Assembly (NCBI GenBank): GCA_002839095.1
Contig: PGXL01000016.1
Location: forward strand, 1-34,877
Direction of reading: 5' to 3'
Source: Tenericutes bacterium HGW-Tenericutes-2
Lineage (GTDB): Bacteria > Bacillota_I > Bacilli_A > Acholeplasmatales > Acholeplasmataceae
Length of the DNA stretch: 34,877 bases
Shown in pieces: positions 1-34,877 of the stretch (the stretch's first letter is position 1; every line of letters begins with the position of its first letter). The translations under genes and the position numbers were made by a program. The notes under the pieces are model-generated. The model was given only the letters and a program-made list of their open reading frames with translations, made no database searches and was not told the DNA's origin.

Positions 1-48
1 GGTTCAAATAATTTAACTACGCCTTCGCCTTCATTTTACTACCAATGA
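1..48 (+). CDS. Possible 3' end of a gene entering from the left
   Basis: Frame 1 is open from the window edge to a TGA at 46-48, giving 15 residues (GSNNLTTPSPSFYYQ). The other two forward frames stop within 15 bases. This may be the tail of an upstream coding region, but the stretch is too short to identify or to exclude chance. Confidence 0.2.
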   Translation, partial: GSNNLTTPSPSFYYQ

Positions 49-60
49 CTTAAAAATAAA

Positions 61-130
61 AGACTAAGAGATAACTCCTAGTCTCATTATACGAAAAGAG
101 ACTAGAACTGAAAATGGTTCTAGTTTTTTT
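61..130 (+). promoter_or_regulatory. Attenuator-like leader with three mutually exclusive hairpins
   Basis: Three stems compete. Segment 61-70 pairs with 75-84 (9 of 10 bases, loop of 4). Segment 78-85 pairs with 98-105 (8 of 8, loop of 12). Segment 101-108 pairs with 117-124 (8 of 8, loop of 8) and is followed by seven T at 124-130, a standard intrinsic terminator. Forming 78-85/98-105 would prevent the terminator stem. The transposase ribosome binding site follows at about 145-151. The pairing is seen in the sequence; an attenuation role is inferred. Confidence 0.5.
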
Positions 131-159
131 GTTAGAATAGAAAACAAGGAGGTTTTGAG

Positions 160-507
160 ATGAGCGAACGAAAAACACGAAAGCATCCACAATACACGAT
201 TGAGCAAAAAAACGAGATTATTAAAGCATACTTAAGGCAGGAAATTCGTATGCTTGAAGTCACAAAGCGCTATGATATTAACAAAGGTGTGTTTCAAAGA
301 TGGCTCAAACAATATCGACAATTTGGAACAGCGGTTGATGGTCGTGGAAAAGCAACCAAAAACAAATCACCGTATAAAGGAAGACCAAAGAAGATTGATT
401 TTGAATCGATGACTAAAGAGGAACTGATTGAATACATCAAAGTAGGTGAAGAGATAAAAAAAGTGATAGCCTACCTAAGAAAGCAAAGGAAAAATACCAC
501 GTCATAG
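160..507 (+). CDS. IS3-family transposase OrfA (helix-turn-helix protein)
   Basis: This 115-residue protein is the DNA-binding subunit of an IS3-family transposase. Residues 10-60 fit a helix-turn-helix, with a WLKQYRQFG stretch typical of the IS150 group. The lysine-rich middle contains GRPKK, and residues 82-108 are a helical, leucine-zipper-like end (LIEYIKVGEEIKKVIAYL). The ribosome binding site AAGGAGG lies at about 145-151, a good distance from ATG 160. The gene overlaps the orfB frame from 450 to 507, as expected for an OrfAB fusion made by -1 frameshifting. OrfA alone normally acts as a regulator of transposition in this family. Confidence 0.85.
   Translation: MSERKTRKHPQYTIEQKNEIIKAYLRQEIRMLEVTKRYDINKGVFQRWLKQYRQFGTAVDGRGKATKNKSPYKGRPKKIDFESMTKEELIEYIKVGEEIKKVIAYLRKQRKNTTS
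456..463 (+). other. Candidate -1 ribosomal frameshift site
   Basis: Seven A followed by G lie 7 bases after the last stop codon in the orfB frame. In the orfA frame the run reads ATA AAA AAA GTG, so two AAA-reading tRNAs could slip back by one. A-rich slippery sites of this type are established for the IS3 family. The exact site in this element is inferred. Confidence 0.5.
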
Positions 508-1355
508 AAGCCTTTAAAACAAAGCATTCAATTACATATCTATGCAAGCGATTAAAGTGTTCGCGAAGCGGTTATTATGACTGGATAGCCTTAGGTAGGC
601 CACAGTATAAAGCATTCAATCAAGCCCTCAACAACAAAATTCTTGAGATGTATGAAGCAGATCATCGATGGGGGATTGAAAGTATTCAGATGCAGTTAAA
701 AAAAATACACGGTACTTTCGCCACAAAAGCAACCGTGTATCGATACATGAAACTGAATCAAATTCAGTCCATCATCAGGAAGAAGAAAAAGAAATATAGC
801 AAGGTTAATCACCATCAGATTTCTAATCTTCTACAAAGAAATTTTACCACGGAACGATCAAATCAGAAATGGAGTATCGATATATCGTATCTTCCCAATA
901 CACAACAGACGCTGTATCTATGTGCAATTAAAGACCTACATGACAAATATATCATTACGCACAAAGTATCCATGCAGAATGATTTAAAGCTCGTTATAGA
1001 TACCATTAAAGCGGCAGCAAGATATGTGCCTAGAGTTCAACGAAAAGATCTGATTCTACATTCCGATCAAGGTGGGCAGTTTACAAGTAAGACATATCAT
1101 CGATGGTTGAGAAGGTTCGGTATCAAGCATAGCGTATCAGCAAAAGGTAGCTGTGTGGATAATTGTCCGATAGAGTCCTGGTTCAGTGCATTCAAGACAG
1201 AATGTATGTATCTTCATCATCAAATAACAAAAAATCGTATGTTTGAACTTGTAGATGAATATGTAAAGTATTACAATGAAATTAGATTGAGTAAAAAAAC
1301 AAAAGAGCTAACACCCTATGAATATAGGCAATTAACTCTTCAAGTCTCTTTTTAA
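462..1355 (+). CDS. IS3-family transposase OrfB (DDE integrase), made by -1 frameshift
   Basis: This is the catalytic rve-type integrase domain of an IS3-family transposase. An HTH_21-like N-terminal part (SRSGYYDW, then RWGIESIQMQL) precedes the core. The catalytic residues fit DDE: Asp in KWSIDISYLP, Asp in LHSDQGGQF and Glu in NCPIESWFSAF. The reading frame is open from 450 (after TGA 447-449) to TAA 1353-1355 and has no good start at its beginning. ATG 648 would remove the conserved N-terminal part, so synthesis as an OrfAB fusion is likely. The given start assumes slippage on the seven-A run at 456-462; a second, weaker candidate is the A-run at 490-494. Confidence 0.8.
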   Translation, partial: SDSLPKKAKEKYHVIEAFKTKHSITYLCKRLKCSRSGYYDWIALGRPQYKAFNQALNNKILEMYEADHRWGIESIQMQLKKIHGTFATKATVYRYMKLNQIQSIIRKKKKKYSKVNHHQISNLLQRNFTTERSNQKWSIDISYLPNTQQTLYLCAIKDLHDKYIITHKVSMQNDLKLVIDTIKAAARYVPRVQRKDLILHSDQGGQFTSKTYHRWLRRFGIKHSVSAKGSCVDNCPIESWFSAFKTECMYLHHQITKNRMFELVDEYVKYYNEIRLSKKTKELTPYEYRQLTLQVSF

Positions 1356-1395
1356 TGATGTCCGTTTTTAACGAACAGTGTCGCTGGGCCTTTTA

Positions 1396-3015
1396 TTATG
1401 CACTTGCATGAACTGTTTGATTTCTTACTGTTATCACGCTATCGTATAGATGTTTATTCTCTTCGATAATCACGTGGCTTACATTAATAATCGTAACATT
1501 CTTTAAATTGAATAATGATTTTTCTATTTCTTTTACTCTTGCTCGGTCAAGGCTTGCGAATGCTTCATCTAAGAAAATGATATTCGCATTATTGATTAAG
1601 CCTCTCGCAATCGCGATTCTACTCTTTTCTCCACCAGAAATGTTTTTACCATTATCTAAGATCTTATAGTCAAGACCCTCAGGGTTACTATCAATGAAAT
1701 CCTTGAGTCCAGCCTTTTTAATAGCATTCTCTAATTCTTCATCTGAATAGTCCTTATATAATGTTAGATTGTTTCTAATGGTATCTTCAAATAGGAATAT
1801 GTTTTGTTCGATATTTGCGATTCTACCATAGTAATCATTTTTCTTAACGTCCTTTAGGGATACGCCATCAATGATGATTTCACCCTGATTAGGATTGAAG
1901 TATTTTCTTAATAGCCTTAAGACGGTTGATTTCCCACCACCACTTGGACCAATGATCAAATACTTCTTACCTTTTTCAAACTTTAGATTAATATCCTTTA
2001 ATACGGTATGATCGTCATATGCAAATGTAACATTCTTAAATTCAATGTTTTTCTTGAATTCATCAAACGCTTCTGTTTCCACATGCGTTTCTTTATTTAC
2101 CATCGTCTCATCAATTCTCTTGAAGATTGCTTTAACAGATATAATCTTGGGGAAAGATTCAGAAACTGCTTGAATAGGCCATACCAATCGATCGATGTTG
2201 GTTGCAACCACAGCGATGCCTGCAAATGTGATGATGCCTTGAATGGCTAGGTGCGATACGAAAAGCATAACTCCCATAAAGATGATATTAAAGTTGGCAT
2301 TTTGTGCAGCGAAGATGAAAGACATGATTTTATCAATCACATACTTCTTTTGCTGAACGCGCTCACTTTTTTCATAGAAGTTGGTTCTTACTCTTTCTTC
2401 TAAACCGTTATTTTTAATGATGTTGAACGCGGATAATACTTCTTTAACGAATCCATTATAGCTAGCAAACATCTCACTGCGCTCTTTATTATGCTTTTGT
2501 ATAGGTTTGGTGACAATCCCTGATAAGAGTCCATTGATCACCATCACACCAATACCAACGAGTAAGATCATCGGGCTGATCTTTGCAAAGATGATAATCC
2601 CAGTCGCAAAAACAATTGCTGATTCAACGAGTTGTGCAACGCTTAAGAAATAATCGTTTTCAATTAAATTAAAGTCATTGGTTAATGCTGATACATAGGC
2701 TGAATTATTTTCTTTTTGAAATTCATTAATGTTTTTTCCAAATACTAATTTCATATAATCCGTCTTCATATTTGTCATCGCATCTCTTAGAAAGTAATTT
2801 CTAACATATGCATTAAACATTGAAGCTGGAAAAACAAGGACTGCATAGATGATCATTGGAATTGTCGTTGGCCAAAATTGCTCCCAATTTTGATCAATCG
2901 CGATATTAATCATATCAAACATCGCAAACGACAATTGATACGCAACAAATGCACCAACTAAATTCCCAAAGATGACCAAATAAAATTTTCTAAAGTATTT
3001 AAGTCTTTTTTTCAT
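1396..3015 (-). CDS. ABC exporter half-transporter (membrane plus ATPase domain), second of pair
   Basis: This 539-residue protein has about six membrane helices (residues 10-300), then a nucleotide-binding domain. Walker A is GPSGGGKST (about 356-364), the Q-loop lies in IEQNIFLFED, the signature is ISGGE (459-463), Walker B is IIFLDEA (479-485) and the switch His is at 514. All catalytic residues are present. The layout fits an MsbA/LmrCD-like exporter subunit for peptides, lipids or drugs; the substrate cannot be told. ATG 3015 is chosen because GGAGGTGG precedes it by a good distance; a start at 3042 lacks this. The upstream ABC gene stops one base before this start, so the two are surely co-transcribed and probably form a heterodimer. 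No terminator is obvious behind it, where the IS right end abuts. Confidence 0.88.
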   Translation of the reverse strand: MKKRLKYFRKFYLVIFGNLVGAFVAYQLSFAMFDMINIAIDQNWEQFWPTTIPMIIYAVLVFPASMFNAYVRNYFLRDAMTNMKTDYMKLVFGKNINEFQKENNSAYVSALTNDFNLIENDYFLSVAQLVESAIVFATGIIIFAKISPMILLVGIGVMVINGLLSGIVTKPIQKHNKERSEMFASYNGFVKEVLSAFNIIKNNGLEERVRTNFYEKSERVQQKKYVIDKIMSFIFAAQNANFNIIFMGVMLFVSHLAIQGIITFAGIAVVATNIDRLVWPIQAVSESFPKIISVKAIFKRIDETMVNKETHVETEAFDEFKKNIEFKNVTFAYDDHTVLKDINLKFEKGKKYLIIGPSGGGKSTVLRLLRKYFNPNQGEIIIDGVSLKDVKKNDYYGRIANIEQNIFLFEDTIRNNLTLYKDYSDEELENAIKKAGLKDFIDSNPEGLDYKILDNGKNISGGEKSRIAIARGLINNANIIFLDEAFASLDRARVKEIEKSLFNLKNVTIINVSHVIIEENKHLYDSVITVRNQTVHASA

Positions 3016-3016
3016 C

Positions 3017-4663
3017 TTAGGCCACCTCCTCAAAATATTCAATCGCAGGATATTGGTTTAAGTAGCCATCCTTAATTTCTAAGACATAATCATAATGATT
3101 GGTAACCCCTTCAAAATACTTATGACTAATCGCAATCACAGTTTGATCTAAGTTTAGGATGGATTGCTCGATTGCTTTACCTAATTCGTCATTTAAAGCG
3201 GATGTCGCTTCATCGACAAAGAGGATTTCCGACTTTTTGCAAAGTGCTCTAGCAATCGATAGTCTTTGACGTTCACCACCTGATAGATTCTTTCCGTTTT
3301 CACTAATCATTTCATCTAGACCGTTAGGCTGTTGATCGATGAGTTCTTTGAGGCCAGCCATGTGAGCTGCTTCTAATACTAGACTTCGATCGATATCTTT
3401 AAACAGGGCTATGTTTTCCATAAATGTCGCTTCAAAGAGGAAAACATCTTGATAAATATAAGATACCTTATCATTAAAGCTATTTAGCTTAATGTCTTTT
3501 AAATCGATACCATCAACTCTTATGTCACCTTCATATTCATCATAGGCCATCGACAATAGTTTGATGAGTGTTGATTTTCCAGAACCACTGGGACCTTTGA
3601 TTAAGTATTTCTTTCCCTTTTCAATAGTGAAGTCTAGAGACTGAAATACCGTTTTTTGATCATAAGCAAATTTTAAGTCTTTGACTTCAATCGCATGATT
3701 AAAGACAAATTGATTTGGTCTTCCGTTTTTTTCGATTTCGATATGCTCTGGTACTGTAATCTTATCAAAGATTGCTTTAGATGATTTAATCGTATTGATT
3801 AAAGGTAGGATGGTAATCAGCGGAAATAGTGAATTGGATGCAAGCGTAATCGTTAAGAATAACTCGCCATATCCTACCCTAACTGAATCTGGACGATACA
3901 TCAATAAGATGATGAGACCAAACATGATCATCGTTCCAAATGCTTGATTCGAATTCTCTTGAAGCAATCTAAATAGATTAAACTTCATTTTCCCATTTTC
4001 AAGTGTTTTAATTTGTGCCTTACTTTTCACAAGGAACTTGTCTTCAATATTGTTCAATTTCAATATTTCAAGACCATTAAACGTATTGGATATATCTACC
4101 GTAAACTTTTCGTTTTCAGTGGAAACCGCTTCTTGAAGCTTTATGGTCTTTTTCTCATAGAGCTTACTGACCCCAAGGAGTATCCATGATAGGGTAAAGA
4201 TAATTAAACCAATTTGCCAGTTAACTACAAAGAGTATTGCCATCGTTACGATGTAATAACCAAATCTAAAAATAACATTAATTAAAGCTAAGAAGAAATT
4301 ATTCTCAAATGTGTTAATATCGTTCATTAAATTTGAAATATATACATCTCTAGACTTCTTAGAGAAGTTTCGATAGTTCATGTTTAAGATTTTATCAAAT
4401 GCTCGAACACGAATCTTTAGTAGGATGTCACGCATGAATGCAATACGCATCATGCGAGATGCAATAAAAAACAGTGCACTTAAGATTAGAAATCCAATCA
4501 CTACATAAATCGTTAGCCGAAAGAATTCCGGTGTTTGTCTTTCAACTGTCTCAACGATCATTGCTAGCGTAAACATTTGCATCAACTGTGTAACTACAGG
4601 TATGAAACATGCTAGCACGTAAATCGTGAACATTTTTTTATTTTCTAATAACATTTCTTTCAT
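3017..4663 (-). CDS. ABC exporter half-transporter (membrane plus ATPase domain), first of pair
   Basis: This 548-residue protein has an exporter-type membrane domain (about residues 10-300) fused to an ATPase. Walker A is GPSGSGKST (357-365), the Q-loop lies in IYQDVFLFEA, the signature is LSGGERQR (from 460), Walker B is ILFVDEATSAL (from 480) and the switch His is at 514. It differs clearly in sequence from its downstream partner, which suggests a heterodimeric exporter. ATG 4663 has GGGAGA seven bases upstream; a TTG at 4678 would place the ribosome site inside the gene. The gene lies 69 bases downstream of the HAAS-DUF4097 gene, and the gap carries a perfect 10-bp inverted repeat. The PadR-HAAS neighbourhood suggests export linked to envelope state. 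Confidence 0.88.
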   Translation of the reverse strand: MKEMLLENKKMFTIYVLACFIPVVTQLMQMFTLAMIVETVERQTPEFFRLTIYVVIGFLILSALFFIASRMMRIAFMRDILLKIRVRAFDKILNMNYRNFSKKSRDVYISNLMNDINTFENNFFLALINVIFRFGYYIVTMAILFVVNWQIGLIIFTLSWILLGVSKLYEKKTIKLQEAVSTENEKFTVDISNTFNGLEILKLNNIEDKFLVKSKAQIKTLENGKMKFNLFRLLQENSNQAFGTMIMFGLIILLMYRPDSVRVGYGELFLTITLASNSLFPLITILPLINTIKSSKAIFDKITVPEHIEIEKNGRPNQFVFNHAIEVKDLKFAYDQKTVFQSLDFTIEKGKKYLIKGPSGSGKSTLIKLLSMAYDEYEGDIRVDGIDLKDIKLNSFNDKVSYIYQDVFLFEATFMENIALFKDIDRSLVLEAAHMAGLKELIDQQPNGLDEMISENGKNLSGGERQRLSIARALCKKSEILFVDEATSALNDELGKAIEQSILNLDQTVIAISHKYFEGVTNHYDYVLEIKDGYLNQYPAIEYFEEVA

Positions 4664-4681
4664 GCGATCATCTCCCAATCA

Positions 4682-4732
4682 CATTTTATTCCTAATGATT
4701 TATGTTTTTCGAATAAAATGCTTTATCATTTT
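4682..4732 (-). promoter_or_regulatory. Perfect 10-bp inverted repeat with an alternative hairpin before the ABC genes
   Basis: The segment 4682-4691 (cattttattc) is the exact reverse complement of 4711-4720, with a 19-base loop. The inner part of the second arm (4715-4720) can instead pair with 4727-4732 across a 6-base loop. The element sits just upstream of the ABC ribosome binding site. No T-run follows on the minus strand, so it is not a plain terminator. It could be an operator, a processing site or a switch between structures. Confidence 0.45.
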
Positions 4733-5698
4733 CTAATTTTTAATAACTACCTTACCTGATACTGATTTACTTTTAACATCATCTATCTTTTTATCTTCAG
4801 ATGTATTATGAATTGTCACGTCACCTGATACTGATTTTAATGACAGTTTTTCTGGATAGAACTCAGTTCCCTTTAAGTCTCCACTTACAGAACTAAATTC
4901 ACAAGTCTTACCACCTGATGAGTTTTCAATCTTTACATCACCAGAGACTGTATTTAATCTAATATTACCTAAAAAATCTACATGATTCATAAATAGATCC
5001 CCACTGACTTGAGATGATGCAAGCGTCTCAATTTGTGAATTGCTTACATGCATATCGCCTGAAACAGTATTCCACTTCGCAACATCTAATTTCACATTGG
5101 TAAGTGTTACATCACCACTCGTTGTTGATAGGGTGAAATCTTTGCTTGTTAAGTTTAGTACCTTTAGATTGGAGCTGACTCCCTTTAAAGAGAAGTTTTT
5201 AATGATTGATGTCTTTGGTACTTCGACAATAAAGTTCATTTCATCTGTATAAGATCTCATGAATAAAAATCCGATTTTCTTTGGTGCAGCAATCTTAAAA
5301 ACATTATCATCAAAAGAAATTTCATAATCCTCAATTTTTGCTTTACCTTGATAATAGACTCTTATAGAATCATCTTCTGATGCTTGATAGGTTATGTTTT
5401 CTGAGACCAATGAACTATCAATGTCTAAGGTAGCTGATTTCACTGTGAATGTCTTATATAATTGATAATTGTCATATTTGGTTTGCTTCGCTTCAACTCT
5501 TTCACCGCTAGTATCAGCAAGCTCATCTGCTAAAGATACTGGGTCACCGAATCTTGAATTCAGTTCTTCTTCTGATAATCCCTGTGCTAGCGCACTTTGA
5601 ATCATCTCTTCATGATCTGCTAGGATTTCTTCGATATCCTCGCTACTTAAGTTTCGTTTCTGAAGTTCTTTCTTTAAATCTTCTAAAAATTTCTTCAT
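4733..5698 (-). CDS. HAAS-domain (DUF1700-like) protein with DUF4097 beta-repeat region
   Basis: Residues 1-64 match the HAAS/DUF1700 pattern (MKKFLEDLKKEL, then GLSEEELNSRFGDP and ADEL). The rest is a DUF4097-type beta-repeat with seven copies of an SGD/SGK motif every 19-23 residues (TTSGDVTL, TVSGDMHV, QVSGDLFM, TVSGDVKI, SVSGDLKG, SVSGDVTI, SVSGKVVI). In relatives a membrane helix often sits between the two parts; none is visible here and there is no signal peptide, so the 321-residue protein looks cytoplasmic. ATG 5698 is preceded by AGGAGG eight bases upstream; the start at 5749 is not. The first 56 bases lie inside the padR gene, so translation is probably coupled. PadR, HAAS and ABC genes commonly occur together in Firmicutes, suggesting a sensing or adaptor role. 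Confidence 0.8.
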   Translation of the reverse strand: MKKFLEDLKKELQKRNLSSEDIEEILADHEEMIQSALAQGLSEEELNSRFGDPVSLADELADTSGERVEAKQTKYDNYQLYKTFTVKSATLDIDSSLVSENITYQASEDDSIRVYYQGKAKIEDYEISFDDNVFKIAAPKKIGFLFMRSYTDEMNFIVEVPKTSIIKNFSLKGVSSNLKVLNLTSKDFTLSTTSGDVTLTNVKLDVAKWNTVSGDMHVSNSQIETLASSQVSGDLFMNHVDFLGNIRLNTVSGDVKIENSSGGKTCEFSSVSGDLKGTEFYPEKLSLKSVSGDVTIHNTSEDKKIDDVKSKSVSGKVVIKN

Positions 5699-6017
5699 TC
5701 TTTTTTCCTCCTTGGTTAATAACGTGGTAAACACCACCAATAAACTCATCCCATTCTTCTCTTAGCTTTAAATAATAGATGAATCCCTTCTCAGTCATCT
5801 GATAGTACTTGCGCGGAGCACCTTCATTTGACTCTTCTAAATAGGTTTGAAAATAATTCTCAGTTGTTAATCTTCTTAAAATAGGGTAAATCGTGTTCTC
5901 ATTGACATTGATGTGTTCGGATAGCTGATTAATGATTTCATAACCATAATTATCCTTTTCCACTAAGACCGATAAAACACAGAGTTCAATGATTCCACGT
6001 TTAAACTGTGCATTCAT
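5643..6017 (-). CDS. PadR-family transcriptional regulator
   Basis: This 124-residue winged-helix protein matches the PadR family: the N-terminal FKRGIIELCVLSVL, the YGYEIINQL helix, the ENTIYPILRRLTTENYF recognition region and the wing EGAPRKYYQMTEKG. A short C-terminal helix follows (WDEFIGGVYHVI). PadR repressors usually control their own operon and a nearby transporter, here the HAAS protein and the ABC pair. GGGAG lies seven bases before ATG 6017, and a consensus promoter is directly upstream. Its last 56 bases overlap the start of the HAAS gene in another frame. The ligand or signal is unknown. Confidence 0.88.
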   Translation of the reverse strand: MNAQFKRGIIELCVLSVLVEKDNYGYEIINQLSEHINVNENTIYPILRRLTTENYFQTYLEESNEGAPRKYYQMTEKGFIYYLKLREEWDEFIGGVYHVINQGGKKNEEIFRRFKERTSETKLK

Positions 6018-6038
6018 AGTATCACTCCCTTCGACACA

Positions 6039-6067
6039 ATTATAACACAGTACTATTCGTCACACAA
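6039..6067 (-). promoter_or_regulatory. Promoter of the padR-HAAS-ABC cluster
   Basis: On the minus strand, TTGTGT (6062-6067) and TATAAT (6039-6044) are 17 bases apart, 22 bases before the padR start. The spacer contains AGTACT, a small palindrome that could form part of a PadR operator; that is inference. Confidence 0.55.
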
Positions 6068-6120
6068 TACCTAAATGCATTTTTTTATTTGAAAGTTTTT
6101 TTAAGTTTACTTAACAAAAT

Positions 6121-6153
6121 AAAAAAGGTGTTGCACGAAAATCATGCACCACC
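6121..6153 (-). terminator. Intrinsic terminator of the tandem membrane-protein genes
   Basis: The arms 6127-6135 (ggtgttgca) and 6145-6153 (tgcaccacc) pair with one mismatch. On the minus strand the stem is followed by six T (6126-6121) and further T-rich sequence. Confidence 0.75.
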
Positions 6154-6173
6154 AACTATAAATTTAATATTCT

Positions 6174-7112
6174 TTAAATAATCATTAAAAATGATTGACT
6201 AATAATGAGCCATGCGAATAAACCTGAAATAATCAGGGTCACCACTAAAATAATCCAATATTTTTTTCTTGTGTCTTTTTGGGCTAAGAAGAAAAAATTA
6301 ATTAAATTCCAAACCAAGAATAACAGGGTTATCCATAAAACAGCAATCTGCCATGTAGAAAGCAATCTTCTAATATAGACAAAATAAATCAAGAATACAC
6401 CTAAAATAATATAGAGCGAATCAAAAATCATTGTCCCTATGGGTTTTTTGTACTTGATTTCAAGCAATGAAGAAAGACCTGTTTTGATAAGCCAGATCAA
6501 CGCTCCCATAAAAACTAATAAAAACGCAGCAGCAACTATCATGAGTAGAAAAAACAGAGCTGCAAAAACACCAATGGTTTCAGTTGGTCCTAATTGAAAA
6601 AACTCTAAGTTTGCATAATCTATCTCATAACTACGACTATAATACGAATCTTGATTAGGATCATTATGCAAAAAAAGCTGTGAGGTTGCTAGTATAGTTC
6701 CATCTGTTTTAAACATAATGAGTCTTAAATATGTAATACTATCCTCTGCCCTAAACTCATTATTATAAAAAATTACATTTCCACTTTCAGAAATAATAGT
6801 CCCTTGTACGAATGCTAGATAACTCATTTCATTATCGTCTTCAAGGTGTGTATAACTTTCATAATTTGGATATATCGCTTTATATTCTTCACTAATGGAT
6901 GAATATGTCTGATATTCATTGAAATCCGATTTAAGAACCATCAGTTCAACATGAATATCTTCTATATCTATACCATCATTTGAATCATAACCGATAACAA
7001 TAGTAATGCCTCGTTCCATGTCGATTGAAGCATTAGATTCAAGCCTTAAATTTAAAAATATAAATACAGTGCTAATTAGAAGAATAAAAATAGTTACTTT
7101 TTTAATTTTCAT
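6174..7112 (-). CDS. Membrane protein with an extracellular domain and four C-terminal helices (copy 2)
   Basis: I do not recognise a named family. The 312-residue protein has an N-terminal hydrophobic segment (signal anchor or signal peptide), then about 150 residues likely outside the cell, then four membrane helices from about residue 180 to the end. The outer part holds DIHVELMVLKSDF, HLEDDNEMSYLAF and SITYLRLIMFKTDGTILA, which are also found in the gene next to it, so the two are tandem paralogues. The C-terminal part shares WN..N.F.L followed by RKKY. ATG 7112 is chosen because GGGGG lies five bases upstream; the ATG at 7124 overlaps that G-run. A more distant relative with the same layout lies at 19387-20343. 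A sensing or adhesion role is possible but unproven. Confidence 0.7.
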   Translation of the reverse strand: MKIKKVTIFILLISTVFIFLNLRLESNASIDMERGITIVIGYDSNDGIDIEDIHVELMVLKSDFNEYQTYSSISEEYKAIYPNYESYTHLEDDNEMSYLAFVQGTIISESGNVIFYNNEFRAEDSITYLRLIMFKTDGTILATSQLFLHNDPNQDSYYSRSYEIDYANLEFFQLGPTETIGVFAALFFLLMIVAAAFLLVFMGALIWLIKTGLSSLLEIKYKKPIGTMIFDSLYIILGVFLIYFVYIRRLLSTWQIAVLWITLLFLVWNLINFFFLAQKDTRKKYWIILVVTLIISGLFAWLIISQSFLMII

Positions 7113-7158
7113 ATGATCCCCCATTATGAAACTTCTTGTTCATACTCTATCATTATAT

Positions 7159-8079
7159 TTACTCTATAAAGAATTTAAATATTATAAGGATAAGTAAACT
7201 AAAGAAAACATATAAAATGAGCGTTACAATTAAGTATTTTTTTCTAGACTCTTTTTCTACCAAAGTAAAGTAATTGGTTGCATTCCATATTAGAAATATT
7301 AATGTGGAAAATAAAGCTGAACTTAAAAACTCTCGGTTGAAAACTTTTATATGGTAATGTAAGCCAATTGCTAATCCAAAGAAAATAAAAAGAATATCTG
7401 TTAATTTAGTGTTTTTTTGTTTAATATATTTAACTTTAAAAAGAGCGCTTAACCCTACCTTTGCTAACCAAATGACTAGAACAGCACCTATAAAAGCACC
7501 AGCACCTATCAAAAAAATGAATAGGATTAATTTTTCAAAGCTTTGTCCTACTCCTTCTTGAACAGTTTGTGAGAACGTATAATTATCAAAGTTAGCATGA
7601 TAAACATCTCTTGAACCTGAATCATACCTATCCGTATGCATGTATAACTCAGATCTAGCTAGAATGGTTCCATCTGAAGTAAACATAACTAATCTTAAAT
7701 AAGTAATACTTTCTAAAAATCCATAATCATCACTATATGTAATTTTATCACTCTCTTTGTACATGAATGTATTATATATATATGCAAGATAACTGATTTC
7801 AGTATCATCTTCAAGGTGAGAATAGCTTAAATAATTTGGATAGCTCATCTGATAAATCTCATTTATGGTTGACATTATATAGTCATCATGGAAATCAGAT
7901 TTAAGAACCATGAGTTCTACATGGATGTCTTCATAATCAATATTGCTATTTGATGATTTAGTAATATATATATTAATCCCTGAAACAATATCAATTGAGG
8001 CTTGTGATTTAAAACTGATACCAAATGCAAAAAATGTAACAATTAATAAAACAAGGAATATAGTTATTCTTCTTATCAT
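7159..8079 (-). CDS. Membrane protein with an extracellular domain and four C-terminal helices (copy 1)
   Basis: This 306-residue paralogue of the next gene downstream shares the same order: N-terminal hydrophobic segment, an outer domain rich in acidic and aromatic residues, then four membrane helices. Shared blocks include DIHVELMVLKSDF, HLEDDTEISYLAY and ITYLRLVMFTSDGTILA. ATG 8079 has GGGGG seven bases upstream; a GTG at 8082 is closer to it and less likely. The sequence from -10 to the ribosome site is nearly repeated in front of the second copy, so duplication included the leader, or both are under one control. The two genes are 46 bases apart. Function unknown. Confidence 0.7.
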   Translation of the reverse strand: MIRRITIFLVLLIVTFFAFGISFKSQASIDIVSGINIYITKSSNSNIDYEDIHVELMVLKSDFHDDYIMSTINEIYQMSYPNYLSYSHLEDDTEISYLAYIYNTFMYKESDKITYSDDYGFLESITYLRLVMFTSDGTILARSELYMHTDRYDSGSRDVYHANFDNYTFSQTVQEGVGQSFEKLILFIFLIGAGAFIGAVLVIWLAKVGLSALFKVKYIKQKNTKLTDILFIFFGLAIGLHYHIKVFNREFLSSALFSTLIFLIWNATNYFTLVEKESRKKYLIVTLILYVFFSLLILIIFKFFIE

Positions 8080-8112
8080 CACATGACCCCCATCACGAAA
8101 CTATTTGTACAT

Positions 8113-8141
8113 ATTCTATCACTTTAGATGATATTTGACAA
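8113..8141 (-). promoter_or_regulatory. Promoter of the first tandem membrane-protein gene
   Basis: TTGTCA (8136-8141) and TAGAAT (8113-8118) lie 17 bases apart on the minus strand, with an extended -10 TG one base before TAGAAT. A similar TGATAGAGTATG block lies before the second copy at about 7158-7147. Confidence 0.6.
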
Positions 8142-8161
8142 CAAGCAACCAAATAAGAAAA

Positions 8162-8190
8162 AAATCCCCTCTGAGGATCAAAGGGGATTT
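8162..8190 (-). terminator. Intrinsic terminator of the NhaC-type antiporter gene
   Basis: Perfect 9-bp stem (8162-8170 with 8182-8190, aaatcccct/aggggattt) with an 11-base loop. On the minus strand a run of T continues past the stem. It sits 19 bases after the antiporter stop codon. Confidence 0.8.
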
Positions 8191-8208
8191 ATAGTTAATG
8201 GTTAAAGA

Positions 8209-9750
8209 TTATTCTTCTGGTTGAACTTGAACTTCAGAAATCTTTTTTCTATTGAAAATCTTATCTCTAAAGAATACCAACAAGAATAATACAATACCTA
8301 CTGCTAAATAAGCAACGAGTAGCATTTCAGTTAGACCATAGATCAAATAACCGAATGCTGCAATACCTGCAGTTACTAATGCGTAAGGTAATTGTGTAAT
8401 GAAATGTGAGTGCAATGTTGATTGTGCACCTGTAGCAGATAATACGGTAGTATCAGATACTGGTGATGAGTGATCTCCAAATACTGCTCCACCTAATACT
8501 GCTGCAACGATTGCTGGCATAAATTCTGGGTTAGTAGCCATAGCGATTGGAATCGCGATTGGAAGTAGGATACCAAATGAACCCCAGCTTGTACCTGTAG
8601 CAAACGCCATAGCACCAGCAATAATGAATAATGCTAATGGAATCATTGCAGTTGCTAGACTAGAACCTGCAACAACTTCAGCAATTAAATCACCAGTTCC
8701 TAAATCTTGAATTGCAGTGGATACCATCCATGCAAGTACAAGAATTGCTACTGCTGACTTAAACATTGCAAACATACCTTTACCACTTGCTTTGACTAAA
8801 GATTCAAACTTAACATTTCCATCTAATACTGCAAAAATAACAGCAGTTAAGAATGATGCTACACCACCAACAAATAGAGGTACTGTAATACTTTGATCCA
8901 TAATTGCTCCAAAGCTAAAGCCTGCAGCAATAAACATCATGAAGAATGTCACAAATACTAAAACTAGGATAGGAACGATTAAAGTCCATTGTGTAGCTTT
9001 AGTGCCTTGAATTTCAACTTCTGAAGCAGCTTTAGTTGCTTCTACTCTTGAAATGTCATCGCCTGTTAAAGCAGCATCTTCAAACTTCTTCATTGGTCCA
9101 AAGCTAATTCCAAATTTAACAACTAAGAAAACCATAATAATTGCTGTAATTGGATAGAATTGGAATGGGATTGCAGCGATGAATCCTGAGAATCCTGTAT
9201 GCGCTGTATATGCGTTATCAATAAATAGACCACCCATCATCCCAATAATATATGCACCCCAAGTTGAAATCGGCATTAAGATAACAACAGGAGCAGATGT
9301 TGAGTCAATGATATATGCTAATTTTGCACGAGATATGTTATATTGGTCAGTAATCGGTTTAGATACTTCACCAATAACAAGTGCATTGAAATAGTCATCA
9401 ATACAAATAATTAAACCTAAAATCCAAGTTAATATTTGAGCAGCAACTGGATTTTTAACCTTTGATACAGACCAGCTAGCAAATGCTTTAACTCCACCAG
9501 CTAGTGTAATCACTGCAGTAATACCACCAATGATTACAACAAATCCTAAAATTGGCAAGTACCAATCAAAGCTTGTAATAATACCAGTAAAGCTATTCCA
9601 AATGTATGTAATCATACCTACGATATTCCAATCAGCGTAGATAAGTGCTGCGAGTAGAATACCTACACCTAAAGATATTAGTACTTTTCTCGTGATGATA
9701 ACAAGTGTAATCATCAGTAAAGCGGGAAGTAGTGCTAAGAACAGTTCCAA
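8209..9750 (-). CDS. NhaC-family Na+/H+ antiporter (COG1757-like)
   Basis: This 513-residue membrane protein has about eleven to twelve hydrophobic helices. It carries the blocks expected of the NhaC superfamily: CIDDYFNALVIGEVSKPI, then IIDSTSAPVVILMPISTW, TGTSWGSFGILLPIAIPI and LGGAVFGDHSSPVSDTTV. The acidic pair in CIDDY and the GDHSSP region are typical of the ion path in this family. It probably exchanges Na+ (or an organic acid or amino acid, as some relatives do) for protons at the cytoplasmic membrane. The start is TTG 9750, nine bases after AGGAGG; no ATG fits. It is a single-gene unit with its own promoter and terminator. Confidence 0.85.
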   Translation of the reverse strand: MELFLALLPALLMITLVIITRKVLISLGVGILLAALIYADWNIVGMITYIWNSFTGIITSFDWYLPILGFVVIIGGITAVITLAGGVKAFASWSVSKVKNPVAAQILTWILGLIICIDDYFNALVIGEVSKPITDQYNISRAKLAYIIDSTSAPVVILMPISTWGAYIIGMMGGLFIDNAYTAHTGFSGFIAAIPFQFYPITAIIMVFLVVKFGISFGPMKKFEDAALTGDDISRVEATKAASEVEIQGTKATQWTLIVPILVLVFVTFFMMFIAAGFSFGAIMDQSITVPLFVGGVASFLTAVIFAVLDGNVKFESLVKASGKGMFAMFKSAVAILVLAWMVSTAIQDLGTGDLIAEVVAGSSLATAMIPLALFIIAGAMAFATGTSWGSFGILLPIAIPIAMATNPEFMPAIVAAVLGGAVFGDHSSPVSDTTVLSATGAQSTLHSHFITQLPYALVTAGIAAFGYLIYGLTEMLLVAYLAVGIVLFLLVFFRDKIFNRKKISEVQVQPEE

Positions 9751-9783
9751 AATTAAATTCCTCCTTATGGGTTATTTATTATT

Positions 9784-9812
9784 ATATTATCATGTTATTG
9801 CTATTCGTACAA
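9784..9812 (-). promoter_or_regulatory. Promoter of the NhaC-type antiporter gene
   Basis: On the minus strand TTGTAC (9807-9812) and TAATAT (9784-9789) are 17 bases apart, 33 bases before the TTG start. A second A/T-rich -10-like match overlaps downstream. Confidence 0.5.
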
Positions 9813-9855
9813 CATTTTATTTTAGTACTTACTTTGAATATCCAATATTTTCATT

Positions 9856-9872
9856 CATTTTTTGAAAAAATG
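9856..9872 (-). terminator. Weak A/T hairpin after the dehydrogenase gene
   Basis: The 17-base palindrome catttttt-g-aaaaaatg lies four bases after the stop of the dehydrogenase gene. The stem is nearly all A-T, so terminator function is uncertain. Confidence 0.3.
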
Positions 9873-9876
9873 TATG

Positions 9877-10614
9877 TCACGCTAATCTTCCACCATCTGT
9901 GATGAACTCGCTACCTGTTGAAAAACTAGAATCATTTGAAGCTAAGAATAAGATCATTTTAGCAACTTCTTCTGGTTCACCACCACGTTTGAGTGGTGTA
10001 TCATGAAGTGCTTTTTCTTTATATTCCTCAGTGATATTATCTAATGTCATTGGTGTGTTGATAAACCCTGGGTGGACTGAATTGACTCTAATATTTTTAT
10101 CTGCGAATTCCAAGGCTGCACTTTTAGTCATCCCACGAATCGCGAACTTTGAAGCGTTATATGCCATCAGTCCTGCTTTACCTCTAAATCCAGATGTAGA
10201 AGAGATATTAATAATAGATCCTTCCTTCGCTTTCACCATTGAAGGATAAATGATTACCATTCCTAGATAGGTTCCGAATTGATTAATCATATAGGTTTTG
10301 TGGAAATCTTCATCTATTGACTCTTCAATTGGTTTTTGGATAACTATGCCTGCATTGTTCACTAAAATTTGAACATTACCAAATAGTTTTTCAGTTTGTG
10401 CAACAACATTTTCCCAATCTTTTCTTAATGAAACATCATGATGCATGAAAATTGCCTTATCTCCCAACGACTTAGCAACTTCATTTCCTAAGCTATCCTT
10501 AACATCTGTTAATACAACGAATGCTCCTTCTTCTATAAATAGTTTAGCTGTTGCAGCTCCAATCCCTTGAGCTGCACCAGTAATGATTGCTACTTTGTTA
10601 TCTAATTTTCCCAT
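9877..10614 (-). CDS. Short-chain dehydrogenase/reductase (SDR), alcohol dehydrogenase-like
   Basis: This 245-residue classical SDR has the cofactor motif TGAAQGIG (12-19), NNAG (86-89), Asn 111 and the catalytic Ser139, Tyr152 and Lys156 (ISSTSGF and YNASK). Asp37 at the end of the second strand favours NAD(H) over NADP(H). The ending (TGSEFITDGG) and the overall sequence resemble R-specific alcohol dehydrogenases of lactobacilli, so a carbonyl/alcohol substrate is likely, but the substrate cannot be fixed from sequence. ATG 10614 is preceded by AAAGGAG; the longer start at 10656 adds 14 residues that fit no SDR. It is expressed alone from an extended -10 promoter. Confidence 0.87.
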   Translation of the reverse strand: MGKLDNKVAIITGAAQGIGAATAKLFIEEGAFVVLTDVKDSLGNEVAKSLGDKAIFMHHDVSLRKDWENVVAQTEKLFGNVQILVNNAGIVIQKPIEESIDEDFHKTYMINQFGTYLGMVIIYPSMVKAKEGSIINISSTSGFRGKAGLMAYNASKFAIRGMTKSAALEFADKNIRVNSVHPGFINTPMTLDNITEEYKEKALHDTPLKRGGEPEEVAKMILFLASNDSSFSTGSEFITDGGRLA

Positions 10615-10642
10615 ATCTTTACTCCTTTTTTGATTTACGCCA

Positions 10643-10648
10643 ATTATA
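10643..10648 (-). promoter_or_regulatory. Extended -10 promoter of the SDR gene
   Basis: TATAAT on the minus strand is preceded by TGG, forming an extended -10 element 28 bases before the start codon. No good -35 is visible. Confidence 0.45.
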
Positions 10649-10664
10649 CCATGCACTAAAGAAA

Positions 10665-10723
10665 AAATCCCCTTTAGAAAAGCACTACCATTTGAGATGA
10701 AGTGTTTTATAAAAGAGGGATTT
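10665..10723 (-). terminator. Long imperfect terminator hairpin after the 117-residue protein gene
   Basis: The arms starting at 10665 (aaatcccctttagaaaagcact) and ending at 10723 (agtgttttataaaagagggattt) pair with small bulges. On the minus strand the stem is followed by a T-run. Confidence 0.7.
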
Positions 10724-10738
10724 CTATTAAATAACTAA

Positions 10739-11092
10739 TTATCTAAGTACACCGAATGCCATTAATGCTACTAAAACTACATAGACGATAATAACAACTT
10801 TTATTACCATAACTTTTGTCTTGAAATTTGAGAAGAACAATAAAAATAATATAACTACGATCTCAACGAACACGACTAGATCTGCTAACGTTCTAAAAAT
10901 ACTTTCTAGAAAGTTTAAAAAGTCGACATCAGATATTAAGCCTGCAAAGCCAGTAAAAATCATTGATAGTGCTATCGAAGCTAAAATAGTATAGGATACA
11001 AGCTTAGGAAGCATATCCTTTTTCGCATATGCGAAGAACACGATGAAAAGAATACATAACCCGATGATGATGCGTGCGATTTCATTAAACAT
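10739..11092 (-). CDS. Small membrane protein, four helices, unknown function
   Basis: This 117-residue protein is almost wholly hydrophobic with four likely membrane helices: about residues 5-22, 32-52, 68-87 and 93-113. Short charged loops (AKKDMLPK and NFKTK) separate them. AAAGGAG lies just upstream of ATG 11092. I recognise no family. It stands alone between the SDR gene and the divergently transcribed cation antiporter, with its own terminator. An overlapping reading frame on the same strand (10981-11181) is not supported by a ribosome site. Confidence 0.65.
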   Translation of the reverse strand: MFNEIARIIIGLCILFIVFFAYAKKDMLPKLVSYTILASIALSMIFTGFAGLISDVDFLNFLESIFRTLADLVVFVEIVVILFLLFFSNFKTKVMVIKVVIIVYVVLVALMAFGVLR

Positions 11093-11273
11093 TTTTTTCT
11101 CCTTTCTCTATAATTAAATAGATTTGATGGTTTAAGTATACACCATTTGTGAATAATAACTTTTTTAAAATGTGTATTCATGATGTAAACTCTATAATTT
11201 CTAAATTATAAAGCATTTTATTATTTTAATCTCTTAATTCTATATAATAATACGCTTTCACACAAATCGTTGC

Positions 11274-11302
11274 TTGAAACAAGCCATTGAATGTGCTATG
11301 AT
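11274..11302 (+). promoter_or_regulatory. Promoter of the CPA2-type antiporter gene
   Basis: TTGAAA (11274-11279) and TATGAT (11297-11302) are 17 bases apart, with an extended -10 TGC directly before TATGAT. It is among the best promoter matches in the window. Confidence 0.7.
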
Positions 11303-11334
11303 ATGTATGTCTAAAATACGATGACAAGAAAGAA

Positions 11335-12681
11335 ATGATACCCATGACAATTTTTGCAGCGGAAGTTGGTTCTAACCACTTATATCAAGTAATATTTTTA
11401 TTAAGTCTTACCCTAATCCTTGGCCTTTTTGCAGGACGCTTTTTTGAAAGATTGAGAGTTCCAAATCTGACCGCTTACATTATTATTGGACTAGCACTCG
11501 GTGCGGTTTTTTATCTATTAGGCTATGGTGAAGTTGCTAAAGCCTTCGAGGCGATGATTAATGTTGGTATTGGATTTATCGCATTTAGCATCGGTCTTGA
11601 ATTAAACTTCAAGAAAATGAAGAAACGCACGAAAGAGGTAATTATTATTACAGTCTTTCAGGCAGTATTCGCGTTTCTATTTGTTTTTATCGCATTATAT
11701 GTGTTCTTATTCCCACTACATATCGCTTTACTTCTTGGATCACTTGCAATAGCAACTGAACCAGGACCAATCTTATTAATCACTAAAAAAATGCAATCCA
11801 CTGGACCATTAAGTGATACACTCGTTCCACTTCACGGTGTAGAAGACTCCATAACCATTATGATCTTCGGTATTGCCTTATCTTATGCAGCATCAGTTGA
11901 AAGCGGAATTAGTCATGGTATTATCGAAACGTTAATGGGACCTATTCTTGAATTAATCTTCTCTTTATTAATCGGTCTTGCTATTGGTTATGTATTGGTT
12001 CGAATCATTAGATATTTAAAATATGAGGATGTTGAAAAGGATGTAGTCATCTTAATTTCAACAACTGTTGCTATTTTAGTATCCATTGCAGTTGCAAACA
12101 CAGGATTTGATTTCTTCGGATTTCATGTTCATTTATCTCCAATTCTTTTACCGATGGCAACTGGTATATTCTTCTCTAACCTATCAACCAATCTGGCAAA
12201 GCATGAAACCGAGCGTATTATGGATTTATTCTCTGCTCCGATTTTAATTATCTTCTTCACATTATTAGGTGCTGAAATTGTATTACTGCTTGCTGAGTCT
12301 TATGAATCCTTAAATTTAGTGCTTATATTAATCGCTTCTGCAATTTATGTTGTATTCAGATTCTTTGGTAAGATTGGTGGTTCTTATCTTGGTGGAAAGG
12401 TAGCGAAATCAAGTGTTACTGTTAGAAGATACTTAGGATTTTGTTTACTTCCTCAAGCGCAGGCTGCGATTGGTCTAGCATTCTATGCAAGAAGCTCCTT
12501 AGTAGGTACATCTTATGGAACCATGATATTAATCATTGTAATGACTTCTACGATTATCAACGGTATTGTTGGACCTTTAGGTGTTAGACATGCTTTACTC
12601 AAATGTCATGGATTTGATGGAAACTCATGTAACATTCTATACTTATCCAATAAGGATCCTCAAGCACACGAAATGCATTAA
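11335..12681 (+). CDS. CPA2-family cation:proton antiporter (Na_H_Exchanger domain)
   Basis: This 448-residue membrane protein has about twelve helices. Its beginning (GLFAGRFFERLRVPNLTAYI) is typical of the Na+/H+ exchanger (PF00999), CPA2 branch. The central block GSLAIATEPGPILLITKK followed by GPLSDTL and GVEDSI corresponds to the ion-binding crossover; here Glu stands where many relatives have another residue. No C-terminal TrkA-N or TrkA-C domain follows, unlike KefB/KefC, so nucleotide gating is not expected. Function is probably K+ or Na+ efflux for pH or ion balance. ATG 11335 has only a weak ribosome site; ATG 11344 is an alternative. Single-gene unit with its own promoter and terminator. 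Confidence 0.82.
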   Translation: MIPMTIFAAEVGSNHLYQVIFLLSLTLILGLFAGRFFERLRVPNLTAYIIIGLALGAVFYLLGYGEVAKAFEAMINVGIGFIAFSIGLELNFKKMKKRTKEVIIITVFQAVFAFLFVFIALYVFLFPLHIALLLGSLAIATEPGPILLITKKMQSTGPLSDTLVPLHGVEDSITIMIFGIALSYAASVESGISHGIIETLMGPILELIFSLLIGLAIGYVLVRIIRYLKYEDVEKDVVILISTTVAILVSIAVANTGFDFFGFHVHLSPILLPMATGIFFSNLSTNLAKHETERIMDLFSAPILIIFFTLLGAEIVLLLAESYESLNLVLILIASAIYVVFRFFGKIGGSYLGGKVAKSSVTVRRYLGFCLLPQAQAAIGLAFYARSSLVGTSYGTMILIIVMTSTIINGIVGPLGVRHALLKCHGFDGNSCNILYLSNKDPQAHEMH

Positions 12682-12697
12682 CAAACCGAATCAAATC

Positions 12698-12728
12698 AAG
12701 GTGTGATTGAATAAATCATGCCTTTTTT
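12698..12728 (+). terminator. Intrinsic terminator of the CPA2-type antiporter gene
   Basis: Stem aaggtgtgatt (12698-12708) with aatcatgcctt (12714-12724), two weak positions, followed by a T-run to 12728. Confidence 0.7.
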
Positions 12729-12753
12729 AATAAGAAATTATATAAAATTTGTA

Positions 12754-12782
12754 TTGCACTTTTATATATTTAGATGTATGAT
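12754..12782 (+). promoter_or_regulatory. Promoter of the BspA-like lipoprotein gene
   Basis: TTGCAC (12754-12759) and TATGAT (12777-12782) are 17 bases apart. Transcription would begin near 12789, giving a leader of about 75 bases. Confidence 0.55.
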
Positions 12783-12803
12783 TAGGCTGAAAAGTATACC
12801 TAT

Positions 12804-12840
12804 ATAAACGCACCAAGAGCTAAGCTTTTGATGCGTTTAT
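12804..12840 (+). promoter_or_regulatory. Hairpin in the 5' leader of the BspA-like lipoprotein gene
   Basis: A perfect 9-bp stem (12804-12812 with 12832-12840, ataaacgca/tgcgtttat) has a loop that can itself fold (aagag with ctttt). It ends nine bases before the AAGGAGGG ribosome site. No T-run follows, so it may stabilise the mRNA or modulate translation rather than terminate. Confidence 0.45.
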
Positions 12841-12863
12841 TATCTTTAAGGAGGGAATTGTAA

Positions 12864-15800
12864 ATGTGTCTCAAGGGTTTGGTTAAATATGTCAGCTTGA
12901 TTATACTGATCTTGTTTTTATGGTCCTGTCAAAAAGAACAGGATATCCTAATAGAGACTATTGAAATCAATCAAACAACCTTGAACTCACAATATGATCC
13001 TGATACATTTGATTTATCGTCAATAGAGTTGGTTATTCATATGAGTGATCAAAGTGTAGAAACGATTCCTTTAAGTCATTCCATGCTTTCGTCTGATGAC
13101 TACATTAAGTTAATGACTACAGGAACGCATACGATTACTGTTAGGTATCAAGGCCTAGAAACAACATTAACTATCACGATGAGTTACTCTGAATTAAAAA
13201 CAAAACTACACCTAATCTATGCTCTAGCAATTCAGACATCAGATATACCAGATACCTATGAGGAGTGGTTTGAATCGATTTGTGGTGAGGATGGAAGATC
13301 CATAACTAACGCCTTTATTTCTCCTTTCGGACATCTAATGATTACCTATTCAGATGATACAATAGATGACTTAGGTAAAATCATAGGTACAGATGGACGT
13401 GAAGTAGAATTTGATGTCAATGATGAAGCACTTCTTTGGCGATATGTCGATGATATTTCCTGGCAAATACTCATTGAAAAAAGCTTTATAAAAGGTGTTG
13501 GTATCGATGATATAGAGATTAATGCAGAAGGAAATCTTATCATTACCTTAACGAACTCAGAGACTATAGACCTTGGAATGATACGTGGTTATCAAGTGAT
13601 TTTTGTTGGACATCATGGAAATATAATCAAATCTTATTGGGTCAAACCTTTATCACAAATCATTCCACCTGATGGACCAATCATTCCTGGATATACCTTT
13701 TCAGCTTGGGACCATTCCACAGAATCTATAACAGGTCATCTGATTGTTAAAGCACTTTATACAAAGAATACATACCAAATCAATTTTGAAACAAATACTC
13801 AAGTGGTCATATCTCCAATCATAAATATAGAGTATGAAAATAGCGTTACATTGCCAATTCCAGTCTATGAGGGGCATGTTTTTATTGGCTGGTATCAAGG
13901 AGATTCCGTCAATAGTGCACCATTTTATAATACCTCCTTAGTCACATCCAATTTAACGCTTTATGCAAGATACGCAAAATCAAGCTACACCGTAGAATTT
14001 CAAAACTTAAGTGAAGAAACCATTTCACTTCAAACCATATCCTATCAAGAAAGTGCATTGGAACCTCTAGCACCTTATAAGCCTGGTTATAAATTTACAG
14101 GCTGGGATCAAGTGTTTACATCTATTACTTCTGATTTAATTATTAAACCGACATATCAAGAGATTTATTATTCAATAAGCTTCATTACCTATACGGATAC
14201 ATCAATACCTACAATGGACACAATCCCCTATGGATTTGGTGTAATACTTCCTGATATATTTAAATTAGATTATGATTTTATGGGGTGGTATTATAAAGGT
14301 CAGCTTTGTGAAACGACTCATATCATGCCAGATGAAGATATCATCTTATTTGCTCAGTGGCAAAGACACGCATATACACTTTCATTTGATTCAAATACCG
14401 GAAGTTCAGTAGATTCATCTACATACTATAAAGGTGATTTAGTTTCAACACTTCCCACTCCAACAAAGGAAGGCTATACATTTATTGGTTGGTATACAGA
14501 TGATCAAGCATTAATCTCACCATTTACCTGGAATGTTTCACATGATATAGAAGCCTATGCAATATGGACCGGAATAGTTGACGGTATTCATTATACATTA
14601 AATGATGGTTACGCTTTTGTAACTGCTGTACCTGAAACAGATATTGAATTGATTATTCCTGATACAGTTTCTAGTTTACCTATTACACATATAGGTGCAT
14701 TAGCTATTTCATGTGGAGCAAATTTGAAAAAAATAACTTTAGGCTCAAATGTTACACACGTTGGTAATAATGCGTTTTCTTACTGCTCAAGTCTTGAAGA
14801 GATTATATTCGGACCTCATACAACATCCATTGGTGCATATGTTTTAGATGGAGCAACTAGCTTGATTCATATGACAATATCGAGTGAAGCTCCTTATACG
14901 CTCAAATACTACTTTGGTGCTTCATTAGGTGATATTCCAGGCACTTTACTTTCCATTAGATACGCAGAGGGTTCTAATTTTATAAATCCGACACTTTATC
15001 AAAATGAAATGCTCTCTAAAACATTGATTCTACCAAATGATATGACATCAATTCCAAGTGGGCAATTCATAAATACACCTTATTTAAAAAATATTGTATT
15101 ACCTCCAAACTTAATAACTATCGGAGATTCTGCATTCGAGCAAAGTGGAATAACAAGTATAAGTATTCCCAATACTGTTCAAATAATTGAAAGAGAAGCC
15201 TTCTTTAATACACAGCAATTGTCTACTTTAATATTCGAGGAGGATAGCACAATACATACAATTAGCTATGATGCATTCCGTTCATCAAGTATTGAAGGCT
15301 CACTAGTTATTCCTGCCTCAGTAGCTACAATCTATGGAGGAGCATTCTCTAATACGAAGCTAGTTAATGTTTCATTTGAGGAAGGTAGTCAATTGACCGC
15401 TATACTCAACCATGTTTTCTCTACAAATTTCAAGTTAAAATCGATAATTCTTCCTTCAACTATTACAAGTATAGGGCTTTACTCATTTGGATCTTCAAAT
15501 GTATTAGAAGAAATTATCATACCTCTTGGAGTGACCCATATATATTCAAATGCATTTTCTTCGTGTCCTGTGCTCACTATATATGCGGAAATCGATAGTA
15601 AACCTTCTGGTTGGGATGCTAACTTTAATCCAAACAATAGACCTATTTACTGGTCATTTGAAAGTAAGTACTCAGATATTGATTATAAATATCTACTATT
15701 CACTACTGATGAAGCACTTCTTCTTGGAAGATCAGATACCAATACGGATACAGATATTATCATTCCTAAAACTGTCATTTCACATAATGTAGTTGAAATC

Positions 15801-16415
15801 TTTAGTAAAGCATTTGATGGAGATACAACCATAGAGACTTTATACATTCCTAACACATTAAAAAAGATTGGATCCTACGCGTTTAGAGAAAATACCTCAC
15901 TTACATCTATTACCTTTGAAGAAAATAGTCAATTAGAAACAATTGATATGCATGCATTTTATAATGCATCGAGTCTAACAGGTGTTATATTACCTGACCA
16001 ATTGAAGGTGATAGGAATCCTTGCATTTAGAAATACAGCAATCACTGAAATTGTAATTCCAAATAGTGTAGTTACTATAGATAATTATGCATTTGAGATG
16101 TGCTATGATTTAGAGGTTGTATCCTTTGAGACTGGAAGTTCGTTACAAACCTTAGGTATTGGAGTCTTTTCGAGAACAGGTGTTATCGATATAGTATTGC
16201 CTAATTCATTAACATCGATTGGAAATTATTGTTTCCAAATCAATGCAAGTCTTCTATCTGTCTATATTCCTGAGAGTGTTATCTATGTTGGAAGTCATTT
16301 GTTTAGCAATTCTATAAATGCAGTTGTCTATGTTCAATCAGCTGTTCAACCAACATTATGGAATTCAGATTGGAATAGCACAGGGAATACTGTAGTATGG
16401 GGATATCTAATATAA
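12864..16415 (+). CDS. BspA-like leucine-rich-repeat surface lipoprotein with InlB-type repeats
   Basis: This 1183-residue protein starts with a lipoprotein signal ending LWSC (Cys22), so it is anchored to the outer face of the membrane. Residues 30-106 look like an Ig-like domain. Residues 143-240 form a module with DGRSITNAF, DGREVEFDVND and LIEKSFIKGVGIDDI. Five Listeria-Bacteroides-type repeats (Flg_new, F.GW motifs) span about 243-568. Two blocks of BspA-type repeats (LRR_5) span about 572-932 and 938-1183, and both end in a similar cap (KPSGWDANFNPNN.PIYW and QPTLWNSDWNSTGNTVVW). Such proteins usually bind host or neighbour surfaces; that role is inferred. The start has AAGGAGGG upstream. 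No LPXTG signal is present. It is monocistronic; no clear terminator follows. Confidence 0.85.
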   Translation: MCLKGLVKYVSLIILILFLWSCQKEQDILIETIEINQTTLNSQYDPDTFDLSSIELVIHMSDQSVETIPLSHSMLSSDDYIKLMTTGTHTITVRYQGLETTLTITMSYSELKTKLHLIYALAIQTSDIPDTYEEWFESICGEDGRSITNAFISPFGHLMITYSDDTIDDLGKIIGTDGREVEFDVNDEALLWRYVDDISWQILIEKSFIKGVGIDDIEINAEGNLIITLTNSETIDLGMIRGYQVIFVGHHGNIIKSYWVKPLSQIIPPDGPIIPGYTFSAWDHSTESITGHLIVKALYTKNTYQINFETNTQVVISPIINIEYENSVTLPIPVYEGHVFIGWYQGDSVNSAPFYNTSLVTSNLTLYARYAKSSYTVEFQNLSEETISLQTISYQESALEPLAPYKPGYKFTGWDQVFTSITSDLIIKPTYQEIYYSISFITYTDTSIPTMDTIPYGFGVILPDIFKLDYDFMGWYYKGQLCETTHIMPDEDIILFAQWQRHAYTLSFDSNTGSSVDSSTYYKGDLVSTLPTPTKEGYTFIGWYTDDQALISPFTWNVSHDIEAYAIWTGIVDGIHYTLNDGYAFVTAVPETDIELIIPDTVSSLPITHIGALAISCGANLKKITLGSNVTHVGNNAFSYCSSLEEIIFGPHTTSIGAYVLDGATSLIHMTISSEAPYTLKYYFGASLGDIPGTLLSIRYAEGSNFINPTLYQNEMLSKTLILPNDMTSIPSGQFINTPYLKNIVLPPNLITIGDSAFEQSGITSISIPNTVQIIEREAFFNTQQLSTLIFEEDSTIHTISYDAFRSSSIEGSLVIPASVATIYGGAFSNTKLVNVSFEEGSQLTAILNHVFSTNFKLKSIILPSTITSIGLYSFGSSNVLEEIIIPLGVTHIYSNAFSSCPVLTIYAEIDSKPSGWDANFNPNNRPIYWSFESKYSDIDYKYLLFTTDEALLLGRSDTNTDTDIIIPKTVISHNVVEIFSKAFDGDTTIETLYIPNTLKKIGSYAFRENTSLTSITFEENSQLETIDMHAFYNASSLTGVILPDQLKVIGILAFRNTAITEIVIPNSVVTIDNYAFEMCYDLEVVSFETGSSLQTLGIGVFSRTGVIDIVLPNSLTSIGNYCFQINASLLSVYIPESVIYVGSHLFSNSINAVVYVQSAVQPTLWNSDWNSTGNTVVWGYLI

Positions 16416-16453
16416 AAAGAATTAAAAAACTCATTAACATAAGCAAAAGTGTA

Positions 16454-16485
16454 ATGCAACTTGAAGCAGCATCAAGCCATTGCAT
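16454..16485 (+). promoter_or_regulatory. Dyad overlapping the -35 region of the diguanylate cyclase gene
   Basis: atgcaa-cttga (16454-16464) pairs with tcaag-cca-ttgcat (16472-16485), leaving a 3-base bulge. It overlaps the likely -35 element, so it could be an operator, or a weak terminator of the lipoprotein gene, though no T-run follows. Confidence 0.3.
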
Positions 16486-16506
16486 CCATACTGTTTATGA
16501 TAAAAT
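16480..16506 (+). promoter_or_regulatory. Promoter of the diguanylate cyclase gene
   Basis: TTGCAT (16480-16485) and TAAAAT (16501-16506) are 15 bases apart. An extended -10 TGA precedes TAAAAT, which may compensate for the short spacing. Confidence 0.45.
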
Positions 16507-16535
16507 GAATATACAATTACAAAGGAGATTACTCT

Positions 16536-17651
16536 ATGATCTATGCTATACATGTTAACATCTATGCTGTAATGATACTGCTTGTCGTGCTGCTAAGCTT
16601 GAGAAAGCACAAAGACTTAAAAAGTATGAATAATACATACTTTATTTACCTGCTTATTCTCATGATTGTAGCATTAATCGCTGATATGATTAGTGTTGTA
16701 TTCAACGGTAAACCAGGAGTGTGGGTCGGATTCTCCAACAATTTTTTTAACATGATTTTATACTCAATTGGTGTATTTATTAGCTTCTATTGGGTGCTAT
16801 TTGTTGATCATCATATTTTTAAAAATAACTCTCATATAAAAAAAATAATGCCTATACTAGTTATACCCGTTATCATCAATCTCATTTTATCGTTTTTGAG
16901 TATGTTTCATAATATATACTTTCATATTGATTTGACGAACACATACGAACGCGGGAGATATTTTATCTTCAATTTTGGGATTAACTATATATATTTAGTA
17001 TACTCTATCTATTTAATTGTTCGTTTTAACAAATTGATAAAGAAAAAAGATATTGTTCCATTATTGATGTTTCCAGTTCTTCCTTTTGTAGGTAGTGTCA
17101 TCCAAATATTCTTCTATGGAGTGCTACTCATATGGCCAATGGGTGCATTATCCTTAATGATTATATTCATATTTATTCAATCCAGATTAATTAATATCGA
17201 TGCTCTGACTGAACTCTATAATAAACGAGAATTCAATGATTATGTAATGACTGTCTCTAAGATGAATGAAAGTAAAAAGATGATTGGTGGCATTATTCTA
17301 GATATTGATGACTTTAAAAATATCAATGATGTCTATGGTCATGCTACAGGAGATCATGTCTTAATGGAGTTTTCAAATGTATTAAGACAAAGCTTTCGAC
17401 GTGATGATTTCATCGCTAGAATTGGTGGTGATGAGTTTGCTATCATGGCTGAGTTTGAGAAACAAAGTGATTTTGATTTGCTTATCGAACGATTAAGAGA
17501 AAACATTCATTTATTCAACAAATCAAAGGTTATTGATATAGAAATTAATGCAAGTCTAGGTTATGAGATATATGACTCATCAAAATATAATAATTTTGAA
17601 GATTTCATTTTAAGTTTAGATCGTCAAATGTATCAAAATAAAAAACGTTAA
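16536..17651 (+). CDS. Seven-helix membrane diguanylate cyclase (GGDEF)
   Basis: This 371-residue protein makes cyclic di-GMP from two GTP. Seven membrane helices span about residues 5-213, resembling a 7TM sensor module, followed by a GGDEF domain (about 218-371). The active-site loop GGDEF is intact (297-301), metal-binding Asp is in LDIDDFKNIND (about 256), and the product-inhibition motif RRDD (288-291) sits exactly five residues before GGDEF. The enzyme should therefore be active and feedback-inhibited. AAAGGAG precedes ATG 16536. No EAL or HD-GYP partner or obvious PilZ effector is in this window. The large adhesin-like lipoprotein directly upstream on the same strand may be a functional neighbour, but the two genes appear to have separate promoters. 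Confidence 0.88.
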   Translation: MIYAIHVNIYAVMILLVVLLSLRKHKDLKSMNNTYFIYLLILMIVALIADMISVVFNGKPGVWVGFSNNFFNMILYSIGVFISFYWVLFVDHHIFKNNSHIKKIMPILVIPVIINLILSFLSMFHNIYFHIDLTNTYERGRYFIFNFGINYIYLVYSIYLIVRFNKLIKKKDIVPLLMFPVLPFVGSVIQIFFYGVLLIWPMGALSLMIIFIFIQSRLINIDALTELYNKREFNDYVMTVSKMNESKKMIGGIILDIDDFKNINDVYGHATGDHVLMEFSNVLRQSFRRDDFIARIGGDEFAIMAEFEKQSDFDLLIERLRENIHLFNKSKVIDIEINASLGYEIYDSSKYNNFEDFILSLDRQMYQNKKR

Positions 17652-17664
17652 GTACAATGAAATA

Positions 17665-17707
17665 AAAGACGTTAGTAGATGGAAACATCTATGGACGTCT
17701 TTTTTTA
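17665..17707. terminator. Bidirectional intrinsic terminator
   Basis: Stem aaagacgt (17665-17672) with acgtcttt, reinforced by an inner agatg/catct stem, with T-runs on both strands. It serves the diguanylate cyclase gene and the converging hydrolase gene. Confidence 0.8.
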
Positions 17708-17728
17708 TGCTTTTTATTAATATTATTC

Positions 17729-18217
17729 TCAAATATCTTTTTCAAACATATAAGAAATAACTGAATATGAAATAAGAGGTCGATTATAAAATAGATCTAG
17801 TAATCCGTTAGGAGAGTCTGCAAAAACCCCGTTTTGAAGAATAGCTCCTCTAAATCCTCTTTCTCGTGCTCCATTATATGTTGATAGTACGCAATGTTCT
17901 GCAGCGGTTCCACAAACAACAACAAAATCAACATTTCTTTTTCTTAACTGTTCTTCTAAATCTGTTTTCCAAAAGCTATTACTGTAATGTTTAATGAGAT
18001 CAATGTCTTTATCACATACCTTTAATTCATCAGGAACGTTAAAGCTTTCATCATTTCCCTCTGAAACATTTCGAATAATGAAAACTGGCATTCCTGCTTT
18101 TCTTAGTACAGTAGATGTGGCATTGATATAAGCTAACGTATCATTATATTCTTTAGTGTTTTTTCTAACCGCTAAAAATGCTTTTTGAACATCAATGATT
18201 AGCAATGCAATATTCAT
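17729..18217 (-). CDS. Isochorismatase-family cysteine hydrolase
   Basis: This 162-residue protein has the family's catalytic triad: Asp9 (LLIIDVQKAF), Lys76 (LIKHYSNSFWKTDL) and Cys109 (VCGTAAEHCVLSTYNGA). Relatives hydrolyse amides such as nicotinamide, or isochorismate, ureidoacrylate and similar compounds; the residues here do not settle the substrate. The length is short but complete for the family. ATG 18217 has AGGAGG seven bases upstream; a GTG at 18220 is less well placed. It lies eleven bases after the Cys/His-motif protein gene and is surely co-transcribed with it, which may hint at a shared small-molecule pathway. Confidence 0.83.
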   Translation of the reverse strand: MNIALLIIDVQKAFLAVRKNTKEYNDTLAYINATSTVLRKAGMPVFIIRNVSEGNDESFNVPDELKVCDKDIDLIKHYSNSFWKTDLEEQLRKRNVDFVVVCGTAAEHCVLSTYNGARERGFRGAILQNGVFADSPNGLLDLFYNRPLISYSVISYMFEKDI

Positions 18218-18228
18218 CACTATTCCTC

Positions 18229-19218
18229 CTATTTTTTGTAATCTATATCATCTAAAGATATTGAAAATCTACATAGCTCATCACCTTGAAGTGGTGAGCT
18301 TAATAATTCAATCTTCAAATCTTTATCAAATAAAATATCAAATTGATATTTGGTAAATCCTCCACTACAATGGCACCACAATGAGGATATATGCTTGATG
18401 TCCTCTAATAGAATAGATTTTACAAATGGACAATGACAGGCATGATATCTTTTTTCATTTATAGTCTTCGATTCTAAATAGGCCTTGGTATCGTATGGTA
18501 TTTTAGTAATCAGTAGATGATTATTTTCTCTGACTGCAGAAAGGATTTCTTGATTATTACTGACAAATTCAATGACTTGATCATTGATTTCTTGTTCATA
18601 CCATATCCTTTTTTCACTTTGAAATCTCTTTAATTCTTCAATATTTCTTTGATGTAAATCCTTTAAATATTCATCAAGCGAATTTGCTTGTTCATAGTAA
18701 ACTTTTTCTTTTAAGTATGCTTCTTTAGGAATTTGATGATGATTATCAGCTAGTACTTTTTTTATCTCTTCCTCAGATAAATATTGTTTGAAAAGATTGA
18801 TTAATTGATCTACATAATCTGGCATTTGACTTAGAGGTGTTCCAAGGATTGCAATATGGACATGTTCACTAATTAAGCTAGAGCGTTCTTCTCCTACTAC
18901 TTTTTTAAGCTTATTCAATATACTTTGTATCACTCCAAGACTACCTGTGTATTGAGTCATGTGTATAAATAGATCATTTCTTTTTGCAACGATGAAATAT
19001 CGCATTATCATAACAAAATGCTCGACTGTGTTTTCCTTAGATTGAACAAGATAATGAATGGTATCGTCAAGTTGTTTCATATCAATTGATTCTAGTGGAA
19101 TCACATGATTTTGAACTATTCTAGATTCAAGTTCACTTAAAAAAACTAAAGCTTTTTCAAGATCAGTTGTTTTAAGCCTATTTCGTTGATAGAGTGAAGT
19201 CAGCTCGTCTACTAACAT
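18229..19218 (-). CDS. Cys/His-motif protein, possibly related to V4R/ATC-hydrolase-like proteins
   Basis: This 329-residue soluble protein is mainly helical, with a glutamine- and glutamate-rich middle. The C-terminus has a striking cluster: HACHCPF (Cys at about 261 and 263), WCHCSGGF (about 282 and 284) and GDELCRFSISL (about 306). The GDxxCRF ending resembles the tail of V4R or aminothiazoline-carboxylate-hydrolase-like domains, and the clustered Cys/His could bind zinc, iron-sulfur or another ligand; this is inference. ATG 19218 is preceded by AGGTGAT and an extended -10 promoter. A longer reading frame to 19362 runs through the terminator of the gene upstream, so it is rejected. The hydrolase gene follows after eleven bases. 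Confidence 0.7.
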   Translation of the reverse strand: MLVDELTSLYQRNRLKTTDLEKALVFLSELESRIVQNHVIPLESIDMKQLDDTIHYLVQSKENTVEHFVMIMRYFIVAKRNDLFIHMTQYTGSLGVIQSILNKLKKVVGEERSSLISEHVHIAILGTPLSQMPDYVDQLINLFKQYLSEEEIKKVLADNHHQIPKEAYLKEKVYYEQANSLDEYLKDLHQRNIEELKRFQSEKRIWYEQEINDQVIEFVSNNQEILSAVRENNHLLITKIPYDTKAYLESKTINEKRYHACHCPFVKSILLEDIKHISSLWCHCSGGFTKYQFDILFDKDLKIELLSSPLQGDELCRFSISLDDIDYKK

Positions 19219-19243
19219 ATAATCACCTGATTCATGATATTTA

Positions 19244-19249
19244 ATTATA
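19244..19249 (-). promoter_or_regulatory. Extended -10 promoter of the Cys/His protein-hydrolase operon
   Basis: TATAAT on the minus strand preceded by TGA, 25 bases before the start codon. The best -35-like match (TTGATA) is 20 bases further on, so the extended -10 probably carries the promoter. Confidence 0.55.
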
Positions 19250-19320
19250 TCAATTATTTGAAATAAGGGTATCAAAAGCCTTGTATATTCATTAAAAACG
19301 ATTAAAAAACATAAAATATA

Positions 19321-19350
19321 AAGAAAAGATGCGAAATAGCACCTTTTCTT
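19321..19350 (-). terminator. Intrinsic terminator of the 19387-20343 gene
   Basis: Stem aagaaaagatgc (19321-19332) with gcaccttttctt (19339-19350), 6-base loop, one G-T position. On the minus strand a T-rich tract follows. Confidence 0.65.
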
Positions 19351-19386
19351 GTTTTTTGTCAATTGTTTAATGAATACGAAATTTTA

Positions 19387-20343
19387 TTAGCCAATAAAAT
19401 TATCGAATATTAGTAAGGTTGCGATTAATCCAATAATCATTGAAGCTAAATTAGCTACAAATCCATAAATAACTCGAATGTATATAGGTTTTTCTTTTAA
19501 TAAAACACCATATATAATCATCTCACTAGAAAAGATAAAGACCTCTCCGGCGATATAATATAAGACAACAGCAAACATATTATTTTTACTCAAATAGAAG
19601 GAAAATAGCGTTCCTACGGTTAATATGGATTGAGATATCACATTCACTACAAGAGCAATTAGATAACTCTGATTTTTTCTAAATCCAAATAGATAGAGAA
19701 TCCCTAATTCAATAGCTAATGTGACAAACATTCTGAAGAAAAAGTCAATATATGTTGATATTCTTAAGAATGGGTGCTTCGTTAATCCAGTAACAGTTCC
19801 TATATTATATTGAATGGTGTTATTCAAGGATACACCTTCTAAATCCCATGTTACTCGATAATCATATTCACCCATTTGAATGACTTCTGATATGATGATT
19901 TGATCATTTTCACCAATTAGCATTAATTTAAATTGTCTTGGAGGATCTACCCATATGGTATACTGAATGTTGTTTTGGTTGTCTTTCCCAGATTCCACAA
20001 ACAAATCCCAATGAGAAAAAAATAGAGTATAGGATACATATCCATCTTTATCTCGAAAGGTTGTAAGCATCTCTGGTATATCGTTTGAATAGCGGTAATC
20101 ACCTGACCAATAATCATCTTCATTATATGAGTCTCTGATGTTTTCTGCTTCTTCGATTTGTTCAACTGATAGTGGAGTTTTTTGATAAACTAAAACTTCA
20201 AGATAGTAATCAAAATCGACATTTTGAATGGTTAATCTTAAATTGGATGGTGGGCCTGAATTCGTTTCAGCTCCCATAAATGGAATCAATAAAAATATGA
20301 ATGCATAGAGTAGAAAAATTGTAATAACTCTTTTTAAAATCAT
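19387..20343 (-). CDS. Membrane protein with an extracellular domain and C-terminal helices (third, distant relative)
   Basis: This 318-residue protein has a signal-like N-terminus (about residues 4-25), about 170 residues outside the cell, and four or five membrane helices at the end. The order and some features match the tandem pair at 6174-8079: an early strand block (FDYYLEVLVYQK), a YVSYTLFF block and a late FKLMLIGENDQIIISEV block comparable to LRLIMFKTDGTILATS. The similarity is by eye and weak. ATG 20343 has GGGGGG six bases upstream, like the other two. It lies 54 bases after a small membrane-protein gene and may share its transcript. I recognise no named family. Confidence 0.62.
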   Translation of the reverse strand: MILKRVITIFLLYAFIFLLIPFMGAETNSGPPSNLRLTIQNVDFDYYLEVLVYQKTPLSVEQIEEAENIRDSYNEDDYWSGDYRYSNDIPEMLTTFRDKDGYVSYTLFFSHWDLFVESGKDNQNNIQYTIWVDPPRQFKLMLIGENDQIIISEVIQMGEYDYRVTWDLEGVSLNNTIQYNIGTVTGLTKHPFLRISTYIDFFFRMFVTLAIELGILYLFGFRKNQSYLIALVVNVISQSILTVGTLFSFYLSKNNMFAVVLYYIAGEVFIFSSEMIIYGVLLKEKPIYIRVIYGFVANLASMIIGLIATLLIFDNFIG

Positions 20344-20397
20344 ATTAAGCCCCCCGAAGTTCAATATTCACTCAATTTACTTCCAATTATTCCTTGA

Positions 20398-20760
20398 TTA
20401 AGATTCTTTCTTGCTAGCTGTGCGTATAGCAAAGATATCATAGAAAAGATCAAGCAGTGCGAATATTAATAAGACAAGAAAGTACATGATACCGTTGTAT
20501 GGCATAACAATTAGAAAAATAAGTAATCCTAATCCAATAACGGTTGTATATACTGCCTGAATTAAATATCTACTTTGTAATTTTTCTCTATCGAATTGCT
20601 TTTTTTTAAATAATGAATCTATTAATAGCACCTTTCCTTTTGTCTTAATTCCAATAAACAATAAGACTCCAATCACAATCAAAAAAACTGCTCCTATGAT
20701 GAATGCATAGTAAAACAAACTTGAATTCAACGTATCGATAAGTATTTCTAAAATATTCAT
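20398..20760 (-). CDS. Small membrane protein, four helices, unknown function
   Basis: This 120-residue protein has about four membrane helices (near residues 15-37, 65-83, 85-105 and a shorter partly polar one). A positively charged loop (LFKKKQFDREK) lies after the first part, probably on the inside. It ends in a charged, likely cytoplasmic tail (RTASKKES). GAGGAAG lies just upstream of ATG 20760. The next gene starts 54 bases downstream, so the two may form an operon. No family is recognised. Confidence 0.6.
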   Translation of the reverse strand: MNILEILIDTLNSSLFYYAFIIGAVFLIVIGVLLFIGIKTKGKVLLIDSLFKKKQFDREKLQSRYLIQAVYTTVIGLGLLIFLIVMPYNGIMYFLVLLIFALLDLFYDIFAIRTASKKES

Positions 20761-20851
20761 TTCTCTTCCTCAACTTTTCTCTATTTTTTCATTCATTATA
20801 ATAATCGGTTTTTGTAAAAATATCTCAATACTTCTGTTATAAAATACGTGC

Positions 20852-20857
20852 TATAAT
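20852..20857 (+). promoter_or_regulatory. Extended -10 promoter of the peptidase C26-like gene
   Basis: TATAAT preceded by TGC, 22 bases before the start codon. No good -35 match is present. Confidence 0.5.
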
Positions 20858-20879
20858 GTAGACAATGTGGAGGAATTAT

Positions 20880-21536
20880 ATGTCAAAGCTCGTTTGTATT
20901 ACACCAAGAATAATTTATGAACATGGTGTCCAAAAACAATTTGTTAACACAAGATATGTTGAAAGATTCACTGAGCGCAAAGTAAACACTCTCATGCTTA
21001 CTCTTGATAATCCAAATCAGAATGAAATATTTGGTTTATGTGACGCCTTCTTAGTCACTGGTGGATGGGATATCAATCCTGCTTGCTATGGTGAAAGTAA
21101 TGACTTAGAGCAATCTAAAAATGTTCATGATACTCTGGATCGAATCGATCGTGATGTTATTCAATATGCAGTTAAACATCAAAAGCCTTTATTAGGTATT
21201 TGCCGTGGTCATCAATCCTTGAATGTGTTTTTAGGTGGAACACTTTTCCAACACATGGAGGGTCATGAATCTATAAGTAGCAATCACCTTCTTCATGTAA
21301 AAAAGGATCATAGAGTTCCACTAGATTCAAATATTATCGTCAATAGTTATCACCATCAAGCAATTAAAGATTTAGCAAAATCTCTTGATGTTATAGCAAC
21401 CCATGAGGACGGCATTATCGAGATGGTTTATCATAGAGATTTACCCATCTTTTCCGTGCAATGGCACCCTGAAATGGCTCCAAATGACTTTATTTCGAAG
21501 ATTGTGTTTGATACATTCATCAATTTAATTCCATAA
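20880..21536 (+). CDS. Class I glutamine amidotransferase-like hydrolase (peptidase C26, PuuD-like)
   Basis: This 218-residue protein belongs to the gamma-glutamyl-gamma-aminobutyrate hydrolase family. The catalytic triad is visible: Cys108 in LLGICRGHQSLNV, His196 and Glu198 in SVQWHPEM. The oxyanion region VTGGWDINP is also typical. Relatives remove a gamma-glutamyl group from polyamine breakdown intermediates or other small amides. A polyamine uptake operon lies about 8 kb away, but no other Puu-pathway gene is seen, so the substrate is open. ATG 20880 has GGAGG seven bases upstream; the ATG at 20865 lies before that site. Monocistronic with its own promoter and terminator. Confidence 0.84.
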   Translation: MSKLVCITPRIIYEHGVQKQFVNTRYVERFTERKVNTLMLTLDNPNQNEIFGLCDAFLVTGGWDINPACYGESNDLEQSKNVHDTLDRIDRDVIQYAVKHQKPLLGICRGHQSLNVFLGGTLFQHMEGHESISSNHLLHVKKDHRVPLDSNIIVNSYHHQAIKDLAKSLDVIATHEDGIIEMVYHRDLPIFSVQWHPEMAPNDFISKIVFDTFINLIP

Positions 21537-21538
21537 GC

Positions 21539-21562
21539 GGTGAGTTAATTCTCACCTTTTTT
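21539..21562 (+). terminator. Intrinsic terminator of the peptidase C26-like gene
   Basis: Perfect 6-bp stem ggtgag (21539-21544) with ctcacc (21551-21556), followed by six T. Confidence 0.75.
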
Positions 21563-21585
21563 ATATCCTAAAATAAGTATATATT

Positions 21586-22101
21586 TTAGCGTCTTCCATA
21601 TTTATAGGGATCATCATCATCTTTTTTGGACTCCAAATTATCTTCTTGTGACATATGATAATAGCTAACTAATCCTCTATAAGATAGGACTGCTAGATAG
21701 ACTGTTAATAGAATCCATCCACCTAAAATAGTTAAGAAAAACTCTTGTGAATCTAATATATAGTAGATGTAAATCATCCCAGAAACATCGACACCTATGA
21801 TAGCAACCAAGGATAATGGCACAGGCTTTTTCTCGTGATCTCCCTCTTCTGCTTCAAATCGTCTAATTTCTCTAAGTAATTTTTGTATGGGGAATACCTT
21901 TAAGAAAATGGATACACCTGCAAGAATTGCCTTGACAGCTGTAACAGCTATTCCATTTCGACCATATAAAAAGATCATAGATAATGACGCAATCAAAGTG
22001 GAACTAAATAGTAAAAATGAAGAAAGTAGGTTAAAAAAGACCATCGAAAAGAACGTGAAAATGTTTGGCTTCTTGATTTTTAGAGTCTCTTTTTCATTCA
22101 T
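21586..22101 (-). CDS. Membrane protein, four helices, unknown function
   Basis: This 171-residue protein has four likely helices: about residues 17-38, 40-60, 97-116 and 121-142. A charged central loop (REIRRFEAEEGDHEKK) and a charged tail (SKKDDDDPYKYGRR) flank the last pair. GGGGAG lies upstream of ATG 22101. The start of the protein is polar and lysine-rich, suggesting an inside N-terminus. I recognise no family. It converges with the peptidase C26-like gene and stands alone. Confidence 0.6.
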   Translation of the reverse strand: MNEKETLKIKKPNIFTFFSMVFFNLLSSFLLFSSTLIASLSMIFLYGRNGIAVTAVKAILAGVSIFLKVFPIQKLLREIRRFEAEEGDHEKKPVPLSLVAIIGVDVSGMIYIYYILDSQEFFLTILGGWILLTVYLAVLSYRGLVSYYHMSQEDNLESKKDDDDPYKYGRR

Positions 22102-22208
22102 AATGATATCTCCCCAACCTTAATATCATGTAAATCAAATTCTTATTAATTAAATAATACCATAAAAATGATATCGTTGAACCTCTATTATGTGTTATTT
22201 TCTAATAT

Positions 22209-22238
22209 AAAAAACATAACTCATATTTATGAATTATG
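22209..22238 (-). terminator. Intrinsic terminator of the flavoprotein pair
   Basis: Stem cataactcat (22215-22224) with atgaattatg (22229-22238), 4-base loop, one weak pair. On the minus strand six T follow. It starts two bases after the stop codon of the COG2509 gene. Confidence 0.7.
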
Positions 22239-22239
22239 C

Positions 22240-23856
22240 TTATTTGTCTCTATTTGGTTTATATTTTGAAATCACTTTTTCAGCTGTTTTTATACCATCC
22301 ACTGCAGAGCTCATAATACCACCAGCATAGCCAGCACCTTCACCCATTGGATAAAGTCCAGATATATTAGATTGATGGTCTTCATTTCTTACAATTCGAA
22401 TCGGAGAAGACGATCTAGTCTCTACTCCTGTTAGTATCGCGTCATGCATCGAAAATCCCTTAATTTTCTGATTAAAATTAATCAACGCTTCCTTCATTGT
22501 ATCTGTGATATAGGAAGGGAATATATCTGTCATCTTAACAAACTTATATCCAGGTCTATAGGAGGGATTTACTCTTCCTATTTTAGTAGATAATCGATCA
22601 TTTAAAAAGTCACCTACCAGTTGAATTGGTGCGTTATAGTTAGATCCACCAAGTAAAAAAGCTTTTCTTTCATATCCTCTTTGAAACTCAACTCCCGCTA
22701 AAGGATCATTTGATCCAAAGTCTTCTGGATTGACATTAATAAGTAGAGCAGCGTTTGCATTTTCATAATCTCTTTTACTCTCGCTCATACCGTTTGTGAC
22801 AACTCCTCCTTCTTCAGAGGATGCACACATCACCCATCCACCAGGACACATACAAAATGTGTATGCAGTTCTATTGTTAGATGCATGATAGCTTAGCTTA
22901 TAATCTGCTGCACCAAGATTAGGTGATGATGTAAATTTCCCATATTGAGCTTCATTAATCATTTGCTGAGGATGTTCAATACGAACACCTATTGAAAATG
23001 CTTTTTGGATGATGTCAACTTTTTGCTTGTGTAAAACTTCAAATGTATCTCTAGCACTATGGCCAATACCCATTAAGCAAACATTAGTCTTTATCTCATC
23101 TTGATTGTTTACAATAACGCCTTTTAAGGTCTTATTTTCAACGATAAAGCTTGTTACCTTCGCATCAAATATAACTTGACCACCTAATGAAATGATTTCT
23201 TCTCTAATTTTTTTTATAACTACTCTTAAAACGTCAGTTCCTACATGAGGTTTATTAATATATAGAATTTCAGGCTGTGCTCCTGCTTGAACTAATGATT
23301 CTAAAACAAGACGACATCTTAAATCACTAATTAATGTGGTTAGCTTTCCATCAGAAAACGTACCTGCCCCACCTTCACCAAACAAAATGGTAGAGCCTTC
23401 ATTATATTCACCAGTTTCATAGAAATGATCTACGTTTTTAGAACGCTTTTCAACATCAAATCCTCGCTCTAAAACAATTGGTTTATATCCTCTTCTAGCA
23501 AGTAAAAGTGCAGCGAATATACCTGAAGGACCAAACCCAATAATAACGGGTGGGTAATCTAATTTTTCTATACCCGATTCAATATCTTGATATGCTAAAA
23601 TAGGAGCTTCACTAAGCCCTTTTATTTTTTTATCTAAAAAGTATTTCTCATTATTAACTTCAATATCTACACTATATACAAAATGAACATGATCCTTTTT
23701 TCTCGCATCAATTGCCTTTTTATAAATAGATAAAGATGATATATCTCTATCCTGCATTCGATAGTTTTCAATGATATATTTTTTTAGACTAACCTTTTCT
23801 GATTCAGTAGTCAATGCCTTATTTAATTCAAGCTTAATATCAGTTATTCTAATCAT
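22240..23856 (-). CDS. FAD-dependent oxidoreductase of the COG2509 family
   Basis: This 538-residue flavoprotein carries an N-terminal domain of about 100 residues typical of COG2509, then a Rossmann FAD-binding motif GFGPSG (107-112) with Glu130 for the ribose. The family blocks LFGEGGAGTFSDGKLTT, FCMCPGGWVMCASSEEGG and MGEGAGYAGGIMSSAVDG are present. Members of this family are widespread, but their substrate is not established. ATG 23856 has GAGGTCAT upstream. The gene begins six bases after the BaiN-type gene ends and shares its transcript, so the two flavoproteins may act on related substrates. Confidence 0.85.
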   Translation of the reverse strand: MIRITDIKLELNKALTTESEKVSLKKYIIENYRMQDRDISSLSIYKKAIDARKKDHVHFVYSVDIEVNNEKYFLDKKIKGLSEAPILAYQDIESGIEKLDYPPVIIGFGPSGIFAALLLARRGYKPIVLERGFDVEKRSKNVDHFYETGEYNEGSTILFGEGGAGTFSDGKLTTLISDLRCRLVLESLVQAGAQPEILYINKPHVGTDVLRVVIKKIREEIISLGGQVIFDAKVTSFIVENKTLKGVIVNNQDEIKTNVCLMGIGHSARDTFEVLHKQKVDIIQKAFSIGVRIEHPQQMINEAQYGKFTSSPNLGAADYKLSYHASNNRTAYTFCMCPGGWVMCASSEEGGVVTNGMSESKRDYENANAALLINVNPEDFGSNDPLAGVEFQRGYERKAFLLGGSNYNAPIQLVGDFLNDRLSTKIGRVNPSYRPGYKFVKMTDIFPSYITDTMKEALINFNQKIKGFSMHDAILTGVETRSSSPIRIVRNEDHQSNISGLYPMGEGAGYAGGIMSSAVDGIKTAEKVISKYKPNRDK

Positions 23857-23862
23857 ATGACC

Positions 23863-25077
23863 TCAACTGCTCGCATGCATACCAGCTAGATACGCACTTG
23901 ACCATGCCCACTGGAGATTATATCCTCCACATAAACCATCAATATCAATAATTTCTCCTGTAAAATACAATCCTTTAACCAATTTTGATTCCATGGTTTC
24001 CCTGTCTATTTCACTAATCTGAATACCACCAGCAGTGACTTGAGCATCCTCAAATCCATGACTTTCCTTCACTAAAAATCTCCAATCAAAGAGTAGGTTT
24101 ACTAATTTATTTTTTTCTTTATTAGGAACAGATGATACAAGCATCGATGGATTATGAATTCCAGCTTCCTTTAAAATAGAAGGAATGATTTTCTTATGGA
24201 TTAAACCAACTAAACTAAAATCAATTGGCTTATTCAAAGATAAGCTTAATCTCTTTTCTACATCTTTTCTTGTTAATAAATTGACTAAAATAACCTTAAC
24301 CCATACTTCTTCTTTTTGAGCTAAAAAAGCATTCGCTTTTCTACTCAATTGTAATATCGTTGGTCCACTAATTCCAGATTTCGTAAATAAAATATCTCCC
24401 TGTTCTTCCTGTAGCACAAGGTTTCTATGGATAAGTTCTACTCGACCTGGAAACTTCACACCATCTAGGTGCTTTAAATAAGGGCTATCTAGCTTTAATT
24501 TAACTAGTGCTGGAAAGATGTGCGTTGTATGATGTCCAAGCGCTTTTGCTAGTTGATATCCAGAGCCATCGCTACCAGATGATGGCATTGCTTTACCACC
24601 AGTACTTAATATAACCTTATCTGCAGTATATGTATTTCCATTATCAAGGATAACAGTAAATAAATTGTTCGTCTTTTTAATTTCTTTAACATAAGCTTCA
24701 GTAACGACCTTGACACCAATGCGGTCTAGTTCATAGACTAAGACATCAACAATACTAGATGCTTGTTCGGATAATGGATATGCTTTACCTTGATCTTCAA
24801 CCTTTGGAGCAATTCCTAATTCTTCAAAAAAAGCAAAAGTCTTTGTTGGACTAAATGCCTGAAAAGCCTTTGAGACAAACTCAGGATGATTATAATCATT
24901 TTCGGTTGCAGTTGCATTGGTAAAATTGCACCGACCATTGCCGGTAGCTAATATCTTTTTACCTATTTTTATGTTGCGCTCTAAAATCGTGACATTTGCT
25001 TGATTTCTTCTAGCAATAATCGCTGCTAATATCCCGCTTGCTCCGCCACCAATAACTATAATATTTTGTCTTTTCAT
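23863..25077 (-). CDS. BaiN/HI0933-family flavoprotein (COG2081)
   Basis: This 404-residue protein belongs to the HI0933/YhiN flavoprotein family; named members include the bile-acid reductase-annotated BaiN, but most have no known substrate. The N-terminal FAD motif is VIGGGASGILAA, followed by the family signatures KILATGNGRCNFTN and STGGKAMPSSGSDGSG. The C-terminus has VTAGGIQISEID and the closing GEIIDIDGLCGGYNLQWAW. All the expected blocks are intact. AAGGTGATG precedes ATG 25077. The stop codon TGA lies just upstream of the next gene's ribosome site, so the two are tightly coupled. Confidence 0.86.
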   Translation of the reverse strand: MKRQNIIVIGGGASGILAAIIARRNQANVTILERNIKIGKKILATGNGRCNFTNATATENDYNHPEFVSKAFQAFSPTKTFAFFEELGIAPKVEDQGKAYPLSEQASSIVDVLVYELDRIGVKVVTEAYVKEIKKTNNLFTVILDNGNTYTADKVILSTGGKAMPSSGSDGSGYQLAKALGHHTTHIFPALVKLKLDSPYLKHLDGVKFPGRVELIHRNLVLQEEQGDILFTKSGISGPTILQLSRKANAFLAQKEEVWVKVILVNLLTRKDVEKRLSLSLNKPIDFSLVGLIHKKIIPSILKEAGIHNPSMLVSSVPNKEKNKLVNLLFDWRFLVKESHGFEDAQVTAGGIQISEIDRETMESKLVKGLYFTGEIIDIDGLCGGYNLQWAWSSAYLAGMHASS

Positions 25078-25140
25078 GACATCACCTTATCTATCTTTTA
25101 CCAAACAATTATATCATATTGGATACGCTTATAAATAAAA

Positions 25141-25164
25141 AAATCAAAACTTGAATTTTGATTT
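25141..25164. terminator. Bidirectional terminator between the flavoprotein pair and the 93-residue gene
   Basis: Perfect 9-bp stem aaatcaaaa (25141-25149) with ttttgattt (25156-25164). T-runs occur on both sides; the minus-strand one fits termination of the gene ending at 25188. Confidence 0.65.
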
Positions 25165-25187
25165 TTATCATATTGTAATTTTTTAAT

Positions 25188-25469
25188 TTACTTTTCCTTA
25201 AACCACATCAATAAACCCGCTAAAAGAGAGCCAACAAATGCTATTGCAGCAAATGATCCGTAAAGTAAAAATCCTAGAGCACCCCAATCATCTGACACGA
25301 GTCCTAAAATCCAGAAAACAAGACCTAGTAAAAAGAATATGGCTGGTAAAACAAAAACAGCCTTTTTATTTATTTTTACAATAAAGATGTCTATCAAATA
25401 AGATATTCCAAAAACAATCAATACTGCAATTCCGAAAGTAAAAATTTGATTAAATACATTTAAAATCAT
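25188..25469 (-). CDS. Small membrane protein, three helices (YesK-like at best)
   Basis: This 93-residue hydrophobic protein has three likely helices: about residues 8-30, 37-58 and 67-89. The loop VSDDWGALGFLLYG between the last two is acidic and aromatic. It ends in a short charged tail (WFKEK). The layout loosely resembles small YesK-like membrane proteins of Bacillus, but the match is weak. AAAGGATT lies upstream of ATG 25469. Single gene with its own terminator. Confidence 0.55.
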   Translation of the reverse strand: MILNVFNQIFTFGIAVLIVFGISYLIDIFIVKINKKAVFVLPAIFFLLGLVFWILGLVSDDWGALGFLLYGSFAAIAFVGSLLAGLLMWFKEK

Positions 25470-25562
25470 AGCTTAATCCTTTAACTATCTATTTTACATT
25501 CATTTTATCACTATTATAAGATGTGTCAAATGATTTGATAGATCGCGTATGAATGGTATGGA

Positions 25563-26255
25563 TTAAACGGAACTATTTGTTTTTCTTTTCATCAAATTAG
25601 TTATTCCTTTATGAATGAAAAATAGATAAGGCATACCTAGATTAGTCTCTAGAAGAGAGTTAATAATTAGTGGTTGAAACCCTTGTGGTCTGATTCCAGA
25701 CAATAATAGAACTGCTTCCCATGAGAATTGCACAATGATTCCAATGAATAAAAGTCTGAAAATGGGTACCTTTTCATTACTTTTCGTAATTAGATTATAG
25801 ACAATGACAAATACATATCCAACAAGCAACATAATTGCCATAGCACCATGATAGCTACCTGTGCCACGAGATATGCTAATATTAGAAAAATTTCCACCAA
25901 AGTTCTGAGAAATCAAGGCAATCGAGAACCAACAAATCACGATGAGTAATGAAAATTCTTTAATATGTTTATCTCGATCTAAGAATAGCCATATCCAAAG
26001 GAAGTTAGTAAATCCATAGCTAATTGAAAGCCATAGTAAAAATAGCATCGTATTCGCGCCTTCAACAACTCTTGTTTGTAATAATAAGTAAAAAATCCCG
26101 TAATCAACAATGAAATAGATGAATGCTCCTGCAATACCAAAAAAAAGAGCTTTGTATTTTTTTAGATGAATAATTAATATACTCAACGATATAAGAAAAA
26201 TGATGTCTAATATAATATGCATACCATTAAGTTCTCTTGCTACCAAATAATCCAT
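25563..26255 (-). CDS. Multi-pass membrane protein, unknown function
   Basis: This 230-residue protein has about seven hydrophobic helices across its length. The most distinctive stretch is near the end: WEAVLLLSGIRPQGFQPL followed by SLLETNLGMPYLFFIH, which combines helix ends with conserved-looking Trp, Glu, Arg and Pro residues and may mark an active or binding site. A glycine-rich outer loop (NFGGNFSNISISRGTGSYHG) precedes helix five. GAGGTGA lies upstream of ATG 26255. I recognise no family name. It stands alone between the 93-residue gene and the HTH gene. Confidence 0.6.
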   Translation of the reverse strand: MDYLVARELNGMHIILDIIFLISLSILIIHLKKYKALFFGIAGAFIYFIVDYGIFYLLLQTRVVEGANTMLFLLWLSISYGFTNFLWIWLFLDRDKHIKEFSLLIVICWFSIALISQNFGGNFSNISISRGTGSYHGAMAIMLLVGYVFVIVYNLITKSNEKVPIFRLLFIGIIVQFSWEAVLLLSGIRPQGFQPLIINSLLETNLGMPYLFFIHKGITNLMKRKTNSSV

Positions 26256-26403
26256 ATTCACCTCATGTTATAATGATGTTTTATTAATGAAAGTTCTATT
26301 TATTAATATATTAGCATTCTAACATGTATATGTAAACATTCCTTTGTGTTAATTAAACTAGCAATCTAGTAGTAATCAAAGAAATACGCATAGATTAATA
26401 AAA

Positions 26404-26452
26404 AAACCACAACCTCTGCTCACAACTATTTGTGAGTTTACTGATTGTAGTT
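26404..26452 (-). terminator. Intrinsic terminator of the HTH gene
   Basis: An inner perfect stem ctcacaa/ttgtgag (26419-26425 with 26430-26436) is extended by an outer imperfect stem (aaccacaacc with gattgtagtt). On the minus strand six T follow. Confidence 0.65.
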
Positions 26453-26484
26453 ATTTTTCTTTAGTACACTATACCAATCAAACA

Positions 26485-26667
26485 TTATTCAGGCTTATTT
26501 GTTCCTCTACTGATAAACTCCTGAAGTGCTTTATCGGTAACTCTCCAATACTTACCGATTTTAACGGCTTTTAAATTATGTAGTTTAATGAAATTGTAGA
26601 TTGTTCTAGGTGTAACTTTTAAAATCTCTGAAACTTCTTCGATTGTGTATAACTTAAACTCGCTCAT
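26485..26667 (-). CDS. Excisionase-type helix-turn-helix DNA-binding protein
   Basis: This 60-residue protein is a single HTH_17/MerR-like domain: LYTIEEVSEILKVTPRTIYNFI forms the helix-turn-helix and VKIGKYWRVTDKALQEFI the wing and last helix. Such proteins act as excisionases or small regulators. No integrase, attachment site or phage gene lies nearby, so a stand-alone regulator is more likely here. ATG 26667 is preceded by GGAGGTGGAGACA; a GTG upstream would overlap that site. It has a near-consensus promoter and its own terminator. Confidence 0.8.
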   Translation of the reverse strand: MSEFKLYTIEEVSEILKVTPRTIYNFIKLHNLKAVKIGKYWRVTDKALQEFISRGTNKPE

Positions 26668-26682
26668 TGTCTCCACCTCCAA

Positions 26683-27103
26683 CAGTAAAAACTAAATTCT
26701 ATATAAATTGTAGCATTTATTAACCATAAAATCAAGTGAAATAGTTGTTGTTTTGCCATTTTAAAGTGAAGATGAGTGCGTTTTTTACATTTTCATACAG
26801 TATTCATGTTTTTATTTATTTTTCATTACATATTAGGTTGATTTGTGAATCATAGAAACACGATAGATGAGCGCTATAATATCATCAATTTATTGCTATT
26901 ATAAACTATATGATATTAGATATAATTAATTTTTAGTTTGAAAATTAATAAAGTGATTTAGATTAATAAAAAATTATTCATTTATTCCTATCCAATCAAT
27001 AAATTCTATTCAAATGATTCACTTATATATATTGCTATCCAAATGGGTTCTCCTATTTTTGGAGATGGTTCACAGTTAATTCATTTCTCAATCTATTTAA
27101 TTT
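26683..27103. other. AT-rich intergenic region with the HTH gene promoter
   Basis: The right flank of the HTH gene holds its promoter (26707-26735). The remaining roughly 370 bases are very AT-rich, with no supported coding sequence. A short hairpin (tctcc/ggaga, about 27048-27066) lies after the 27104 gene without a T-run. No RNA gene or repeat array is recognised. Confidence 0.5.
26707..26735 (-). promoter_or_regulatory. Promoter of the HTH gene
   Basis: TTGATT (26730-26735) and TACAAT (26707-26712) are 17 bases apart on the minus strand, with an extended -10 TGC before TACAAT. Confidence 0.65.
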
Positions 27104-27916
27104 TTATGATTGATCCTCATCACCATAATAAACTTTAAAATTCACATTACAAATACTACTAAGTTGAAACCATAGGTTTTCATCATCATTTGATAAAGCA
27201 AGAAAATGATTACTTCCAGCTTGATTAAATCCATCGGCACTAAAAGCCAATTGAACTTCTATCATCCCACTTTGAACACTCTCATCAAAGTCGGGGTCTT
27301 GTTGCTCTAACCAGATAATAACTCGAAAAAACTTAATTTCTCCAGGTCTTAAATTATCTATTTCCGCTCTAAAAACGATGTTTTGTGTCAGAAAATCAAT
27401 ACCTGTAGGCATTTGCTCATATGTCGGTTGGTTGTTGAACTCATCTGCTTGATCAATTTTTTGATACATTTGACTCTCGTCATCTTCAATCACGATGATT
27501 CTAATGAAATCATCAATATGATTAAAAACCGAAGTAATCTTCATGTAATACCGAACGTCTATCGTATCTGCTCCACTATTCTTGAGGTAAAAGCTGTATG
27601 ACATATATTTATTATTCGGATCTATATAATAACCTTCACTGTTTTGTATGTCATCTAAAATAATATCATTATATGTAACTTCGGAATATATATATGAATC
27701 AATAGTTAATCTTGAGGTTGATGAATCAAATGTTACACTCTCAGAAATTTCTATACCTCTCATTGATGCAGGACTTGGGCCAACTGTCATTGTGAAATTC
27801 CCAGTATAAAGTCTAGCATATAAGATTGATCCAATAGATATAGAGAGTAAAATTAGAAATACTCCTAAAAATAGATGATCAGTTATCTTTTGATGATTGT
27901 CTTTGAATGGTTCCAT
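27104..27916 (-). CDS. Membrane-anchored beta-rich surface protein, TasA/camelysin-like by layout
   Basis: This 270-residue protein has one membrane anchor (about residues 15-37), then an extracellular, beta-strand-rich part. Blocks such as MSYSFYLKNSGADTIDVRYY followed by an amphipathic stretch, and NLRPGEIKFFRVIIWLE, recall the TasA/camelysin type of surface beta-sandwich, but the similarity is by eye only and no SipW-type signal peptidase is seen nearby. ATG 27916 has AAAGGAAT upstream; the start at 27934 is before that site. The gene lies 43 bases after the WG-repeat lipoprotein gene and is probably in the same operon. Function unknown. Confidence 0.6.
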   Translation of the reverse strand: MEPFKDNHQKITDHLFLGVFLILLSISIGSILYARLYTGNFTMTVGPSPASMRGIEISESVTFDSSTSRLTIDSYIYSEVTYNDIILDDIQNSEGYYIDPNNKYMSYSFYLKNSGADTIDVRYYMKITSVFNHIDDFIRIIVIEDDESQMYQKIDQADEFNNQPTYEQMPTGIDFLTQNIVFRAEIDNLRPGEIKFFRVIIWLEQQDPDFDESVQSGMIEVQLAFSADGFNQAGSNHFLALSNDDENLWFQLSSICNVNFKVYYGDEDQS

Positions 27917-27959
27917 ATTATCATTCCTTTCCATAATTACTTATAATTAAGAAAACAAA

Positions 27960-29639
27960 CTAATGGAGGGGACTATATGTTGGCATTTGTGAAATACCAT
28001 CATACATCTCTGTCCCTACTTTAACGAAATCAAAGGTCATAATCATATACTTGCCATCTTGACTAAATACGTAATATCGATCATATAGCGAGCGTTCATA
28101 ATTAAACAAACGATCTTTTGTAACAATCTTAAAGAAATTATCTGTCAAATGTTCTCTTATGTTAGTATATCCACCATTATTATAATCGATGGTTTGTAGT
28201 GTTGAAAACATTTCATACGTCATATTTTTGGCTTCTACTACTTCATGATTCTCTGTTATATAATACATATTCGTGAATGCTTGTTTGTCGGTTATTGATT
28301 CATCAATTACTCCCATCCATTGTTTATCAATATGTATTAAATTTTCAGCTGAATAAACTGCATTCCCTTCGTCATCAAGTAGAAACGTTGTTTGTTTTTC
28401 TTGCACATCATCGTCATCAAAAGCATAAAACATCTTCAATTCAGGTGAATAGCTTATATAAGAATATGCTCTACTGATTATTTCAAATTCTCTATTGATT
28501 AAATAATAGTTATTATCTTTTCCAATGTAGGCTAATCCATACTCGTTAAACGCGCCTGCATAATTGTATTCCATAGATAAAGGTTCGCCTAGTTGGTTGA
28601 CATATTGTACTCCTTTTTCAAAGATCGTATCGCTACAACAGCTTGAAATAACGTAAAGATTTTCATCTGCCTTAAAAAAGGTTTGCACTCTTTCATAATC
28701 TTCTAGTGAAAATAGTTTTTGTAGGCCTTCGTAAAAATGAGCAACTTGGTTTTGATCTATTCCAACAAATAAATTCTTGTTGTGATTTACAAAGGAAAAC
28801 GAGGTATTAGATAACCTTAAACCTGAGTGATGATCTACTATTACCTTATATCGAAGTGTCGTATCTTCAATGAAAATATATTCTTCATTTGCTTCTATTA
28901 TTGACCCATAGGTGTAGCCTTCTTGATTTCCTATACGGTTACCTTGTTTCGTATAAACATACATCAGTGGGTCTTCTCGATAAAAGAATACATCTTTGAA
29001 TTGAAAAATAGTTCCGCTTAACACCTCTATTTCATTTAAAATATTAAACTCTGCATCAAGAAAACTATACACTCTATCCTTAAGAGCAAGATATCCATCT
29101 TTATCATTATGCATAATGATACGATGATATGACTCTATTAAATCAAATCGAGGATGATTAACATCAAAGATGTAATACCTATCCTCAATAAAAACTGTTA
29201 ATTTTTCATCATGAATAACCATTCCTTGACGATTTGTGTTTTCTAATCTCAAAATCAATTCCGCTTTTGAATTATAAAAGAGTCTCTCATCATCTACTAT
29301 GGCTTCAAAATAACTCGGTCTTTCTGGTGTACGTGAATAACTCATATATCGCTGTTCTATATGCTTGATCTCTTCATGTGTAACAATCTTTTTATTTTTA
29401 TAGTTAATCAAATGAAATCCTTCGTTGTCCTTTGCAAGTGCAATACCTTCTTTAGTAAATGGAGAAAGCATATCATAAGTAAATGGTATGACCAACTCTC
29501 CTAACTGATTAATCGCACCATATTTTCCATCCTTTATTACTGAAAAATAGATCATTTCATCATCTTCTAATGAATTTTTACAAGAAGCTAAAGCAAAAAA
29601 ACTACAAAGTAAAATTGCAATCAGTATTATTTTTTTCAT
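27960..29639 (-). CDS. WG-repeat-containing lipoprotein
   Basis: This 559-residue protein has a lipoprotein signal ending FALASC (Cys20), so it sits on the outer face of the membrane. The first part shows a clear WG-type repeat (GKYGAINQLGELVIPFTYD, then a second GIALAKDNEGFHLIN unit), and further degenerate units follow (for example FEKGVQYVNQLGEPLSMEYN and GLAYIGKDNNYYLINREFEI), consistent with a propeller- or beta-repeat fold along most of its length. ATG 29639 has GGGGGG seven bases upstream; the in-frame start at 29654 is upstream of that site. The beta-rich anchored protein follows 43 bases later. WG-repeat proteins often have unknown binding functions. Confidence 0.75.
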   Translation of the reverse strand: MKKIILIAILLCSFFALASCKNSLEDDEMIYFSVIKDGKYGAINQLGELVIPFTYDMLSPFTKEGIALAKDNEGFHLINYKNKKIVTHEEIKHIEQRYMSYSRTPERPSYFEAIVDDERLFYNSKAELILRLENTNRQGMVIHDEKLTVFIEDRYYIFDVNHPRFDLIESYHRIIMHNDKDGYLALKDRVYSFLDAEFNILNEIEVLSGTIFQFKDVFFYREDPLMYVYTKQGNRIGNQEGYTYGSIIEANEEYIFIEDTTLRYKVIVDHHSGLRLSNTSFSFVNHNKNLFVGIDQNQVAHFYEGLQKLFSLEDYERVQTFFKADENLYVISSCCSDTIFEKGVQYVNQLGEPLSMEYNYAGAFNEYGLAYIGKDNNYYLINREFEIISRAYSYISYSPELKMFYAFDDDDVQEKQTTFLLDDEGNAVYSAENLIHIDKQWMGVIDESITDKQAFTNMYYITENHEVVEAKNMTYEMFSTLQTIDYNNGGYTNIREHLTDNFFKIVTKDRLFNYERSLYDRYYVFSQDGKYMIMTFDFVKVGTEMYDGISQMPTYSPLH

Positions 29640-29756
29640 ATTTGTGCCCCCCAATTATAAATATATTAAATTTTTAAATAATCGCATCTATAGACTGAAC
29701 TATACATCAAATAATTAACTTAATTATATCATGATTAGAGATACATAAACAAGATG

Positions 29757-29796
29757 AAAAAAGCTTGCTCCAATGTATTATCGGACACAAGCTCTA
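29757..29796 (-). terminator. Intrinsic terminator of the potABCD operon
   Basis: Stem agcttg (29762-29767) with caagct (29788-29793), extended weakly within the loop. On the minus strand six T follow. Confidence 0.65.
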
Positions 29797-29818
29797 TAGT
29801 TTTTTATTCTATTTAGGA

Positions 29819-30970
29819 CTAACCTGTAACAACCTGTTGAACCATGGATGTAATAGCATCTATAGCTGAAGAACTTAGAGTAGTCATTGGATAGAATGAG
29901 CCTTCACGATCCTTATTGTAATAAGTAAGGTTTGCTAATGCCCAATTCTTATACCAATCATCAGTTGATGTTTGGTAAGAAACGATAATGTCATAAGCTT
30001 CTTCTAATGCTGTAGCATAACCAACAACTTCAGAATTTAATGCTACCACTTCAGGATCAAGTAAATAGTTAATAAATTGATGTGCACCATCGATATTTTT
30101 GGCAGTTTTAGGAATAACCATACCATCAATAAATACTAAAGTATTTTCTGGTATATAAATATCAAAGTTAGCTCTAACTTGTTCCAAGCTCTTACCTTCA
30201 TCTAGTTGAATATATAGACGGTCTAGATAATCACCCGTATAAGTAAATGCCATATCTAGGTTATCAGCTTCGATATCACGCTTTAACATATCATCACCCC
30301 ATTGAGTGAAGTTAGCATTTTGTAAATCAAGCTTAACTTGATTTAAATAAGCTGTTGAATAATCGTTTGGATTTTGATCGCGATAAAGCATAGCAGCTGC
30401 ATAAGCAAATTGAGCAACATCATACATGCCACGTCTTGCATTAGGGAAATGTGTGGTTGCATCAAAATATGCAGCCCATCCATATTGGTTTAATGCTTCC
30501 TTCAATCCAGAAACACGGTTATTATAAATGATACCAAATGTTCCCCAAAAGTAAGGAACCATATAATCTTTGTAGTCAACAGTTTTGCCATTTCTTTCAA
30601 AGGTTGTCTCAGCCATAGAGTCAAAAATTTGTTCAACCCCATCCATATAAGTCACATCATCATAATTTGGAAGCTTCGAATAGTCTAGTGCATGAAGCAT
30701 ATCTTCTTCATACATTTTTTCAATCATGTAATCTGATGGGATAACCAAATCAAAGGATGTTGTTCCACTCTTAATCTTTGAATAGAAGAGTTCGTTTGAA
30801 TCAGCGACACTGATTTTCACATTAATCCCATATTCGTTTTCAAAGTTTTTAACAACTTCTTCGTTAATATATTCACCCCAGTTTAAGATATTTAATACTG
30901 GACGTGAGTCACAAGCAGATGCCCCAATTGCAACTAGTGCAAGGACTATGATAAGTAATAGTTTCTTCAT
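29819..30970 (-). CDS. potD: Spermidine/putrescine-binding lipoprotein PotD
   Basis: This 383-residue substrate-binding lipoprotein of the polyamine ABC importer has a signal peptide ending GASAC (Cys20). Mature sequence blocks LNILNWGEYINEEVVKNFE, FDLVIPSDYMIEKM and VPYFWGTFGIIYNN match PotD, as does the late QFINYLLDPEVVALNSE. The gene starts inside the stop of potC (4-base overlap), with AAGGAAC as ribosome site. Its place as the last gene of potABCD is typical of Firmicutes and mollicutes. Exact preference for spermidine or putrescine cannot be told. Confidence 0.92.
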   Translation of the reverse strand: MKKLLLIIVLALVAIGASACDSRPVLNILNWGEYINEEVVKNFENEYGINVKISVADSNELFYSKIKSGTTSFDLVIPSDYMIEKMYEEDMLHALDYSKLPNYDDVTYMDGVEQIFDSMAETTFERNGKTVDYKDYMVPYFWGTFGIIYNNRVSGLKEALNQYGWAAYFDATTHFPNARRGMYDVAQFAYAAAMLYRDQNPNDYSTAYLNQVKLDLQNANFTQWGDDMLKRDIEADNLDMAFTYTGDYLDRLYIQLDEGKSLEQVRANFDIYIPENTLVFIDGMVIPKTAKNIDGAHQFINYLLDPEVVALNSEVVGYATALEEAYDIIVSYQTSTDDWYKNWALANLTYYNKDREGSFYPMTTLSSSAIDAITSMVQQVVTG

Positions 30971-31845
30971 TTTTGTTCCTTCTTTCCTTTTTTATTTGAA
31001 TGCTGAATAAATGTATATACCATCAAACCAGCCAATGTAAATAGTGTTAGCAGTGTTGAAAATGCGTACACGGATGGTGTTAGGTTTCTTCTTCCAACTA
31101 CACCGTAGATCCAGATGGATAGGTTATCAAATCCAGCTCCGGTGTTAAAATAACTGATGACAAAGTCATCGATACTCATTGTTAGGGCGAGTAACATCCC
31201 TGAGAAGATACCAGCCTTAATGGCAGGAATCACCACCTTGATGAGTGCTTTATATGGTTTCACACCTAAATCTAAAGCTGCATCCATCAAATTGGGGTCA
31301 GTTTCTTTAAGTTTCGGCATAACCGATAAAACAACATAAGGAAACGTGAAGAACAAATGTGCCATTACAAGTGTGAATAAACCAAATATGTTTGGAAATA
31401 ATGGCATTAATAGTCTAAACATCAGCATTAATGAAAAGCCCGTAACAATATCCGCATTTAGCATAGGCACGTTATTTAGCAACATGATAGACTGTCTCTT
31501 TTTCTTTTCTAAAGAGTATAGACCTACTGCAAAGAATGTTCCAACTACTGTTGCAATCGATGTAGCTATAAAGGATACAATAAATGTATTTCTAATCGCT
31601 GTCATCAAATCCTCTTCTCTAAAGATGTTTGGATACCATTTAAAGGTTATCGATAGGAACTCTGAGGTTCTAACTGATGAATTCAAGCTTTGAATAGCAA
31701 TCACGAAGATAGATAAATAAAGCATGAGAAATATCACTACAAACAACACAGTCTTTAGGACTTTAAATAGTTTTTGATACTTAGAATAGTCTTTATAGCC
31801 ATATTCCTCTAACGTAGCATGAGGATATATCTTTGTCTCTGTCAT
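30967..31845 (-). CDS. potC: Polyamine ABC transporter permease PotC
   Basis: This 292-residue inner-membrane permease has six helices and the EAA-type loop DAALDLGVKPYKALIKVVIP, which contacts the ATPase PotA. An extra helix-prone N-terminal tail (about 30 residues, KIYPHATLEEYGYKDYSKYQ) precedes the first helix and is unusual for the family. GGGGAG lies upstream of ATG 31845. It overlaps potB by four bases before it and potD by four after it, so the operon is translationally coupled. Confidence 0.9.
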   Translation of the reverse strand: MTETKIYPHATLEEYGYKDYSKYQKLFKVLKTVLFVVIFLMLYLSIFVIAIQSLNSSVRTSEFLSITFKWYPNIFREEDLMTAIRNTFIVSFIATSIATVVGTFFAVGLYSLEKKKRQSIMLLNNVPMLNADIVTGFSLMLMFRLLMPLFPNIFGLFTLVMAHLFFTFPYVVLSVMPKLKETDPNLMDAALDLGVKPYKALIKVVIPAIKAGIFSGMLLALTMSIDDFVISYFNTGAGFDNLSIWIYGVVGRRNLTPSVYAFSTLLTLFTLAGLMVYTFIQHSNKKGKKEQK

Positions 31846-32675
31846 AGTAGCGTCTCCCCTTCCTTGTCAAATCTAGTTAAGAGTAGAATGGATCCTAAAA
31901 TAAAGACTAAGATGACAACAGCAAGTAATGATCCATGATTATAGAAAATTGTAGAAGATAAGAGCTTGTTTTCAATGACATTTCCAATAAACAAGAAATT
32001 GCCTTTTCCTAATATCTTTGGAATCGCAAATCCCGCTAACGTCGGTAGGAAAACCATAATTGACCCTGTAACAACACCTTTTATCGAAAGTGGGAATATA
32101 ACCTTCCAAAACTTTTTAAAGGGGGTAAGACCTAAGTCTAATGCTGCTTCTTGAAGCGCATAATCAATCTTTTCAAGTGCTGTATAAACAGGTAATATCA
32201 TAAAGGGTAAATAGGTAAAGACTAAACCAATTAGAATTGCTAAGCTAGTCCCTGTTATATTACCAAATGGAGAAAATCCAAAGAGTGAGGATAAAATATT
32301 ATTTCTAGAGAATACGTTATTTAATGCATCTACTCTTAGAATTAAATTGCTCCACATGGGTAAAATTACAATAGTTAGAATGATAAACTTATTTTTAAAC
32401 TTAGATTGGAAAATATAATATGCAGCAAAGTACCCTAAAACTGCACTTATCGCAGTTGTTGAAACAGCAAAGACAACACTGTTTCTAAACGCAATCAAAT
32501 TTTGTGATTGAAATAAGATCGACCAATGGGTTAAGTCAATATTAATCTGGTTTAATAAAACCGATGAATCATAGTTAGAAATACTTATACCAACCATCGC
32601 GATGATAGGAATGAATACCAGGATATAAAGCCAGACCTGGTAAGGAACGGCTAATGCCTTAAAAACCTTGTTCAT
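31842..32675 (-). CDS. potB: Polyamine ABC transporter permease PotB
   Basis: This 277-residue permease has six membrane helices and the EAA loop EAALDLGLTPFKKFWKVIFP. It pairs with PotC to form the membrane channel. The start ATG 32675 overlaps the potA stop by four bases and has only a weak AAGG-type ribosome site, so it is likely translated by ribosomes finishing potA. The length is normal for the family. Confidence 0.9.
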   Translation of the reverse strand: MNKVFKALAVPYQVWLYILVFIPIIAMVGISISNYDSSVLLNQINIDLTHWSILFQSQNLIAFRNSVVFAVSTTAISAVLGYFAAYYIFQSKFKNKFIILTIVILPMWSNLILRVDALNNVFSRNNILSSLFGFSPFGNITGTSLAILIGLVFTYLPFMILPVYTALEKIDYALQEAALDLGLTPFKKFWKVIFPLSIKGVVTGSIMVFLPTLAGFAIPKILGKGNFLFIGNVIENKLLSSTIFYNHGSLLAVVILVFILGSILLLTRFDKEGETLL

Positions 32676-33820
32676 AGGTCAGTAACCTTCATCATATGAA
32701 TCTCATATGGGTCTACTGATAATCCGATGGATTGCCCGACTTCATAGGATTCATAGGTGTTTACCATAAGTTTGACACCATTGACATCTACATCAAGTTC
32801 ATTGTGAACACCCTTAAACAAACTGAATGTCACTGTACCCTTAATTTTTGCTTTTTCTAAATCAACGACATCAAAGTCCTCAGGACGAATGACAACATCA
32901 ACTGATTCACCATCATTAAATGTGTAACCCATACATTTGAAATCCGTACCTAGAAAATTGACTAAATCCTTTTTTAAATAAGTTCCTGGAATAATGTTAG
33001 TTTCACCAATAAAGTTAGCAACGTATCTGTTCACCGGTTCATTATAAATAGACTTTGGAGAACCTAGTTGTTGAATAAGTCCTTCTTTCATGACAACAAT
33101 ACGATCACTCATTGTCATCGCTTCTTCTTGGTCATGTGTGACAAAGATGAATGTAATTCCAAGTTTGGTTTGCATTTCCTTTAATTCATATTGCATTGCC
33201 TGACGAAGTTTTAAGTCAAGTGCAGCTAGAGGTTCATCAAGAAGTAAGATTTGTGGTTTATTGACAAGTGCTCTCGCTAATGCGACACGTTGTTGTTGTC
33301 CCCCAGAGATTTGATCAATCTTACGCTTTTCGTATCCTGATAATTTAACTAAGGCTAACGCATCTCTTGCTTCTTTTTCAATTAGTTGATGTAAAACCTT
33401 ATTTAATTTTTTACTGCTTTTTTTATCTGTTTCTCCAAACATCTCTTTGTAAGCATGATTGATTTTTTCTTCACCAAAAAACTTAGTTAGATATTCATGA
33501 TTACGATTTGCTAGACCAAATGCTACATTACCAATCACATTGAGATGTGGAAATAAGGCATAGCGCTGAAAAACTGTATGAATAGGTCTTGCATAAGGTG
33601 GTAGATCATTAAAGACTTTACCGTTAATAATTATTTGTCCATCGTCAGGCTGTACGAAACCACCTATCATACGTAGTGTGGTTGTTTTACCACATCCTGA
33701 AGGACCTAATAGTGTAACAAATTCGTTCTCATAGATAGTTAAATTTAGATTGTCAACGACAGTTTCACCATCGTATATTTTTGTTACATTTATAAGTTCA
33801 ATTAAGGGTTTTTTGTTCAC
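32672..33820 (-). CDS. potA: Polyamine ABC transporter ATPase PotA, with an enlarged helical subdomain
   Basis: This 382-residue ATPase energises polyamine uptake. Walker A is GPSGCGKTT (39-47), Q-loop VFQRYALFPH, signature ISGGQQQRVALARAL (from about 171), Walker B ILLLDEPLAALD, and a C-terminal TOBE-like domain follows. About 35 extra residues sit between NVAFGL and the signature (about 105-150, rich in Lys and Glu), which makes the helical subdomain larger than in E. coli PotA. The best start is GTG 33820, seven bases after GAGGAG; ATG 33835 overlaps that site and has none of its own. First gene of potABCD, all joined by four-base overlaps. Confidence 0.9.
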   Translation of the reverse strand: MNKKPLIELINVTKIYDGETVVDNLNLTIYENEFVTLLGPSGCGKTTTLRMIGGFVQPDDGQIIINGKVFNDLPPYARPIHTVFQRYALFPHLNVIGNVAFGLANRNHEYLTKFFGEEKINHAYKEMFGETDKKSSKKLNKVLHQLIEKEARDALALVKLSGYEKRKIDQISGGQQQRVALARALVNKPQILLLDEPLAALDLKLRQAMQYELKEMQTKLGITFIFVTHDQEEAMTMSDRIVVMKEGLIQQLGSPKSIYNEPVNRYVANFIGETNIIPGTYLKKDLVNFLGTDFKCMGYTFNDGESVDVVIRPEDFDVVDLEKAKIKGTVTFSLFKGVHNELDVDVNGVKLMVNTYESYEVGQSIGLSVDPYEIHMMKVTDL

Positions 33821-33859
33821 TGGTTCACTCCTCATATTTATATTCTTTTACAAGCAATT

Positions 33860-33887
33860 ATTATAGACCTTTTTTTTGTAATTTCAA
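33860..33887 (-). promoter_or_regulatory. Promoter of the potABCD operon
   Basis: TTGAAA (33882-33887) and TATAAT (33860-33865) are 16 bases apart on the minus strand, about 40 bases before the GTG start. Confidence 0.65.
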
Positions 33888-34127
33888 GTGTTTTAACTAA
33901 TATTTATTAAAAAAAAATTAGTGAAAAATATTTACACTGACATTTTGGCTTTATGACGCCATCAAATGGCAGTATATTTTTGGATAAATACGTGTGTTTT
34001 TTCTTGAGTTTTCTGATGATTTTTCAATAAACTTTTCAAATGTTTTTCTCTTGTTTATTTAGCTATATATATTCATAATGTATGCATAAATTCATAAATA
34101 GAGATTCGTATATAATTTTTATGTAAA

Positions 34128-34164
34128 AAAAGTCCTCAATTCTAAAACTGGAATAAGGACTTTT
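34128..34164 (-). terminator. Terminator-like hairpin after the SRPBCC gene
   Basis: Perfect 9-bp stem aaaagtcct (34128-34136) with aggactttt (34156-34164), with a smaller attc/gaat stem inside. On the minus strand a T-run follows. It lies about 80 bases after the gene stop. Confidence 0.65.
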
Positions 34165-34244
34165 CTATCAAGATTCATATGAGTTAAAAATAATTTTCTA
34201 TGCTCATGGTGTCGCAACCAATGTTTTGTTTCCATGCCAATCCA

Positions 34245-34658
34245 CTATAGTGATTCTATATATTTTTTAAAATTGTCTAGGATTGCTTGCCAACCTCTTT
34301 TTTGTAGAGCAATTGAATTTTCCTTTTCAGCATCAATAACAACTTCAATGAATGTTTGATTTCCTTGTGCTTCAAAGCGAATAGCAACTTCTCTTAGATC
34401 ATCCATATGATAATGAATAAAGTTGGGTTCTTCTATCTTGTCAAAAGTACCGGTGAAATCAAAACCAAAGGATTGATCCTTAGCTTCCATACGGTAGTTA
34501 AACCGTCCACCTTCTTTAAACTCAGAAGTTGCGTTTGGGCAATGCCAATCTTTACTTGCAAAATTCCAATTCTTGATGTGCTCTGGTGTGTGATAGGTGT
34601 GAAAACAATTGAATACATCTTGATTCACTATAGAACTGATTTTGAATTTTTCAAACAT
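34245..34658 (-). CDS. SRPBCC-family protein (AHSA1-type)
   Basis: This 137-residue protein fits the Bet v1-like AHSA1 fold: strands and helix at the start (TYHTPEHIKNWNF), the loop FKEGGRFNYRMEAKD, then GFDFTGTFDKIEEPNFIHY and a long C-terminal helix ending GWQAILDNFKKYIESL. Such proteins bind hydrophobic ligands or help folding and are often called SRPBCC-domain proteins; the ligand is unknown. ATG 34658 has GGGAG eight bases upstream; a GTG at 34667 sits too close to that site. It is expressed alone. Confidence 0.82.
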   Translation of the reverse strand: MFEKFKISSIVNQDVFNCFHTYHTPEHIKNWNFASKDWHCPNATSEFKEGGRFNYRMEAKDQSFGFDFTGTFDKIEEPNFIHYHMDDLREVAIRFEAQGNQTFIEVVIDAEKENSIALQKRGWQAILDNFKKYIESL

Positions 34659-34785
34659 ATGACTCACTCCCTTTTATCAGTTATTATATAATTCGGTAGT
34701 GAATGTGACAAGGTAAGTGCTTAATGACTTATAGAAATAATAATTAGATATGTTAGAATCAATAAAAAGCCCTTCCCATGATATG

Positions 34786-34849
34786 ATCCCCTTAAAGTAG
34801 ACACTACAAATAATTAAAGTTTGTAGATGTTTATAGAAAGGGGATTTTT
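34786..34849 (+). promoter_or_regulatory. Nested hairpin covering the ribosome site of the second transposase
   Basis: The outer stem pairs 34786-34793 (atcccctt, part of the element's end) with 34838-34845 (aaggggat), followed by five T. An inner stem pairs 34804-34810 with 34820-34826 (ctacaaa/tttgtag). The only ribosome-site-like sequence (AGGGG, 34839-34843) is inside the outer stem. Transcripts from outside would form it; transcripts starting inside would not. Confidence 0.5.
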
Positions 34850-34854
34850 CTTTT

Positions 34855-34877
34855 ATGGGAAGAAAAAATAGTTTTAG
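34855..34877 (+). CDS. Start of an IS3-family OrfA transposase, cut by the window edge
   Basis: ATG 34855 begins MGRKNSF, which matches the start of many IS3-family OrfA proteins (MGRK.. followed by a helix-turn-helix). Only seven codons are in the window. The upstream terminal-repeat-like sequence supports the call. Confidence 0.55.

Follow-up and report, generated by a model that had tools for sequence, protein, structure and literature searches.

CoCoPALM systems were named in 2024 and left for later study (eLife 2024, PMC11090510). The passages of that paper devoted to them describe an McrB-like NxD GTPase fused to an FtsB-like transmembrane segment and a coiled coil, together with a McrC homologue that carries DUF2357 and an associated protein of the signal peptidase family; our literature search met the name only in that paper and its preprint. 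A second point of reference is the TasA–SipW–TapA fibre of Bacillus subtilis, in which, according to the relevant passage of PMC9674648, an N-terminal strand of TasA serves as donor strand. Here we compare with these systems a pair of genes on the window (the whole stretch of 34,877 nucleotides that was analysed) and relate one of the two to a CoCoPALM-type cluster elsewhere in the same genome.

Genes of the window

Two intact open reading frames lie 25 nt apart on the minus strand, P0002 upstream and P0001 downstream:

27960–29639, minus strand: P0002, 559 aa from an internal ATG, with WG repeats at the N-terminal side and a lipoprotein-type signal
27104–27934, minus strand: P0001, 276 aa, a predicted membrane-anchored pilin-like β-sandwich and, by sequence, an orphan that is paralogous to the gene opening the CoCoPALM-type cluster

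For P0001 the second ATG, at 27916, is probably the better start, because AAAGGA precedes it. Promoter-like sites in 26400–30000 show no excess (24, against a shuffle mean of 23.8). A lone HTH_17 protein of 65 aa is encoded near the pair (26485–26682). Further away, the window carries a pair of transposase genes with HTH_Tnp_1 and rve domains (160–1355), two membrane proteins in tandem that look similar by eye and have no Pfam match (6174–7124 and 7159–8082), and a 1183-aa lipoprotein-like open reading frame with Listeria–Bacteroides repeats and BspA-type leucine-rich repeats (12864–16415).

In contrast to the CoCoPALM systems in the passages that describe them (PMC11090510), the window copy of P0001 stands alone. 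A profile search gave no match to the TIGR02228 signal peptidase on the window contig, and reading the window's open reading frames revealed neither a CoCoPALM-type GTPase nor a DUF2357 protein. We therefore rejected the window locus as a CoCoPALM locus, because none of the three was found beside P0001.

A CoCoPALM-type cluster elsewhere in the genome

Another contig of this genome, C38, holds two further P0001 copies 14.7 kb apart, each of which opens a module of a cluster that was read over positions 130000–168900:

L043:12434–19901 and L044:610–18699 (genome G000, contig C38): two-module CoCoPALM-type cluster, about 25 kb

By eye, genes for lysine biosynthesis and for two proteins of GGDEF/EAL type lie upstream of it. 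Both modules run in the same order, from the P0001-like gene through gene 2 (TYAW, about 320 aa), gene 3 (TFAWF, about 300 aa) and a SipW-type signal peptidase to a GTPase (about 510 aa) that has a membrane segment at its N terminus. Beyond the GTPase, module 1 continues with further small secreted proteins and with a secreted protein of 2329 aa that has no Pfam match, and module 2 with a DUF2357 protein, a second peptidase and further secreted proteins. The peptidase scores 73.1 bits against TIGR02228 (cut-off 51.85; three matches on the contig exceed it), and DUF2357 (PF09823) matches in module 2 at 5.8e-12, none having been seen in module 1. Against AAA_5 the GTPase reaches 20.5 bits, just under the cut-off of 22, and both copies carry the NxD string GTANKDDS. 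GTPases of related loci have GTANxDDS in 59 of 67 cases (eight are without the string) and a transmembrane-like segment in all 61 that exceed 420 aa.

By its gene content the C38 cluster matches the CoCoPALM architecture: its NxD GTPase has a membrane segment at the N terminus and is accompanied by a DUF2357 protein and by members of the signal peptidase family, as in the published description (PMC11090510, in the passages on these systems). Those passages name no pilin-like subunits, whereas genes 1–3 here are predicted to encode such proteins. Gene 2 and gene 3 are homologous over their whole length (E 2.9e-34), and both match the P0001 family in their C-terminal part, with E values of 3.8e-7 and 1.5e-7. 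A SipW-type [YF]A[WY] string near the N terminus occurs in 29 of 29 gene-3 rows and 24 of 25 gene-2 rows but in 0 of 52 rows of the P0001 family, which therefore looks like a family of proteins that keep their membrane anchor.

Relatives of P0001 reach well beyond this genome. Matches were found in 19 of 20 genomes of the genus, and the family profile matched 47 of 392 genomes sampled across the phylum, although among the weakest rows a few are long frames, perhaps of gene-2 type. Named genomes, when scanned, yielded at least 529 relatives, the best 80 of which come from Acholeplasmataceae and other mollicute-related records and then from Clostridia, Ruminococcus, Lachnospiraceae and Eubacterium, so that the family, as traced by these matches, is widespread, with relatives across Bacillota. 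Among the best 80 of the at least 529, 57 loci offered 6 kb or more of downstream sequence (23 shorter ones were dropped); a GTPase follows in 53 of the 57, a SipW-like peptidase in 52 and DUF2357 in 40. Five loci are exceptions to the combination of GTPase plus peptidase (L087, L122, L126, L131 and L135). An overlap filter hid some P0001-like frames in the locus map, for example at L098, L100 and L103.

A model of the gene-3 protein (from locus L071) has a pLDDT of 81.5, with residues 22–38, which include the invariant TFAWFT, below 50. Foldseek returned no match for it under E 0.001. In the VIA comparison it weakly matched FimA at Z 5.4 and the TasA fibre 8aur at Z 5.3 (rmsd 3.8 over 137), followed by the CFA/I family, the Sulfolobus 0406 filament (4.2) and Pyrobaculum bundling pili (4.0); these Z scores, like those of P0001 below, fall in the range that the tool calls common, and the informative part is the make-up of the list, in which the first 10 rows, and 27 of the 50 listed altogether, are pilus, TasA or archaeal-filament proteins. 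The C38 cluster likewise pairs a SipW-type peptidase with β-sandwich substrates, as the TasA–SipW–TapA fibre does (PMC9674648, the passages on its parts), and it is probably a fibre-building cluster. No chaperone or usher gene was noticed in it by eye. On contig C47 of the same genome, a second SipW-type cassette (L149:8624–13417) encodes a pair of signal peptidases plus three secreted proteins whose signals are of the YAYW/YAFW/FAYW type, with no such GTPase adjoining.

Predicted topology and fold of P0001

An earlier, sequence-only reading had taken P0001 to be membrane-anchored, quoting two strings from it, NSGADTIDVRYY and LRPGE, both of which are present. The anchor is borne out at the level of prediction by a single strongly hydrophobic N-terminal segment (19-residue windows starting at residues 16–26), and the structure prediction that had been suggested as a check, an AF2 model from 52 sequences (pLDDT 84, pTM 0.73), gave a helix over residues 16–43 and then a β-sandwich:

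27806–27889, minus strand: predicted N-terminal transmembrane helix, residues 16–43 (hydropathy 2.43 and helix in the model)
27779–27802, minus strand: GNFTMTVG, residues 45–52, a candidate donor strand that is conserved but left unfolded by the monomer model
27215–27757, minus strand: predicted β-sandwich domain, residues 60–240 (model strands and pLDDT; pilin domains among the VIA rows at Z about 7–8)

Structural comparison places this domain among β-sandwiches of several kinds. Foldseek gave 13 rows below E 0.001, the best being the PorA N-domain (2.2e-5, TM 0.29/0.50). VIA listed PorA at Z 9.1 (3.6 Å, 130), hexosaminidase domains at about 8–9, CfaE at 8.0 (rmsd 3.7 over 136) and self-complemented CsuA/B at 7.2 (3.9 Å, 129), so that non-pilin β-domains (PorA, hexosaminidases) equal or outscore the pilins. 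Donor-strand pilins (CfaE, CsuA/B, FimA, Sulfolobus 0406 and Pyrobaculum bundling pili) recur among the rows for P0001 and the gene-3 protein, although identity is just 3–13%. A viral structure library gave five rows below E 0.001, the best at 1.1e-4 and all with low TM-scores, and a search of solved structures with the P0001 profile gave one row, a large adhesion protein, at E 0.14.

The segment next to the helix is conserved: all 52 rows of alignment A2 have G45 and F47, and in alignment A1 F47 is replaced by M in L044 and in one of the orphan copies described below (genome G014). Residues 45–51 have a pLDDT below 50 in the monomer model. A segment that is conserved yet unpaired in the monomer is as expected of a donor strand, and TasA employs an N-terminal strand of this kind (PMC9674648).

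Orphan copies with a C-terminal extension

In alignment A1, P0001 is 30–40% identical to the cluster copies and has invariant positions in common with them. In a 34-row tree, which omitted three duplicate hits and one fragmentary hit out of 37 and was midpoint-rooted for drawing only, it forms a clade with single copies from two other genomes, L048 (G014) and L047 (G002), apart from the cluster copies (support 100/99); the exact place of L047 is unsure, because its branch is long (2.6). Such orphans occur in three of 20 genus genomes, the other two being 42% and 32% identical to P0001. A candidate fourth, G019:C79, which sits at the edge of a contig, was rejected as an ordinary cluster copy, because gene 2, a peptidase and a GTPase come after it. 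Taken together, sequence identity and tree make P0001 an orphan that is restricted to its lineage and paralogous to the gene opening the CoCoPALM modules.

What sets the orphans apart is their end, an extension of about 35 residues of the type ENLWF...NVNFKVYYGD in alignment A1:

27107–27214, minus strand: C-terminal extension of P0001, residues 241–276, found in orphans only (strand 261–270 at pLDDT 90)

Counted from the IW[LI]E motif, the C-terminal stretch is 70 residues long in P0001 and 69 and 66 in the other two orphans, as against 27–40 in all 80 loci read (the best 80 of at least 529 relatives) and 27–35 in the remaining copies examined in the genus and order; that reading was made without the genus copy G016:C70, and a contig end truncates the G019:C150 copy. 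In the model of P0001, the linker 241–260 is uncertain (pLDDT 52–56) and the strand 261–270 confident. When first and last aligned residues are compared, the last aligned residue of P0001 (273–275) falls at 376–378 of three CfaE entries, and gene 3, which has no extension, ends at 359–360 of the same entries. This suggests that the extension sits where the CfaE entries have an added C-terminal strand, the tail of those entries being an added donor strand. The idea that the extension mimics the sequence of the N-terminal strand was discarded, because in a position-matrix comparison 31%, 32% and 39% of shuffles reached its score.

We propose, with a probability of about 45%, that the C38 cluster makes a donor-strand fibre for which P0001, a membrane-held orphan, serves as an alternative base, anchor or cap, and that the WG lipoprotein is independent of P0001. 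The N-terminal helix would hold P0001 in the membrane, the conserved strand beside it (GNF.M.V) would be offered to the first fibre subunit, and the protein's own groove would be closed by the extra C-terminal strand, so that it would act in one of these three roles. Because the window contig has no TIGR02228 peptidase, any such action would be in trans.

P0001 could instead be a redundant base subunit that does the same job as the cluster copies, in which case its extension would be neutral. Its intact reading frame, its identity to the cluster copies and the invariant positions it has in common with them would all fit. That all three orphans have kept the extension despite their low identity to P0001, that none of the 80 loci has it and that its last strand is predicted so confidently argue against a neutral extension, and we regard the equivalence of P0001 to the cluster copies as doubtful.

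Probable independence of P0001 and P0002

The proposal of an alternative base, anchor or cap leaves the WG lipoprotein aside, in contrast to the sequence-only reading, which had joined it with P0001 in a possible surface complex. P0002 itself was described there as a lipoprotein made of WG-type repeats. It does score over the curated cut-off against Pfam WG_beta_rep (PF14903; 39.6 bits, 5.1e-10, cut-off 25.6), but the match is confined to two stretches and the remainder of the 559 aa is divergent, so that ‘made of WG repeats’ overstates the case:

29580–29591, minus strand: LASC (Cys20), candidate lipobox of P0002, by sequence
29424–29522, minus strand: best WG repeat of P0002, residues 40–72 (PF14903 search)

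The N terminus, MKKIILIAILLCSFFALASC, fits by eye the lipobox consensus of a lipoprotein-type signal, with Cys20 as the candidate lipid-bearing cysteine. A sequence search of solved structures with P0002 gave no row at E up to 1. P0002 is the only PF14903 match of its own genome at E 0.001. At E 0.01 it has matches in six of 61 genomes, against 34 of 61 for P0001 (own genome included in both counts), and those outside its own genome are weak. At 1e-5 it matches two of 20 genus genomes, its own included, which leaves one weak relative, and the PF14903 profile finds three of the 20 (G000, G007 and G015). Loci L033–L036 hold WG-type lipoproteins amid unrelated neighbours, and the match at L037, which sits in a gene of another kind, is probably due to chance.

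P0001 might alternatively have dropped out of the fibre system to become a receptor or adhesin tethered to the membrane, with the WG lipoprotein as its partner in a surface complex of two proteins. This would account for the arrangement of the pair: the genes are adjacent on one strand, no terminator-like site was found in 26400–30000, including between them, both products are predicted to lie on the membrane's outer side, and the GC3 of P0001 and P0002 is similar (0.238 and 0.241), as it is in three other window genes (0.23–0.25). Proteins of stable complexes are usually kept together in genomes, and this pair was found in one species only. Neither of the genomes with the closest relatives of P0001 (G014 and G002) has any PF14903 match, and the neighbours of the orphans differ: a 1302-aa protein with a SFAYWASS-type N terminus in G014, membrane proteins in G002 and the WG lipoprotein in the window. 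By eye, the G014 neighbour (L048:2834–6742) contains long internal repeats. Outside the window P0002 has 10 matches, none of them on a contig with a P0001 match (many of the contigs are short); the contig that carries its one weak relative in the genus has no P0001 match either.

The neighbourhood search that the sequence-only reading had put forward went against the complex. Seven genus members have the orthologous transporter operon (binding protein 72–86% identical, one a fragment; seven more distant binding-protein matches at 46–51% were left out of the comparison), and in all seven the 1.5 kb or less of sequence available after the binding protein is occupied by other genes, never by the P0001/P0002 pair. 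Literature searches on TasA/SipW in Mollicutes, WG-repeat lipoproteins and DUF2357 showed no such pair among the papers listed. On the strength of neighbourhoods and genome content we rejected the pair as a conserved operon, and WG lipoprotein plus TasA-like protein is not a conserved system. P0002 seems to be an independent surface lipoprotein that shares the location of P0001 by happenstance, and a two-protein complex is distinctly unlikely.

P0001 had been called TasA-like, which does not hold as a statement of sequence family: it has no PF12389 match at E up to 10 and no TIGR04088 match (the SipW-dependent signal), and a PF12389 search of its own genome gave one match below the cut-off, E 0.225, at the signal of a cluster protein. 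TasA is absent among the 50 VIA rows listed for its fold and among the Foldseek rows, which excludes nothing. A GTPase pair is not known to be part of the TasA–SipW–TapA operon. Membership of P0001 in the TasA or camelysin family of an ordinary SipW–TasA matrix operon is thus improbable: the predicted β-sandwich, the surface location and the match of the related gene-3 protein to the TasA fibre would suit it, but P0001 lacks the profile match, the SipW-type string (missing in 52 of 52 family rows) and a neighbouring peptidase, and its family seems to keep the anchor.

Implications

The broader guess of a surface fibre or matrix was a good one for P0001, because the protein is a predicted anchored β-sandwich related to a probable fibre-type cluster. 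What the analysis contributes is a pilin-like anchor family, with P0001 as its orphan variant, tied to CoCoPALM clusters; the CoCoPALM-related cluster is widespread yet barely studied, and the window pair is a modest side product. A further-reaching reading, which we consider unlikely as it stands, is that P0001 is a self-complemented tethered cap or anchor in a new class of donor-strand fibre, the assembly of which would be powered or regulated by the membrane-bound McrB-like GTPase.

Peloplasma aerotolerans M4Ah, a cultured member of the genus, has both modules (loci L071 and L089), which would make the system accessible to laboratory work. M4Ah is an isolate without a cell wall, as stated in its description (PMC11122141), and the words pili, fibril and appendage are absent from the text of that paper. 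Pilin-like subunits in CoCoPALM would give a McrBC-derived GTPase a testable function outside restriction. If the further-reaching reading is true, this would be a fibre class of wall-less bacteria, in which anchoring to peptidoglycan is impossible.
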